Shown here one piece after another: positions 1 to 64,000 of a DNA stretch of 64,000 nt. The translations under genes and the position numbers were made by a program. Source of the stretch: Gammaproteobacteria bacterium. Its GTDB lineage: Bacteria; Pseudomonadota; Gammaproteobacteria; Steroidobacterales; Rariloculaceae. Numbering within the stretch: position 1 is the first letter of the stretch; each line of letters starts with the position of its first letter. The notes beneath the pieces were generated by a model. That model searched no databases and had not been told where the DNA came from. It saw only the letters and a list, made by a program, of their open reading frames with translations. The DNA is taken from the NCBI GenBank assembly GCA_022820625.1, contig JAJEFE010000088.1, positions 1-64,000 of the forward strand, given 5' to 3'.

Positions 1-167
1 ATGTACCAGGGCGTTGCAGGATGACCGTACTCCGCCTGCTGGTCGACTGCTTCGATGACCTCGAAGCCGGCGCTTTGCACGGCCTCGACGTACTCGCCCG
101 CAGTCAGCAGCTCGGGTGTTGCATTGTGTCGTTCGATGCGTGCCCGTCGTCGCAGAGTCCGTTCCAT
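1..167 (-). pseudogene. Partial second copy of the sterol methyltransferase-like gene (C-terminal part only inside the window; continues off the left edge)
   Basis: Positions 1-146 match 1387-1532 with 6 mismatches, same strand and frame. The minus frame reads MERTLRRRARIERHNATPELLTAGEYVEA... and has an in-frame TAG (168-170) just upstream of the ATG at 165-167, so the SAM-binding N-terminus is missing. Confidence 0.7.
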
Positions 168-603
168 CTAGCCGAGCCCGCCCCGCGAGCGCCAGCGCGC
201 CTTCCACCGCCCTGACCGTCTCGCCGGCCTCTCGCCAGCCCCGCGCAAGGTCCAGCGCGCGGTCCGCGTAGCTGGCTGCGGGTGAAGAAAGCCGATGGTC
301 AGAGACTGCGCCCGACATTTCTGCTACTGCCAAACTCATTTGGATGCATCTTATGCTTCAAATCTGCACGAAATAGCCAGTTCAAGGAATTTATCGGCCC
401 GATTCAGAGGGATAGGCTCAAGCTTCACCCGGATTCTACGGAGAGAGCGAGTTGGATACCTTGAGAGCACGAGACATGTTGGTGGCCGAGCCCGATGGCG
501 GCAAACGGCCCGCCCCGCGATCATATGATTTTAAGGGCCGAGCAGAATGAGCGTGCTGCCCGGAGCACCCTTGGGATCGTTTCAGCGCTTGCTTGGGTTA
601 TCA

Positions 604-713
604 TAAACTGATAACACGGTTCGGCCATGCGATTACAAGGATGCCGCTATGCTGCTCGAAGACTTTTGGAAGGAAGTGGAAGCGGTTCTGCGGGAAAGAG
701 GATCAATCCCATG
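604..713 (+). pseudogene. C-terminal remnant of a TumE/DUF6516-like toxin
   Basis: Frame after a TAA reads TDNTVRPCDYKDAAMLLEDFWKEVEAVLRERGSIP*, resembling the DUF6516 C-terminus (..LLxDFWxxVE..). It ends by overlapping the ATG of the downstream antitoxin. Confidence 0.5.
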
Positions 714-1109
714 AAGACACTGATAACCGGCATCGCCAAATATGAGCGGATGAAGGCCCGCACGATGGCGATCGCGCGCGGTAAGTATAAGCCGGCGAAG
801 GGCGAGCCGACGGTCTGGTTCACCTCCGTTGAGAGTTTTGCGAAGGTGCTGTCCGAACGCAATTGCGAGCTGCTCGCGCTGATCGCGCGGGAGAAGCCGG
901 ACTCTCTCACAGAACTGGCGGAGCTTGCGGGACGCAAAAAATCCAACCTCTCGCGCACCCTGAAGACTATGTCGCGGTACGGCTTGGTGGATTTGACAGC
1001 AGGAGAGCGGGGCAGGTTGATCCCGAGGGTTACATACGATCAAGTGCGTCTGGACGTTTCGTTGACCCCGGCGCCGGGGCTGGGGGAAGCAGCGGAGCTT
1101 GCGCCATGA
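711..1109 (+). CDS. TumA / HVO_A0114-type HTH antitoxin-like transcriptional regulator
   Basis: MKTLITGIAKYERMKARTMAIARGKYKPAKGEPTVWFTSVESFAKVLSERNCELLALI...LAELAGRKKSNLSRTLKTMSRYGLVDL: typical winged-HTH of this family; ATG at 711. Confidence 0.75.
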   Translation: MKTLITGIAKYERMKARTMAIARGKYKPAKGEPTVWFTSVESFAKVLSERNCELLALIAREKPDSLTELAELAGRKKSNLSRTLKTMSRYGLVDLTAGERGRLIPRVTYDQVRLDVSLTPAPGLGEAAELAP

Positions 1110-1160
1110 GAATTCGAGTGACGCTGATCGCCGAACCCAGCACGCTTTCCAGCCGCCCGT

Positions 1161-2171
1161 CTACGCCGGCTTGCGCGCGTGGACCAGGAAGCTCGGTGTG
1201 AAGATGCCGAGTTCGCCCGCTTCGACGAGGGCATCCGCGGCAACGTTGAGAAATCGGGCGGCCTCCGATGTCCCGGCGGGCGCCATGCGCAGCCGTTCCA
1301 GTACACCGGTAACCCCTGCCGTCAGGGCACGGCCTGCCGGAATGCGGGCGAGCGACGATAACGACAAGTCTCTCCCCTGAAGGGCCATGTACCAGGGCGT
1401 TGCAGGATGACCGTACTCCGCTTGCTGGTCGACTGCTTCAATGACCTCAAAGCCGGCGCTTTGCACGGCCTCGACGTACTCGCCCGCGGTCAGCAGCTCG
1501 GGTGTTGCATTGTGTCTTTCGACGCGTGCCCGAATGTCCATGTGTTCCCGGTTTGCGCTGTCAAACGCATCCGTGAGACACCAGTCGACGATCGCCGCTT
1601 CCGCGCCGGTCTTCAGCAGCCTGTACTGTTCGCGGAACGCGAGCGCCCTGTTGGGCGCGTGGCACACGGCCTCGAACGAGTACAGGGCATCGAAAGTGCC
1701 GTCGTCCAATGGGACATCCATGTAGTCCGCGTACAGAAACGCGCACGAGCCGTCCAGCCCCGCGCGCCGCACGCGCTCCTCGCCGCGCCGGATCTGGTGA
1801 GCGTTGAAGTTGATGCCCGTGATGCTCGCGCCCGTGGCCCGGGCGATCGTGACGAGCGGCCCCCCGACGCCGCATCCGATGTCCGCAACGTGCATCGCAG
1901 GCTTCAGCCGAAGCAGTTCGCCGACCCCCAGGTCCTGCCGCCGCTGCGACTCGCGCAGACTCTCCCCGGGCCGCCGCGGCGAGAAGTGAAACGTCGCCCC
2001 CCAGCCGTACTCGTAGAACCGGGTGACGACGTCGTAGAAACGGCTGACGAGCCGAGGCTGCTCGCTGATGCGTTGCGCGTCGGCCTGGGAGAGTTTTTGG
2101 ACTTCGCCGAGGCGGTGGTAGTCGGTGAGGGCGCGTTGCAATTCCGTTTGCTTCATGGGGGTCTCAGGCAT
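1161..2171 (-). CDS. Sterol C-24 methyltransferase-like SAM-dependent methyltransferase (ERG6/SMT family)
   Basis: Family motifs YEYGWGATFHFSPR, DIGCGVGGP and YSFEAVCHAPN match SMT regions YEYGWG-x-SFHF, DVGCGVGGP and YxIEATCHAP; SMT-type C-terminal extension present. Confidence 0.8.
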   Translation of the reverse strand: MPETPMKQTELQRALTDYHRLGEVQKLSQADAQRISEQPRLVSRFYDVVTRFYEYGWGATFHFSPRRPGESLRESQRRQDLGVGELLRLKPAMHVADIGCGVGGPLVTIARATGASITGINFNAHQIRRGEERVRRAGLDGSCAFLYADYMDVPLDDGTFDALYSFEAVCHAPNRALAFREQYRLLKTGAEAAIVDWCLTDAFDSANREHMDIRARVERHNATPELLTAGEYVEAVQSAGFEVIEAVDQQAEYGHPATPWYMALQGRDLSLSSLARIPAGRALTAGVTGVLERLRMAPAGTSEAARFLNVAADALVEAGELGIFTPSFLVHARKPA

Positions 2172-2319
2172 TTACCCGGGAAAGGTCGATTATTTTGCGC
2201 GAAGTGACCAGAAAGAGCACTTTTCGACGGCAAGCAGGTGAGTATCCTTGCTTGCATGCTGATGACAATGTCGCACTGCGGCCTGGTGGAAATGAGGGAA
2301 CCCTTGCATGGCGTCCAAT

Positions 2320-2341
2320 AATGTAGTCACATACCTACATT
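2320..2341. promoter_or_regulatory. Inverted repeat, candidate operator of the Phd/VapC module
   Basis: AATGTAG-tcacatac-CTACATT, perfect 7-bp arms, 18 bp upstream of the antitoxin ATG (2359). Confidence 0.45.
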
Positions 2342-2358
2342 CTTTGCCGGAGGCTGGC

Positions 2359-2613
2359 ATGAACATCACGACCGTCACTAGCCGCGAGCTCAACCAGGAT
2401 GTCGCCCGCGCAAAAAGGGCAGCGAAATCGGGTCCGGTCTTCATCACGACCCGGGGCAAACCGGCACATGTGTTGCTCAGCATCGAGGACTACAGGCGAA
2501 TGGCCGGAGAGCGCCGCAATCTTGCAGACGCCTTGTCCATGGCGGGGCTCGGCGAGATCGATCTGGATCCGCCGCGCTTGCGTATTGAAGTCCCGCGAGC
2601 CGACCTTGACTGA
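2359..2613 (+). CDS. Phd/YefM-family antitoxin
   Basis: MNITTVTSRELNQDVARAKRAAKSGPVFITTRGKPAHVLLSIEDYRRM; overlaps the downstream PIN gene by 1 bp. Confidence 0.85.
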   Translation: MNITTVTSRELNQDVARAKRAAKSGPVFITTRGKPAHVLLSIEDYRRMAGERRNLADALSMAGLGEIDLDPPRLRIEVPRADLD

Positions 2614-3053
2614 TGTTTCTGCTGGACACGAACGTCGTCTCGGAATTGCGAAAGGTCGGCGACGGCACGGCCAATTCCCGCGTTGTCGAGTGGGTCTCCG
2701 GCCAGGATGCATCCACCCTGTTCATTTCCGCGCTGACGCTCATGGAGCTGGAGATCGGCATTCTGCGCATCGAGCGGCGTGATGCCGAGCAGGGGAAACG
2801 GCTGAGGATCTGGTTCGACAGGCATGTGCTGCCCGAGTTTCAGGAACGCACACTGCCGATCGATGCCGCCGTCGCCCTGAAGTGCGCCCGGCTGCACGTA
2901 CCCGACCCAAGGGCCGAGCGCGACGCGCTGATCGCAGCAACAGCCATGGTGCACGGCATGACCGTCGTCACGGGCAACCGTACCGATTTCGAAGCGACGG
3001 GCGTGGCGTTCATCGATCCTTGGGCCGGGTCGAGACCGGCGAGGATGTCGTGA
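2613..3053 (+). CDS. vapC: PIN-domain (VapC/FitB-like) toxin
   Basis: MFLLDTNVVSELRK...MELEIGI...DALIAATAMVHGMTVVTGNRTDF: PIN acidic residues and VapC motifs. Confidence 0.88.
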   Translation: MFLLDTNVVSELRKVGDGTANSRVVEWVSGQDASTLFISALTLMELEIGILRIERRDAEQGKRLRIWFDRHVLPEFQERTLPIDAAVALKCARLHVPDPRAERDALIAATAMVHGMTVVTGNRTDFEATGVAFIDPWAGSRPARMS

Positions 3054-3075
3054 TCGCGTGGGAAGGCCGATAGCG

Positions 3076-3174
3076 GTGCGGGTGTTGCTGGATACCCATG
3101 CGTTTCTCTGGTGGATTGCCGATAGCGAAAAGCTCTCCACGGCCGCACTCGAGGATCGCTGGCTCAGGGGTTGA
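3076..3174 (+). pseudogene. Truncated second VapC-type PIN toxin (N-terminal 32 aa)
   Basis: GTG start; VRVLLDTHAFLWWIADSEKLSTAALEDRWLRG*: the MRxLLDTHAFLWW signature then early stop. Confidence 0.7.
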
Positions 3175-3289
3175 GACAACCATCGGCCATGCGTCGTTTT
3201 TTGCTGCAAAACTGCACGACATGCCTGGATTTGAGGCATCGGTTCGATCACTCCGAAGCGTATACTCCTCGCATTCACGGAGGCGTTGC

Positions 3290-3964
3290 ATGATTCTGTC
3301 GGACAGCGATATTCGATTGGCCCACGAGAGTGGGAAAATCGGGCTTGAGCCGTTCTCGGAGTCTTCGGTTCAACCGGCCTCGTACGATTTGCGCGTTGGA
3401 AACCAGGCCGCGATTTCTTCAGACAAACAGGTCGTCAACCTCGCCACCAGGGGTTTCGTGGAAATCAAGCCCGGCGATTTTGTAATCGTGTCCACCCACG
3501 AGAAGCTCGCGCTGGACTTGAGCCATGCCGGTCGTTTCGGTCTGACAAGCACCTACGCCCGTAAAGGGTTGATCGCCTCGGTTGGCACACAGGTCGATCC
3601 GGGATTCCGGGGCAGATTGTTCGTCGGCCTTACGAACCTGTCGACAAGACCCATTACCCTGCCGCACGCGGATGTGTTCCTTACGGTCGAGTTCCACGCC
3701 CTGCAACGGCCGGTGGATGCGCCATACTCCGGCCCGTATCAGGGCCGCGACGAACTGACGCCCGAAGACATCCGCGTCGTGATGGAACGCGAATACATGT
3801 CTCAAACCGAGATGATGCGCACTCTGGAAACGCTCGTCTCCACCGTGAACAGCCTCAAGCAAAGCATAAATTGGCGCCTTCCATTGACCATGGGGCTCAT
3901 CGTGTCGGTCATCATGACGACCGTGACGCTGGTAATGACGCTGGTGGTGACGTTGGCGCTCTAG
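3290..3964 (+). CDS. dCTP deaminase/dUTPase-fold protein with C-terminal transmembrane helix
   Basis: SSVQPASYDLRVG and VGTQVDPGFRGRLFVGLTNLSTRPITL resemble DCD; C-terminal LPLTMGLIVSVIMTTVTLVMTLVVTLAL predicted TM. Confidence 0.75.
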   Translation: MILSDSDIRLAHESGKIGLEPFSESSVQPASYDLRVGNQAAISSDKQVVNLATRGFVEIKPGDFVIVSTHEKLALDLSHAGRFGLTSTYARKGLIASVGTQVDPGFRGRLFVGLTNLSTRPITLPHADVFLTVEFHALQRPVDAPYSGPYQGRDELTPEDIRVVMEREYMSQTEMMRTLETLVSTVNSLKQSINWRLPLTMGLIVSVIMTTVTLVMTLVVTLAL

Positions 3965-3981
3965 AGTGTCGCGATTTTGTT

Positions 3982-5643
3982 TCACGGCTCGCGAACCTCG
4001 ATTACCGTCAATAAGTGCTTCGCCCGCGACCGCGCCACGTAGCGATTGACGCGCTCGCGGGCATTGTCGCGGACCGGTGTCTCGATGGTCACGATGGCGT
4101 CGGCCTCCAGGCCCTTGAAGCGATGCCAGGAGGCGAGCAACACGCCCTTGTTTTCGTTCCATTCTTCGAAGCTCGTCGTGGCCGGAACGGCGCCGAATTG
4201 TTCCGGCCAATCGCCGGTGCTGTAGCCGGGTGCGAGGACGGCGACCTGTGAGAATTTGAGGCCGCCCAGATTGGGCATGCACAGGTTGCGGACGCGGCGG
4301 CCCGCCTCGCGGAACGCGTCGGCGAGCGTGCGCACGCGCACTGCCTCCGGTTCGTCGCCCTCGGGCGCCCCGTCCCGGGACTTGCCTTCCTGCCCGACCA
4401 GCGAGGCACAATGTTCCGCGATCCGAACGGTATTCCGGCAGTTCTCCGGCAGCACGTAGGGCTCGCCGAGTTCCGCCGGCAGGCAGGGCCGCTCGACGTA
4501 CAGGTTCTGGTTCGGGTCATGGAAGACGTAGAAGCAGGCCTTGTCGTCCGGATCCCGAAAGACCGATTCGAGGCTCGCCCACCACAGTTCGTGGAAGTCC
4601 TGGCCCTCGTCGACCACGAGGGCATCGAACTTGTGCTCCGGACCCAGCCGATCGCACGCCTGCATCAGCGCCTCCGGGGCCACGTCGTTCCAGAACGCCT
4701 TGTCGTGGGTGTCGCCCATCTCCCAGAGGGGGACGCCGGCTTGCCTGCAAAGCACATCGGTGAGTCCGTGATAATTCTCAATGACCAGGTTGTCGCCCGG
4801 GGACGCAGAAACCGCGTTGCGCAGCCAGTCCTTGAGCGGGCGGTTGTAACAGAGGAACAGCGTGCGCGTGCCGGCCCGCGCGATGGCCTGCGCCTTGGCC
4901 AGTGCCAGGATCGTCTTGCCGGAACCGGCGACGCCCTGGATGGCCGCCCGGGTCTGGTTGGCGAGAATGTCGAGGATGCCTTGCTGGGCGTCGGTAAGGC
5001 GCTGCAGGCGCTCCTCCTGGTCCTCGATCTTGCGCCACATCACCGGGATCAGCCGGTACTTTGGAAACAGCGCCGCGCGGACGGACTCGACGCTGCGGTC
5101 GGTCAGCGCCCGGTGGTCGGCGCGGTTGAAGCTGCGAAAGATCCGCCGGATCGAAGCGTCGACCTGCCGCAGGCTGGCCGCATCCAGGATCAGTTCGCGC
5201 AGGATGCTCGGCGGCAGTTGTCCGTCGACCCGGCAGTCGGGGAACGCCACCGCGAAGCCGTAGGTAAAGGGCAGGTTGTCGCCGGCGCGGCCGAACTGGT
5301 TCTTCACCAGGCCCACGATGTCGTACATGCCGCGCTGCGCCTGGGCAAAAGGGTCTTTATTCAGCAGGCGTTCCTCGCCCCGGACCATCCGCACCCACTG
5401 CCTGCCGTCGAACACAAGCGAACCGCCCTTGACCTCGACGAACAGCAGGCCGTGGTTCGCATCGAGCAGCACGAAGTCGCATTCGCCCTCCTGAATGGTG
5501 CCGGCGCGGCTGCGGGTCAGCCAGTTGAAGCCGTGGAAGACTTCTACACGGTTGGGGAGGTGCTCGATGAGGGCGCGAGCGACGGTGCGTTCGCCTGGGT
5601 TGGCGATCTCGGAGGGGGTGAGCGCGGGGAAGAGTTTGGCCAT
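3982..5643 (-). CDS. NERD-domain nuclease fused to UvrD-like superfamily 1 helicase
   Basis: N-terminal NERD (GERTVARAL..., GECDFVLLDANHGLLFVEVKGG), Walker A GVAGSGKTILAL, Walker B DALVVDEGQDF, C-terminal RFKGLEADAIV and YVARSRAKHLL. Confidence 0.85.
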   Translation of the reverse strand: MAKLFPALTPSEIANPGERTVARALIEHLPNRVEVFHGFNWLTRSRAGTIQEGECDFVLLDANHGLLFVEVKGGSLVFDGRQWVRMVRGEERLLNKDPFAQAQRGMYDIVGLVKNQFGRAGDNLPFTYGFAVAFPDCRVDGQLPPSILRELILDAASLRQVDASIRRIFRSFNRADHRALTDRSVESVRAALFPKYRLIPVMWRKIEDQEERLQRLTDAQQGILDILANQTRAAIQGVAGSGKTILALAKAQAIARAGTRTLFLCYNRPLKDWLRNAVSASPGDNLVIENYHGLTDVLCRQAGVPLWEMGDTHDKAFWNDVAPEALMQACDRLGPEHKFDALVVDEGQDFHELWWASLESVFRDPDDKACFYVFHDPNQNLYVERPCLPAELGEPYVLPENCRNTVRIAEHCASLVGQEGKSRDGAPEGDEPEAVRVRTLADAFREAGRRVRNLCMPNLGGLKFSQVAVLAPGYSTGDWPEQFGAVPATTSFEEWNENKGVLLASWHRFKGLEADAIVTIETPVRDNARERVNRYVARSRAKHLLTVIEVREP

Positions 5644-5817
5644 GGGGTGCCGTTGGGTTGGGGGCGCTATTACTACTAGGGACGCGCCTTTGCGTCAATG
5701 AACGCGGACTGCGCAGTAAATCTACACAAAATGACCAGGCCAAGCTCTTGCCCATGGCAGGCGGGTGGCTATTCTTGAGCGTATTCTTGCGTTTCTGCAG
5801 TAGAGAGGATCAATCCC

Positions 5818-6207
5818 ATGAAGTTCATGAAGACCTGCGAGAACCACGCTTATGCGTTGATGCGCATCATGGCTGGATTTCTGTTTCTTTGGCACGGAAC
5901 GAGCAAGTATTTCAGTTACCCGAGGGTCTCGCCCGCAGAGGGGTTTGTCCTGGTTGTGGGAGGCGGGATTGAACTGATCGGTGGTCTGTTGATCATGATC
6001 GGTCTGTTCACGTCGCCGGCTGCCTTCATCGCCAGTGGCCACATGGCTGCGGCTTACTGGATCTCGCATGGCACCAATCATTTCTTCCCGATTCTGAATC
6101 AGGGAGAGCTCGCCGCACTCTTCTGCTTCGTCTTTCTGTACATCTCTTCAAAGGGCGACGGAATCTGGAGTCTCGCAGACCGACTTGGAGGACAGCGAGG
6201 AAACTGA
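5818..6207 (+). CDS. DoxX family membrane protein
   Basis: ALMRIMAGFLFLWHGTSKYF...GGGIELIGGLLIMIGLFTSPAAFIASGHMAAAYW: DoxX signatures. Confidence 0.85.
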   Translation: MKFMKTCENHAYALMRIMAGFLFLWHGTSKYFSYPRVSPAEGFVLVVGGGIELIGGLLIMIGLFTSPAAFIASGHMAAAYWISHGTNHFFPILNQGELAALFCFVFLYISSKGDGIWSLADRLGGQRGN

Positions 6208-6297
6208 CACCGTTAATAAACGTTGACAAGTGTCCGGTGTTCGCCGTTGGCGGGCATTCTATGTGCTCCAACGGGTGCGTCTGGACGTATCGTTGAC

Positions 6298-6762
6298 TCA
6301 GTCGCCCTGGTCAGGATCCGGCATCGACTGAACCGCCTCGATGGCGTCGACATAATCCTCCGGTAATCCGAGTTCACGGGCGCCGTCGAGCACACAGGCC
6401 TTATAGCTGTCAAAGGGAGGGAGATCGGGCTTTACGTACTCCGGCTCCGCAAGGTAGAGATCGGCCTCGACGACCTGCCCGCCAAGCATCGTCCGGACCG
6501 CAGCGCGCCGGTAGCCGGGACCTTCAAGCGCATCCATCCTGACGATCTGATCCTCGGTCAACCGATAGATTGCCCCCCACACCCTGTCATTCGGATCGTC
6601 CGTGCGATACGCATCGCACTTCCCCGAATAGTCAATAACGCTTTTCTTGTGAAATCGGAGCGCGTACCCGTCGATGTACGCAACCCCGACCCGCTCGCAC
6701 GGGCCGACACGCCGCTCGATCATGGCCCTGGGCATGTTGGATCCGTAGGCGAAATACAGCAT
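6298..6762 (-). CDS. Gamma-glutamylcyclotransferase family (AIG2-like) protein
   Basis: MLYFAYGSNMPRAMIERR...VWGAIYRLTEDQIVRMDALEGPGYRR: YGSN and ExxxxxY motifs. Confidence 0.85.
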   Translation of the reverse strand: MLYFAYGSNMPRAMIERRVGPCERVGVAYIDGYALRFHKKSVIDYSGKCDAYRTDDPNDRVWGAIYRLTEDQIVRMDALEGPGYRRAAVRTMLGGQVVEADLYLAEPEYVKPDLPPFDSYKACVLDGARELGLPEDYVDAIEAVQSMPDPDQGD

Positions 6763-6863
6763 TTCGTATGGCCTTCAATCGCGTGAATGGTACGTAAGAT
6801 GTCGGCCTTCGGCAGATCGATACGTACTTCTAACTGACGATATGATAGGTGCGCTTGTAATTC

Positions 6864-7337
6864 TCAGGCGGGGAGACCGTGAAGGCCTCTCTCGATCACC
6901 TCTTCGACTTCACGGCTGCCGATCTCGGTTAGCGCAACCTCCAACGGAGCACGATCCCCAAGTTCCGGATGAGTGCCCGCCAGAAAGCGAACTGTTGCTG
7001 CAGGCTCCCCGAAGACGGCCAACATAATCGCATACAGCCTTGCCATGCGCTCGATTGTTTGACTCACCCGGTGGTCGAACCGGTCAACGCGCTTGTAGAT
7101 CGTGTGCGGCACGATCCGATTGCGCAGCCGAATGGCAAAATCGTCATCCTGTCCGGTGCGAAGGGCCTTGATGAAAGCGACCAGCGCCGACTTCGGCATC
7201 CCGGCGCGCACGACTTCATCGAGCTCGCGCATCTTGGTGACTCGTCGGCCAAGGATCGGAGGACCACCCAGAACATTCGCAATCTGTTCGGCCGAGATGC
7301 CCATATGGCTCTTATAGTCAGTGGTCAAGAAGCGCAA
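6864..7337 (-). CDS. MbcA/ParS/Xre (DUF2384)-type antitoxin, apparently orphan
   Basis: C-terminal TIERMARLYAIMLAVFGEPAATVRFLAGTHPELGDRAPLEVALTEIGSREVEEVIERGLHGLPA; no RES toxin gene adjacent. Confidence 0.75.
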   Translation of the reverse strand: MRFLTTDYKSHMGISAEQIANVLGGPPILGRRVTKMRELDEVVRAGMPKSALVAFIKALRTGQDDDFAIRLRNRIVPHTIYKRVDRFDHRVSQTIERMARLYAIMLAVFGEPAATVRFLAGTHPELGDRAPLEVALTEIGSREVEEVIERGLHGLPA

Positions 7338-7395
7338 AGGCCTGATTCTTGCAAATCAACTCCTCGACACACAAATTCATCTAAGGAAAACTCGT

Positions 7396-8640
7396 TCAAC
7401 CATCAGCGACAAACAAAGATGCCTGATGTTGTAAGTGCGCCGTCGACTGGTACCTCACGGGTCGCGTCAACTTCGTAATCTTGCCGTCGTCTACGCCTTG
7501 TTTCAGCCAGGTCTTCACCTGTGAGCTTTGAAGATTCAGACAGAGCGCGATCTCATCGGGTTTCAGAGGACCATTTTCAGTAATGGTGAGCACTCGATTC
7601 TGGAACAGCTTGTAGAAGTCCTCTTCACGCTGTTCTGGGGCGTTGCCTGAAATCGGATCATCCGAGGTCGCCAGTAAGGGATGGTCAACTCTGGTGGCTT
7701 CGTACATTTTGGCAGACGAGCCATTCAGCAAGTGTTCAAGGGCTGGCAACTCGGCGGGAATCCATTGTGCTCCTCGCCGGACGAGATGTGGATTGCCTGA
7801 TTTTTCGCTATGGGTACGTTTAACCCACAAGGGAACCCAATCAGCTTTCAGATCCTCGACAGCCCCGTTCCAAGTACCGCCTCTATTGGGGGTGCTGCTT
7901 GCCACTATCGCGGCGTCCGCCAAGCAGTAAATGTACCGGTTTCTGGACATCGCATTCCCGACGTTGAATCCCGCTTCTGGATTGAAGGGAGTTGTAAGTA
8001 CGAGATCGTTCGACAGCAGGTACTTTCGATACTTGGCAGAAGTCGCTGCCCGCATGAGGCTGTCAGCCAATACACCGATTGCGGTGCCCTCCTTCTGCAG
8101 CGCGCTGAACATTGCACACTGGTCCACACCGCGAGCGCCACCGGAGACAATGGAGTAGCCCTGCGCCGAAGCAGCACTGCCAATGTTCTCCGCGAAAGCC
8201 AATTCATCCTTGTCTGCATTTCGCGAACCGACGACAGCGATGCCACCCTTCTCCAGAAGCGCCTTGTTACCGCACCCAAAAAGCACCGGTGGAGAACCCA
8301 TGCGCAGTCGACGTTTCAACCGTTGGGGATACTCCGGTGCCGAGCGGGTAAGGATCCAAAGACCTGCTCGCTGCCATTTCTCAAGCGCGAGTCCCAAGGC
8401 TCCCCCTCGCTGCAGGAGACTCTCCAATCGTGACAGGGGAATAGAACGATCCGTCCACTCCGAAAGTTGGTTTCTCAACTCCCGCTGCAACAGCGCCGAT
8501 GGATCGAGATCACGATCCTTCAACCAGACGGCCAAGCGTGCCCATTCTCTTGCAGAAAGGGGTTTTGCGCTCGTCTTGTCATGTTTTCCGAAACGGACGG
8601 TAAGGAGCATTATCGCCTGAGCCTGGGCGTCTAGGTACAT
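7396..8640 (-). CDS. DprA/SMF-like Rossmann-fold protein (extended, PRTase-associated type)
   Basis: IAVVGSRNADKDELAFAENIGSAASAQGYSIVSGGARGVDQCAMFSAL...NPEAGFNVGNAMSRNRYIYCLADAAIVASS; C-terminal wHTH-like region. Confidence 0.8.
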   Translation of the reverse strand: MYLDAQAQAIMLLTVRFGKHDKTSAKPLSAREWARLAVWLKDRDLDPSALLQRELRNQLSEWTDRSIPLSRLESLLQRGGALGLALEKWQRAGLWILTRSAPEYPQRLKRRLRMGSPPVLFGCGNKALLEKGGIAVVGSRNADKDELAFAENIGSAASAQGYSIVSGGARGVDQCAMFSALQKEGTAIGVLADSLMRAATSAKYRKYLLSNDLVLTTPFNPEAGFNVGNAMSRNRYIYCLADAAIVASSTPNRGGTWNGAVEDLKADWVPLWVKRTHSEKSGNPHLVRRGAQWIPAELPALEHLLNGSSAKMYEATRVDHPLLATSDDPISGNAPEQREEDFYKLFQNRVLTITENGPLKPDEIALCLNLQSSQVKTWLKQGVDDGKITKLTRPVRYQSTAHLQHQASLFVADG

Positions 8641-8641
8641 C

Positions 8642-8797
8642 TCACGATCCCATGCTCGACGTTGCCAGCGCCAATGGCCAAACGCACCCGCTGCCGGATC
8701 CCCGGAGCAGTGCGGATACGACGGTTAGTGTCCACCCGGAATCCACAACATCGTCGATCAGCAGCAAGTCATTGGTAGACTTGTGCATGGTGCTCGA
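8642..8797 (-). pseudogene. C-terminal remnant of a phosphoribosyltransferase-domain protein (RecQ-PRTase type) directly upstream of dprA-like
   Basis: Minus-strand MHKSTNDLLLIDDVVDSGWTLTVVSALLRGSGSGCVWPLALATSSMGS*; PRPP-loop-like LLLIDDVVDSGWT; in-frame TAG upstream. Confidence 0.65.
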
Positions 8798-8816
8798 CTA
8801 TAGCAGGTTCATGCCG
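8786..8816. repeat. 31-bp imperfect direct repeat, copy A
   Basis: catggtgctcgactatagcaggttcatgccg; 27/31 identical to 9579-9609. Confidence 0.7.
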
Positions 8817-8864
8817 ACCCAGATCTCGTCGAGGTCACGTCGTGCTCCGGGAGAAAACCGATAT

Positions 8865-9581
8865 TCAGGTGCTTCGCCCGACAAGTTTGGTGGCCATTTC
8901 TTCCTTGAACGACTCGCCGTCGAACGGCTCGGGCTCGCCGCTCGCCTCACCCTTGATCAGTTCGCTGCGTATTGCGTCATTCCGGCCCGGCCGCCACTCG
9001 CTGACGATGTTGTCGAATTCCGGCCGCGGCCTCTCATTGGGCGGCGTTTCCACGCTACCGATATGAATGAACGCCACAATCCGGGTCCCCTCGCCATGCC
9101 CCAGGTATCCGATCACCTCCGGATGGTATGCCGGCCAATCCGTCAGCCATTGCCCCCGGTAGCCCATCGCTGCGGTCGCCACGAGGATGTTCTGACAAAG
9201 GGCGGCGCACGACAGCAATTGCTCCACCTCCGGGATTTTCGCCAGCTTCTGCTCGTTGACGTGGAACGTCACCACCAGAAGCGTCGGCGAACGCTGCGGC
9301 CGCTGCCGTTCCAGCTCGACCAGGACTTCATTGGCCTCGGGGTGTTCCCGCTGAAACAATTCGGCACAGAAATCGCCCAGTGCCTGCTGGGCTGGCTTGT
9401 CCAGGATCTGGATTCGCCAGGGCTCTGCCCGGCTGTGGTCGGGTACGCGCAGGCCGCAGCGCAGGATGGTCTGAAGTTCCTCGTCGGACGGGCCGGGCAG
9501 AATCATGTCCTTGGCCAGTACGGAGCGGCGGGTCAGCAGCAGATCGACGGTAGACTGATTCGTGTGTCTGGACTCATTCAT
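8865..9581 (-). CDS. Nitroreductase family protein
   Basis: LLLTRRSVLAKDMILPGPSDEELQTILRCGLRVPDHSRAEPWRIQIL...LVVTFHVNEQ...CQNILVATAAMGYRGQWLTDWPAY; YdjA-like. Confidence 0.85.
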   Translation of the reverse strand: MNESRHTNQSTVDLLLTRRSVLAKDMILPGPSDEELQTILRCGLRVPDHSRAEPWRIQILDKPAQQALGDFCAELFQREHPEANEVLVELERQRPQRSPTLLVVTFHVNEQKLAKIPEVEQLLSCAALCQNILVATAAMGYRGQWLTDWPAYHPEVIGYLGHGEGTRIVAFIHIGSVETPPNERPRPEFDNIVSEWRPGRNDAIRSELIKGEASGEPEPFDGESFKEEMATKLVGRST

Positions 9582-9609
9582 GGCGCGCGACTTTAGCAGG
9601 TTCATTCCG
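9579..9609. repeat. 31-bp imperfect direct repeat, copy B (start codon and leader of nitroreductase)
   Basis: catggcgcgcgactttagcaggttcattccg; pairs with 8786-8816. Confidence 0.7.
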
Positions 9610-9677
9610 CTGAAGCATCGAGCGCTGCGATGGCGCGCTTTCTCTCGGTGGGCGGTATTCGCCTGCCTCTTTCCGCG

Positions 9678-11195
9678 TCAGTCACCCAGCATGATGTCCG
9701 TGATCTTCCCCATCGGCGTCAGTTCTCTGCCCGCCAGTCCCGGATGATCCGGCGCGATCCAGTGCGCCGTGAAGATCCGGTTGTCGTCCTTGTCCGTCAT
9801 GGCTTTCCTGAAGACGTCGCTCGGCGCGGTCCCATCGGGCACGCTGGACATCACGGGATTGATGTACTCCCACACAACTTCCCCGTCCGGCGTCACCTGG
9901 AACACGTGTCCCTGCCTGCCCGCGATTCCGAGCGTATTGCCATTGGCCAGGCGCTGGACGCCGGAGATATTCTCGCTGTAGAAGCTGTTGGCGTGCACGG
10001 CCCGGAAGCTCCACACGATCTGATTGGCCGGACCGCCCGCCTCCACCTCCGACAGATACGGCGCATCGGGATACGCCCCGTCATAAGGATTGACCTCGAG
10101 CAGCACCGAATAGTAGGCACCCGCGCGCCGCGACCCGTTGTCGAAGACCAGGAAATTGCCCGCGCCCGGCAACCTGTCCTTGATCCACTGAATGTCGTGG
10201 TGGTGGAAGAGCAACCGGTCGCCTTCCGAGGTCGCATCGCCGTCGGGGTTGTAGCTTGGCGCCTCGCCCGAATCGTAGAGCGCCGGGTTGCCCCACCGGT
10301 AGATGATGTCGCCCGCGGGTCCTGCCGCGAGCGCCTTGCTGGCTTCGAAATCCCCGACCACGAAGGTGCCGCCGTGGTCGATGACGTAGATCTCACCCAT
10401 CCGGTCGTTGTTGACCACGATCTGGTCCTTTTCCCGGTGGTAGTCGAGCGCGTTCTGGTGCGTGAAGTCGCCACTCAGCCCAGGTCCCCAGTTGAGATCG
10501 AACCGCCCCGGGTTCTCGGCCAGCACGCCGTAGTTGGGCCAGTCGGGATTCATGTCCTGGATCACGTGGTCCAGCGACCACCACTCCCAGACGATGTTGC
10601 CGTCCATGTCCACCTCGACGACCCCGTCGGGTGCGGCATCCCATTCGACCGACGGGTCGGCGCCCGCCGCCACGGCCTGTTCCTGGGACATCGGAAACAT
10701 CGACGTGAAGATGATGGTCCAGTCGTCGAGGTGGTTGTTCCAGATGCGCTTGAAGTTGTGATGGTAGAGGTAGCCCTCCCGCGGATCGCTGAAAGCCCAG
10801 ACGACGTTGCCGTCCCAGTCCAGTTCCAGCAGGGCCCGCTCGCCTTCGGTGGTGTGCCCGGCCGTGCTGAGGCCTTGGACGATGGTGCCCTTCTCGGTCA
10901 GGCGGGCGGTTTTCTCAAGGACAAATCCGCGCCCCTGGTACTCCGGCGGAACGGTCTTCCACATGTGAACCACTTCCCCGTCCAGGTTGATGAGGTAGGT
11001 GTATTCGTAATCCTCGTGCCGCGGCCACGAAGGCAGCAAAAGATATCCGGGCGCCGCCTTCTCGGGATCGGAGTAGATCAGCTCAGTGGGCCCGTGGAAG
11101 GTTTCGTAGGCGATCGCCGGCCCTGGCAACGTCAGGATACATGCCGCTGGTATCAGTGCCAGGGCCAGATCGTGATGTCTCTTGTTGTTTCGCAT
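9678..11195 (-). CDS. Secreted aryl-sulfate sulfotransferase (ASST) family protein
   Basis: Signal peptide MRNNKRHHDLALALIPAACILTLPGPAIA, then repeated beta-propeller-type motifs (YLINLDGEVVHMW, LLELDWDGNVVWAF, HHDIQWI, NGNTLGIAGRQGHVFQVTPDGEVVWEY). Confidence 0.75.
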   Translation of the reverse strand: MRNNKRHHDLALALIPAACILTLPGPAIAYETFHGPTELIYSDPEKAAPGYLLLPSWPRHEDYEYTYLINLDGEVVHMWKTVPPEYQGRGFVLEKTARLTEKGTIVQGLSTAGHTTEGERALLELDWDGNVVWAFSDPREGYLYHHNFKRIWNNHLDDWTIIFTSMFPMSQEQAVAAGADPSVEWDAAPDGVVEVDMDGNIVWEWWSLDHVIQDMNPDWPNYGVLAENPGRFDLNWGPGLSGDFTHQNALDYHREKDQIVVNNDRMGEIYVIDHGGTFVVGDFEASKALAAGPAGDIIYRWGNPALYDSGEAPSYNPDGDATSEGDRLLFHHHDIQWIKDRLPGAGNFLVFDNGSRRAGAYYSVLLEVNPYDGAYPDAPYLSEVEAGGPANQIVWSFRAVHANSFYSENISGVQRLANGNTLGIAGRQGHVFQVTPDGEVVWEYINPVMSSVPDGTAPSDVFRKAMTDKDDNRIFTAHWIAPDHPGLAGRELTPMGKITDIMLGD

Positions 11196-11478
11196 GGATC
11201 CACTCTCCTTGCCAGTGTTCGTATTGTAGTTTGAACAATGCGCCTGGCCACCCGCTCCTAAAATCGCTCCGCCGACGATTCCGACGCGCATCAGAGCGTA
11301 CCTTCGGAGGCGGCGACTCGACAACGCACGTGGAGACCTTGCATTACGCCATCGGCGCAAAGATGCCGGCCGGTGCTCGCCTTCGCGCTCAAATCCATAT
11401 TCGCTCCCTGATGCCTCTTCGTCGCGATAGTATCCCGTATCCCGGAAATCACCCTGCGAGTCAAGCGATGGAGGCACA

Positions 11479-11764
11479 ATGAAAATACGCAGACTCTTGT
11501 CGATCGTGCTGACGCTGTCAGCAAATGCGTGGAGCCAGGATGATGGGCGGGATCGACGTCACGTTCGACGGCGTCATCTTCCTCGGCTACCACGCAGGCA
11601 CGGCGAACATGGATGGCGTGCGCGCGCACACGTTTTCCAGCGCCAACATCACGAGCCTGAAGCTGAACGGCATCGAGACGTCCGAGGGCAACATGAACGC
11701 GGCTATCGCCGGGCACTTTGACGGATGCCGGAAACTCTGCGCCTGTTGCTTGACTCCAAAGTGA
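11479..11764 (+). pseudogene. Degraded M55 (DppA-like D-aminopeptidase) gene: signal peptide plus internal fragment
   Basis: MKIRRLLSIVLTLSANAWSQDD in one frame; the next frame gives MMGGIDVTFDGVIFLGYHAGTANMDGVRAHTFSSANITSLKLNGIETSEGNMNAAIAGHF (M55 core GYHA..GT..GV..HTxSS..NAAIAGHF), then lost C-terminus. Confidence 0.65.
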
Positions 11765-11815
11765 GACTTGTGCGAATTTGATGCCGCCGCACTCCGAATC
11801 AACGGATGCGGCAAG

Positions 11816-11908
11816 AGACCTGAGGGGTGGCTACGCGCCTGAGATGCCCGCCAATCGGCGGCAGACCCTTGGAACCTGAACCAGGTAATGCTGGCGGAGG
11901 AACAGGCC
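11816..11908 (+). promoter_or_regulatory. TPP riboswitch (THI element)
   Basis: tgaGGGGTGgctacgcgcCTGAGAtgcccgcc...gcagACCCTTggaACCTGAaccaGGTAATgctgGCGgAGGAAcagg matches THI consensus; candidate P1 CCTG/CAGG; ATG follows at 11910. Confidence 0.9.
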
Positions 11909-11909
11909 A

Positions 11910-14042
11910 ATGCCCATCTACCGTAATTCCCATTGTTTTTTCTCTGCTGCGTATCGATGTTTGCAGTCCCTTCCCGTACTGACAAGCGGAGCGTTGCTGC
12001 TTCCCATCGCTCTGCCCGTTATACCCACCTGGGTGCAAGCCCAGGAGATCGACGAGATCATCGTGTATGGCGACCTGCGGGAATCCGAAATCGAGGACGT
12101 ACCCACCAGCGTGACGGTGCTCGATGAAGCGCTCATCCGCCAGCGCAATGCTTCGCACTTCGAGGAGATGGTCGCGGCTGCGGCGAACCTGAATCTCTCC
12201 AACGGCGCCTCCCGCGCGCGGTTCTTCCAGATCCGCGGTGTCGGCGAACGCGGCCAGTTCACCGAGCCCCTGAACCCATCGGTGGGCCTGCTCATCGACG
12301 GCGTGGACTTCAGCGGCATCGGGGGCATCTCAACGCTCTTCGATGTCGAGCAGATCGAAGTGTTTCGCGGGCCCCAGGGCGATCTCTACGGCGCCAACGC
12401 GCTGGCGGGACTCATTTCGCTGCGCAGCCACGCCGCGGAACATGAGCCTTCCGGTCACCTTCGACTGGAAGCCGGCGACTACGGCGTACGCAGCCTCGGC
12501 GCCGCCTATGGCGGATCGCTTTCCGACACCGTCGCCTTCCGCACCTCGCTGTCGACCTATGCCGGCGACGGATACATCCACAACATCCATCTCGACACCC
12601 GCGACACCAACAAGCTGGACGAGCTCACCTGGCGCGGCAAGTTGCGGATCGACGTATCGGACAACGCCAGCCTCGATGTGAATGTCGGTATCGTGGACCT
12701 GAATAACGGCTACGACGCCTTCTCACTGGACAACGACCGGCGCACCCGTTCCGACCAGCCCGGCGCCGATAACCAGCAAAGCGTCTTCGGTTCCCTGCGC
12801 CTTGCGGTTGCAAGCGAGCTGTTCGACACCGAACTCAGCATCGCCAGCGCAAAATCCGACATCGAATACGGCTACGACGAGGACTGGACCTACGATGGAT
12901 TCCATCCCTGGGGCTACTCCTCAACGGACCAGTACAACCGCGACCGCGACACGCTGACCGCGGAGGTCCGCCTGACTTCCTCCGAAGCCGGCAGCCTGTT
13001 CGACGGCCGCGGCGCCTGGGTGGCCGGCCTCTACATGCTGCGCCAGCAGGTCGATCTGCTCCGGGTCTACACGTACGCGGACTCGGATTTCGGCAGCCGT
13101 TTCGAGATCCAGCGCCTGGCCGCCTACGGACGCATCGAAAGCGACCTCTCCGACCGCGGTCGCCTGACGGTCGGCCTGCGCCTGGAAGCCCACGAGTCCG
13201 ACTATTCGGACACCGCCGATCTGGCCTACAACCCGGACGAGAACCTGGTCGGCGGCCGCATTGCCTATGACCAGGCCCTCACGGACAACTGGTCCGGCTA
13301 CGCGAGCGTTTCGCGCGGTTACAAGGCCGGGGGGTTCAACCTGGACGGTTCGCTGGACGAGAGCCTGCGCCAGTACGACGCCGAGTTTCTCTACAACTAC
13401 GAACTCGGCCTGAAGGGCCAGTCGCCGGATGCCGGGCTGCGAATGCGCGTCGCACTGTTTCGCATGACCCGCGACGATGTCCAGATAGACAGTTCAACCA
13501 CCCTGCTGCGGGCCGATGGCAGCAGCGAGTTCATCGACTTCATCGGCAATGCCGCCGAAGGAATCAACCAGGGCGTGGAGGCGGAACTCGCCTGGAGTCC
13601 CGGCGACCGCGTCCGAATCACGGGCAGTCTCGGCCTGCTCAACAGCGAATACGAGAACTACATCAACGGCAACGGCGAAGACCTCGGGGGACGCGAGCAG
13701 GCGCACGCGCCAGGCTATCAATATCACCTGGCGGCCAACATCGGACTGCTTGAGAACCTCGGGCTGTCGCTGATGTTCGAAGGGCGGGATTCGTTCTATT
13801 TTTCGGACAGCCACGACGCCAGATCCCGTGCATACGATCTCTTCCATGCGTCCCTCAACTGGGACTGGCAGAATTTCTCCTTCAGCCTGTGGGGCCGCAA
13901 CCTCTCCGACGAGGACTACTTCGTGCGCGGCTTCTTCTTCGGCAACGACCCGCGCGATGGCTACGTCGGGCACCGCTACACGCAGCTTGGTGAACCGCGG
14001 CGGTTCGGCCTGACCCTGTCGCGGGAATTCGGGTCTCCCTAA
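11910..14042 (+). CDS. TonB-dependent receptor, TPP-riboswitch controlled
   Basis: Plug domain DEIIVYGDLRESEIEDVPTSVTVLDE...IEVFRGPQGDLYGANALAGLISL; beta-barrel; C-terminal GLTLSREFGSP. Confidence 0.92.
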   Translation: MPIYRNSHCFFSAAYRCLQSLPVLTSGALLLPIALPVIPTWVQAQEIDEIIVYGDLRESEIEDVPTSVTVLDEALIRQRNASHFEEMVAAAANLNLSNGASRARFFQIRGVGERGQFTEPLNPSVGLLIDGVDFSGIGGISTLFDVEQIEVFRGPQGDLYGANALAGLISLRSHAAEHEPSGHLRLEAGDYGVRSLGAAYGGSLSDTVAFRTSLSTYAGDGYIHNIHLDTRDTNKLDELTWRGKLRIDVSDNASLDVNVGIVDLNNGYDAFSLDNDRRTRSDQPGADNQQSVFGSLRLAVASELFDTELSIASAKSDIEYGYDEDWTYDGFHPWGYSSTDQYNRDRDTLTAEVRLTSSEAGSLFDGRGAWVAGLYMLRQQVDLLRVYTYADSDFGSRFEIQRLAAYGRIESDLSDRGRLTVGLRLEAHESDYSDTADLAYNPDENLVGGRIAYDQALTDNWSGYASVSRGYKAGGFNLDGSLDESLRQYDAEFLYNYELGLKGQSPDAGLRMRVALFRMTRDDVQIDSSTTLLRADGSSEFIDFIGNAAEGINQGVEAELAWSPGDRVRITGSLGLLNSEYENYINGNGEDLGGREQAHAPGYQYHLAANIGLLENLGLSLMFEGRDSFYFSDSHDARSRAYDLFHASLNWDWQNFSFSLWGRNLSDEDYFVRGFFFGNDPRDGYVGHRYTQLGEPRRFGLTLSREFGSP

Positions 14043-14728
14043 CCCAGTCCGTATCCCAGCTCGCCGGCGGCGTTCCTCAGGATTTCCAGCATCGCCGGGT
14101 CGGCGAGCGCCCGGTGGAATCCGGGTTGCGACGGCAATGCGCCGGCAGCCTCCGCGCGATCGGTCAGCACGACCGCGGTTCGATTGGCGTGCATTGACGA
14201 CGGATACCGAAGCCCGTGGATTGCCGGGTACGCATCGTAGAATCCCCGCGCCCAGTTGCGGCTCACGGACCGCGGTCCGGACATAAGGCCCATCGAGGCC
14301 CCGGCCCGGGTGGCAAAACGGCCCATCAGGTCCAGCAGTTCAATATCCGATGCCAGCTCGAACCCGGCCAGCCATCCTGCGAGCGCCGAACGGTGGATCG
14401 TTCGAGTCTTCTGGAACGCCTCGCCCAAACAGGTCACGGGACTCCTCGCAGCGTAAAGCACGCTCCTTGCCTGATACGCGGGCTCCTCTCCGTCGTGGTG
14501 GTCGAAGCGGGAATCCAGTGGGCCCACATGGCGGAATTCATTCCAGAACGTCGGGTGCTTGCCGCCCCGAAAGTACACCCTCCAGAGCAAGGCGCCCCTG
14601 GGAAGCACGTGGACATCGGGTTCGGCCTCGCGCAGTCGCGCGAGGTTCGGTTGGCGAGGAACCTTCGGCACTACGCGTTTGGAACGATCTTGATGAGGGT
14701 CCGCGCATTGCGGCCTGATTTGAGCCAC
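14039..14728 (-). CDS. RES-domain toxin
   Basis: LLWRVYFRGGKHPTFWNEFRHVGPLDSRFDHH...YQARSVLYAARSPVTCLGEAFQKTRTI: RES family R/Y/E pattern; paired antitoxin upstream. Confidence 0.75.
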   Translation of the reverse strand: MAQIRPQCADPHQDRSKRVVPKVPRQPNLARLREAEPDVHVLPRGALLWRVYFRGGKHPTFWNEFRHVGPLDSRFDHHDGEEPAYQARSVLYAARSPVTCLGEAFQKTRTIHRSALAGWLAGFELASDIELLDLMGRFATRAGASMGLMSGPRSVSRNWARGFYDAYPAIHGLRYPSSMHANRTAVVLTDRAEAAGALPSQPGFHRALADPAMLEILRNAAGELGYGLG

Positions 14729-15255
14729 TCCAGCGGGGTCATGAGGTTGCCGGAGTTGTCCTCGAGTTCCGGGTCCGCAGTCGTATACCAGCGCATCACC
14801 GACACCGGGTCGAGTTCCGCCAGCCGCTCGGTGACCTGGCCGATGTTGGGAATCAGGGCACTACCGTCGAACTGGAAAATCGGCACATGCCACCGGCCGT
14901 CCACCCGAATCGCATACAGCGTGCGCTGACGGACCAACTGCCGCACTCTCACGGGCGTCACGCCAAGCAGCCTGGCGACTGCGGCCGGGGTCAGGCTCGT
15001 GGCCAGAATCGCGGCAAATTCCGTCGCATACCGGAGCACGGGGTCCGTTTCTCCCGGGCGCGCATCCACATCGGCACCGGCGCGCTCGAGCATCGCCACC
15101 TCCGCCGCCGTCAACTCCGATCGCGCGGGTCCATAGACACTTGCCTCCAGGCGCCCGATGGCCTCCTTCAACGCCGAATTGAGAGCCTCCGGAGGTTGCG
15201 CGCGCAAACCGTGCTGTTGAAAGTAGTGGCGACCGACCTCTTCTACCGTACTCAT
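14671..15255 (-). CDS. Antitoxin / HTH protein partner of the RES toxin
   Basis: MSTVEEVGRHYFQQHG...ILATSLTPAAVARLLGVTPVRVRQLVRQRTLYAIRVDGRWHVPIFQF...MTPLEWLKSG; overlaps toxin start. Confidence 0.7.
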   Translation of the reverse strand: MSTVEEVGRHYFQQHGLRAQPPEALNSALKEAIGRLEASVYGPARSELTAAEVAMLERAGADVDARPGETDPVLRYATEFAAILATSLTPAAVARLLGVTPVRVRQLVRQRTLYAIRVDGRWHVPIFQFDGSALIPNIGQVTERLAELDPVSVMRWYTTADPELEDNSGNLMTPLEWLKSGRNARTLIKIVPNA

Positions 15256-15411
15256 TTCCCGCCCGTATTTTCCTGTACTATCGACGATACAAAACAAAAT
15301 CTTACCACGTCATTCGCTGTTTCCGCTACGGGCTGCATCCAATCCGGATGCTGCGGGCATCTATTCCACAAAGGCGGCAGTTTCGCCGCAACGCTGCACG
15401 GGAGAGAAAAG

Positions 15412-15519
15412 ATGTACCGCAGAATCCATGAAGGTTCAGTCCAGTTTGTGGTGGTCGTGCTAATCGGCCTCGCCTATGCTCAGTGCCTGTATCAGTCGTT
15501 CGCGATCCTGACGGTCTGA
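15412..15519 (+). CDS. Small hydrophobic peptide (35 aa)
   Basis: MYRRIHEGSVQFVVVVLIGLAYAQCLYQSFAILTV; TM-like; purine-rich GGAGAG before the ATG. Confidence 0.4.
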   Translation: MYRRIHEGSVQFVVVVLIGLAYAQCLYQSFAILTV

Positions 15520-15579
15520 GCCGGGCTGTTGAACCACGGATAACTCCGAAGCCGAAACACTCATTTCAGGGAGAAAGCA

Positions 15580-15972
15580 ATGGAAGAAGAAGTTGTTGCC
15601 ATATTCGTTCCGATCGTCATGTTCATCGCCATCGCGGTCGTCATGTGCGTTTACTACTACATGCGCCACCGCACCGGCGAGGCTGTCCAGAAGACCGTGC
15701 AAACGGCGATCGAGCAAGGTCAGGAACTCACCCCCGAGATACTCGAACGGCTCGGGCAGGCGCCGAAGCGAAAGCCGGCGGATCTCAAGCTGGCGGATCT
15801 GCGCCGGGGCGTGATCCTGATCAGCGTCGGGGTCGGGATAGCGGCCTTCGGGGCGCTGGTCGGCGAGGAAGACGCCATGCGTCCGCTGCTGGCCATCGGT
15901 ACGCTTCCGTTCCTGATCGGCGTTGCTTACCTCGGATTGTGGAAATTCGGCAAGTCGGGCAAGTCCGGCTAG
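15580..15972 (+). CDS. DUF6249-like membrane protein
   Basis: MEEEVVAIFVPIVMFIAIAVVMCVYYYMRHRTGEAVQKTVQTAIEQGQELTPEILERLG...; associated with ECF sigma factor. Confidence 0.7.
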   Translation: MEEEVVAIFVPIVMFIAIAVVMCVYYYMRHRTGEAVQKTVQTAIEQGQELTPEILERLGQAPKRKPADLKLADLRRGVILISVGVGIAAFGALVGEEDAMRPLLAIGTLPFLIGVAYLGLWKFGKSGKSG

Positions 15973-15991
15973 CACGCCGGGTCGCACGCCC

Positions 15992-16543
15992 GTGGAGAGC
16001 CGCGACGGGGAACTCGTTGCCCGCGCCATCGCGACCGGCAATCCAGCGGACTACGACGAACTGATCCGCCGGTACCAGTCCGATGTGCGCAACTGGCTCC
16101 GCCACCTCACGGGCGAACCCTCGCGGGCGGACGACCTGGCGCAGGAAACCTTCATCCGAGCATGGGAACGGCTGCATACGATCGGTGACGGCAAACGGTT
16201 CAAGGCCTGGATAATGAAGATCGCCTACAACATGTTTCTCCAGTCAAGCCGTCGGCAGGGCAGGGAGGCAAGGCTGGCGGACGCCCTGGGCCGGGAGCAA
16301 CTGGCGACCGAAAGCCACGTCACCCCGAGCCGCGACGCCGGGGTGGCCGACCTGCCCAGGATGCTGGCGACATTGAGCCAAGACGAGCGCGCGGCCATGG
16401 TCCTCTGCTACGCTTACGGCATGAGTCACCGGGAGATCACCGAACTCACCGACATGCCGCTGGGTACGGTGAAGTCGCACATTCGCAGAGGGGCGGCGCG
16501 GATTCGAGACCGCTTCGACCTGGGGAGCCCTGCTCATGGATAG
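15992..16543 (+). CDS. ECF-family RNA polymerase sigma factor
   Basis: ELIRRYQSDVRNWLRHLTGEPSRADDLAQETFIRAWERL...MVLCYAYGMSHREITELTDMPLGTVKSHIRRGAARIRD: sigma2 and sigma4 regions; GTG start. Confidence 0.9.
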   Translation: MESRDGELVARAIATGNPADYDELIRRYQSDVRNWLRHLTGEPSRADDLAQETFIRAWERLHTIGDGKRFKAWIMKIAYNMFLQSSRRQGREARLADALGREQLATESHVTPSRDAGVADLPRMLATLSQDERAAMVLCYAYGMSHREITELTDMPLGTVKSHIRRGAARIRDRFDLGSPAHG

Positions 16544-16904
16544 AACGGACAGACCCGTGACCCCTGAAGAGGAAGGCCGGCTTTCGGAACTCTTCGAGGC
16601 GCTCACACCGCCGCTGCAAGACGAGGGCTTCAGCGCAAACGTTTTGCGGCGCATCAGGCGGCGCGTATGGTTGCGGCGGTTGGTGCTTGGCACGGCCGTG
16701 GTCGTTGGAGGCGCGCTGGCGCTCGGCCCGCTCTCCGAACTGTCCGTCCTGCTCTCCGGAGTGCCCGTTCTGCTTTCCGACGGCCTGATTACGGTGGCCA
16801 CGAGCTGGAATGACCCGGCCTGGCTGGCTCAGAACCGGATGGTCCTGATGCTGGCGATTCTGGCCGTATCCATGCCCGGGGCGATTCGACTATTGGACAG
16901 ATAG
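16536..16904 (+). CDS. Membrane protein, probable anti-sigma factor
   Basis: Overlaps the ECF gene end; N-terminal cytoplasmic region and TM segments. Confidence 0.55.
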   Translation: MDRTDRPVTPEEEGRLSELFEALTPPLQDEGFSANVLRRIRRRVWLRRLVLGTAVVVGGALALGPLSELSVLLSGVPVLLSDGLITVATSWNDPAWLAQNRMVLMLAILAVSMPGAIRLLDR

Positions 16905-17005
16905 CAACGGGTACGGATTCACCGACCCGTGCGGACCCGGCCGGTGATCTCGTGGCTTGACGCTGCGTCGCTTATCGCTCTGCTCGACCGTAAACGCAAA
17001 CCGGT

Positions 17006-18481
17006 TCAGGCCTCGAGCAACTCCCGCGCCCCGCGCACTGTGGCGTTCGTACGATTCCACGGACCGTTGAAGTAGGCGAAGCCGGCGGCGAGATAGCGGT
17101 CCCGCCACGGCGAACGTGGCGACAGAGCGTGATTCTCGATGGCCGCCTCGGCGAACTTGTAGTGGTGCGAATCGGTGCCATTGGCGACCAGGTAGTGCCT
17201 GATCCGGTCGACGAGCGGTTGCACGGCGCCGCCGGCCTCGAGATAGGCCAGAGTCTTGCCGATGGCCTGCGATCTCCCTCCTCGCCCGGCCGAGAACACT
17301 TCGTCCAGCGCCTCCGCGCCTGATGCCGGAGCTGTAAGGGCAAGGGGCTCAAACTCGTTCAATGCCGCCACGCCCCGTCTGGCACGCCCCGACATGCCCC
17401 GGAACCTGGGGATGAAGGCGGCGCCCTGCATCAGCATGAGCTGTCGGGTCCCCGCGTCCGAAGACTGGTGGAACGCGTAATGCAGGGCGTTGGATACGGT
17501 CTGCGCGTGCAACGGCACCACGCCGGGATCGGTCATCAGGAGCTCAGCCCCCGCCGCGTGAAGGGCATGCCAGATTGAATCGGGCGAAATTCCGTCCCTG
17601 AGAAAGTCCACGACGGCGCGGCTGGTCTCAAGCGTGTCGCCTTCCCGGAGCGCCGCCAGCACATCGGCGCTCGCGGCCGAATCGAGCCGCCCGTGGAGCC
17701 AGTTCTCGGGAATCTCCCGGCGTAATGCCGTGTTCTGCCGCCACGCCGCCTCTTCCCGGAGTTCGGTCGTTGCAGGATTGGGATCTTCGTAGAAATTCAC
17801 CAGGGCAGCTACCGTAGAGCGCAGCACCGGGTCGCGGTGCTCCCAGCCCAGCAGGTTCAGCATCCGGTGCGCGTTCTGCACCGTGATGGCCTTGTGGCCG
17901 ATGCCGCGGAAATCGCGGGCGCCATACTGCCAGAGTAGTTCAAAGACCTCGCGCGACTCCGCGACGCCGGCGTAATTCACCACGGCGGTGTCGGCGGCCT
18001 CCAGGTCCCAGTTGTCCAGCGCGGCAACCAACGCACTCCGGGCCTGATCCTGCGAGGGTGCGGGAGTCGGAACCGGCGGGCGGGCGGCCATGGTCCAGCC
18101 GCTGGAATGGCGTTCGTCTGCCTGCTCCTCCTTGAAGTAGTCCACGGCCCACAGCATCGGCAGCCAGCGCTCCGCAGGCGGCATGCCCATCGTGGTGTGA
18201 TGGATGGCGTGCAGCACCATCACGGCGTGGTACTTGAAGCCCACGTCCGGGTAGGGCGATACGTTGCGCACCGTCGCCAGCGTCAGTGCGGCGAGCAGGT
18301 CCTCGTAGCTCGTGCCGGAACGAATCCGCGCGACAACGCGCTCGATGATCTGCGAGCGCGGCGTTTCTTCCAGAAGGTCGAGCAGGTCGTAGATGTCGGC
18401 GGGCGCTGTCCGGCCCGACGGGCTGGCGATGGTCAGGGTTGCTGCGCCGCCGACGGCTCTCAGAAAATCTCGGCGGTCCAT
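17006..18481 (-). CDS. Tat-exported hypothetical protein (questin-oxidase-like?)
   Basis: MDRRDFLRAVGGAATLTIASPSG twin-arginine signal; His-rich conserved body (YHAVMVLHAIHHTTMGMP). Confidence 0.55.
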   Translation of the reverse strand: MDRRDFLRAVGGAATLTIASPSGRTAPADIYDLLDLLEETPRSQIIERVVARIRSGTSYEDLLAALTLATVRNVSPYPDVGFKYHAVMVLHAIHHTTMGMPPAERWLPMLWAVDYFKEEQADERHSSGWTMAARPPVPTPAPSQDQARSALVAALDNWDLEAADTAVVNYAGVAESREVFELLWQYGARDFRGIGHKAITVQNAHRMLNLLGWEHRDPVLRSTVAALVNFYEDPNPATTELREEAAWRQNTALRREIPENWLHGRLDSAASADVLAALREGDTLETSRAVVDFLRDGISPDSIWHALHAAGAELLMTDPGVVPLHAQTVSNALHYAFHQSSDAGTRQLMLMQGAAFIPRFRGMSGRARRGVAALNEFEPLALTAPASGAEALDEVFSAGRGGRSQAIGKTLAYLEAGGAVQPLVDRIRHYLVANGTDSHHYKFAEAAIENHALSPRSPWRDRYLAAGFAYFNGPWNRTNATVRGARELLEA

Positions 18482-18633
18482 ACGCACCTCCGGCTCCCCC
18501 AATCTCTTTTCGACCCATGGTAGGCCGTTCGGGATTGCGGGTCCAGTGAAGGACACCGTCTCATGGGACGTAGTCCTCGCCTCTTGCCGGAGCAGACCGA
18601 AATCCGCATTCATCTCCGGACAGGCACATCATC

Positions 18634-19149
18634 TCACTCAAGCCACTTCAACTTCTCGATCGGGTAGCCAAGATACCACTTCGACCGTTCCAGTATGGGC
18701 CGCGTGACGATTCGCTTGATCCTGAGTTCCGGCTTCGCGCTCATCGCGTCGCAGATCTTGTTGAGCGCCTGAATATTGCGCGCGCAGGTGAACGAAACGT
18801 AGTCGACTTCGCCGGATACCCTGAGGCAATCCATGAACTCGGGATACTTCTCGATTTCGGCTTCGAACACCCGGCGGGACGGCAGCGAGTTATCGCTCAG
18901 CGTGAATTCGACATAGGCGAGCACATGCTCGAACGTCCTGTCGAGATCGACTTCGCAATGGAAGTTGAAGAAATAGCCGGCTTCCCTCAAGGCGGAAACA
19001 CGTTGCGAGCAGGCCGCCGGCGACAGGCCGATTTCCTCCGCGAGCCGCTGATTGGTGATATCCGACTGCAGGTGAATCTTCGCAATGATCTTGCGATTGA
19101 TCGGATCGAGTTTTACCTGCTTCCGGGTAGGCATGGCCGCTCGACACAT
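18634..19149 (-). CDS. Lrp/AsnC family transcriptional regulator
   Basis: LDPINRKIIAKIHLQSDITNQRLAEEIGLSPAACSQRVSALREAGYF plus RAM-like domain. Confidence 0.9.
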   Translation of the reverse strand: MCRAAMPTRKQVKLDPINRKIIAKIHLQSDITNQRLAEEIGLSPAACSQRVSALREAGYFFNFHCEVDLDRTFEHVLAYVEFTLSDNSLPSRRVFEAEIEKYPEFMDCLRVSGEVDYVSFTCARNIQALNKICDAMSAKPELRIKRIVTRPILERSKWYLGYPIEKLKWLE

Positions 19150-19381
19150 TGACTGCTGAAGAGAATTCCAAGTTTAGGCCGAATCGCCAAATTGTTCACG
19201 GCGGGCGCCCTGCAATTCAATCCAAGTTATTGCGCAACCGGGACGATAATTTAGGGACAATCCATTCCGCGTCCCGGAGTGGTCCATTGACCGGCCGAAC
19301 GCGGCAGGAGCCGCGAGCCGGACGGCGCCATCGACCCTCCGAACGCGGCATCGTGGCTCGCAATGCCCACGGGGGAACATC

Positions 19382-21520
19382 ATGAATTACTACGGATCCA
19401 TCAAGTCCTTGATGGTTGCGCTGCCGACCGCCTGCGCGCTCGGGTTCGCGACCGTCGCCGGCGCCCAGCAATCGGTGAGTACCGGCGTCGGGGTCATTGA
19501 AGAAGTAGTTGTCACGGCCCGAAAACGCTCGGAGAATCTCCAGGAGATTCCCGACTCGGTCACCGTCTTCGGGGAGACGGCGATCGAACGCGCCGGCATC
19601 GACAACATGTCGGATTTCGCCGCGTTGACGCCGAATTTTTCCGCGTACGGCAACTTCCGGCCCAACCTGACCAATATTTCCATTCGCGGATTCACTTCGA
19701 CCCAGCTCGGTGAGCCTCCGGTGGCGTTCGTCGTCGACGGGATCACTGTCCCCAATCTCGAATTCATGAACCAGGGCCTCATCGACATCCAGCAGATCGA
19801 GGTCATCCGGGGTCCCCAGGGCGCGCTCTACGGCAAGAATGCGATTGGCGGTGTCATCAACATCACGACCCGGGCGCCTTCGGACGATACGGAATTTGCG
19901 GTTCGCGGCGCGCTGGGATCGGGCAGCGACGCGCGCCTGAGCGCGTCGGTTTCCGGATCCCTTGCCGACAACGCGGTCTATCGCCTGGCCGCCTTCTATC
20001 GGAGTTTCGACGGCCTGATCGAGGACACGTTCAACGGGGAGACATCGGATTTCGTCGACGAGGCGGGTGTGCAAGGCTTGCTCGGCTTCGAGCTATCCGA
20101 CCGCACGTACATCGACTTTCGCGCACGCTACTCGAGCGGCGATTACGGCCTCGGCTACTACGAGAACGTGGATTTCGACACCCTGAGCGACAAGTCCGTG
20201 ACCCCGGCTCACAACGTGCTTCCGAACGACGAGAACACCCTGAGCAACGTCTCCGCGAAGCTGGAACACGAAGCCGATGCCGGATCGCTGATGGTGGTCG
20301 CCGGCTACAACAAGTCCACGGACGACAACTTCCTCGATTCGGATTTTTCCGCGCTGCCACCCGACTATGACAATTTTTTCTTCACCGGTGGACAGCACAG
20401 TCTGATTGAAGACGCGGCCACCACACTGGAAGCACGCTTCACCTCGCCTTCGGACAGCGCCTTCCGCTGGCTCGTCGGCGCCTACTACCAGGACCGCGAA
20501 CGCCTCAACGATTTCGACATCTACGACGACCTCGTCGGAACGGTGGTGCGGGACCGGCCGTCGTTCGCAGACGAGTTCGTGCTCGAGATTGTCCGCGACC
20601 GCCAGGAAAGCAACGCATTCGCGCTGTTCGGGCAGGCGAACTACGACATGTCCGATGTGCTGGAACTGACGCTGGCGCTTCGCTACGACGAGGAAGAACG
20701 GCAAGGCGTGGACCCGCGCGATCCGGACTCCTTCGCCAGCCGCACCTTCGACGAACTGCAGCCGAAAGTGTCCCTGGCATGGCAGGCGACGGAGCGGTTC
20801 CTGGCTTACGCGACCACAGCGCGGGGTTTTCGGTCCGGCGGCTTCAACGAGGTGGCTCCGACCGTGATCCGGGCATTCGAAGCGGAGACCTCCGACACCA
20901 CGGAAATCGGCTTCAAGTCCACCCTCGCGGAGGGTGTGCTGAGCCTGAACGCGGCGTTCTTCAACACGAGTCAGGACAATGCCCAGTTCACGCGCTTCAA
21001 CCCGGATACCTTTTCGCTCGAGCAACTCTCCATTGCCGCAGTGGATATCAGCGGGTTCGAGTTCGAAGGCTGGTGGAGTCCGACGGAGTCGGTCGACGTG
21101 CAACTGGGGTACGGCAGCATCGACAACGAGATCACGGACTTCAATTCGGACGACTACATATTCCCGCCCGAGGGCATCGTCGGCAACTCGATGCCGCGCG
21201 TCGCGGACTGGAACGCCAACCTGAGCGTCACCTGGACAGCGCCGCTGGGCGGCGCCATGGATTTCGTCACCCGGGTCTCCGGCAACTGGCTCGGCAAGCG
21301 CCATTTCGACCTCGAGAACCTCATGGTCGATGACAACGCGGCGTACCTGAACCTTTCACTGGGAATCGAGGCGGATGCCTGGACAGTCCAGTTACGTGGC
21401 ACCAACCTGGCGGACCGGCTGGAACCTGAAGACGCCTTTTACGGAATTGCTTCCACGCTGGCACGATTCCGCAATACGCCGCGGCAGGTGATGGCCGAGT
21501 TTACGTACCGCCTCCAGTAA
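19382..21520 (+). CDS. TonB-dependent receptor
   Basis: IEEVVVTARKRSENLQEIPDSVTVFGETAIERAGI...IEVIRGPQGALYGKNAIGGVINITTR; C-terminal FTYRLQ. Confidence 0.93.
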   Translation: MNYYGSIKSLMVALPTACALGFATVAGAQQSVSTGVGVIEEVVVTARKRSENLQEIPDSVTVFGETAIERAGIDNMSDFAALTPNFSAYGNFRPNLTNISIRGFTSTQLGEPPVAFVVDGITVPNLEFMNQGLIDIQQIEVIRGPQGALYGKNAIGGVINITTRAPSDDTEFAVRGALGSGSDARLSASVSGSLADNAVYRLAAFYRSFDGLIEDTFNGETSDFVDEAGVQGLLGFELSDRTYIDFRARYSSGDYGLGYYENVDFDTLSDKSVTPAHNVLPNDENTLSNVSAKLEHEADAGSLMVVAGYNKSTDDNFLDSDFSALPPDYDNFFFTGGQHSLIEDAATTLEARFTSPSDSAFRWLVGAYYQDRERLNDFDIYDDLVGTVVRDRPSFADEFVLEIVRDRQESNAFALFGQANYDMSDVLELTLALRYDEEERQGVDPRDPDSFASRTFDELQPKVSLAWQATERFLAYATTARGFRSGGFNEVAPTVIRAFEAETSDTTEIGFKSTLAEGVLSLNAAFFNTSQDNAQFTRFNPDTFSLEQLSIAAVDISGFEFEGWWSPTESVDVQLGYGSIDNEITDFNSDDYIFPPEGIVGNSMPRVADWNANLSVTWTAPLGGAMDFVTRVSGNWLGKRHFDLENLMVDDNAAYLNLSLGIEADAWTVQLRGTNLADRLEPEDAFYGIASTLARFRNTPRQVMAEFTYRLQ

Positions 21521-21530
21521 ACTCAGCCCA

Positions 21531-22853
21531 GTGAACGCACCGGCCGGAACAGAGTCCGGCGGTTCGGGACCGGACGGCGAATCGCTTGAATTCGCCACGG
21601 AACCCGTGCCGCGCGGCCACAGGGTGGGCTGGATTCGGGTCGGCCTGATCAGCGCCATGGTGGCGTTCTCCCTGCCGACGTTCGTGACCGGCGCGGAGGT
21701 TCTGCTGGCCATCGACAACGCCCGCGGCATGGACGCCATTCTGATGGGCTGCGCCCTGGTGACCCTGATCGGCTCCATCGCCGGCGCGATCGGCACGCGC
21801 ACGCACCTCAGTTCCTACATGCTGGCGCGAATCGCCTTCGGCACCCGCGGTGCTGCCATCGTGAACATCGCGTTCGCGATTTCCCTGCTCGGCTGGTTCG
21901 GCGTCAACATCGACCTGTTCAGCGGCGCCATCCTGCGCTTGCTTCGGGATACGCTGGACATTTCGGCCCCTCCCTGGGCGATCGAACTGTTCGCCGGCGT
22001 GCTGATGACCGTCACGACCATCTACGGATTCCGGGCAATCAATACCCTGTCCGCTCTGCTGGTGCCCGCCATGATGGTGGTCACGGCGGTGTTGTTGTAC
22101 CAGGCGCTGGGGGAGCGGTCGTTCGCCGACACGCTCAACGTCCTGCAAGTACCGGAGATCGGGCTGGGCTACGCCATATCGTCCATCGTCGGCGGAATCA
22201 TTGTGGGAGCGGTCATCCTTCCGGATATCACTCGGTTCATACGCCACTGGCGCGGCGCGATCTTTACGGCGGTCCTCGCCTACTTGCTGGTGCAGCCTAT
22301 TGTGATGGTCGCCGGCGGGCTTGCGGCGGACCTGCTGGCGAACGACGACTTCCTGGACGTGCTCATCGTGATGGGCCTGAGCTGGGCGGCCTTCGTCATC
22401 GTCATCGCCGGAAGCTGGGTGCTCAATTCACTCAACCTGTACAGCACCTCCCTGAGCGTTGAAGCCACCTTTCCCGGGACGGAGAACCGCCTCCTCATCG
22501 TTGTGCTGGGCGCCCTGGGAACCGTGGCCGCGTTCATGAACATTCTCGATTATTTTCTGACGTTCCTCTTCTACCTGGCCATCGTGTTCGTGCCCGTGGC
22601 GGGCGTGATTGCCGTGGATCATTTCTTCGCCCGGCCATCAGCCTATTTCGGCGAACTGGTTGCGGCCGAACGCACCGTGTCGCCCATGGCGCTCGCCGCG
22701 TGGGCGGCCGGCAGCGTCGTGGCCCTGCTGGGGGCCGAGGAGATGATCCGGCTCACCGGTGTCGCGGCACTGGACGCGATGCTGGTATCGGCCAGCGGCT
22801 ACGCCATCCTGAGCCGCTTCGACCCGTCATTGTCGAATCCCCGGGCGGCATAG
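21531..22853 (+). CDS. NCS1-family cytosine/purine-type permease
   Basis: VGWIRVGLISAMVAFSLPTFVTGAEV..., ~12 TM segments, SIVGGIIVGAVILPDITRFIRHWRGAI: CodB-like; GTG start 11 bp after the TBDR. Confidence 0.85.
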   Translation: MNAPAGTESGGSGPDGESLEFATEPVPRGHRVGWIRVGLISAMVAFSLPTFVTGAEVLLAIDNARGMDAILMGCALVTLIGSIAGAIGTRTHLSSYMLARIAFGTRGAAIVNIAFAISLLGWFGVNIDLFSGAILRLLRDTLDISAPPWAIELFAGVLMTVTTIYGFRAINTLSALLVPAMMVVTAVLLYQALGERSFADTLNVLQVPEIGLGYAISSIVGGIIVGAVILPDITRFIRHWRGAIFTAVLAYLLVQPIVMVAGGLAADLLANDDFLDVLIVMGLSWAAFVIVIAGSWVLNSLNLYSTSLSVEATFPGTENRLLIVVLGALGTVAAFMNILDYFLTFLFYLAIVFVPVAGVIAVDHFFARPSAYFGELVAAERTVSPMALAAWAAGSVVALLGAEEMIRLTGVAALDAMLVSASGYAILSRFDPSLSNPRAA

Positions 22854-22865
22854 AGAGGAGCGGAC

Positions 22866-24440
22866 ATGCTCAGAATCGGCATCGATGTCGGCGGAACGCA
22901 TACGGATGCGGTATTGCTCGATGACGACGCCGTCATCGCGTCCACGAAGGCGTTGACGACAGCCGATGTGCTCACCGGCATCATGGATGCGCTCGAAGCG
23001 ATCCTTTCCGGGCATCCCGGCCGCGAAGACTCCATCGAAGCCGTAATGCTGGGGACGACCCAGTTCACCAACGCCGTGGTCGAGCGCCGCGAGCTCTCAG
23101 AGGTGGCGGCGATCCGGATCGGCAATCCGTCCGGAATCGGCCTGCCGCCCAAGATCGGCTGGCCCGAGGATATCGCCCGCTGCCTCGGGGAAAACGTGTA
23201 CACGATCCGGGGCGGCTACCTGTACGACGGCTGGCGCCTGGCGGAACTGGATGACGTGGAGATCGACACGGTCATCAGCGACCTGATGCGCAGGAAAGTC
23301 GAGGCGGTCGCCATCTCCTCGGCCTTCTCGCCGATGAATCCCGAACCGGAACTGGAGGTCGGCCGGCGCGTCAGGGCCGCGTTGCCGAATGCTCACGTCA
23401 CGCTTTCTCACAAGATCGGTCGGCTCGGCCTGCTGGAAAGGGAGAACGCCGCCTTGCTCAACACGAGCCTGCTGAGGTTCGCCGACCATGTCGTCACGTC
23501 CTTTGTCGAAGCGATCCGAAGCCGCGGTCTGGGCTGCCGCTTTTTCGTCAGTCAGAACGACGGCACGCTGATGGATGCCGCGTTCGCCCGCCACTACCCT
23601 GCGCTGACGTTCGCCTCAGGGCCGACCAACTCCCTGCGCGGGGCCTGCAAGCTGACCGGCCTGGACAACGCCGTGGTCGTGGATATCGGGGGCACGACTT
23701 CCGACGTTGGAATACTGCGGGACGGCTTTCCCAGGGAGTCGAACGTGGTCATCGAAGTGGGCGGCGTGCGGACGAACTTCCGGATGCCGGACATTCTCTC
23801 CATCGGCTTGGGTGGCGGCAGCCTCGTCGAGCCGGATGGAAACCGCATCGGGCCGCGCTCCGTCGGCCATCGCCTGGTTGAGGAAGGGCTGGTATTCGGA
23901 GGCACAACGCTGACTGCCACCGATATCGTCGTTGCCGGCGGCCACGCGGCGATAGGCGATGCCTCCCGGGTAGCCAACCTGGATTCGGACACGGTATCGG
24001 CGGCGACGCGGCGCATTTCCGACACGTTGAACCTGAGCATAGAAAGGATGAAACCGAGCAGCGATCCGTTGCCGGTGGTTCTCGTCGGCGGCGGCGCGAT
24101 CCTCGTCACGGAAAAACCGGCTGCGGCATCGGAGATGTTACGGCCCGAACATGCAGGCGTGGCCAACGCCATCGGTGCCGCCATTGCGCAGATCGGCGGG
24201 GAAACCGAACGGCTTGTTTCCTACGACAAGGTGCCGCGGAAGGACGCCATTCGGGATGTGACCGGGGAGGCGAGGAGACTCGCCGTGGCGGCCGGCGCCG
24301 ACGGTTCCACGCTGCGTGTGGCGGACGTCGAAGAAACGGCCATGTCGTACATGGAGGGCAATACAACCCGGCTACGCGCCAAGGTGGTCGGAGAAATTGC
24401 CGGACTGACGGGCTTCAAAGCCGCGAGGCAGGCCTCATGA
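22866..24440 (+). CDS. Hydantoinase/oxoprolinase family protein (HyuA-like)
   Basis: MLRIGIDVGGTHTDAVLLDDD...VEAVAISSAFSPMNPEPELEVGRRVR...NAVVVDIGGTTSDVGILRDGFP. Confidence 0.92.
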   Translation: MLRIGIDVGGTHTDAVLLDDDAVIASTKALTTADVLTGIMDALEAILSGHPGREDSIEAVMLGTTQFTNAVVERRELSEVAAIRIGNPSGIGLPPKIGWPEDIARCLGENVYTIRGGYLYDGWRLAELDDVEIDTVISDLMRRKVEAVAISSAFSPMNPEPELEVGRRVRAALPNAHVTLSHKIGRLGLLERENAALLNTSLLRFADHVVTSFVEAIRSRGLGCRFFVSQNDGTLMDAAFARHYPALTFASGPTNSLRGACKLTGLDNAVVVDIGGTTSDVGILRDGFPRESNVVIEVGGVRTNFRMPDILSIGLGGGSLVEPDGNRIGPRSVGHRLVEEGLVFGGTTLTATDIVVAGGHAAIGDASRVANLDSDTVSAATRRISDTLNLSIERMKPSSDPLPVVLVGGGAILVTEKPAAASEMLRPEHAGVANAIGAAIAQIGGETERLVSYDKVPRKDAIRDVTGEARRLAVAAGADGSTLRVADVEETAMSYMEGNTTRLRAKVVGEIAGLTGFKAARQAS

Positions 24441-25555
24441 AGCTGGGTTTCGAGTCGCTGGAAGATCTCTCCGCGGGCGCCGTGTTCCTGGCCACCGGCG
24501 GCGGCGGCGACCCCTATACATCGTATCTCGCGACGCTGCAGGTGCTGAAGCGGACCGGGCCCGTGGAACTGATCCCGGTCGAAGACCTGGACGACGACGC
24601 CTTTGTACCGGCCATCGGCGGCGTGGGCGCACCGTCCGTGAGTCTCGAAATGCTGCCGTCCGTCGACGATCCGATCAAGGCCCTGCAAGCCTTCGAGGAA
24701 CACGTCGGCCGTACGGTTGACGCGGTCGTACCTTTCGAGATCGGCGGCGGTAACTCCATGGTCCCGCTGATTGCGGCGGCCGAACGGGGGATCCCGGTGG
24801 TCAACGGCGATGGCATGGGCCGTGCCCTGCCGGAAGCGCAGATGATGACCTATCCGATCGCCGGAGTCGCGCCGACGCCTGCCGTGGCCCTCGACTACGC
24901 CGGCAACAGGGTAACGTTCTCGACCGACTCCACCGCGGTATTCGAGCGCCACGTGCGCAGTGTGGCGGCCGCGATGGGCGGCATGATCACCACGGTCGAG
25001 CACCCGATGACCGGCAGGCAGCTCAAGTCCTGCATCGTGCCGGACACCATCAGTTTTTCCATCGAGATCGGCCGCATCCTCAGGGAGTTCCGAGGCAACG
25101 CCCTGCGTACTTTCCACCCGCTTCGAGACGCCTTCGCGCAATCGTTGTACGGCGACATCTTCCATCTCTACACGGGCAAGGTCGTCGACCATTCCAGCAC
25201 GGTCATCGGCGGATACGACATCGGCGAAGCGGTGCTCGAGCCGTTCGACAACGACACCGCGCCTCTGAAGATAAACATCAAGAACGAGTACCTGGTCGCC
25301 CGGATCGGCGAGAAGGTCGTGGCGTCGGTACCCGACCTGATCACGGTGCTGGACTACGAAACCTCGACTCCGATCAACGCAGAGCGGTTGCGATACGGTC
25401 AGCGGGTCACGGTGCTGGGCATTGGTTGTCCCGCCTTTTACCGCAGGGACGATGCCATGGCCGTGGTGGCGCCACGTTGCTTCGGCTTCGATTTCGACTT
25501 CGTTTCCATCGAAGACCTGACGGGACATCACCAGGCGCTCCCCGGGACAGGCTGA
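24437..25555 (+). CDS. DUF917 domain-containing protein
   Basis: SLEDLSAGAVFLATGGGGDPYTSYLATLQVL...VVPFEIGGGNSMVPLIAAAERGIPVVNGDGMGRALPEAQM; ATGA overlap with upstream gene. Confidence 0.9.
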   Translation: MKLGFESLEDLSAGAVFLATGGGGDPYTSYLATLQVLKRTGPVELIPVEDLDDDAFVPAIGGVGAPSVSLEMLPSVDDPIKALQAFEEHVGRTVDAVVPFEIGGGNSMVPLIAAAERGIPVVNGDGMGRALPEAQMMTYPIAGVAPTPAVALDYAGNRVTFSTDSTAVFERHVRSVAAAMGGMITTVEHPMTGRQLKSCIVPDTISFSIEIGRILREFRGNALRTFHPLRDAFAQSLYGDIFHLYTGKVVDHSSTVIGGYDIGEAVLEPFDNDTAPLKINIKNEYLVARIGEKVVASVPDLITVLDYETSTPINAERLRYGQRVTVLGIGCPAFYRRDDAMAVVAPRCFGFDFDFVSIEDLTGHHQALPGTG

Positions 25556-25742
25556 GCACCGCATTGGCCATCCATGTTTTGAACATCGATGTATCCGGCA
25601 TTGTCCAAACTGTAACTGCACGGAGGAGCCGGCATGACTCGGTTCGTTGATGTTTCCACCCTTCGCCGGATGGTGAACCGCGTCGGCGCGGGTCCGTTCC
25701 GTTCGGGATGGTGGTGAGTCGCCGCACCGAGTGAGACAGGCC

Positions 25743-26663
25743 ATGATTCAGACCGAAAAACCCATTCGCATCATCAATGTACCGCTCGACCTGGGCGCTT
25801 CGCGCCGGGGAACCGACGCGGGCCCTTCGGCCTTTCGCGTGGCGGGTCTCCGCAACGCGATCCGCTCGTTGGGTTATTCGGTCGTCAAGGAGACGGACGT
25901 CCCGATTTCATCCATGGAAACGTTGCCGCCGGGCGACTCGACGGCGCGTTTCAAGGACGAGATTCTGGCAGCGTGCGTCCAGGTTGCCGAGCACACCCGC
26001 GACGCGCTCGAGGCAGGTGAGTGGCCACTGGTGATCGGCGGCGATCACTCGATCGCCATGGGTACGGTGTCCGGCGTTGCCGCGCATCTGAAACGTGCGG
26101 ACCATACGCTCGGCGTCATCTGGTTCGACGCCCACGGCGACATGAATCTTCCCGAGACATCGCCGTCCGGCAATGTGCACGGCATGCCGCTGGCGCACCT
26201 GCTTGGCTATGGCGACCAGGATCTCTCCAGCATTCTCGGCGTCCACCCCGCGATCAAGGCAGAAAACGTCGTCCTGATCGGGATTCGGGATATCGACGCA
26301 GACGAGCGCGACTTCATCCGGGAATCCGGAGTCACGGCATTCACGATGCGCGAAATCGACCAGCTCGGAATGAGCCGGGTCGCCGGCGAGGCGCTGGAGA
26401 TCGTCAACAACGGCACCGCCGGATTTCATGTCAGCTTCGACCTGGACGGCTGCGACCCGGACGTGATTCCCGGTACCGGGACCGTTGTCCCCGGCGGCGT
26501 CAGCTTCAGGGAGGCGCACCTGCTGCTGGAGGAATGCGCGGCGAACGGGCGGATGATGTCCATGGAAGTCGTCGAACTCAATCCGTTCCTGGATCACGCC
26601 AACATCTCCGCCGAACGCGCCGTCACGCTGGTTCAGAGCGCGCTGGGACGCAGCATCCTCTGA
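25743..26663 (+). CDS. rocF: Arginase (ureohydrolase family)
   Basis: PLDLGASRRGTDAGPSAFRVAGL, GGDHSIAMGTVSG, WFDAHGDMNLPETSPSGNVHGMPLA, SFDLDGCDPDVIPGTGTVVPGG. Confidence 0.9.
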   Translation: MIQTEKPIRIINVPLDLGASRRGTDAGPSAFRVAGLRNAIRSLGYSVVKETDVPISSMETLPPGDSTARFKDEILAACVQVAEHTRDALEAGEWPLVIGGDHSIAMGTVSGVAAHLKRADHTLGVIWFDAHGDMNLPETSPSGNVHGMPLAHLLGYGDQDLSSILGVHPAIKAENVVLIGIRDIDADERDFIRESGVTAFTMREIDQLGMSRVAGEALEIVNNGTAGFHVSFDLDGCDPDVIPGTGTVVPGGVSFREAHLLLEECAANGRMMSMEVVELNPFLDHANISAERAVTLVQSALGRSIL

Positions 26664-26793
26664 TTCCGGCAGGAACGGTGAAGAGCCTCAAACCGGAATC
26701 GCTCTCGGTTGCGGCGGCGACTGCGAAAAGCCAAAGACCGAAATCTCCCCCCGTTTCGGGGATAATTGCCGCGCCGAATCCCATGGAAAAACG

Positions 26794-27789
26794 GTGGCGG
26801 ACATCCCCGAGACCCAGCAGCCCTACGCCGACCTCAGCCCCGACCGGATACTCGACTCGCTGGAGAGCGTCGGGTTCGCCTGCGACGGACGCATCCTCGC
26901 GCTCAACAGCTACGAGAACCGCGTCTACCAGCTTGGGCAGGAGGACGGCGGTTTCGTGGTGGCGAAGTTCTACCGGCCGGGGAGGTGGAGTGACGAGGGC
27001 ATCCGCGAGGAGCATCGTTTCGCGCTGGAGCTTGTGGAGAACGAGCTTCCCATCGTGCCGCCGATCGCGGTGGACGGGGAGACACTGCACCGCCACACAG
27101 GCTTTCGCTTCGCCGTCTACCCGCGCCAGGGCGGCCGCTGGCCCGAACTCGGCCGTGACGAGGATTGGGAGATGCTTGGCCGGTTCATCGGCCGCATACA
27201 CGCGGTCGGCTCGATCGGTTCCTTTGCCCACCGCCAGGAAATCTCCATCGAGCGCATGGGACGGGAGGCCTCGCACTTCGTTCTGCTGAGCGACTGGATG
27301 CCGCCGCACCTGGTGCAGAGCTACCACGCAATTGTCGACCGGCTACTGGTGGACGTGGACGAAGCGTTCGACCGGGCGGAGCCTTTTCGGCGGTTGCGGA
27401 TTCATGGCGACTGCCATTTCGGCAACGTGCTGTGGACAGATGATGGCCCACACTTCGTGGACCTGGACGACTGCGTGACCGGACCGGCCGTTCAGGATCT
27501 CTGGCTGTTCCTGTCGGGTGAACGCGAGGAGCGCTCCCTCCAGCTACAGCGCCTGCTTCGCGGTTATCGCCAGTTCCACGACTTCGACTACCGCGAACTT
27601 CACCTCATTGAAGCGTTGCGCACGCTGCGCATGATCAACTACACGGCCTGGATCGCCCGCCGCTGGGAGGATCCTGCGTTCCCGAAGGCGTTCCCCTGGT
27701 TCGTGGAGACGAAATACTGGGAGGAGCACGTGCTGGCGCTCAAGGAACAGGCGGCGGCCCTTGCGGAGCCGGTCCTGGAGGTGATGTAG
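26794..27789 (+). CDS. srkA: Stress response kinase SrkA/RdoA-like serine/threonine protein kinase
   Basis: ALNSYENRVYQLGQEDGGFVVAKFYRPGRWS..., RIHGDCHFGNVLWTDDGPHFVDLDDCVTGPAVQDLWL. Confidence 0.92.
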   Translation: MADIPETQQPYADLSPDRILDSLESVGFACDGRILALNSYENRVYQLGQEDGGFVVAKFYRPGRWSDEGIREEHRFALELVENELPIVPPIAVDGETLHRHTGFRFAVYPRQGGRWPELGRDEDWEMLGRFIGRIHAVGSIGSFAHRQEISIERMGREASHFVLLSDWMPPHLVQSYHAIVDRLLVDVDEAFDRAEPFRRLRIHGDCHFGNVLWTDDGPHFVDLDDCVTGPAVQDLWLFLSGEREERSLQLQRLLRGYRQFHDFDYRELHLIEALRTLRMINYTAWIARRWEDPAFPKAFPWFVETKYWEEHVLALKEQAAALAEPVLEVM

Positions 27790-27790
27790 A

Positions 27791-27814
27791 TCAAGCGTGA
27801 CCGCGCTCGCTTGA
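27791..27814. terminator. Stem-loop just after srkA, possible terminator (no T-run)
   Basis: TCAAGCG-tgaccgcgct-CGCTTGA, perfect 7-bp arms, 2 bp after the stop codon. Confidence 0.35.
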
Positions 27815-27872
27815 CCTCGGGTCGCAGCACTCGCGCGATTCAAGAGCAAGTGCAATCAGTGTCCAATGCCGG

Positions 27873-27953
27873 TTAGAGCGGCTGAATCCTCACATTGCGG
27901 AACCTGACGATGCCGCTGCCGTATTGCAGCGTAAACGGGCCTTCGGCGTTGGT
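27873..27953 (-). pseudogene. C-terminal remnant of a DUF1080 (3-keto-disaccharide hydrolase-like) domain
   Basis: Minus-strand TNAEGPFTLQYGSGIVRFRNVRIQPL*: resembles the DUF1080 terminal motif GPIxLQxHGxxVRFRNIRIxPL; stop on both sides. Confidence 0.6.
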
Positions 27954-28044
27954 TCATCTCCGTGCGAAGAGCTTTTGTGTTTGTCGCGCTACGGGGCCAG
28001 CTTACCAACCGGAACCCTCGCCAGGGGAAACCCTGGACCGCAGG

Positions 28045-29469
28045 CTAGCCGCCCAGCGCCTCCATCAGCGCCTCGATTTCGGCGAGGCGCGCGTCGATGT
28101 CGCTGCGGGAGAGCCACACGCCGTTGACCATCACGCCGTCGCTGTCGGCAAAGTGGCCGATGTCATCCAACGGATTGGCGTTCAACAGCACGAGGTCGGC
28201 GCGCTGTCCCACGGCAACCCGGCCGAAGTCCTCGGCGCCCAGGAAGTCGGCGACCGCCGCGGTACCGGCGTGCAGCACCTGGTACGGCGTGAGGCCCGAT
28301 TCCACCATCACCTGCATCTCCCTGTGGATGGAGAATCCCGGGACCGAGAAAATCTGGGGGGAATCCGTGCCGAGCAGGACCGGGACCCCGGCGTCGTGGA
28401 GTTCCTTGATGAGGCGGCGGCGCATTTCGATCACAGGCCAGCCTGCGTCCGGTTGCGGGAGCGCCGCGCTGCGCCCATCCGTTTGCTGCACCCAGCGGTT
28501 CACGCCCGAGGCGACGCCCGGAATGCTGTCCCGGACCCAGTATCGGGTCTCAGGCAATTCCGCCAGGATGTCCGCACCGCTGCGCCCGCCGAGAAACGTC
28601 TCCCAGAGCACCTCCGTGGGCACGACGCCGGCGCCGGCCTCGACCGTGGCGGCAATAACGTCCCCAACCTTCGCCTCATCCACCTGCGACATCACGTTCG
28701 GCAGCTCCAGCAGACCCAGTTCCGCCACGACCTCGGGGTCATCGATCATCGCCTCGATGTAGTTGTCGAGGTGATCGATGGTGCTCTGCCCCTGTTCGAG
28801 CGCCGAGTACAATCCCACCCGGTTCGACACATGGCCCGAAAAGGTGAGCCCGGCTTCCGCCGCCGTCTCGGCGATGGCCGAAAAAACTTCCGGGGCCAGG
28901 CCCTCGGCCACCTTGATGTGATCGAATCCGGCGGCAGCCGCTTCGCGCACGAGACGCACGGCATCCTCCGGCCGCGTGACATTGTTCCCCGACATGGCAG
29001 GCGCGCAGACCAGCAGTCGCGGCCCGACGATCTCCCGCGCCTCGATGGCGTCGCGGAGCGGCAGGTGACTGGCGCCGCCCTGCATGCCGCGCACCAGGGT
29101 GACGCCGTTGGCAACGTACAGGTGCATCACCGCCTCGGTGAACTCGCTTGCGTCCGGGTTCGGATAATGCCCATGCATCTCCGCTACGCCGGGCATCAGG
29201 TACTTGCCGCCGCCGTCGATCACTGTGACTCCGTCGGGAACCATGATGTCGGCAGCCGAACCTGCATGCACGATGCGCCCGTCCCCGACGAGTACCGTCT
29301 GCCCCGCGAGCACGCGCTCGCTGTCCATGGGCAACACGTTTACGTCGACGAAGGCATGGGAGATCGCCGGCGTGTCCGTGGTTGCGGTTGCCTGCGACGA
29401 GGCGTTTTGCGGGATGCCTGCGATCGCGGCAAACGCCGCGGCCGCCCAGACTGCAGTAAGATTTTTCAT
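28045..29469 (-). CDS. Secreted amidohydrolase family protein
   Basis: Signal peptide; VDVNVLPMDSERVLAGQTVLVGDGRIV...YLMPGVAEMHGHYPNP...VLLGTDSPQIF...VAVGQRADLVLLNANPLDDI. Confidence 0.9.
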   Translation of the reverse strand: MKNLTAVWAAAAFAAIAGIPQNASSQATATTDTPAISHAFVDVNVLPMDSERVLAGQTVLVGDGRIVHAGSAADIMVPDGVTVIDGGGKYLMPGVAEMHGHYPNPDASEFTEAVMHLYVANGVTLVRGMQGGASHLPLRDAIEAREIVGPRLLVCAPAMSGNNVTRPEDAVRLVREAAAAGFDHIKVAEGLAPEVFSAIAETAAEAGLTFSGHVSNRVGLYSALEQGQSTIDHLDNYIEAMIDDPEVVAELGLLELPNVMSQVDEAKVGDVIAATVEAGAGVVPTEVLWETFLGGRSGADILAELPETRYWVRDSIPGVASGVNRWVQQTDGRSAALPQPDAGWPVIEMRRRLIKELHDAGVPVLLGTDSPQIFSVPGFSIHREMQVMVESGLTPYQVLHAGTAAVADFLGAEDFGRVAVGQRADLVLLNANPLDDIGHFADSDGVMVNGVWLSRSDIDARLAEIEALMEALGG

Positions 29470-29885
29470 GGTGGAGGTTCCTGGAAAGGGTTGATCACGC
29501 GCAGGCCATCGTAGTCCTGTTCCGAACTGAAGTCCTCGGAGTACACCGCGTCGCAGCCCGCTCTTCGTGCCGCAGCCAGGATGGCGCTGTCCCAGTAGGA
29601 AAGCCTGAACCGTTCACAGATGGATACCGCGTCCTGAAACAGATCGACGGTCATGGGCACAACCGGAAAGCTCGCCATGGAATGCAGAAAACCTTGTGCC
29701 TGCCCGCTCGTCAGTGCGTTCGCCCGACTTGGCCGCGTCACTTGATGAAAGAACTCCTGCATGACCTGGACCGAAAGTGCGAGATCACCATCCCCAAGGA
29801 GATTCTGTGCGCTGCGACGCTTGGCCGCGTCCTGCATCGCCGGGCTGACCGCATATATCAGTACATTTGTGTCAACGAAGCGCAC
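29466..29885 (-). CDS. vapC: PIN-domain toxin (VapC)
   Basis: MRFVDTNVLIYAVSPAMQDAAKRRSAQNLL...LSYWDSAILAAARRAGCDAVYSEDF. Confidence 0.88.
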   Translation of the reverse strand: MRFVDTNVLIYAVSPAMQDAAKRRSAQNLLGDGDLALSVQVMQEFFHQVTRPSRANALTSGQAQGFLHSMASFPVVPMTVDLFQDAVSICERFRLSYWDSAILAAARRAGCDAVYSEDFSSEQDYDGLRVINPFQEPPP

Positions 29886-30138
29886 GTCTTTCGTACAATT
29901 CTTCGCGGGAAACGTTATCGGACGCCTTGAACCCCGGACGTGTTCTCTTGATGTCCTCGAATACCTCGTTCATCAGGCGCCGGCGGCGTTCTCTCTCGAC
30001 TTCAGCCGAGGCAGTCTTTCCGGACAGCGTCCGGAGATAATCACGCACCAGTGCCGATATCGAGGTTTCGAGTTCAGCCGCGCGAATTCGCGCGAGACGA
30101 TGAGTTTCATCATCGATTGCCACGGTGATGTTCTTCAT
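29872..30138 (-). CDS. Ribbon-helix-helix antitoxin (VapB-type)
   Basis: MKNITVAIDDETHRLARIRAAELETSISALVRDYLRTL; overlaps PIN gene start. Confidence 0.8.
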   Translation of the reverse strand: MKNITVAIDDETHRLARIRAAELETSISALVRDYLRTLSGKTASAEVERERRRRLMNEVFEDIKRTRPGFKASDNVSREELYERRALR

Positions 30139-30149
30139 AATCACAGTTT

Positions 30150-30162
30150 CACAGATTCTGTG
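30150..30162. promoter_or_regulatory. Short palindrome upstream of VapB, candidate operator
   Basis: CACAG-att-CTGTG within cacagtttcacagattctgtgcttcacag, 12 bp from the antitoxin start. Confidence 0.3.
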
Positions 30163-30386
30163 CTTCACAGCATACTCTGATCGATTCTTCGATTCAATGG
30201 CGTGTCGATCGGTACGACTGGCCCCAATGGTTCACTAAGTGATTCCCAAAGGCCGCCCGATGAGGCGTCGAAGAGGGTATCGTGGCGACCGGCGATTCGC
30301 TGACGCTGCCCAGGCACTTCGTATGGGTGCCGGGGCTTGAGATTCGACTTTACGGGTGCACGGAGGAGTAGGCAGTCAGACGACCG

Positions 30387-30458
30387 TCACCGTCGCTTCG
30401 TGCCCTCGCCCTGATTGCCCGTCCAGGTCAGCTTCGTCTTGTACACATGTGCCGCCAT
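30387..30458 (-). pseudogene. N-terminal remnant of an OsmC-family protein
   Basis: MAAHVYKTKLTWTGNQGEGTKRR*: OsmC N-terminal TWTGNxGEGT then premature stop. Confidence 0.5.
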
Positions 30459-30495
30459 TTGCTGCTCCTGCTTCATCCAAACCTGTTCTTGCCGG

Positions 30496-31089
30496 CTATA
30501 AAACCGTACAAGCTTCATCGAATTCCAGCCGCGGCAACCGTCCGAAAAGACTCTCCGGATCGCCCCTGCCCAGGCCGCAGATGAAGTTGGACCTGTACTG
30601 CCCGTCGGGGAAAAACTCCGCATCCACACCCGCGTTGTCGAAGCCCGACATCGGGCCGCAATCCAGGCCCACGGCCCGGGCCGCAATCAGAAAATACGCC
30701 CCCTGCAGCGTGCCGTTGCGAAACGCCGTCACCCTGGCGAGTTCCTCGTTGCCGGCGAAGAAATCCCGGGTTTCCGGCCTGTGGGGCGTGAGTTTCGGCA
30801 TCTGCTCGTAGAACAGCGAGTCGTGGGCGATGATTGCCACCACGGGGGCGGTCATCACCTTGTGGACGTTGGCCGGCCGCAGATGCGCCTCGATACGCTT
30901 CTTCGCTTCCGGCGTGCTCAGGAACACGAACCGCGCCGGGCAGCAGTTGAAGCTGGTGGGACCCATTTTCAGGATGTCGTAGAGGCGGCGTAGCTGGTCC
31001 TCGGCGACCGGGCCCTCAAGCCATCCGTTGTAGCTTCGGGCATCGAAAAAGAGTTGCTGCAGGGGCTCAAGGCCAATCTCGAATTTCAT
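30496..31089 (-). CDS. rutE: Malonic semialdehyde reductase RutE-like nitroreductase
   Basis: LFFDARSYNGWLEGPVAEDQLRRLYDILKMGPTSFNCCPARFVFL...AYFLIAARAVGLDCGPMSGFDNAGVDAEFFPDG. Confidence 0.9.
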   Translation of the reverse strand: MKFEIGLEPLQQLFFDARSYNGWLEGPVAEDQLRRLYDILKMGPTSFNCCPARFVFLSTPEAKKRIEAHLRPANVHKVMTAPVVAIIAHDSLFYEQMPKLTPHRPETRDFFAGNEELARVTAFRNGTLQGAYFLIAARAVGLDCGPMSGFDNAGVDAEFFPDGQYRSNFICGLGRGDPESLFGRLPRLEFDEACTVL

Positions 31090-31098
31090 GGGTGGGCC

Positions 31099-31485
31099 TC
31101 AGGAAAGTACGGCAATGAATTCCAACTGGATGTGCCGGCCCGGCGGCATGTCCGCCGGAACCATGTGGCGCACGGGGCGGTCGTCCTCGTCCGGGAACAT
31201 CTCGAGCCAATGGGGATTGACCTTCGGCCGGATACTGCGGTCCCTGACGTAGACCGTGACCTTGGCGATATCGGCCGCGGACCCGCCGGCCCTGCGCATG
31301 ATGTTGCGCACCGTCCGGAAGGCATTGGCGATCTGGCTCTCCTCGTCCTCGGGTAACTCGTGTGTCTCAGGATCATCGCCGCCCGTGGCTGCCGAAAAAA
31401 CCATGTTGCCGATCTTGACGGCCGCGGGAAATGGGTTGACATGCTCGGGAATATCGGGTCCGGAAATTCGTTGTCTGGCAGCCAT
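31099..31485 (-). CDS. RidA family protein
   Basis: PFPAAVKIGNMVFSAATGGDDP...QIANAFRTVRNIMRRAGGSAADIAKVTVYVRD: RidA/YjgF signature. Confidence 0.85.
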   Translation of the reverse strand: MAARQRISGPDIPEHVNPFPAAVKIGNMVFSAATGGDDPETHELPEDEESQIANAFRTVRNIMRRAGGSAADIAKVTVYVRDRSIRPKVNPHWLEMFPDEDDRPVRHMVPADMPPGRHIQLEFIAVLS

Positions 31486-31647
31486 GTTCAAGGTGTCCTC
31501 CATGGAGGTCGGCAACTGGGCGCGTATTATCGCAAGGCGCCGCGAGGCCGTGTCAACGGCCCGCGTACGGTGGGACAATAAACTCCCTGTAACCCACGAC
31601 ACTGAAACGTACCCTGTAGTATTTTGGGCCGTAACGGAGGAACTCGT

Positions 31648-34044
31648 ATGGCCTACAACCTGATCGGCAAGGATTTCACGCCGCCCGACGTCCGGGCAAA
31701 GGTAACCGGCAGCGCCAAGTACGCCGAAGACATACGTGCCGAGGGCATGGTGTTTGCGCGGCTCCTGACAAGCCCGATGCCCCACGGCCGGATCAACCGG
31801 ATCGACACATCCGCCGCGATGGCCATGCCGGGCGTCATCGGCGTGCTCACCGCCGATGACGAGGGCGCCGACACGCTCCTGACCAACGAACCGAAGTTCG
31901 TCGGCGACCTGATCCTTGCGCTGGCGGCCACCGACGAAACCACCGCCCAGGACGCCATCGACAGCATCGTGCTGGACATCGAGCCGCTGGAGTTCACGGT
32001 CGATCCCCTGGAGAGCCTGTATCCGGGCGGGCCGGACGCCCGCGCCAACGGCAACAACGTCGGCGGCGGCCGCAGCGGGCTCGATCCGCACCAGGTCAAG
32101 TGGACGGCCCGGGACTTCGCTGCCGTAGAGGATGGCCAGCTTCCCTTCGGCGAGCCTGCTGTCGGCTGGTCCTACGGCGACGTGGAAGGAGGCCTGGCCG
32201 AGGCTGCGCTGGTTTACGACGAAAGTTTCACAACCCAGGGCAATTCCCACCATTCCATGGAACCCCGAACAGCCATGGCCTGGTGGGAGAACGGCAAGTG
32301 CTACGTGCACGCCGGATGCCAGAGCCTCACCGCGACGCTGACGAGCCTGGCGCGGCAGTGCGGCGTGGAACTGGAGAACCTGGTCTACGTCAACGAGTTC
32401 TGCGGCGGCGGCTTCGGCTCCAAGGGCACCGCGGCACAGACCGCCGGCATCGCTGCGCGGCTGTCCAGGAAGATCGACCGACCGGTATTGCTGCGCATCA
32501 GCCGTGCGGAGGAGTTCTATATCGGCTCGGCCCGCGGGACGTTCCAGGGCCGGGCGCGCATCGGGTTCCGGGCCGACGGGCGGGTGACGGCCATCGACTT
32601 CTCGGTGGTCCAGGACGGCGGCGGCAACGGCGGGTTCGGGGACTCGGTGGATGCGGCCCAGGCCGTTTCCATCATCTACCAGCCGCTGGCCATGCGTTTT
32701 CGCGGCGTCCCGGTGCTGACCAACACCACGCCGCGCGGGCCGCAGCGCGGGCCGGGGCAGAACCAGATCGCCGCGGCGCTGGAGCCGTTCATGGATCGGG
32801 CCGCCCGGGAATTGGGCCTCGACCCGCTTGAGCTGCGCAAGATCAACGCCCCCACCAACGATGCCCGCATCGGCGGCAATCAGATCCCGGTCACAAGCGC
32901 CTACATGCCCGAAGCGCTCGACCGCGGCGCGGAGATGTTCGACTGGCAGAACAAGCGCCAGCTCAGCGGCCAGCGCGACGGCTCGAAGATCTACGGTGTG
33001 GGGATCGGGCAGGCCTACCATGACGTCGGCCGCCGCGGCTACGACGGCCTGCTGGTGCTGACGCCGGAGGGACAGCTTCACCTGCACAGCGGCGTCGGCA
33101 ACCTCGGCACCTATTCCTATGCGAGCACCGTCCGCGCCGCGGCCGAATTGCTCAAGTGCGACTGGGAAAACTGCGTCGTCCACCAGGGCGCCAACATGCG
33201 CCACCTGCCCATCGCATCCACCCAGACCGGCAGCAACACCTGCTGGACGATGGTTCGCACCAACGTGGTGGCAGCCTGGGACGCCATCGCCAAGCTCAAG
33301 GAAATCGCCGCCATGGATCTCGGCGGTTCCCCCGACGACTACGACATCGGCGATCACCGGGTGTTTGCGATGGCAGACCCTTCCCGCTCCATGACCTATC
33401 CGGAGGCGGCGCAACGCGCCATCGAGTTGGGCGGAAAGTTCTCCGGCGAGGAAGTGCCGGAGGAATTGCACGACGTCACCAAGCTGGCAGTGGCAGGGGT
33501 CGCCGGAACGGGCCTGGTCGGCGTGGCCAAGGACAACCTGCGAATGGAAGGCGACGTGCCGGCGCTGGCCTGCGGTTTTGCCGCGGTAGAGGTCGATGTG
33601 GAAACCGGCGAGGTGGATCTCGTGGACTACGTCGCCGTGGCCGACTGCGGTACGGTGCTGCACCCCCAGGGGCTGTCGCAACAGATGAAGGGCGCCACGG
33701 TCTGGGGCATCGGCATGGCGCTGTACGAGCGGCAGATCTACGACCCGCAGAACGGCCTGCCGGGCAACATCGGATTCGAACAGTGCAAGCCGGCAACCTA
33801 CCTGGACGTGCCGTCCACCATGGCGTGGGATGCGGTGAACCTCCCCGAGCCCCAGAACCCCGTCGGCACCCGCGGGATTGGCGAACCGCCCATGGGCGCG
33901 GCGGCCGCGGCCATTGTCTGCGCCATCTCCAACGCCCTCGGCGGACACATCTTCAACCGAATCCCCATCGTGCCGGACATGATCGTCAACCACGCGGCAG
34001 GGCAGGAGCAGTCCCACCGGCCGTTGCAGATCCACACTGCCTGA
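31648..34044 (+). CDS. Xanthine dehydrogenase family molybdopterin-binding subunit
   Basis: VRAKVTGSAKYAEDI, VNEFCGGGFGSKGTAAQTAGIAARLSRKIDRPVLLRISRAEEF, ADCGTVLHPQGLSQQMKGATVWGIGMAL, GIGEPPMG; no small or FAD subunit gene adjacent. Confidence 0.9.
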   Translation: MAYNLIGKDFTPPDVRAKVTGSAKYAEDIRAEGMVFARLLTSPMPHGRINRIDTSAAMAMPGVIGVLTADDEGADTLLTNEPKFVGDLILALAATDETTAQDAIDSIVLDIEPLEFTVDPLESLYPGGPDARANGNNVGGGRSGLDPHQVKWTARDFAAVEDGQLPFGEPAVGWSYGDVEGGLAEAALVYDESFTTQGNSHHSMEPRTAMAWWENGKCYVHAGCQSLTATLTSLARQCGVELENLVYVNEFCGGGFGSKGTAAQTAGIAARLSRKIDRPVLLRISRAEEFYIGSARGTFQGRARIGFRADGRVTAIDFSVVQDGGGNGGFGDSVDAAQAVSIIYQPLAMRFRGVPVLTNTTPRGPQRGPGQNQIAAALEPFMDRAARELGLDPLELRKINAPTNDARIGGNQIPVTSAYMPEALDRGAEMFDWQNKRQLSGQRDGSKIYGVGIGQAYHDVGRRGYDGLLVLTPEGQLHLHSGVGNLGTYSYASTVRAAAELLKCDWENCVVHQGANMRHLPIASTQTGSNTCWTMVRTNVVAAWDAIAKLKEIAAMDLGGSPDDYDIGDHRVFAMADPSRSMTYPEAAQRAIELGGKFSGEEVPEELHDVTKLAVAGVAGTGLVGVAKDNLRMEGDVPALACGFAAVEVDVETGEVDLVDYVAVADCGTVLHPQGLSQQMKGATVWGIGMALYERQIYDPQNGLPGNIGFEQCKPATYLDVPSTMAWDAVNLPEPQNPVGTRGIGEPPMGAAAAAIVCAISNALGGHIFNRIPIVPDMIVNHAAGQEQSHRPLQIHTA

Positions 34045-34048
34045 GCGG

Positions 34049-34066
34049 CCGGGGAGCGCCCCCCGG
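34049..34066. terminator. GC-rich stem-loop between convergent genes
   Basis: CCGGGG-agcgcc-CCCCGG immediately after the XDH-family stop codon. Confidence 0.35.
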
Positions 34067-34114
34067 ACAATCGGCGTGGCTCGATTTTGGCACGCGCTGC
34101 CGCGCAGCCGCCGC

Positions 34115-34990
34115 CTACCTGGTGTGTTCGGCGACTTGCAGCAACGCCCGAGCCCGCTTCACCACGGGAACGTCGATGACCTTGCCGTCCAGCGACGTGG
34201 AGCCGCGGCCGACCCGTTCGGCTTCTTCGAACGCCGCTACCACGCGCCGGGCGTATTCGATCTCTGCCCGGGATGGCGAGAAGGACTGGTTGATGGCCTC
34301 GATCTGGGCCGGGTGTATCGCAAACTTGCCCTTGAAGCCGAACTGTTTGGCTTTCGCACAGTTGTCCCGCAGCCCCTCCTCGTCCCTGAAACGGAAATAG
34401 GGTGTGTCAAGCGCCCGGACTTCCGCCGCTCGAGCGGCGATGCAGAGGAGATTACGCGCCACGGCGACTTCGGACTCGTCCTCGAGCCGCTTGATCCCCA
34501 TGTCATGGGTGAAGTCCTCGCCGCCGAAGGCGACACCCTCGATGCGGGGGCTGGCGCTGCAGATTTCGTAGCAGTGCACCATGGCCCTGGCGGACTCCAG
34601 CCACAGAAACAACTTGACCTGGCCCGATTCAAGCCGTGCCTGAGCTTCGAGCCCGTCCAATAGCGCGGAAATCCGGTGCACATCGTCGGGGACGTGAACC
34701 TTGCCGATGGAAATGCCGTAGATGGAAGGACCCGCCACGGCGGCAAGATCGTCCGCAGTCCAACCCGTGTCCAGGGCGTTGACCCGGGGTATCACCGGGA
34801 TTCCCGTGGACGCAAGCTCCGACAGGAAGGAAGCGATCGTATCGCGCGCATTCGCCTTCTCGGCATCGGGAACGGAGTCTTCCATGTCCGGGACCAGGGC
34901 ATCGGGCCGGAAATTCATCGCCTTGCGGAGCATCGACTCCTTGTTTCCCGGAACGAATAGCAAGCTTCTGAAGTGCATCTGGTACCCCAC
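34115..34990 (-). CDS. CoA ester lyase (HpcH/HpaI aldolase/citrate lyase beta-like)
   Basis: RSLLFVPGNKESMLRKAMNFRPDALVPDMEDSVPDAEKANAR...GVAFGGEDFTHDMG...GKFAIHPAQIEAIN. Confidence 0.9.
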   Translation of the reverse strand: MGYQMHFRSLLFVPGNKESMLRKAMNFRPDALVPDMEDSVPDAEKANARDTIASFLSELASTGIPVIPRVNALDTGWTADDLAAVAGPSIYGISIGKVHVPDDVHRISALLDGLEAQARLESGQVKLFLWLESARAMVHCYEICSASPRIEGVAFGGEDFTHDMGIKRLEDESEVAVARNLLCIAARAAEVRALDTPYFRFRDEEGLRDNCAKAKQFGFKGKFAIHPAQIEAINQSFSPSRAEIEYARRVVAAFEEAERVGRGSTSLDGKVIDVPVVKRARALLQVAEHTR

Positions 34991-35203
34991 CTGGAGCTGG
35001 CGTCCGCAAGTACCGCTGAACCAACTTTCAACGCTGGCTCCATGCTAGAGGGGCTGGAGCCGAAATTGCAATCGGCCTGCGTATACCGGACGGGCCTGCG
35101 TGCATCCGCGATAGGCAATGCGCCGCTCCGGATGCGCCTGTCATGCGCCTTTCGCCGGCACTGCGGGTAGAATTGCGTTCGATTCGGGCTCTGAGGAAAC
35201 AAG

Positions 35204-37261
35204 ATGCGGAGAAGGTCCTCGATACTCATTCTACTGATCCTCCTCGGCCACGCTGGCGGCGTGTACGGCCAGGATGATCCGCTCTCGCTTGAAGACATCG
35301 TCACGCTCAGACAGGTGGTTTCGGCAGTCCTGTCGCCCGGCGGTGAGCACATCGCCTATGTGCTCAATGTGCCGCGCATCCCGTATGTCGACGACGATGG
35401 CGGCGCCTGGCGCGAGTTGCACATCACCGACCTTGAAGGCAACTCGCGCGGCTTCATCACCGGCGAGGTCAACATCGGGCAGATCGCCTGGTCCACGGAT
35501 GGCGAGACCGTCTACTACCTGGCGGAACGCAATGACGATGACGAGTTCCGGGCGCTCTACGGCATTCCGCTCGCAGGCGGCGAGTCGCAGCGCCTCTACT
35601 CCCACGACGCCAACATTCAGAGTTTCCATCCCTCACCGGACGGGCGGCACATCGCCTTCCTGGCCACTGAGGGCTCCCCGTCCGAGCGGGAAGAGTTGGC
35701 GAACCTGGGCTTCCGGGCCGTGGTTTACGGGGAGTCCCGGCGCTCCACGCGAGTCTGGACCCTGGATATCGACGCCGATGAGCCCGAGGCCGCAGCGGCC
35801 GAACTGCCGGGATCGGCCAGCGACTTTCTGTGGGCGCCCGAAGGTGACCGCTACCTGGTGGCACTGGCCCCGACACCCAGCGTCGACGACAGTTTCATGA
35901 GCCGGCAGTTTCACATCGTCCAGGCGGATTCGGGTGAAGTACTGGTGCAACTTGAAACCGTCGGCAAACTCGGCGATGCCGCCTGGTCGCCGGACGGCGG
36001 GCAAGTCGCCTTCGTTGGCGCAGTGGACCTCAGCGACCCGTTGCCAGGCCAGATTTTCATCGCTGCGGCCGATGGCGAAGGGATTCGTGCGCTGACGCCT
36101 GGCTACCCCGGTCATGTGGCCCAGCTGGAGTGGCGCGACGCCGACACACTCTGGTATCGCGGCTCGCGCGGCCTCTGGAACGAGATCGGCGTGCTGGCCG
36201 CAGACGGGTCTTCGGTTCTGAGCACCCAGCCGGAGGGCGATCCCATCGCGCGCTCATTCGACGCGATACCCGGCTCCGGCACGCTGGCGGCGATCGCCGA
36301 CACGCCCGGGCATCCGCGCGAACTCTACGTCTGGAGCGAATCCGGCGGATACCGGCGGCTCACGGATTCCAATCCCGGGCTCGCCGAGAGACCCCTGGCG
36401 GTTCAGGAGACCGTCACCTACCCCGCCCGCGACGGGCTGGAACTCGAAGGCGTTCTGGTTCGCCCGCTGGAAAGTGACCCGGGGCAACGCCACCCGTTGA
36501 TTCTCGTCATCCACGGCGGTCCCGAGGCGCACTACAGCAACGGCTGGATGTCGGGTTATTCCGCCCCGGCGCAGACGCTCGCCGCCAGGGGTTATGCGCT
36601 CTTCTACCCCAACTACCGGGCCAGCACCGGCCGCGGGGTGGAGTTCTCGAAACTCGACCACCACGACCCCGCCGGCAAGGAATTCGATGACCTGGTCGAT
36701 GCCAAGGCCCATCTGGTCGACATCGGGCTGGCGGACCCCGGCCGCGTGGGCATCACCGGCGGATCCTACGGCGGCTATGCCACCATGTGGGCATCGACCG
36801 CATTGAGCGAACACTTCGCCGCGGGCGTTGCCTTCGTCGGTATCTCCAACCTGGTTTCCAAGGTGGTGTCGGGCGATATTCCGCGCGAGCTATTCGAGGT
36901 GCACATGCGCTTCTGGCCCTGGGACGACTGGCAACTCGCACTGGAGCGAAGTCCCATCTACCACGCGGGCAATTCGCGGACGCCGTTGCTGATCCTCGGC
37001 GGCGACAGGGATACGCGGGTCAATCCCGCCCAGTCGCTCGAGCTGTACCAGACTCTGAAGCTGCGCGGCGACACGCCGGTGCGGCTGGTGATCTATCCCG
37101 GCGAAGGCCATGGCAACAGCCGCATGGCTGCACGGCTCGACTACTCGATGCGCCTCGTGCGCTGGATGGATCACTATCTCACGGGTCCGGGCGGCGAAGC
37201 GCCGCCGTACGAGCTGGATCATGCGGGCCGGCTGGCCGAGATCAAGGAGGGCACAGAGTAG
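35204..37261 (+). CDS. S9 family prolyl oligopeptidase-like serine peptidase (secreted)
   Basis: Signal peptide; WD40-like N-terminal propeller; catalytic VGITGGSYGGYATMW, LILGGDRDTRVNPAQS, YPGEGHGN. Confidence 0.92.
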   Translation: MRRRSSILILLILLGHAGGVYGQDDPLSLEDIVTLRQVVSAVLSPGGEHIAYVLNVPRIPYVDDDGGAWRELHITDLEGNSRGFITGEVNIGQIAWSTDGETVYYLAERNDDDEFRALYGIPLAGGESQRLYSHDANIQSFHPSPDGRHIAFLATEGSPSEREELANLGFRAVVYGESRRSTRVWTLDIDADEPEAAAAELPGSASDFLWAPEGDRYLVALAPTPSVDDSFMSRQFHIVQADSGEVLVQLETVGKLGDAAWSPDGGQVAFVGAVDLSDPLPGQIFIAAADGEGIRALTPGYPGHVAQLEWRDADTLWYRGSRGLWNEIGVLAADGSSVLSTQPEGDPIARSFDAIPGSGTLAAIADTPGHPRELYVWSESGGYRRLTDSNPGLAERPLAVQETVTYPARDGLELEGVLVRPLESDPGQRHPLILVIHGGPEAHYSNGWMSGYSAPAQTLAARGYALFYPNYRASTGRGVEFSKLDHHDPAGKEFDDLVDAKAHLVDIGLADPGRVGITGGSYGGYATMWASTALSEHFAAGVAFVGISNLVSKVVSGDIPRELFEVHMRFWPWDDWQLALERSPIYHAGNSRTPLLILGGDRDTRVNPAQSLELYQTLKLRGDTPVRLVIYPGEGHGNSRMAARLDYSMRLVRWMDHYLTGPGGEAPPYELDHAGRLAEIKEGTE

Positions 37262-37262
37262 C

Positions 37263-38132
37263 GTGAGCCCAGGCCTGGCAAGAAAGATGGCCCCGTGGGG
37301 AATGCTCGTCCCCGGCGTGATCCTGATCGCCTGTCAGGCGACCGCTCAAGTGACGCCACTGGCTTCGGAAGCCCCACGCCCGCTCGATCATCTTCCAGCT
37401 CTCAATGGCGATTATTTCCTGTTCGAGTCGCGCAATGTCGGGCGACAGTTTCACATCTACGTTCGGTTGCCTGAAGGTTACGATGGAAATTTGAGCGAGC
37501 AGTATCCTGTCGTGTATCTGCTCGACGGCGATTCGCTGTTCCCGATTCTTGCCGCCAATCACTTGTTCCTCAATTACGATGACGGCCTGCCGGAAGCCAT
37601 TGTCGTGGGCATTGCCTACGGTTCATTTGATCCCGAAACGAACAAGCGCGGCTTTGATTTCTCGGCGCCGGCGCCTGATGCCGGTCCGGATCAGGGTGGG
37701 GCGCCCGCGTTCCACGCATTCCTGAAATCGGAACTTCTTCCCGAAGTCGAATCGCGCTATCCCGTCGATCCCTCTCGTCGAGTCCTGTTCGGTCAAAGCA
37801 GGGGCGGATACATGGTGCTTTACTCCGCCTTTGCCGATCCGGACCTGTTCTGGGGACGTATCGCGAGCAACCCGGTCTTTGAACCGGGGCGCGAGCGGTT
37901 CTTTTCACCGGCTGCAACCGCTACACGCGACGATCTGGGCCTGGTCGTCACCAGCGGTTCACGTGACTATCCGGAGCTTCGTGAGTCCGCGCTTGAATGG
38001 TTCCGGGAATGGCAGGAGCGTAACGATGCACCGTGGGAGCTGAATGCCGTGACTATCGAAGGCGGCACCCATGCCGCAGACAGCCCGAACAGCTATCGCC
38101 TTGCAATGACCTGGCTGTTCAACCGCAACTGA
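37263..38132 (+). CDS. Alpha/beta hydrolase (esterase D / IroE-like)
   Basis: FHIYVRLPEGYDGNLSEQYPVVYLLDGDSLF...RRVLFGQSRGGYMVLYSAF...IEGGTHAADSPNSYRLAMTWLF; GTG 1 bp after the S9 stop. Confidence 0.85.
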   Translation: MSPGLARKMAPWGMLVPGVILIACQATAQVTPLASEAPRPLDHLPALNGDYFLFESRNVGRQFHIYVRLPEGYDGNLSEQYPVVYLLDGDSLFPILAANHLFLNYDDGLPEAIVVGIAYGSFDPETNKRGFDFSAPAPDAGPDQGGAPAFHAFLKSELLPEVESRYPVDPSRRVLFGQSRGGYMVLYSAFADPDLFWGRIASNPVFEPGRERFFSPAATATRDDLGLVVTSGSRDYPELRESALEWFREWQERNDAPWELNAVTIEGGTHAADSPNSYRLAMTWLFNRN

Positions 38133-38194
38133 ATCTGAAACGGGGCCTGTGTTGGACCGTCCTGCCGAGGTCTGTCTGGTTGGGAGAACCGGCA

Positions 38195-38578
38195 ATGCTC
38201 TATAGAGGGGCCTGCCATTGCGGATCCGTTGCCTTCGAGGTTGAAGCGCCGGAGCGTGTGGAGTGCGCGGAGTGCAACTGTTCCATTTGCAGCAAATCGG
38301 GAAACTTGCACCTGATCGTTCCGAAGTCTCAATTCAAGCTGCTTCGGGGTGAGTCCGAACTCACCACGTATACGTTCAATACGGGCATCGCCAGGCACCT
38401 TTTCTGCAAGACCTGCGGGATCAAGCCCTTCTATATTCCCCGCTCCAATCCGGATGGCTTTTCCGTAAACGTTCACTGCCTGGAACCTCCGCCGCTTGAA
38501 GTCGTCATCGAGCAGTTCGATGGGCAAAACTGGGAGAAGCATGCGCACACACTCACGCATTTGAGCCAAGACACGTAA
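38195..38578 (+). CDS. GFA family (glutathione-dependent formaldehyde-activating-like) protein
   Basis: YRGACHCGSVAFEVEAP...AECNCSICSKSGNLHLIV...HLFCKTCGIKPFYIPRSNPDGFSVNVHCL. Confidence 0.88.
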   Translation: MLYRGACHCGSVAFEVEAPERVECAECNCSICSKSGNLHLIVPKSQFKLLRGESELTTYTFNTGIARHLFCKTCGIKPFYIPRSNPDGFSVNVHCLEPPPLEVVIEQFDGQNWEKHAHTLTHLSQDT

Positions 38579-38661
38579 GCATCAACCTCGGCAATTCGGA
38601 TGGCTGTTCTACCTGCCGGCGGACACATTCCCGGCGGCGCCTGTTGAGATGAATTGGGCTC

Positions 38662-38687
38662 AAGAATAGGCTAGAATTCCTATTCTT
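38662..38687. promoter_or_regulatory. Palindrome, candidate operator of the VapBC module
   Basis: AAGAATAGG-ctagaatt-CCTATTCTT, perfect 9-bp arms upstream of the antitoxin ATG (38721). Confidence 0.55.
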
Positions 38688-38720
38688 TCTAGACAGATTT
38701 TCACAAAGCGCATACCCACA

Positions 38721-38960
38721 ATGGTTGAAGTCGGAATTTTCGAAGCCAAGAATCACCTGTCGGCCCTGGTGGAACACGTCCGTGGGGGTCAGGAAGTCGT
38801 CATCACACGGCATGGCAACCCCGTCGCACGCTTGGTGCCCTACAAGACCGAAGATGAAGCACGTGTTCGCGCGGCCGTCGACGGGTTGCTGGCCGTGCGC
38901 CGCGGCTGCCGGCTGGGCGATACGGATTGGAAGGCGTTGCGTGACGCAGGGCGTCGATGA
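38721..38960 (+). CDS. vapB: Phd/YefM-type antitoxin
   Basis: MVEVGIFEAKNHLSALVEHVRGGQEVVITRHGNPVARLVPY. Confidence 0.88.
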   Translation: MVEVGIFEAKNHLSALVEHVRGGQEVVITRHGNPVARLVPYKTEDEARVRAAVDGLLAVRRGCRLGDTDWKALRDAGRR

Positions 38961-39379
38961 CCGAGTTTGTGCTGGATTGCTCTGTGGCGATAGCCTGGGT
39001 CTTCGACGATCAGGCTGACGACGCCACGGATACGCTGCTGCGCGAATTGCAGGACGGTGGCCGAGCCGTGGTTCCGGCGCTGTGGCATCTCGAACTCGGC
39101 AACGTACTGGTACAGGCCGAGCGCCGCCGAAAGCTTACCGCGGCGGAGACGAGTCAGCGCCTGGCGTTCTTTGCCGACCTGCCCATCGCTACCGACACCG
39201 CCATGGACGCGGACTCGCGATCAGGCATCGTACAACTGGCGCGCAGAACGTCGCTGACTACCTACGATGCCAGCTATCTGGAATTGGCCTCACGTCGCGG
39301 ACTGGCGTTGGCGACGCGGGACAAGGCATTGCGCCGCGCTGCGGGAAAAGAGGGCGTTGCCATTCTCCCGAACCAATGA
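38957..39379 (+). CDS. vapC: PIN-domain toxin (VapC)
   Basis: MTEFVLDCSVAIAWVFDDQAD...VPALWHLELGNVLVQAERR...LTTYDASYLELASRRGLALATRDKALRRAA; ATGA overlap. Confidence 0.9.
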   Translation: MTEFVLDCSVAIAWVFDDQADDATDTLLRELQDGGRAVVPALWHLELGNVLVQAERRRKLTAAETSQRLAFFADLPIATDTAMDADSRSGIVQLARRTSLTTYDASYLELASRRGLALATRDKALRRAAGKEGVAILPNQ

Positions 39380-39449
39380 ACCGGGAACCATGGCTATCGA
39401 ATACCGCCATGCGATAATCGGGTTGCGACTTGATCCGGGAGACAGCTCG

Positions 39450-39707
39450 ATGCGGCGACGAGAAATTTTGCAGGGACTTGTTCTGGGTGCTCCGACTGCA
39501 GCCGTGGCGGTGGCCAGCGTAGCGGCAGCCAGGTCGACGGGCTATGTGCGCGATAAATCGGAGCAGTCGCTGGAAACATGCAAACGTCAACTGGACGAGC
39601 TTCGAGAGCGGATGGATCGCTCCGAGGCATCGACCGGGAAAGCTCTCAAGGTCGTTTTCGCGCTTACCGCCCTTTCGCTGGGCGTTGATGCCAGCGCGCT
39701 GCTCTAG
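39450..39707 (+). CDS. Small hypothetical protein with N-terminal signal/TM and coiled coil
   Basis: MRRREILQGLVLGAPTAAVAVASVAAARSTGYVRDKSEQSLETCKRQLDELRERMDRSE... Confidence 0.4.
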   Translation: MRRREILQGLVLGAPTAAVAVASVAAARSTGYVRDKSEQSLETCKRQLDELRERMDRSEASTGKALKVVFALTALSLGVDASALL

Positions 39708-39856
39708 CGTGGGTCACGCCTCGATTCTGATTGCGAAGAACAATCAACAAAATTCACGGGCGTACAGGCTGATATCACGACAGGCGCTTCACCTCGGTCG
39801 GTACAGCTTGGGGTAATGCCTGAACTAATCGGCAGTGCTGCCGGTCCAAGGCCCCG

Positions 39857-41128
39857 ATGAAACGATGGCCGAAGATCCCGGAGGGATGGAGAGGCACTGC
39901 CGCACACAGCGTCAGCCTCTGGGAGACTGCCAGGTGCGGCGCGTCGTACAACCCCCTTTCAGCGCGCGACATCCAGAATCCCTACCGGACCTATGCCCGG
40001 CTGCGTCGCCACAGCCCGGTTCATCGAAGCAAAATCCTCGGAAGCTGGGTGCTGACCCGGTATGAGGACGTCCTGACCGCCGCAAGGGATCACGAACGTT
40101 TCTCCAATGATCCCCGGTGGCGCCGAGCGACCACCAGCGTGCTGCCGCCTGCCCCGGACGACTACAGTATCCTGCTCGTAGATCCGCCTGAACACACCCG
40201 TCTGCGCAAGGTCGTCGCCGAGGTCTTCTCGAGGACGCACTTGCAGGCACTGAAGGAGATCATTGAAGACACCGCATGCGAGCTTGTCGAGCGAGCCGCC
40301 AGACGGCGTACGATCGACTGGGTCGGCGACGTTGCCGCGCCGGCAGCGATGCGCGTGATGCTTGCGATGATGGCCATTCCCCAGAGCGATCAGGAGCAGT
40401 GGGAAATCTGGTCGCGTGATCGCGCACGACTGCTCGAAATGATTGCCACCCGGCAACAGCGCAAAACCGCGCACCTCGCGGGTGCCGAGATCCAACAATA
40501 CTTCGCGGGGCTGCTGGATGATCGGATGCAGTCCACCAAGCCCGATGCGATCAGCGTGCTGGCGAGGCACGCCGCCGAAGGAGAAAGAATCAGCCCCGTC
40601 GAAGCCTGCGACATGCTGATGGTGCTGATGATCGCCGGCAACGAGACGACGACCAATCTGATCGGCAACGGCATGCTGGCGCTGCTGCGTCATCCCCGGC
40701 AGATGCAACTCCTGCGCGACGAACCGGGCCGGATACGCGACGCAATAAACGAGATGCTGCGCTTCGACAGCCCCGTGCAGACCGACTTCCGTATCGCCCG
40801 TACGGAGATTGCCCTGCGGGGACGCAAGATAAGGACCGGCGACGGCGTCATTCTGCTGACGGGTTCGGCCAACCGGGATGAGAGAGCCTTCGAGGATGCG
40901 GACACCTTTGACATCACCCGCAAGGGCCCCGGACACCTTTCGTTCGGCCAGGGCGTTCATCACTGTATCGGCGCCGAACTCGCACGGCTGGAAGCGAGCG
41001 CGATTTTCAGGGTGGCGCTGGGAAAACTTGGGACGATGGAGCTGGGTGGCGGAGAACCGCAGTACCGCACATCCACGGTGATCCGGGGCCTTTCGGCGCT
41101 CCCGCTGCTTGTCAAGGGAAACAACTAA
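39857..41128 (+). CDS. Cytochrome P450
   Basis: I-helix MVLMIAGNETTTNLI, ExxR-type EMLRFDSPVQTDFR, heme loop FGQGVHHCIGAELARLEA. Confidence 0.93.
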   Translation: MKRWPKIPEGWRGTAAHSVSLWETARCGASYNPLSARDIQNPYRTYARLRRHSPVHRSKILGSWVLTRYEDVLTAARDHERFSNDPRWRRATTSVLPPAPDDYSILLVDPPEHTRLRKVVAEVFSRTHLQALKEIIEDTACELVERAARRRTIDWVGDVAAPAAMRVMLAMMAIPQSDQEQWEIWSRDRARLLEMIATRQQRKTAHLAGAEIQQYFAGLLDDRMQSTKPDAISVLARHAAEGERISPVEACDMLMVLMIAGNETTTNLIGNGMLALLRHPRQMQLLRDEPGRIRDAINEMLRFDSPVQTDFRIARTEIALRGRKIRTGDGVILLTGSANRDERAFEDADTFDITRKGPGHLSFGQGVHHCIGAELARLEASAIFRVALGKLGTMELGGGEPQYRTSTVIRGLSALPLLVKGNN

Positions 41129-41230
41129 CGTTTCGATGAAATAAATGCGACCGGCATTCGCGTCAAATCAAGTCCAATGCGCTGTATTTTCCTTTCACGG
41201 GAGACCTCGGCCGATGGTAGGATCTTTCCC

Positions 41231-41413
41231 ATGGAGATTATTGGCACAGTGATCGGAACCGGTGTAACGCTGGCTGGATTGATCGTCGCCTCACACTGGC
41301 GCTTAAGCACGCGCTTGACGGCCGTTGAAAAAGAAACTGCGCGACTGTCCGGTCTTCTGGAGGGCTCGGGAATGTCAGGGCGGATCGGCCGTCGCGTATC
41401 TGCACCGAAATAG
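41231..41413 (+). CDS. Small membrane protein (60 aa)
   Basis: MEIIGTVIGTGVTLAGLIVASHWRLSTRLTAVEKETARLSGLLEG...: TM plus coiled coil. Confidence 0.4.
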   Translation: MEIIGTVIGTGVTLAGLIVASHWRLSTRLTAVEKETARLSGLLEGSGMSGRIGRRVSAPK

Positions 41414-41468
41414 AAGGATTCAGACAACGGTAACCTCACGCCAGGCCGAACCGGTTCGCTGCCACCCG

Positions 41469-43601
41469 CTACAACATCCCCGCTCCCCTTGCCCACTGGT
41501 ACTTTGCGCCGAGGATCGCGACTGGCAGTTCCGTCGTGTACGGACACGACACGATCCCGCGTTCGTAGAGGTACTCGGAGGCTTCCTCCACCTCCACGTC
41601 GCCCACCAGCGACGCGACTATGGGCTTGTGGATGCCCTCGTCGCGAGCTTCCTGCACCACGCGCGCACATAGCTCCGCGAACACCATGGGTGGAGTGATG
41701 ATGGTGTGCCAGTACCCGAGGATCAGCGAGTGTACGCGCTCATCCTTCAGCCCCAGGCGGATGGTGTTCTCATAGGTGATGGGGGGTTCGCCGCCGGTAA
41801 TGTCCACCGGATTGCCGGAAGCGCCGAAAGGCGGGATGTATTGCTTGAAGGCCTCGTCCAGGTCCGGCGGGAACGTCATCAGCGACAGGCCGTGGTCCAC
41901 CACCGCGTCGGCCAGCAGCACGCCCGAGCCGCCGGCGCCGGTGATGATGACGATGTTTTCGCCCGTGGGCGCAGGCAGTACCGGCAGACCGCGGGAGAAC
42001 TGCAGCATGTCGTTCAGGCTGTAGGCCCGGATCACGCCGCTGGCCCGCAGGATGTCGTCGTAGACCTTGTCGTTGCCGGCCAGCGCACCGGTATGCGAAG
42101 CGGCGGCCCTGGCTCCAAGCTGGGTGCGGCCGGCCTTGAGCATGACCACCGGCTTCTTCTTCGAGACCCGTTTGGCGACTTCGGCGAAGCTGCGCCCATC
42201 CTTGAGGTCCTCGGCGTGCATGGCGACGACATCGGTGTTGTCGTCCTGCTCGAAGTAGGTGAGCAGGTCGTCCTCGTCCAGGTCGGACTTGTTGCCGAGC
42301 CCGACGATGGCCGATACCCCCATTTTCGTCGAACGGCTGTAACCGATGATGGACATGCCCACGCCGCCGCTCTGGGACGACAGCGCGGTCTTGCCCTTGA
42401 CGTCGTAGGGCGTGCAGAACGTCGCGCAGAGATTGGACGGGGTGTAGTAGAAGCCGTAGATGTTGGGCCCCATGATGCGCACGCCGTGCTTGCGCGCCAC
42501 CGCCAGCAGTTCGTCCTGCGCCTGGGTCTCGCCCACCTCGGCAAAGCCGGACGGGATCATGATGGCGCCGGGAATTCCCTTCTGGCCCACCTCCTCCATC
42601 GCGCCGGCGCAGAACCTGGCCGGCACCGCGAAGACGGCCACGTCGATCACGCCAGGCACGTCCATGACGCTCTTGTACGCTTTCCTGCCCAGGATCTCGT
42701 CCGCCTTGGGATTGATCGGGTAAAGCTCGCCCGCGTAACCGCCGTTGATGATGTTCTTCATCACCGAATTGCCGATCTTGCCCTCGCCCTCGGAAGCGCC
42801 GATGACGGCCACCGCTCGCGGATTCATGATCCGGTCCATGGCGGCCACGATCGCCTCCTGGCTGGGCCGGAAGATCTCCTTCGGCGGCGAGAAGTCCACC
42901 GCTATCAGCGCGTCGACCGCGGTGGCGCCCTGCGCACCGGCGAGAACAGGGTTGAGGTCAATCTCGCTGATCTCGGGAAAGTCTCCGATCAGCTCGGAGA
43001 CGTTGACGATGATGGCCGCCAATGCATCGCGATCCACGGCCTCCGCACCCCGCACGCCATCGAGCACCTCGGCGGCCTGGATGCCGTCGAGCATCGAGCG
43101 GGCGTCGTCCGAGGTGGCGGGCGCGAGCCGGAAAGTGATGTCCTTGAGAACTTCCACCAGCACGCCGCCCAGACCGAAGGCCACGAGCTTGCCGAAGCTG
43201 GGGTCGGTGACAGCCCCGACGATGACTTCCTGGGCGTCGCCCGTCACCATCTGCTGGACCTGCACACCGTCGATCCGCGCATCCGACTGGTACGCACGGG
43301 CGCCGGCGACGATGGCCTCGTAGGCCGCAGCGGTCGCATCGCCGTCGGCGACCCCAACCACGACACCTCCGGCCTCTGTCTTGTGGAGGATGTCCGGTGA
43401 AACGATCTTCATTACCACCGGGTAGCCAATGTCATCCGCAATGGCGCGCGCTTCGGCTGCGGACTGGACGAGCCCTTCGCGCGGCAGGGGTATTCCGTAT
43501 GCGTCGCAGACGATCTTGCATTGCGGCGCGGTGAGGGCGGTGAACCCACCGGCCCTGGCCTGATTCAGAACTCCGCGGACAGTATCTTGCCTATCGGGCA
43601 T
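41469..43601 (-). CDS. NDP-forming acyl-CoA ligase (acetate--CoA ligase family)
   Basis: ATP-grasp GYPVVMKIVSPDILHKTEAGGVVVGV and CoA-binding PRAVAVIGASEGEGKIGNSVMKNIINGGYAGELYPINPK domains. Confidence 0.9.
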   Translation of the reverse strand: MPDRQDTVRGVLNQARAGGFTALTAPQCKIVCDAYGIPLPREGLVQSAAEARAIADDIGYPVVMKIVSPDILHKTEAGGVVVGVADGDATAAAYEAIVAGARAYQSDARIDGVQVQQMVTGDAQEVIVGAVTDPSFGKLVAFGLGGVLVEVLKDITFRLAPATSDDARSMLDGIQAAEVLDGVRGAEAVDRDALAAIIVNVSELIGDFPEISEIDLNPVLAGAQGATAVDALIAVDFSPPKEIFRPSQEAIVAAMDRIMNPRAVAVIGASEGEGKIGNSVMKNIINGGYAGELYPINPKADEILGRKAYKSVMDVPGVIDVAVFAVPARFCAGAMEEVGQKGIPGAIMIPSGFAEVGETQAQDELLAVARKHGVRIMGPNIYGFYYTPSNLCATFCTPYDVKGKTALSSQSGGVGMSIIGYSRSTKMGVSAIVGLGNKSDLDEDDLLTYFEQDDNTDVVAMHAEDLKDGRSFAEVAKRVSKKKPVVMLKAGRTQLGARAAASHTGALAGNDKVYDDILRASGVIRAYSLNDMLQFSRGLPVLPAPTGENIVIITGAGGSGVLLADAVVDHGLSLMTFPPDLDEAFKQYIPPFGASGNPVDITGGEPPITYENTIRLGLKDERVHSLILGYWHTIITPPMVFAELCARVVQEARDEGIHKPIVASLVGDVEVEEASEYLYERGIVSCPYTTELPVAILGAKYQWARGAGML

Positions 43602-43624
43602 GACATCTCCTTAATTGCTCCAAT

Positions 43625-44863
43625 TCAGCGGGTGAAGGCGCCCGCCGCCTTGAGCGCCTCGATCTCGTCGCCGGCGTAGTCCAGCACCTCGCCGAGGATC
43701 TCGTCGGTGTGCTCGCCGAGCAGCGGTGAACGCTTCACCTCCACCGGTGAGTCGGACAGCTTCATGGGACAGCCGAGGTTGTACCACTTGCCCCGCTGCG
43801 GGTGATCCAGTTCCACGTACATCTCGCGCAGCTTGACGTGGTCGTCGTTGGCCAAGTCCTTCGTGCTCATGATGGGACCGCAGGGCACGTCGATCTCGTT
43901 GAGGATGACCATCAGTTCGCGCTTGGTGTAGTTGCCGGCGAAGCCGGTCAGGATCTGCCACATCTCGGCCTGGTTCTCGCGGCGCACGTCGATATTGATG
44001 AAGCGCGGATCGTTCGCCAGATCCTCGCCGCCGACCCGGTTGGCCAGCGCGTTCCACACGTGCTCCTGGACCACCACGTAGATATAGTCGTTGGGACCGC
44101 CCGGCTTGCACTGGATGGCGTTGCCCAGCTGCCCGCCGCCGGAGTCGTTGCCGGCCCGCGGAGTGAAGTCCTCGAAGTCCTGGCTCGAATATTCCGCCAG
44201 TGGACCGTGGTCGAGGCGCTGATGGTCGCGCCACTTGACGCGCACGAGGTTCATCACGCAGTCCATCATGGCGCACTCCACGTACTGGCCGCGGCCGGTG
44301 CGCTGGCGCTGGATGATCGCCGCCAGGATGCCGGCCATGAGATGCACGCCCGTGCCGGAGTCGCCAATCTGCGCGCCGGTGACTACCGGTGGCCCGCCCT
44401 GAATACCGGACGTACTCATGGAGCCGCCCATGGCCTGGGCGACGTTCTCGTAGGCCTTGAACGCCGCGTAGGGGCCCTCGGTGCCGAACCCCTTGATGGA
44501 AGCCATGATGATGCGCGGGTTGATCTTCTGAACCTGTTCCCAGCTGAATCCGAGCCGGTCGAGCACGCCGGGACCGAAGTTCTCCATGACCACGTCGCAG
44601 CACTCGATCAGTTTGGTGAAGATCTCCTTGCCCCGGTCGTTCTTCAGGTTCAGCGTGATCGAGCGCTTGTTGCAGTTCAGCATGGTGAAGTACAGGCTGT
44701 CGGCGCCGGGGATGTCCACCAACTGCTTGCGGGTGGCATCGCCCCAGGGCGACTCGACCTTGATCACGTCGGCGCCGAGAAAAGCCATGAGCTGGCTTGA
44801 GGTGGGGCCTGCCTGCACATGAGTCATGTCGAGTATTCGAATGCCTGAGAGAGCCTTGTCCAT
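43625..44863 (-). CDS. CaiB/BaiF CoA-transferase family (formyl-CoA transferase-like)
   Basis: MDKALSGIRILDMTHVQAGPTSSQLMAFLGADVIKVESPWGDATR...ENFGPGVLDRLGFSWEQVQKINPRIIMASIKGFG. Confidence 0.9.
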   Translation of the reverse strand: MDKALSGIRILDMTHVQAGPTSSQLMAFLGADVIKVESPWGDATRKQLVDIPGADSLYFTMLNCNKRSITLNLKNDRGKEIFTKLIECCDVVMENFGPGVLDRLGFSWEQVQKINPRIIMASIKGFGTEGPYAAFKAYENVAQAMGGSMSTSGIQGGPPVVTGAQIGDSGTGVHLMAGILAAIIQRQRTGRGQYVECAMMDCVMNLVRVKWRDHQRLDHGPLAEYSSQDFEDFTPRAGNDSGGGQLGNAIQCKPGGPNDYIYVVVQEHVWNALANRVGGEDLANDPRFINIDVRRENQAEMWQILTGFAGNYTKRELMVILNEIDVPCGPIMSTKDLANDDHVKLREMYVELDHPQRGKWYNLGCPMKLSDSPVEVKRSPLLGEHTDEILGEVLDYAGDEIEALKAAGAFTR

Positions 44864-44877
44864 GGTCCGGACCCCGT

Positions 44878-46629
44878 TTACTTGTACATGGTCTGGCGCT
44901 TGGTGCCGGGCGCCCATTCCTGCGGGTCCACCCAGATGTTGATCACCGCCGACTTGCCGGAGGAGGCCACCGATTCCCGTGCTCGCTGCAGCGCGGGCTG
45001 GATCTGGCCGGGACTTCGCACCTCCTCGCCGTAGCCGCCGAGCATTTCGGCGAACTTCGAGAAAGGCACGTCGCCCAGCAGGTTGCCCACGTTGCCGCGC
45101 ACCTCGCCGTACTTGGCCAGTTGCCCGTAGCGGATCTGGTTCATGGCGGAGTTGTTGCCGATGACGGCGATGTAGGGTGCGCCGAAGCGGTTGGCGGTCT
45201 CCATGTCGAAGGCAGTCATGCCGAAGGAGCCGTCGCCGTAGTAGCACAGCACCTCCTTGTCCGGATGAGCCAGCCCCGACGCCATCGCGAAGCCGGTGCC
45301 CACGCCGAGGCCGCCCAGCGCGCCGGGATCCATCCAGTTGCCCGGCGCGCGCGGCTGCACGGCCTGGGCGCTGATGGTGACCACGTCGCCGCCGTCGCCG
45401 ATGTAGATGGTCTTCTCGGTGAGGAATTCGTTGAGCTCCCACGCCACCCGGTAGGGATGGATCGGCTCGGCGTCGGAGAGGAACAGCGGCATGAGACGCT
45501 CGGTCTTCACCTTCTCGATGCCGCGCAGGTGGGCCAGCCACTCGCTGCGCCGGGCCGCGCCGTTGTCGGTGAGGCCGGTGGTCGCGTCGAGCACGGCGCC
45601 CAGGATCGCGCCCGGATCGCCCACGAGACCGAGGGAGACGTCTCGATTCCTCGCAACGGTCTTGTAGTCCATGTCGATATGCACCACCGTGGCATCGTCA
45701 CGCAGTCGCCGCCCGTAGCCCATGCGGAAGTCGAACGGCGTGCCGACGATGACGATGACGTCGGCCTGCTTGAAGGCATCGCCGCGGGTGCGGTGGAAAT
45801 AGTGGGAATCGCCCGGGGGCAGAAGCCCGCGGGACGCGCCGTTCATGTAGCCCGGGATATTGAGTCCCTTGAGCAGGTCGATGGCCTGCTTGTGGCCGCG
45901 GCACATCCAGACCTGCGTTCCCAGGAGGATGGCGGGGCGCTCCGATTCCACCAGTAGCTGCGCCAGTTTCTCGATGTCCGCGGGATCGCCGATGGACCTG
46001 GTCGATGCACGGTAGTGCCCGGGCTGCGGGATGACCGCTTTCTCCAGCGGCACCTCGGCGTCGAGGATGTCGCGGGGAATTTCAAGATAGCTGGGGCCCG
46101 GAGCGCCGGCGAAGCACTCCCGAACCGCCATGGCGACCATGTCGGCGATGCGCTCGGTGGAGCGCACGCCCGCGGAGAACTTGGTGATCGGCGCGGCGAT
46201 GTCCACGTGCGGCAGGTCCTGCAGCGACCCCATCTTGTGCTGGGTCAGCGCGCCCTGCCCGCCGATGTGCAGCACCGGGCTCTCGGACCGAAGCGCCGTG
46301 GCGATGCCGGTCAGCGCATTGGTGAATCCCGGTCCTGCGGTGGTGATCACGCAGCCCAGCCCTCCGGTCTGGCGCGCATACCCGTCGGCGGCGTGGGCGG
46401 CGACCTGCTCGTGGCGCACGTCGATGATGCGGATGTCGTTGTCGATGCAACCGTCGTAAGTATCGATGATGTGCCCGCCGCAGAGCGTGAAGATCGTGTC
46501 CACGCCTGCGTTCTTAAGCGCCGCGCCCACCAGGTGCCCGCCGGATATGACGCCGGCTTCCCGGCTCTTCTTCGCCAGAGTGTCTTCGGCCGTGGTGGAT
46601 CTAATTCGTGCTTCGGCTACGCTCGCCAT
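44878..46629 (-). CDS. Thiamine-diphosphate-dependent enzyme, 2-hydroxyacyl-CoA lyase/ILVBL/acetolactate-synthase-like
   Basis: GGHLVGAALKNAGVDTIFTLCGGHIIDTYDGCIDNDIRIIDVRHEQVAAHAADGYAR...TTAGPGFTNALTG; TPP motif YYGDGSFGMTAFDMETANRFGAPYIAVIGNNSAMNQ. Confidence 0.88.
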   Translation of the reverse strand: MASVAEARIRSTTAEDTLAKKSREAGVISGGHLVGAALKNAGVDTIFTLCGGHIIDTYDGCIDNDIRIIDVRHEQVAAHAADGYARQTGGLGCVITTAGPGFTNALTGIATALRSESPVLHIGGQGALTQHKMGSLQDLPHVDIAAPITKFSAGVRSTERIADMVAMAVRECFAGAPGPSYLEIPRDILDAEVPLEKAVIPQPGHYRASTRSIGDPADIEKLAQLLVESERPAILLGTQVWMCRGHKQAIDLLKGLNIPGYMNGASRGLLPPGDSHYFHRTRGDAFKQADVIVIVGTPFDFRMGYGRRLRDDATVVHIDMDYKTVARNRDVSLGLVGDPGAILGAVLDATTGLTDNGAARRSEWLAHLRGIEKVKTERLMPLFLSDAEPIHPYRVAWELNEFLTEKTIYIGDGGDVVTISAQAVQPRAPGNWMDPGALGGLGVGTGFAMASGLAHPDKEVLCYYGDGSFGMTAFDMETANRFGAPYIAVIGNNSAMNQIRYGQLAKYGEVRGNVGNLLGDVPFSKFAEMLGGYGEEVRSPGQIQPALQRARESVASSGKSAVINIWVDPQEWAPGTKRQTMYK

Positions 46630-46935
46630 GATCTGCTCCCGCGTGTCTCTGTCGCTTCCTCAACCGGCGCTCTTATAGCACGTCAACTGAATGGTTTCAC
46701 TGAACTTGCTTACACGTTGCGGCCGGATCGCCAAGGCTCACGGCCGAATCGTTCCGGTTGCGCCCGACTCGTACAGGGCGGCAAGCGTGTACCTGTGACA
46801 TCCGACCGTCCGGCCGGCGGCAACGACAGACCCTAACGTCAGGAGGATTACCGCAAGCCGTCGACAGCGTGTGGGCTACAATCACAATTCTTTGCGGTTT
46901 TATCTCCGGTCGCGCAAACGGCCCTCAACTCCTCG

Positions 46936-48891
46936 ATGTCATCAGAACCAACCGGCGGCGGCAACGATCCCTCCGCAATCGCACGCCAGGCGCCGGCGGG
47001 GCGTGTATCGCAGTTCGGGTTGCTGCGGACGCGGCGGCTGCTGCCTTTGTTCATCACCCAGTTTCTCGGGGCCTTCAACGACAACCTGTACAAGTTCGCG
47101 CTGACGCTGATCCTCGTTTACGGCGGCCTGATCAGCGAGGACGCCACCGACCTGCTCGTCAACGTCGCGGCGGGACTGCTGATCCTGCCCTTCTTCCTGT
47201 TCTCGGCCACGGCCGGGACACTGGCCGACCGGTACGAGAAGTCGCGCCTGATCCGCTACGTCAAGCTCGGTGAAATAGCCGTCGCCATCTGCGCGGCACT
47301 GGCGCTGTACCTGCAGAACGTCACCGTGCTGCTGGCCGTGGTTTTCCTGCTGGGCGTGCAATCGACCTTCTTCGGGCCGCTCAAGTTCGCGATCCTTCCC
47401 CAGCACCTGCACAACACCGAGCTCGTCGGCGGCAACGCCATGGTCGAGATGGGGACCCTGGTGGCCATCCTGCTGGGTACCATCGCCGGCGGCATCATCG
47501 GCGGCGCAACGGCGGGGGACAACAGCGGCAGCGTGTCGCTGGCGCTTTCGGTCATGGTGGTGATGGTGGCCGTGACCGGGTACCTCTCCAGCCTCGGCAT
47601 TCCCCGGGCGCCGTCGGCGCTGCGCGGATCCGTGTCCTGGAATCCCGTAACGGAAACCTGGGGGCTCATACGCCTGGCGGCGGAGAAGAAGGCGGTATTC
47701 CAGTCCGTGCTGGGCGTGTCCTGGTTTTGGCTCATCGGCTCGGTCTACCTGGCGCAGATCGCCAACATGACGCGCCTGCACCTGGCCGGCGATTCGGGTG
47801 TCGTGACCCTGATCCTGGCCTTCTTCACCATTTCCATCGCCGTGGGCTCGCTGCTGTGCGAGAAACTCTCCGGCCGGCGGGTCGAGATCGGCCTGGTGCC
47901 CCTGGGCGCCGCCGGCATCAGCGTGTTCGGCATCGACTCCTACTTCGCCATGGGCCAGATCGAGGCGGAAGGCCTGCGCACGGCGAGTGAATTCCTGGCG
48001 GGCGAGGGCACGCCGCGGCTGCTGGTGGACCTGGGCCTGATGGGGATGTTCGCCGGCATGTTCGTGGTGCCGCTGCAGGCCAATATCCAGGCGCGTACGC
48101 CCGACGACCGCCGCGCCCGGATCATCGCCGCCAACAACATCCTCAACGCGCTGTTCCTTGTCGCAGGCTCCGGTCTTGCGATCTTCTGGCTCGTCTACCT
48201 GGACTTCAGCATCCCCTCGCTGTTCCTGTTCGTGGCCATAGCCAACGCGGCAGTGGCGGGTTACATCTTCCAGCAGGTGCCGGAATTCACCATGCGATTC
48301 CTAGTGTGGCTGCTGTCGCACTCCATGTACCGCGTCCGCCACGAGGGGCTGGAGGCCATTCCGGAACGCGGTCCCGCGGTCATCGTCTGCAACCACGTCA
48401 GCTATGTGGATGCGCTGCTGCTGGCGGGTGCCATCCGGCGGCGGATCCGGTTCGTGATGGCCAGGAGCATCTACGACCTGCCGGTGCTGAATTTCGTGTT
48501 TCGAACCAGCCGAACCATTCCCATCACCTCGAAACGTGCCGATCCCGATACCTACGAGGCTGCGTTCGCGCAGATACGCGAGGCACTGGAATCACGCCAC
48601 GTGGTGTGCATCTTCCCGGAAGGCCACCTGACCCACGACGGCGAGATCGACGTCTTCCGCCCGGGTATCGAACGGATCATCGGAGAAACGCCGGTGCCGG
48701 TGGTGCCAATGGCCCTGCGCGGCCTGTGGGGCAGCTTCTTCAGCCGCCAGGGCAAGGGCGCGTTCCACCGGCAATGGTCGCGCATATGGAGCCGGGTTGA
48801 CATCGTCGCGGCCGATCCGATACCGCCCGCGAAGGTCAGCGCCGATGACCTGCGGGACCGGGTGCGTGAGTTGAGGGGAGAGTCGCGTTAA
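46936..48891 (+). CDS. MFS transporter fused to PlsC-type acyltransferase (LplT-Aas-like, no ligase domain)
   Basis: MFS half (FLGAFNDNLYKFALTLIL...FSATAGTLADRYEKSRL); C-terminal PlsC motifs VCNHVSYVDALLL, FPEGHLTHDGEI, VPVVPMALRG. Confidence 0.88.
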   Translation: MSSEPTGGGNDPSAIARQAPAGRVSQFGLLRTRRLLPLFITQFLGAFNDNLYKFALTLILVYGGLISEDATDLLVNVAAGLLILPFFLFSATAGTLADRYEKSRLIRYVKLGEIAVAICAALALYLQNVTVLLAVVFLLGVQSTFFGPLKFAILPQHLHNTELVGGNAMVEMGTLVAILLGTIAGGIIGGATAGDNSGSVSLALSVMVVMVAVTGYLSSLGIPRAPSALRGSVSWNPVTETWGLIRLAAEKKAVFQSVLGVSWFWLIGSVYLAQIANMTRLHLAGDSGVVTLILAFFTISIAVGSLLCEKLSGRRVEIGLVPLGAAGISVFGIDSYFAMGQIEAEGLRTASEFLAGEGTPRLLVDLGLMGMFAGMFVVPLQANIQARTPDDRRARIIAANNILNALFLVAGSGLAIFWLVYLDFSIPSLFLFVAIANAAVAGYIFQQVPEFTMRFLVWLLSHSMYRVRHEGLEAIPERGPAVIVCNHVSYVDALLLAGAIRRRIRFVMARSIYDLPVLNFVFRTSRTIPITSKRADPDTYEAAFAQIREALESRHVVCIFPEGHLTHDGEIDVFRPGIERIIGETPVPVVPMALRGLWGSFFSRQGKGAFHRQWSRIWSRVDIVAADPIPPAKVSADDLRDRVRELRGESR

Positions 48892-48956
48892 CCGGCCGAG
48901 TATTGAGGATCGCCAGCAGCAGGGCGTTGTCGAGTCGCCGGTTATTCATGCCGCAC

Positions 48957-50432
48957 TCACGACGCTTGCCGGGGTCGCTGCGCGTGCTGCCGAATCGTTT
49001 CGGCAACGCAGCAGGTCAGTTTCTGCGCCGTAGGGATGTGCAGGAACTCGTTCGGTCCGTGGGCGTTGGACTCCGGGCCGAGCACGCCGGTGACGAGGAA
49101 CTGGGCGGCGGGAAACTCCGCGCCGAGCATCGCCATGAACGGGATCGTTCCGCCTTCGCCCATGTACATGGCGGGCCTGCCGAAGTAGGTCTGCGACGAC
49201 GCAAGCAGCGCGGCCTCGAGCCAGGCCGCGAGCGGCGGCGCGTTCCAGCCGTCGTTGCCCTGCGCCTCGAAGCGGACCCGGGCGCCGTGAGGCGGGTCCC
49301 GCGTCAGAAGATCGGTCAGGCGCGCGGCGGCAGCGTCGCCCGAGACGCTCGGCGGTAGCCGGAGGCTCAGGCGGACCGACGTGCCAGGCCGCATGACGTT
49401 GCCGGCGTCGCCGAGGTCCGGCAGGCCGCCGGCGCCGGTCACGGCGAGCGCTGGACGCCAGCTACGGGCAAGCACGAGGTCGACCAGGTCGTCGGTCATC
49501 GGCCGCACGCCTTCGCGCCACGGGAATCGCGCCCAGACGCGGTCGCCGATTACGGCAGCGGCGGCTCGCGCCTGCTCGACGCGTTGCACGGGAATCTCCG
49601 CATGCAGCCAGTCTGGAAGGATCGCGCCATCCGTTTCGTTCTCGAGTCGCGACAGCAGCATGCGCAGAACGCGGAAGCTCGACGGGACGACGCCGCCGGC
49701 GTCGCCGGAGTGGACACCTTCGCCGATCACGTCGACGTGCAGATTGCCGGCTACCATGCCGCGCAGCGACGTCGTGCACCAGAGCTGATCGTAGTTGCCG
49801 GCGCCGGAGTCGAGGCAGACGACGAGGCTCGGCTCGCCGATCCGTTCGCGCAGATGCTCGATGTAGAAGGGCAGGTCCGGGCTGCCGCTTTCCTCGCTGC
49901 CCTCGATAATCACCACGCAGCGCGCGTGGGAAATCCCCTGCTCCTGCAGGATACGGATGGCCGAGAGCGACGAAAAGGTCGAGTAGCCGTCGTCGGCGCC
50001 GCCGCGCCCGTACAGCCGCTCGCCGCGCAGCACCGGCTTCCAGGGACCGAGTCCCTCGTTCCAGCCGGTCATCTCGGGCTGCTTGTCCATGTGGCCGTAG
50101 AGCAGGACAGTGTCGTCGATCTCGCCCGGTATTTCGATGAAAAGCAGCGGCGTTCGTCCCGGAAGCTCGACGACCTCGAGCTTCATGCGGTCCGCCGGAT
50201 GCGCCCGGCACCACTCCACGATGAGAGCCATCGCGTCGTGCATGTGGCCGTTGGCCGCCCAGTCCGGATCGAACTCGGGGGACTTGTTCGGGATCCTGAT
50301 GTAATCGACCAGCGCAGGGACGATCGACTCGTCGAACTCGCTCGCGACGAATGCCTGCGACTGCCTTGCGTCGATCGCCTTGTCCATGGTCATGGGCGCA
50401 ATGTGCTCAATTCGGGTTTCGACGCGCGCCAA
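48957..50432 (-). CDS. M20 family metallopeptidase
   Basis: DDTVLLYGHMDKQPEMTGWNEGLGPWKPVLRGERLYGRGGADDGYSTFSSLSAIRIL...IIEGSEESGSPDLPFYI. Confidence 0.92.
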   Translation of the reverse strand: MARVETRIEHIAPMTMDKAIDARQSQAFVASEFDESIVPALVDYIRIPNKSPEFDPDWAANGHMHDAMALIVEWCRAHPADRMKLEVVELPGRTPLLFIEIPGEIDDTVLLYGHMDKQPEMTGWNEGLGPWKPVLRGERLYGRGGADDGYSTFSSLSAIRILQEQGISHARCVVIIEGSEESGSPDLPFYIEHLRERIGEPSLVVCLDSGAGNYDQLWCTTSLRGMVAGNLHVDVIGEGVHSGDAGGVVPSSFRVLRMLLSRLENETDGAILPDWLHAEIPVQRVEQARAAAAVIGDRVWARFPWREGVRPMTDDLVDLVLARSWRPALAVTGAGGLPDLGDAGNVMRPGTSVRLSLRLPPSVSGDAAAARLTDLLTRDPPHGARVRFEAQGNDGWNAPPLAAWLEAALLASSQTYFGRPAMYMGEGGTIPFMAMLGAEFPAAQFLVTGVLGPESNAHGPNEFLHIPTAQKLTCCVAETIRQHAQRPRQAS

Positions 50433-50459
50433 CCGTTCCCGTTATTCCTCAATCTCGGC

Positions 50460-50780
50460 CTACACGCCGTTGCCCTGAGTAATGATGATGCCGAGTATCG
50501 TCGTCGCCAACGCGATGGCGGCAATCATCACTCCCACTGAAATAAGGTGCGTACGCAAGCTATCCGCCCGCAATTCGGCTACAACTCCGTCAATCCGGGC
50601 GTGCAACTCGGTGTTGGCCGCGTGCAACTTCGCGATCTCCGCATCGAAGTGCTCTGTGGTCACCAGTTGATTGACGGATTGGCCCATGACCTCCACGATG
50701 GCCTCAGCGTGTTCGAACTCAATGCCCGCCGCCTTGAGCTTGCGGGCGGCGTCAAGTGTATCAAAAGCGTTAGCGGCCAT
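50460..50780 (-). CDS. DUF1640 / CCDC90-like coiled-coil membrane protein
   Basis: FDTLDAARKLKAAGIEFEHAEAIVEVMGQSVNQLVTTEHFDAEIAKLHAANTELHARI... then C-terminal TM. Confidence 0.75.
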   Translation of the reverse strand: MAANAFDTLDAARKLKAAGIEFEHAEAIVEVMGQSVNQLVTTEHFDAEIAKLHAANTELHARIDGVVAELRADSLRTHLISVGVMIAAIALATTILGIIITQGNGV

Positions 50781-51010
50781 GACCAGTCTCCTGCGTTCCG
50801 CCGCTGGGTGGATTTACGCGGCGCAGGTACAGAGCCACGATAGCATTCGCGGCACGAAACGAAACGCCCATTTCTTGCCGAAATCGCCAGAAACGGGCGG
50901 GTTCGGGATCACCCAATCCCCCTGATTCCGGAAATCGACAGCTTCGATGGTGACGGAAGGCCGCTCGTGGGCTATAGCGGGCGCGATTCGACGAACGGAT
51001 ACCCGGCGGC

Positions 51011-51314
51011 TTACTCCACCTTCGACGGCCCCTGCCGCTTCAGCTTCACGCCGAAGCCGCGCCCCTTGACGATAGCCGCCTCGCCGAACCGTTCCCGTAC
51101 GCTGTCCAGCGCCCGATCCACGGGCCCGTCGGTCGGCCCGTCGCTGAGTAGATCGCCCTGGGGAGATTCGGCGGCCTGGATCAGATCGTGGGCGCCCACG
51201 CCGATCAGCCGGCTCGTCGCGCAGCTCGGGCCGGTCGCGTTTCTCGATGGCGGCGTAGAACGCGTCGCAGTCCAGATGCGCGATCGTCAACTCATGTAAC
51301 GCATCGTGGCGCAC
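51011..51314 (-). pseudogene. Degenerate DNA polymerase IV (dinB) - N- and C-terminal fragments, interior deleted and frameshifted
   Basis: One frame [33 protein letters not shown]; another frame [18 protein letters not shown]...[36 protein letters not shown] (DinB-type C-terminus). Confidence 0.7.
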
Positions 51315-51443
51315 CAGGCGTGCCGAATCGCACTCTGGGCATGTTCCGGCGTCACCGGTGGTGCAGCTACCGCAGTCTCAACACAAGGAACTCATGGTTG
51401 GACGATACGGAGAGGAATTCCCCCGGTCGGTAGTGGACGAGAT

Positions 51444-51872
51444 CTAGGTCCCCGAGGGCTCCTCCCATGGATCGTAGGAACCGATGTTCCAGAGGTACCC
51501 TTCCGGATCGCGGCAAGCGAAGAACACGCCACCGTATTCCGGGTTCTGCAATGGCGCCACGATCTCCGCTCCTGCGGTTACCGCGCGTTCGTGAACGGCG
51601 TGGGGATCGTCAACCACCAGGCAGGCACTCTGCGTGTTCTCGCAGTTCGGCCCGGGCGTTTTGACAAGCTGACCGTATTCGTCGTCGCGCGCACTGCCCA
51701 ACATGATCATGCCATCACCGAGAACCAACTGGGCGTGCGCGATGCCACCGTCTTCAAGCGGCACGACCAGGTGTTTCGAAAATCCGAGCACGCTGCACAA
51801 CCATTCGATGGCAGCCGGTGCATCCTCATATCGCATCGCGGGGATGACGGGAGACTTGCCGGGCGTGGGCAT
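51444..51872 (-). CDS. VOC family (glyoxalase-like) protein
   Basis: PVIPAMRYEDAPAAIEWLCSVLGFSKHLVVP...GGVFFACRDPEGYLWNIGSYDPW. Confidence 0.88.
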   Translation of the reverse strand: MPTPGKSPVIPAMRYEDAPAAIEWLCSVLGFSKHLVVPLEDGGIAHAQLVLGDGMIMLGSARDDEYGQLVKTPGPNCENTQSACLVVDDPHAVHERAVTAGAEIVAPLQNPEYGGVFFACRDPEGYLWNIGSYDPWEEPSGT

Positions 51873-52056
51873 GGAAGGTCCTCTGGCGAAGATTGGCGGC
51901 GCCAGTATAGCCCCGCCGATCGCGCGAAACGGAACTTCTCTCCTGATTTGGATTCAAACAATCAGAGCGCTTGCGGCCAGCGCTGTTGCCGACGGCCATA
52001 CTGTCAGGAATCAATCAAACTATACGGCCGCACTCCAACCTGTCCCGGAGAACGCC

Positions 52057-52635
52057 ATGCAGATCCCCGCCAATCGCAATTCGCACATCGCCGGCGCCCC
52101 CATCGCCGCCGTCGCCTTCGCAGCCCTGGCTGCTGCCACCCTGACCGGCTGCGCCAACCGCAGCCTGTCCAGCCAGACCTTTCCGGCCAGCGGTGCGCAA
52201 ACCGTCTGGAATGTCGAGTACGGAGAGGTCGTCGATGTGCGGCCAGCGGACGTCGAGGGTGAAATATCCCTGTTGGGCGTCCTCGTGGGCAGTGCGGTCG
52301 GGCATGCCGTCGGCACGGAGGTCAGCAACTCCAACAATGCCGGGGCTGTCGGAGCCGTCGCCGGCGCCGCGGCCGGCGCCGCGATCGAGCAGGCCGTGAC
52401 GGACAGGAGCGCCCAGCAGATCACGGTCGATCTGGATAGCGGCAGCACCGTGGCCATCGTGCAGGACGACCAGGAACAGTTCCAGAACGGTGAGCGCGTG
52501 CGAGTCCTGACGGCCAATATCGCGACTCCAGGTCCCGGCTCGGTGCGCACCGGCGGCATATTCGGCCGTTCCGGGGTCGTCGGCCGGGCAGGCCCGCCCG
52601 TTCCCGTAACCCGCGCCCGGGTCCAGCACCTGTAG
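52057..52635 (+). CDS. Glycine-zipper 2TM (SlyB-like) outer membrane lipoprotein
   Basis: Lipobox LTGCANRS; LLGVLVGSAVGHAVGTE...GAVGAVAGAAAGAAIEQAVT. Confidence 0.82.
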   Translation: MQIPANRNSHIAGAPIAAVAFAALAAATLTGCANRSLSSQTFPASGAQTVWNVEYGEVVDVRPADVEGEISLLGVLVGSAVGHAVGTEVSNSNNAGAVGAVAGAAAGAAIEQAVTDRSAQQITVDLDSGSTVAIVQDDQEQFQNGERVRVLTANIATPGPGSVRTGGIFGRSGVVGRAGPPVPVTRARVQHL

Positions 52636-52666
52636 GCCGAAAACTCGGGACGGAAGCGGCGGGCTG

Positions 52667-53656
52667 CTAGGCCACCGCCAGCACGATCTTCCCGAAATGG
52701 GCGCTGGACTCCATCATTCGGTGCGCCGCCGCCGCTTCCTCCAGGGGCAGGACCTGGTGGATGAGTGGCTCGATTCGGCCATCGGCGAAGAACGGCACGA
52801 CGGTCTCGTTGAATTCCCGGGCGATCATGGCCTTCTCATCGACCGGGCGGGAACGCAGCACCGAGCCGATGACCTGCTGACGCCGGACCATCAACGGTGC
52901 GAGATTGATTTCCGACTTCGCACCGCCCATCAGGCCGATGATCACCAGTCGGCCGCCCAGCGCCAGGGATCGCAGGTTGCGCTTCAGGTAGAGTCCGCCA
53001 AGATGGTCGAGGATGACGTCCGCGCCCTTTTTTTCCGTCGCGGCGGCCACGCCTTCGACGAAATCCCCGGTCCGGTAGTCGATGACGTGATCGGCGCCCA
53101 GGGCACGAACTCGCTCGACCTTCCCGGTGGACGCGGTAACGATGACCCTGGCACTGGGGGTCAACGCCTTGCAGAGCTGGATGGCGGACGTATTCACGCC
53201 GCCGCCGCCGCCATGGACCAGCACAGTTTCGCCGTCCTTGAGGCCCGCCAGCATGAAGATGTTGAGATAGGCGGTGATGTAGGTCTCGCAGACGCAGGCA
53301 GCCTGATGGAAGTCGAGGCGTTCGGGGATTCTCATGACGTGGCTTGCGTAGGCCACGGCGTATTCTGCGTAACCGCCGCCACCCACCAATGACATGACCC
53401 GCTCGCCGACTTCAAAGCCCGAAACTCCGGAGCCCAACGCATCGACGGTTCCGGCCACCTCCAGCCCCAGGATGGGAGAATCGCCCGGCGGCTGATGGTA
53501 ATTGCCCTGCCGCTGCACGCAGTCCGCCCGATTGACGGTTGTCGCCGCCACCCTGATGCGGACTTGCCCCTCACCGGGTTGAGGCGTCGCCGTCTCCCCC
53601 GTATAGAGTGTTCCAGCGCCCCCAAACTCCGTCTGCAATACCGCTTTCATCTCCAT
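52667..53656 (-). CDS. NAD(P)H-quinone oxidoreductase (zinc-type ADH family, PIG3-like)
   Basis: MKAVLQTEFGGAGTLYTGETATPQPGEGQVRIRVAATTVNRADCVQRQGNY...VLVHGGGGGVNTSAIQLCKAL. Confidence 0.9.
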   Translation of the reverse strand: MEMKAVLQTEFGGAGTLYTGETATPQPGEGQVRIRVAATTVNRADCVQRQGNYHQPPGDSPILGLEVAGTVDALGSGVSGFEVGERVMSLVGGGGYAEYAVAYASHVMRIPERLDFHQAACVCETYITAYLNIFMLAGLKDGETVLVHGGGGGVNTSAIQLCKALTPSARVIVTASTGKVERVRALGADHVIDYRTGDFVEGVAAATEKKGADVILDHLGGLYLKRNLRSLALGGRLVIIGLMGGAKSEINLAPLMVRRQQVIGSVLRSRPVDEKAMIAREFNETVVPFFADGRIEPLIHQVLPLEEAAAAHRMMESSAHFGKIVLAVA

Positions 53657-53837
53657 TCCCTGTCCGGGGAAGGCGCAATCCTATCGAATTGCAGCGTCGG
53701 CCACATTCAATCGATGAATCCGATTTGGCGGAGACTGGCGCGGGAGAATTGCGCCGGAGGGAACTTAAAGGGTATTTTTGCTCCTGACACGCATCGGTCC
53801 TTCACCGGTTTCGAACAATAACGAAGAGGAGCTTGTC

Positions 53838-54323
53838 ATGCGCACGCTTAGTGTACTCGTCGGAGGCATTCTGGTCGGAATGGGCATCCAGATAGCCATG
53901 AGTCAGAGTCAGAACAGCGGTATCGTCGGCGTCAACCATGTAGGCATCGCGTTCGATGACCTTGACGCGGCTGTCGAGTATTACACCGAGACCCTGGGCT
54001 ATCCCGAGGCCTTCCGGATCGAGAACGATGCCGGCGAGGTTGCCCTGGTCTACGTTCAGGTCAGCCAGGGCACGTTCGTGGAACTGCAGCCCACCAACGA
54101 GAACCGCGGACCGGGAATCAACCACTTCGGCGTGGTTGTGGACGACATGGATGCCGTGATCGGCATGTGGAGGGATCGCGGCGCCGAAGTGCAGGACGCG
54201 CGCTCCAGCAGCACCAACGCGATCCTGTCGAATATCTTCGACCCAAACGGCAACCGCATGGAGCTATTGGAACTGCCGCCGGAGTCCGAGCACGCCCAGG
54301 CCATGGCGCGCTGGGGTCAGTAA
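53838..54323 (+). CDS. VOC family protein with N-terminal signal/TM
   Basis: SQNSGIVGVNHVGIAFDDLDAAVEYYTETLGYPEAFRIEND...GPGINHFGVVVDDMDAVIGMWRDRG...FDPNGNRMELLEL. Confidence 0.85.
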   Translation: MRTLSVLVGGILVGMGIQIAMSQSQNSGIVGVNHVGIAFDDLDAAVEYYTETLGYPEAFRIENDAGEVALVYVQVSQGTFVELQPTNENRGPGINHFGVVVDDMDAVIGMWRDRGAEVQDARSSSTNAILSNIFDPNGNRMELLELPPESEHAQAMARWGQ

Positions 54324-54327
54324 GACT

Positions 54328-54414
54328 CAGCGTATCGTGATCGCCCGCTTCGGCGTGTGCGTCGACAAGTTCGGCGTCACCTGGCAGATCAACTTCCAGT
54401 ATCCTGCGGACTGA
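54328..54414 (+). pseudogene. C-terminal remnant of a PhnB/VOC-like protein
   Basis: Frame reads TQRIVIARFGVCVDKFGVTWQINFQYPAD*: resembles the PhnB C-terminus (..DRFGxxxDKFGVxWxIN). Confidence 0.45.
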
Positions 54415-54586
54415 AGCGCCAGCCGGATCGAACTTTGGCCTGCTTGGCCCATCTAACCGCAGTATTCCGGCCTTCAGAATAATCGGGTATTCGGCTGCGC
54501 GGCACCGCTTTTCAAAATAGGTCCCGGCATGGCCCGCGTGCGACCCTGGCGCACATGTGGGGAACGGCCGGCGCCCAGGACACGGC

Positions 54587-55759
54587 ATGAAGAAGAAACT
54601 TCTCATCATCGGCGCACTCGCCGCGGCCGCCGCGGCGGCACTGCTGTTGAGCCGCCCGTTGTGGGACGGCAGAACCGAGGAAGTCCAGGTCGCGACCCTG
54701 GCGCCGCGCAGCATCCAGGCGTCGGTGCTGGCGTCCGGGCACCTGGTGCACGAAGAGGAAGTGATGCTGACCACCGAGGTCATCGGCAGGGTCACCGGAA
54801 TATACGTCGAGGAAGGCGACCGCGTGACGGCGGGGCAGTTGTTGCTGCAGATCGACGACGAGATCTACCGTGCGGCGGTCGAGCAGAACGAGGCCACCGT
54901 GCGGATGCAGGAAATCGCCATTCAACGCCAGCAGGTGCGGGCGGACAACCTGCGCACGCAGTGGGAACGTCAACGGGCGCTGCACGAGCGCAACCTCATC
55001 GATGACGACAGTTTCGATGCGGTGACCAACGAATTGAGCGTCGCGGAAATCGACCTGCAGTCGAGCCGCGAATCCCTCTCACAAGCTGAAGCGCAGCTTG
55101 AGCAGGCCGCGGACCGCCTGAGCAAGACGCGCGTCGTCTCGCCGATTGGCGGCACCGTCACCTCGCTGGACATCAAGGTTGGCGAAACGGCCATTTCCAG
55201 CACGACGAACATTCCCGGTTCGAGCCTCATGACCATCGCGAATCCCGACAGCATTCATGCCGAAGTCAACGTCGACGAAGCGGACATCGCCAATGTCGCC
55301 GTCGGCCAGAAGGCGCAGATCTTCGCGATCGCGTACCCCGATCGGCCGATGGAAGGCGTCATCGATTCGATCGCCGTATCCGCCAGGGTCGCCGAAGGCG
55401 CACAGGGTTTGAGCTTTGCAGTCAAGATTCGCCTGGAGAAGACCAACCGCGTGGTGCTGCGGCCCGGCATGAGCTGCCGCGTGGAGATCTACACGGATAT
55501 CAGGGAGGGAATACTCGCCGTTCCCATTCAGGCGATTCTCGTGGACGAAATCCGCAGCGAAAACCGCATCACGTACCACGTCTTCGAATACGAGGACCGG
55601 GCGGCGCGCCAGGTCGAGGTGCAGGTGGGCCTGTCGGACGATACCTGGCAGGCCGTGACCGGCGGACTGAACGAGGGCGACGAGGTCATTGTCGGGCCCG
55701 ACCGCGTACTGCGCAGTCTCGCTGACGGGGACCGCGTGACGACCGCGGCCCCGGAATAG
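54587..55759 (+). CDS. HlyD/MacA-family efflux periplasmic adaptor
   Basis: Barrel-sandwich and coiled-coil pattern (GRVTGIYVEEGDRVTAGQLLLQIDDEIYRAAVEQNEA...VVSPIGGTVTSLDIKVGE). Confidence 0.9.
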   Translation: MKKKLLIIGALAAAAAAALLLSRPLWDGRTEEVQVATLAPRSIQASVLASGHLVHEEEVMLTTEVIGRVTGIYVEEGDRVTAGQLLLQIDDEIYRAAVEQNEATVRMQEIAIQRQQVRADNLRTQWERQRALHERNLIDDDSFDAVTNELSVAEIDLQSSRESLSQAEAQLEQAADRLSKTRVVSPIGGTVTSLDIKVGETAISSTTNIPGSSLMTIANPDSIHAEVNVDEADIANVAVGQKAQIFAIAYPDRPMEGVIDSIAVSARVAEGAQGLSFAVKIRLEKTNRVVLRPGMSCRVEIYTDIREGILAVPIQAILVDEIRSENRITYHVFEYEDRAARQVEVQVGLSDDTWQAVTGGLNEGDEVIVGPDRVLRSLADGDRVTTAAPE

Positions 55760-55767
55760 GCCGTCGC

Positions 55768-57018
55768 TTGGCAGTCACCAGGTTTCCGGTGTGGTTCGCG
55801 GCCACCGAAGCCGTGCGCGCCGCGCTGGGTTCGATCCGGGCACACGGGTTCCGCAGTTTCCTGACCACGCTCGGCATCGTGATCGGCGTTGCGTCGGTCA
55901 TCGGAATGGTGTCGATCATCCAGGGGCTGAGCTTCGCAATCGGCGAGCAACTTCAGGGTCTCGGCAGCAACGGCATCACGGTCCAGTCGTACACACCGGT
56001 GATGCAGCGCCTGCAGGGCCGCCGCGCCCGGCTCACCCAGGAGGACCTGGACCTCATCAGCTACCGCGTGGACGGCATCGACTCGATCACACCGATCATG
56101 TATTCGCAGGGCGGCCAGAGCCGGATACGCCACGGCTCCCGGACCGCCCTCGCCTGGGTGCTCGGGACGACGTACTCCTTTCAGGATATCGGCGGGTATT
56201 TTTCCCGGCATGGCCGGTTCCTGTCCGACAGCGACAACAGAACCCGCCGGCGCGTCGCCGTAGTCGCCGAACAGACGCGCGCGGACCTGGGGTTACCCGA
56301 AAATCCCGTGGGCGAGTTCATACAGGTCAACGGTGAATGGCTCAGGATCATCGGGCTGCCGGAACCCAAGGGCGAGATTCTTGGGCAGCAGCTCGACAAC
56401 CGCGTGATGATTCCATACAGCACGATGGTCAGCATGCTGGGAAATCAGAGATCTCCGGACATCCAGATTCAATTGACGGTCGCCGATCTCAACGAGATGG
56501 ACACGGTGGTCCGGCTGATCGCCCGACTGCTCAGAAATGCGCACGGCCTGCAGCCGGCCGAGCCCGACGACTTCCGGATTCAGACGGCGGAGCAGGTTCG
56601 GGCGACGTTCGATACGATCATCGGCACCATGACGATCGCCATGGGGGGCATCGTCGGCATCTCCCTGCTCGTCGGCGGCATCGGAATCATGAACATCATG
56701 CTCGTGTCGGTGACCGAGCGGACGCGCGAGATCGGCATCTGCAAGGCGATCGGCGCGACGCGACAACACATCCTGCTGCAGTTTCTGTTCGAGGCGCTCT
56801 TCCTGTGCCTGCTCGGCGGCCTGGCCGGGCTGGTCGCCGGCTACGGAATCGGAGCGGTCGCAGCATCGTTCATCCCGGGTTTCCCGGCGGCGCACACACC
56901 TGTGTGGTCCATCGCGCTGGCGCTCGGTTTCTCCGTGGCCGTCGGCATGATATTCGGCATACTGCCGGCCATAAAAGCAGCGAACCTGGACCCGATCGGC
57001 GCACTGCGCTACGAATAG
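55768..57018 (+). CDS. MacB/FtsX-type ABC transporter permease (no ATPase domain)
   Basis: SIRAHGFRSFLTTLGIVIGVASVIGMVSIIQGL...GGIGIMNIMLVSVTERTREIGICKAIGATRQHILLQFLFEAL...PAIKAANLDPIGALRYE. Confidence 0.92.
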   Translation: MAVTRFPVWFAATEAVRAALGSIRAHGFRSFLTTLGIVIGVASVIGMVSIIQGLSFAIGEQLQGLGSNGITVQSYTPVMQRLQGRRARLTQEDLDLISYRVDGIDSITPIMYSQGGQSRIRHGSRTALAWVLGTTYSFQDIGGYFSRHGRFLSDSDNRTRRRVAVVAEQTRADLGLPENPVGEFIQVNGEWLRIIGLPEPKGEILGQQLDNRVMIPYSTMVSMLGNQRSPDIQIQLTVADLNEMDTVVRLIARLLRNAHGLQPAEPDDFRIQTAEQVRATFDTIIGTMTIAMGGIVGISLLVGGIGIMNIMLVSVTERTREIGICKAIGATRQHILLQFLFEALFLCLLGGLAGLVAGYGIGAVAASFIPGFPAAHTPVWSIALALGFSVAVGMIFGILPAIKAANLDPIGALRYE

Positions 57019-57024
57019 CCGGAC

Positions 57025-57498
57025 TCAGTCCTCACGCACCATCGTCACGTGCTCGATGTCCGCCTCCAGGAAGATCCCGCCCACGGCCCGAAACCCGAGC
57101 CGGCCATAGAACTCCTCCAGGTGCGCCTGGGCGTTCATGCGATAACTTGAGTATCCGCGCTCCCGCGCCAATTTCATCAGGAAGCGGGTGATTTCGGCGC
57201 CTATTCCCCGGCCGCGGTACGGCGCACGAACGGCGATGCGTTCCAGCTTGGCGTAATCGGGCAGGCAGCGCAGCCGGCCCGCGGCAACGGGCTCGCCATC
57301 GATTTCGCCCAGGACATGGGTCGCGGTGTCTTCGAATTCGTCATGTTCAATGTCATAGCGTACGCCCTGCTCGCCGCAAAACACGACCCACCGCACCATG
57401 AATGCCTTCAGCCGGTCTTCGGGCGAGCCGGCTACCTTGAGGGAAACGTCCATGGGTCGGAGATTACTTGTGTTGGAAATTACTTGCATGCGATCCAC
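57025..57498 (-). CDS. GNAT family N-acetyltransferase
   Basis: VFCGEQGVRYDIEHDEFEDTATHVLGEIDGEPVAAGRLRCLPDYAKLERIAVRAPYRGRGIGAEITRFLM. Confidence 0.88.
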   Translation of the reverse strand: MDRMQVISNTSNLRPMDVSLKVAGSPEDRLKAFMVRWVVFCGEQGVRYDIEHDEFEDTATHVLGEIDGEPVAAGRLRCLPDYAKLERIAVRAPYRGRGIGAEITRFLMKLARERGYSSYRMNAQAHLEEFYGRLGFRAVGGIFLEADIEHVTMVRED

Positions 57499-57554
57499 CC
57501 TGCCTCATGTACCATAGCGCCGGCACACGTGCCCGGATCCGGAAACAAGTACCG

Positions 57555-59081
57555 ATGAACGATAAATCCAACCAATCACCGGCAACCGGCGATTCCTTCC
57601 AGTCGCTGCAACTGCCGTCCATGAAGCCCGCGAGCCTCATCCGCAAGTTCGGGCCGGGCATGATCCTGATGATGACCGGTATCGGCACCAGCCACCTGGT
57701 GACCGCACCGGTGGCAGGCGGGCGGTACGGCTATGCGCTGCTGTGGTGCATTCCCATTGCCTACATCTTCAAGTACTACGGTTTCGAGATGGCGTTCCGC
57801 TTCACCCACGCCACCGGGCGCAGCATTCTGGACGCCTATTCCACCGCCTGGAAGAAGATCCCGGTGTGGTACGTGCTGATCACCGCGATCATCCAGGCGG
57901 CCGTCGGCCAGGCCGGGCGCCTGGTGGCCAGCGCCGCGGTGGTCTACTACTTTTTCCGGCAGTACCTGGGCTGGGACATTCCGGGACTCGGCGACGACGC
58001 CGAACTCTCGTTCTACGCGCTGCTGCTGGGGATCGTTTCGGTGGCCATCATCCTGGGTGGAAAATACGGGGCGGTGGAACTGGTGACCAAGATCACCGCT
58101 GGCATCCTTATCGTCTGCAGCGTCGGCGTCTACCTGGTCAACCCCGCGCCGGTGGGCGAGTTCGTGCACTTCTTCCAACTGGACACGCCCGAGGGGTCCT
58201 GGCTGATCATCGCCTCCTTCCTGGGGCTGCTGCCCACCGGGATCGACGTTTCGCTCCTGGCTTCGGAGTGGGGCAAGGCCAAGAACACGGGCATGGGCCG
58301 GATCCGGGACGAACTCGAAGCGCAGGGCATGGCCGCGCGCTTCGACACGTTTACCAGCGCCAAGGAAGACCTGGCCGTGGACACCTCGCGGATGCCCGGG
58401 CACGCCCGGGAGTATTGCCGGCGGTGGTTCAAGATCGGCTTGTGGGATTTCCGGGTCGGGCACGTGATCTCCTTCATCCTGGCATGCGTTTTCATGCTGC
58501 TGGCGGCGGTGTGGCTGTTCCCGAGCGAGATCCAGGGCAATGCCGTGATGGGCGAGATCGCCCGAATATTCACCGACAGCGTCGGTCCCGGGATGATGCT
58601 CGTCTTTCTTGCGGGCGCGATGGCGGCCACCTACTCCACCGCCTTCAACTACTTCGATGGCAGGCCCAGGCTCGTCGGCGCCTGCTGCCGGAACCTCTTC
58701 CCGGCCACGGCGGCACTGCCCGGAACGGCCAGGGATGACCTCGGAACCGAGCATCGCACCCGCTGGTACTCCGAGTACAACATCTACCGCCTCACCATGC
58801 TGTTCTCGCTGGTGACCGCGGTGGCGATCATCGCGGGTGTGCCCCGCCCGGTTTTTCTGGTGCTGGTAGCTTCCGCGCTGGCGTATTTCGTCGCGCCGGT
58901 GGTCTTCTTTCTCAACCTGTACTACTGCCTTACGGTCATCCCGAAGGAGGACAAGGTCTTCTATCCGTCGACATTTGCGAAGTGGTTCGGCTGGCTGAGC
59001 CTGGCGGTCTTCACCGGGATGTCGCTGGTGCTGATCTGGCAGCAACTCGTACCCCGGGTAGCCGGCGCATTCGGTGGATAG
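57555..59081 (+). CDS. Nramp-related transporter lacking canonical metal-binding motifs
   Basis: IRKFGPGMILMMTGIGTSHLVTAPVAGGRYGYALLWCIPIAYIFKYYGFEMAFRFTHATGRSI...; multiple TM; Nramp-like layout without DPGN. Confidence 0.75.
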   Translation: MNDKSNQSPATGDSFQSLQLPSMKPASLIRKFGPGMILMMTGIGTSHLVTAPVAGGRYGYALLWCIPIAYIFKYYGFEMAFRFTHATGRSILDAYSTAWKKIPVWYVLITAIIQAAVGQAGRLVASAAVVYYFFRQYLGWDIPGLGDDAELSFYALLLGIVSVAIILGGKYGAVELVTKITAGILIVCSVGVYLVNPAPVGEFVHFFQLDTPEGSWLIIASFLGLLPTGIDVSLLASEWGKAKNTGMGRIRDELEAQGMAARFDTFTSAKEDLAVDTSRMPGHAREYCRRWFKIGLWDFRVGHVISFILACVFMLLAAVWLFPSEIQGNAVMGEIARIFTDSVGPGMMLVFLAGAMAATYSTAFNYFDGRPRLVGACCRNLFPATAALPGTARDDLGTEHRTRWYSEYNIYRLTMLFSLVTAVAIIAGVPRPVFLVLVASALAYFVAPVVFFLNLYYCLTVIPKEDKVFYPSTFAKWFGWLSLAVFTGMSLVLIWQQLVPRVAGAFGG

Positions 59082-59174
59082 GCGCCGGGGACGCCGGCCG
59101 GAGATGGAAAGTGCCAGCCGGTTGTCTTTGGTGAACCACTTGCGGGGAGACCGGACAATCGAGAGCAGGCTCTC

Positions 59175-60419
59175 GTGACGTTCGTTCAGCCTGGCATCGG
59201 TCTGGCGGCGCTGATCGCCCTCGCCTGGTCCCTGAGCCAGGACCGGCGCGTATTTCCGTGGCGGCTCGTCACGGCCGGACTGGCGGTCCAGTTCCTGGCC
59301 GCAGTGATACTGATCCGGATGCCCGGCTCGCAGGTCGCGTTCGTCTGGATAAACAACGGCGTGCTCGCGCTGCAGCGGGCCACCGAGGCGGGAACGTCCC
59401 TGGTATTCGGCTTTCTCGGCGGCGCGCCGCTGCCGTACGAGGAGACCTATCCCGGTGCGACATTCGTGCTGGCGTTCCGGTCGCTTCCGCTGGTGCTGGT
59501 GATCAGCGCGCTCACCGCGTTGCTGTATCACTGGCGCGTGCTGCCCCCCATCGTGCGGGGGTTTGCCTGGGTCCTGTCCAGGGCGCTCCGGATCGGCGGC
59601 GCCGCCAGCTTCGCCACGGCGGCAAACCTGTTCGTGGGCATGGTCGAAGCGCCGCTGCTCGTCAAACCCTACCTGGAGCGCATGAGCCGGGCGGACCTTT
59701 TCGTCGTCATGACCGCGGGACTGGCGACAATCGCGGGCACAGTCTTCGTGCTTTATTCCACTCTGCTGCAGGACATTCTGCCCAATGCGGCCGGGCACCT
59801 GCTGACCGCATCGGTGCTCAGCGCGCCAGCCGCGGTCGTGGTGGCGCGCCTGATGATTCCCGCCGGGGCGAGCGCCGTGCGGGAACGCATCGAGCTCGAG
59901 CGCCGCTACAACAGCGCCATGGACGCCATCGCCGAGGGAACCATCGATGGCCTGCGGCTGCTGGCCTACATCATCGGCTTCGTGCTGGTGCTGGTGGCGC
60001 TGGTGGAACTTGCCAACATCGTATTCGGCCTCCTGCCGGACGTTGGCGGCGCGCCCCTCACGTTGCAGCGCATCCTCGGCTGGGTGCTGGCCCCGGTCGC
60101 CTGGCTCATCGGCGTCCCGTGGGGTGACGCGGCCAGCGCCGGGCAACTGCTCGGCAGCAAGATCGTCCTGACCGAGTTTGTCGCCTATCTGGAGATGAGC
60201 CAACTGGACCCGGGCGAACTCGGCGACCGCAGCCGCCTGATACTGGCCTACGCCCTGTGCGGGTTCGCCAACTTCGGCGGACTCGGCATCATGCTCGGCG
60301 GTCTTGGCGCGCTGGTTCCGTCACGGCGCAAGGATGTCCTCGAGCTCGGCATCAAGTCCCTGGTTGCCGGCAATATCGCCACGCTCATGACCGGCGCGGT
60401 GGCGGCGTTGGTCGCGTAG
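59175..60419 (+). CDS. Concentrative nucleoside transporter (NupC/CNT family)
   Basis: ANLFVGMVEAPLLVKPYLERMSRADLFVVMTAGLATIAGTVFVLY...GSKIVLTEFVAYLEM...YALCGFANFGGLGIMLGGLGALVPSRRKDVLELGIKSLVAGNIATLMTGA; GTG start. Confidence 0.92.
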   Translation: MTFVQPGIGLAALIALAWSLSQDRRVFPWRLVTAGLAVQFLAAVILIRMPGSQVAFVWINNGVLALQRATEAGTSLVFGFLGGAPLPYEETYPGATFVLAFRSLPLVLVISALTALLYHWRVLPPIVRGFAWVLSRALRIGGAASFATAANLFVGMVEAPLLVKPYLERMSRADLFVVMTAGLATIAGTVFVLYSTLLQDILPNAAGHLLTASVLSAPAAVVVARLMIPAGASAVRERIELERRYNSAMDAIAEGTIDGLRLLAYIIGFVLVLVALVELANIVFGLLPDVGGAPLTLQRILGWVLAPVAWLIGVPWGDAASAGQLLGSKIVLTEFVAYLEMSQLDPGELGDRSRLILAYALCGFANFGGLGIMLGGLGALVPSRRKDVLELGIKSLVAGNIATLMTGAVAALVA

Positions 60420-60576
60420 CGCATCTGGACGTGGCCGTTGCGCTGAACACAGCAGTCAAAAGGTGCGAGGCGGAAGCAAACGGCGGAGACGGGTGAACGC
60501 AACTCGGCGTGCCGAATCCACAGCAACCAACCGGACCAAGTCGCCGATACTTGACGGGCAGCTCCGCAGGAAAAAT

Positions 60577-60601
60577 AATACTACTTTGCCATAGTGGTAT
60601 T
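60577..60601. promoter_or_regulatory. Imperfect palindrome, candidate operator of the CopG/VapC module
   Basis: AATACTACTTTGCCATAGTGGTATT, 13 bp upstream of the antitoxin ATG (60615). Confidence 0.5.
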
Positions 60602-60614
60602 ACATGGAAGCGCC

Positions 60615-60854
60615 ATGACAACGGTTTCGCTGAAATTGCCCGATCCTCTTGCCTTGCGGCTGGCCCAGACAGCCAAGCGCCGCAGCACGAGCAAATCCGC
60701 CGTGATCCGGGATGCGCTGGAGGTCTACTTGTCCGGGATTGAGACCCTTCCGCAAGGGTCGGCATTATCGCTCGCCTGCGATGTCCAGGGAATGTTGTCG
60801 GGTCCGGAAGATCTCTCGACCAACAAGAACTACCTGCAAAATTTCGGCCGTTGA
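60615..60854 (+). CDS. Ribbon-helix-helix (CopG-like) antitoxin
   Basis: MTTVSLKLPDPLALRLAQTAKRRSTSKSAVIRDALEVYL; ATGA-type overlap with PIN gene. Confidence 0.85.
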   Translation: MTTVSLKLPDPLALRLAQTAKRRSTSKSAVIRDALEVYLSGIETLPQGSALSLACDVQGMLSGPEDLSTNKNYLQNFGR

Positions 60855-61273
60855 GCCTGATTCTCGACACGGGGCCTCTCGTGGCGTTGCTGAATCGCCG
60901 CGACAGACATCACGGCTGGGCATCGGAACAATGGTCGCATGCCGCCCCACCCTTCCTGACCTGCGAACCGGTCATCGCCGAGGCGTGCTTCCTGGTGCAG
61001 CCGTTCGCCGGCGCGCAGTCGGCCGTGCTCGGCCTGATAACGCGAGGGATTCTGGACCTGTCGTTTCAATTGGCCGATGAATTGAAGGCCGTCTCCCAGC
61101 TGCTGAACAAGTACCGGGACGTCCCGATATCCCTTGCCGATGGCTGCCTGGTGCGTATGGCCGAATTGCACGCCCACGGCGTGATTCTGACATTGGACAG
61201 CGACTTCAGCATCTATCGGAAGAACGGCCGCCAAGTCATTCCCACCATTACTCCCGGTCGCGAGACTCCATAA
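60851..61273 (+). CDS. vapC: PIN-domain toxin (VapC)
   Basis: LILDTGPLVALLNRRDRHHGWASEQW...TCEPVIAEACFLV...VPISLADGCLVRMAELHAHGVILTLDSDFSIYRKNGRQ. Confidence 0.9.
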   Translation: MSLILDTGPLVALLNRRDRHHGWASEQWSHAAPPFLTCEPVIAEACFLVQPFAGAQSAVLGLITRGILDLSFQLADELKAVSQLLNKYRDVPISLADGCLVRMAELHAHGVILTLDSDFSIYRKNGRQVIPTITPGRETP

Positions 61274-61444
61274 CCCCTGCCGCCCGCGCCATCGACTGCA
61301 GCCTGGTAAATGGAACCGGCAACGTCACCGTGATTGTAGGCCGGATCTGCGAGCGCACGCGGATCGATCAGCCGGTCCGACACCGTTTCCTGTGGATTCG
61401 GCCATGCGGTATTGCTATCGTCCGGCTTCACGCAGGTCGATTCG

Positions 61445-62530
61445 ATGCGAATGCAGTTTGAAGCAAGGGAGATTGGTGCGAGTTTGCTTTCGGCGATCCT
61501 CCTGTGCATGGCGGCACCGAACGGTTTCGCCCATCACGCGATTGTGGGAAATTTTGACCCTCAACAGGAGGTTTTCCTCGCCGACGCGGTGCTCACCGAG
61601 TTCAGGTTCGTCAATCCGCACGTCTACCTGTACCTGGACGTAACCGACGACGAGGGCGCCGTGACCCACTGGCGCTGCGAGATGGCGGCCGCCAGCCGGC
61701 TCCGGCGGCGCGGCTGGACGGCCGAGTCGCTGCTGCCGGGCCAGATCATGTCCATTGACGGTTCGCCGGCCTGGCGTGAAGAGAATGTCTGTCATGTCGG
61801 GATGATCATGCTTGAAGACGGTACGACGGTGGCCGAATACGATGGGCGTCCGACGGCGGAGGAGGTTTCGGGCGGCCTTGTTTCCGAGGATGCCGCGCGG
61901 TCTCGGCCGGCCCGGCTCCCCAACGGCCAGCCCAACCTTCGCGGACCGTGGGTCTCGACCCAGGCCTCCCTGAACCCGCCCGAGGTCGAACCGACTCCGG
62001 AGGGTGCCCGGCTCGCCGAAGGCCGCGTCCGGCACTTCGACAGCCCGGCGCTGCGTTGCGAGACGATCAACATCCTCTATGACTGGGCATTCGAGCGGGA
62101 GTCGAACGACATCTACCAGGACGAGGACCGGATCACCCTGCAGTATGGCTATGTGGATCTCGTCAGGACCATCCACCTGAACCGGTCTGAGCACCCGGGG
62201 GACATCGAACCGAGCGTCACCGGCCATTCCATCGGCTGGTGGGAGGACGATACGCTGGTGGTCGACACGATCGGGTTCGCACCGGGCGTGTTCGACCACC
62301 TGGATTGGCCGCGATTTCGCATGCACAGCGACCAGTGGCACGTCGTGGAACGCTTCCGGGTGAGCCGGGACGGGCGGACATTGACTCGCAACTATACCTT
62401 CGAAGATCCCCTGTACATGCAGGGAACGTATTCCGGCCAGGATACGCACTCGCTCACCAACGAACCCTACGTACCCTATGCCTGCGAAGACCTGGGCGGG
62501 CTGAACAACCTGCGACCCGAGGGAGAATAA
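61445..62530 (+). CDS. DUF6152-like secreted protein
   Basis: Signal peptide then AHHAIVGNFDPQQEVFLADAVLTEFRFVNPHVYLYLDVTDDEGAVTHWRCEMAAASRLRRRGW; conserved C-terminal GHSIGWWEDDTLVVDTIGF. Confidence 0.8.
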   Translation: MRMQFEAREIGASLLSAILLCMAAPNGFAHHAIVGNFDPQQEVFLADAVLTEFRFVNPHVYLYLDVTDDEGAVTHWRCEMAAASRLRRRGWTAESLLPGQIMSIDGSPAWREENVCHVGMIMLEDGTTVAEYDGRPTAEEVSGGLVSEDAARSRPARLPNGQPNLRGPWVSTQASLNPPEVEPTPEGARLAEGRVRHFDSPALRCETINILYDWAFERESNDIYQDEDRITLQYGYVDLVRTIHLNRSEHPGDIEPSVTGHSIGWWEDDTLVVDTIGFAPGVFDHLDWPRFRMHSDQWHVVERFRVSRDGRTLTRNYTFEDPLYMQGTYSGQDTHSLTNEPYVPYACEDLGGLNNLRPEGE

Positions 62531-62534
62531 GACC

Positions 62535-64000
62535 TTGACAGCCTTGATCCGCACAAAGAATGCACCATTGACCGCCCTTGCCCCCGCAGGAGCCTTCGCG
62601 GCGCCCCTGATGTTGATCCTGGGACTGGTATTCCTGGTTCCCGGGCCGACTCGTGCGCAGCAACCCAATATCCTGTTGATCATTGTCGATGATGTCGGAT
62701 TCTCCGACCTTGGCGCCTACGGGGGCGAAATTCGTACGCCCAACCTGGACCGGCTCGCCCGGACCGGAGTGCAACTGACGAACTTTCACTCCGCCGCCAC
62801 CTGCGGACCGACCCGGGCGATGCTCATGACGGGACTGCACCCGCATGAGGTCGGGCTGGGGAGCTTCGGCACCCGGCTCGCAGGCGCCCCCGAGTTGCAC
62901 GGCCTGCCGGGGTACCTCGGCCGCCTGGAAGAAAGCGTCACCATGGTCACGGAGTTGATCGACGCGGCCGGCTACGACACCTACATGGCCGGCAAGTGGC
63001 ACCTGGGCGGCGGCGCCAACGATCCCAGCGTGCGCGGCTTCGACCGCACCTTCGCGCTGATGGACGGAGGCGCCAGCCACTACGCCGATGCAACGGGCGT
63101 CTACCTCGGCATGGCCACCTACACGCAGGACGGAGAACGCGTCGAGGAACTGCCGCCGGATTTCTTCTCCAGCCGTTTCTACACCGACACCCTGATCGAG
63201 TACCTGCAATCCGGCCGCGACAGCGACAACCCGTTCTTCGCCTACCTGTCATTCACCGCGCCCCACTGGCCGCTGCACGCGCCCGACGAGTGGCTTGCGC
63301 GGACGCGGGGCCGATACGACGCCGGTTGGGACGAGATTCGAGCGCAGCGCCTGGCACGGCTCAGGGAACTCGGCCTGATATCGGCTGAACACACCCCGTT
63401 CCAATCCCCCTCGATCCCTTCCTGGGACGAACTGAGCGAGCTGGCGAAGCGAGTAGAAGCCAGGCGGATGGAAGTCTACGCCGCCATGGTCGAGAACCTG
63501 GACTACCACGTCGGCCGGGTTCTCGAACAACTGGAGACGATGGATGAACGAGACGAGACGGTCATCCTGTTCCTGTCGGATAACGGGCCCGAGGCCGAGG
63601 AACTGGTCGAAGGCGACCGGCTGTACTGGATTCCGGCAACGTTCGATAACCGCTACGAGAACATGGGGCGCCCCGGATCCCACATCATGCTGGGCCGGGG
63701 CTGGGCCCAGACCTCCGCCACGCCGCTGCGCATGTACAAGCGCTACACGACCGAAGGGGGCTTGCGGGTTCCCGCCTTTGTGCACCACGGCTCCTTCGCG
63801 AGGCAGGGCGAACGCAACGGGGAACTGATCACACCCATGGACCTGGCGCCGACGCTGCTGGACCTGGCCGGCATCGACCCCGCAGACCATCCCGTTGCAC
63901 GAGAAATGCGCGGACAGTCTCTGCTGCCGTACCTGGTCGGGGACAACCCGGAAGTTTTCGAAGGAGAGCGCCCTGTAGGCTGGGAAATGTACAGCCACCG
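62535..64000 (+). CDS. Secreted sulfatase (arylsulfatase family), truncated by window end; TTG start proposed
   Basis: QQPNILLIIVDDVGFSDLGAYGGEIRTPNLDRLARTGVQLTNFHSAATCGPTRAMLMTGLHPHEVGLG: formylglycine motif CGPTR; GKWHLGGG. Confidence 0.9.
   Translation, partial: MTALIRTKNAPLTALAPAGAFAAPLMLILGLVFLVPGPTRAQQPNILLIIVDDVGFSDLGAYGGEIRTPNLDRLARTGVQLTNFHSAATCGPTRAMLMTGLHPHEVGLGSFGTRLAGAPELHGLPGYLGRLEESVTMVTELIDAAGYDTYMAGKWHLGGGANDPSVRGFDRTFALMDGGASHYADATGVYLGMATYTQDGERVEELPPDFFSSRFYTDTLIEYLQSGRDSDNPFFAYLSFTAPHWPLHAPDEWLARTRGRYDAGWDEIRAQRLARLRELGLISAEHTPFQSPSIPSWDELSELAKRVEARRMEVYAAMVENLDYHVGRVLEQLETMDERDETVILFLSDNGPEAEELVEGDRLYWIPATFDNRYENMGRPGSHIMLGRGWAQTSATPLRMYKRYTTEGGLRVPAFVHHGSFARQGERNGELITPMDLAPTLLDLAGIDPADHPVAREMRGQSLLPYLVGDNPEVFEGERPVGWEMYSH

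Follow-up and report, generated by a model that had tools for sequence, protein, structure and literature searches.

A full-length sterol methyltransferase homologue in a gammaproteobacterial genome with no sterol-type cyclase found

Described sterol methyltransferases and the window gene

Sterol methyltransferases (SMTs) acting at C-24 transfer a methyl group from SAM to a double bond of the side chain; the carbocation that forms is held by the aromatic residues of Region I, which a nematode SMT that methylates at C4 lacks (PMC6997595). Functional SMTs have been described from uncultured bacteria, many of them methylating desmosterol in vitro, and the number of carbons that a bacterial SMT can add ranges from one to three (Brown et al. 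2023, PMC10070321); one of the functional SMTs comes from a Chlamydiae MAG in which no other sterol genes are present, a precedent for an SMT without sterol synthesis (PMC10070321). In sponges of the genus Ircinia, clusters of steroid genes (CSGs), often flanked by SMTs, were found in 115 of 537 MAGs across 10 phyla (Kelly et al. 2022, PMC9531527), with evidence for horizontal gene transfer and with Gammaproteobacteria and Dehalococcoidia among the classes (PMC9531527). An earlier note on the DNA analysed here had described reports of SMTs in bacteria as limited, a statement that needs updating in view of these functional enzymes and of SMT-bearing clusters from 10 phyla of Ircinia symbionts. 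That sponge bacteria carry SMTs is already published as a general point (PMC10070321, PMC9531527); less studied are an SMT without a cyclase and a locus with a GPP34–P450 fusion and RND transporter genes beside a second type of SMT.

We analysed a 64,000-nt stretch of DNA (the window) at the start of contig C15 (64,463 bp) in a 4.56 Mb MAG that is 95.3% complete with 4.9% contamination (the window genome, G000). The features on which the analysis rests are the following.

1161–2171, minus strand: type A SMT gene, 336 aa, ATG start, intact
1974–2015, minus strand: Region I, YEYGWGATFHFSPR, residues 53–66, the aromatic sterol-site region of 24-SMTs
1857–1883, minus strand: SAM-binding motif DIGCGVGGP, residues 97–105
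1650–1682, minus strand: Region III, YSFEAVCHAPN, residues 164–174 (ERG6 counterpart YAIEATCHAPK)
1560–1589, minus strand: Region IV, VDWCLTDAFD, residues 195–204 (ERG6 counterpart YEWVMTDKYD)
1167–1337, minus strand: Sterol_MT_C domain (PF08498), residues 279–335, Pfam 70.3 bits against a cut-off of 21.7
1–146, minus strand: truncated second copy of the type A SMT gene, codons 214–261, 96% DNA identity, running off the contig start

The open reading frame has coding-like GC at its three codon positions (0.69/0.48/0.80), and its product contains, by Pfam, a class I methyltransferase domain (Methyltransf_11) followed by Sterol_MT_C. The domain and the D-x-GCGxGGP motif are those of class I SAM methyltransferases, and YEYGWG in Region I together with E-A-x-C-H-A-P in Region III makes up the SMT signature. 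When the protein is aligned with ERG6 from yeast and with two SMTs from Arabidopsis, a comparison that gives a lead because these reference sequences were not database entries, YEYGWG is identical to ERG6 Y81–G86, the catalytic regions are conserved, and so is the FTP..ARKP block of the C-terminal segment GELGIFTPSFLVHARKP; identity to this ERG6 sequence is 34% over 331 aa. The three signatures quoted in the earlier note lie in the order that it gave, and the C-terminal domain, whose absence by profile search it had named as contrary evidence, is present. Its assignment to the SMTs is borne out by this domain, by the motifs and by placement in a bacterial SMT clade. The protein belongs to the same family as the SMTs of sponge symbionts and other uncultured bacteria studied by Brown et al. 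(PMC10070321), with the same methyltransferase and Sterol_MT_C domains.

An AlphaFold model, made with 52 window and locus sequences as input, is confident (mean pLDDT 92, pTM 0.90). The closest solved structures, by both PDB profile search and fold search, are generic small-molecule methyltransferases; among the 60 matches listed in the profile search, no PDB sequence matches the C-terminal domain, and phosphoethanolamine methyltransferase structures likewise match the methyltransferase domain only. Assignment as a generic methyltransferase, UbiE or CFA synthase was rejected, as the PDB matches leave out the C-terminal domain and the NCBIfam matches listed, to UbiE/MenG, CfaB and other curated families, all fall far under their cut-offs (for example, CfaB 54 against 650).

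Phylogeny resolves the bacterial proteins into three main groups, with the yeast and plant SMTs outside all of them in our careful tree: type A, which includes the window SMT (17 sequences, support 100/100), type B (26 sequences, 100/100), which includes a second SMT of the window genome, and type C (14 sequences, 99/97). A rooted quick tree places both UbiE, the sole named outgroup, and a single generic methyltransferase outside the SMTs, the comparison covering these two rather than the tocopherol or phosphoethanolamine enzymes. Relative to the yeast and plant enzymes, type A is a separate bacterial clade on a long branch, in which the position of ERG6 D249 is N in 17 of 17 sequences. In all 26 type B proteins, M occupies the positions of ERG6 Y81, which is the first Region I aromatic, and of W225. 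Each group contains gammaproteobacterial sequences (type A examples are L003–L008) and sequences from the class of a Dehalococcoidia MAG, a distribution across Gammaproteobacteria and Chloroflexota that fits horizontal transfer; the type A clade is itself common to MAGs of both. Of the genomes sampled, PF08498 is present in 14 of 396 from the order, in 31 of 295 from the Dehalococcoidia MAG's class and in 1 of 399 from the phylum, this single match being the window's own genome; it was not found in 14 control genomes. The match in the window is not a product of chance. Some type C SMTs are much extended at the N terminus; these extensions were set aside as open reading frame run-on, no additional domain being found in them. 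A Pseudohongiella MAG carries two different SMTs in tandem (L008:8855-10963) and has four SMT matches genome-wide.

By domain, motif and phylogeny, the window gene is a full-length SMT homologue, and the protein it encodes is likely to act catalytically on sterols. Methylation of the sterol ring at C-4, as performed on 3-oxo sterols by the nematode relative (PMC6997595), is conceivable in this family given that type B has lost both the first Region I aromatic and W225. The nematode enzyme is similar in length (334 aa) and in its substrate regions (PMC6997595); the window SMT, however, keeps the Region I aromatics that the C-4 enzyme is missing, which makes side-chain methylation the better guess and a C-4 activity highly improbable. 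We consider methylation at the side-chain position likely. In the predicted reaction, a sterol whose side chain carries a double bond would be bound by the enzyme and would receive the SAM methyl group at that bond; the resulting carbocation would be held by the Region I aromatics until a proton is lost.

Genomic context and integrity of the gene

The neighbours of the window SMT are a toxin–antitoxin pair, a dCTP deaminase-like gene and a helicase, none of them a sterol gene, and we recognised no dedicated uptake system nearby. The toxin–antitoxin pair, a Phd/YefM-type antitoxin followed by a PIN-domain toxin gene (window 2308–3053), adjoins the SMT. Elsewhere in the window, among the part of its open reading frames that was scanned, no sterol-synthesis gene was recognised; the scanned genes include TonB receptors, amidohydrolases, a molybdopterin oxidase and transporters. 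A stand-alone cytochrome P450 (86 bits) lies at 39857–41128 of the window, with no recognised sterol gene nearby. The upstream helicase and further genes are syntenic in the same-genus genome G120 (L009), so the SMT is unlikely to lie on a stray contig.

The gene sits 1.2 kb from the contig end beside its own truncated copy, and in G120 the type A SMT was found only as fragments (L009:10001-10486 and 16177-16543), one of which carries G99R in the SAM motif. On these grounds the gene may be decaying in the lineage. That the window copy itself is an inactive or non-expressed remnant is nevertheless very unlikely, since every motif is intact in this full-length copy and its dN/dS relative to L003 is about 0.13.

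Two loci of relatives, L005 and the G120 locus L009, share the jk18x bin naming of the Ircinia study (for example jk18x7bins.61; PMC9531527), which places close relatives of the window genome in Ircinia sponges and suggests, through these relatives, a sponge habitat for the window organism.

Search for sterol synthesis genes in the window genome and its relatives

The earlier note, drawing on 64 kb, had suggested that the sterol substrate comes from outside the cell, and it had proposed that the genome be searched for squalene epoxidase and oxidosqualene cyclase (OSC). The suggestion holds genome-wide: across the whole MAG, searches with an epoxidase–cyclase fusion and an OSC model found no OSC, and searches with the fusion and a squalene epoxidase (SE) domain found no sterol-type epoxidase. 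The sole cyclase found is a squalene-hopene cyclase (SHC) on contig C66. It was rejected as an OSC on its 30% identity to the sterol cyclase, its score of 219 against a cut-off of 851, its DVDDTA motif and the adjoining HpnH-like radical SAM/DUF3463 gene. A PF08491 match on contig C154 was rejected as a squalene epoxidase; it scores 26 bits, and the model also matches in E. coli and Caulobacter. Two ERG4/ERG24-family matches were found, one of them a full-length reductase (L085:9150-10502, on contig C145) that lies outside any sterol cluster.

Comparison with G120 bears on the same question. This same-genus genome carries a six-gene sterol cluster, annotated by domain calls on the orthologous cluster L051 that were mapped onto G120 by tblastn: a type C SMT, an epoxidase–cyclase fusion, a CYP51-like P450, a C14 reductase, an SdmA-like Rieske oxygenase and an SdmB-like dehydrogenase of the 3-beta-HSD type. 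The type C locus has the published CSG layout of ERG24, CYP51, LSS, DFR-like gene and an SMT on the opposite strand (PMC9531527), whereas the window SMT lies outside any CSG and its genome is without the cluster at the syntenic site. There, only 68 bp separate the left flank, whose last position is C27:75038, from the right flank, whose first is C27:75107, in place of the ~9.6 kb that carries the sterol cluster in G120 (C59:9122-18717). The difference may be a gain in G120 or a loss in the window genome, and the empty site makes the two sister genomes a natural pair for comparing presence and absence of the cluster.

In other genomes, type A genes are linked to sterol synthesis. In G396, some 2.3 kb separate a type A gene (L078, 65% identity) from a full sterol cluster, and genomes with an intact type A gene include four with a sterol-type cyclase (G396, G398, G399 and G401) and three in which none was found (the window genome, G397 and G400). 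Across 50 genomes of the class Dehalococcoidia, a sterol-type cyclase, with 68–73% identity to the query, occurs in 7 of 8 genomes with a type A SMT, in 1 of the 14 whose SMTs are all type B or unplaced and in none of 20 SMT-free genomes; the comparison of type A with SMT-free genomes gives a Fisher P of 7e-6. The counts come from genomes of unstated completeness and, as kinship is not given, are not independent. One Dehalococcoidia MAG (L087, G398:C3) has a complete sterol cluster, with an epoxidase–cyclase fusion 63% identical to the gammaproteobacterial query.

Could the organism then make its own sterols, with a cluster that is present in the species and missing from the MAG? The full cluster in G120 and the usual co-occurrence of type A SMTs with a cyclase speak for this reading, and at 95% completeness and 4.9% contamination an unassembled cyclase is possible, as the cluster could sit in the missing 5%. 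But the syntenic site is assembled and empty, and the epoxidase–cyclase fusion, OSC model and SE domain searches gave nothing of sterol type, which together make own synthesis unlikely.

A different substrate would be another isoprenoid, such as squalene, a linear sponge-type terpenoid or a triterpene glycoside precursor, methylated by an enzyme of SMT fold. Squalene is presumably made in the window organism, since an SHC is present, and SMT-like triterpene methyltransferases that act on squalene in Botryococcus offer a precedent. We regard this as quite unlikely, given that the window SMT has kept both Region I and the sterol C-terminal domain and that type A genes co-occur with oxidosqualene cyclase, one of them beside a sterol cluster.

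The reading we prefer is that the window gene probably encodes a side-chain (C-24 type), SAM-dependent SMT of a bacterial clade, with sterols of the sponge or of neighbouring bacteria as substrate. As regards the origin of the sterol, the failure to find an oxidosqualene cyclase in the genome makes it probable that the substrate is exogenous; its supplier would be the sponge that hosts the cells or sterol producers among the symbionts nearby. Should the enzyme be active, C-24 alkyl groups could be added to the sterols of the sponge or of other symbionts by a bacterium that has no sterol pathway of its own. The question of who makes alkylated sponge sterols would then turn on community-level exchange as well as on genomes with the full pathway, and so would the interpretation of 24-alkyl sterane biomarkers.

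The type B methyltransferase and its neighbours

The second, divergent SMT of the window genome, of type B, is encoded on contig C12. With M at the positions of both Y81 and W225, its chemistry may differ. Its gene adjoins a GPP34–P450 fusion, with an RND transporter nearby, and this arrangement recurs beside type B SMTs in relatives, some of which also have HlyD and KshA-like Rieske genes. A literature search on GPP34–P450 fusions and sterols found nothing relevant.

We tentatively suggest, at somewhat less than even odds, that a sponge symbiont without sterol synthesis keeps both of its SMTs, types A and B, for remodelling sterols supplied by the host or by sterol producers among the symbionts nearby. 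Type B would belong to a separate system of sterol uptake and modification that comprises the GPP34–P450 fusion, RND/HlyD transporter genes and, in relatives, KshA-like Rieske oxygenases.

Fusions of a GPP34 (GOLPH3-like) domain with a P450 were seen at L016:5541-7538, L043:6093-8090, L047:6387-8393 and L087:15279-17264, among others, and the one in the Chloroflexota locus L087 adjoins the full sterol cluster.
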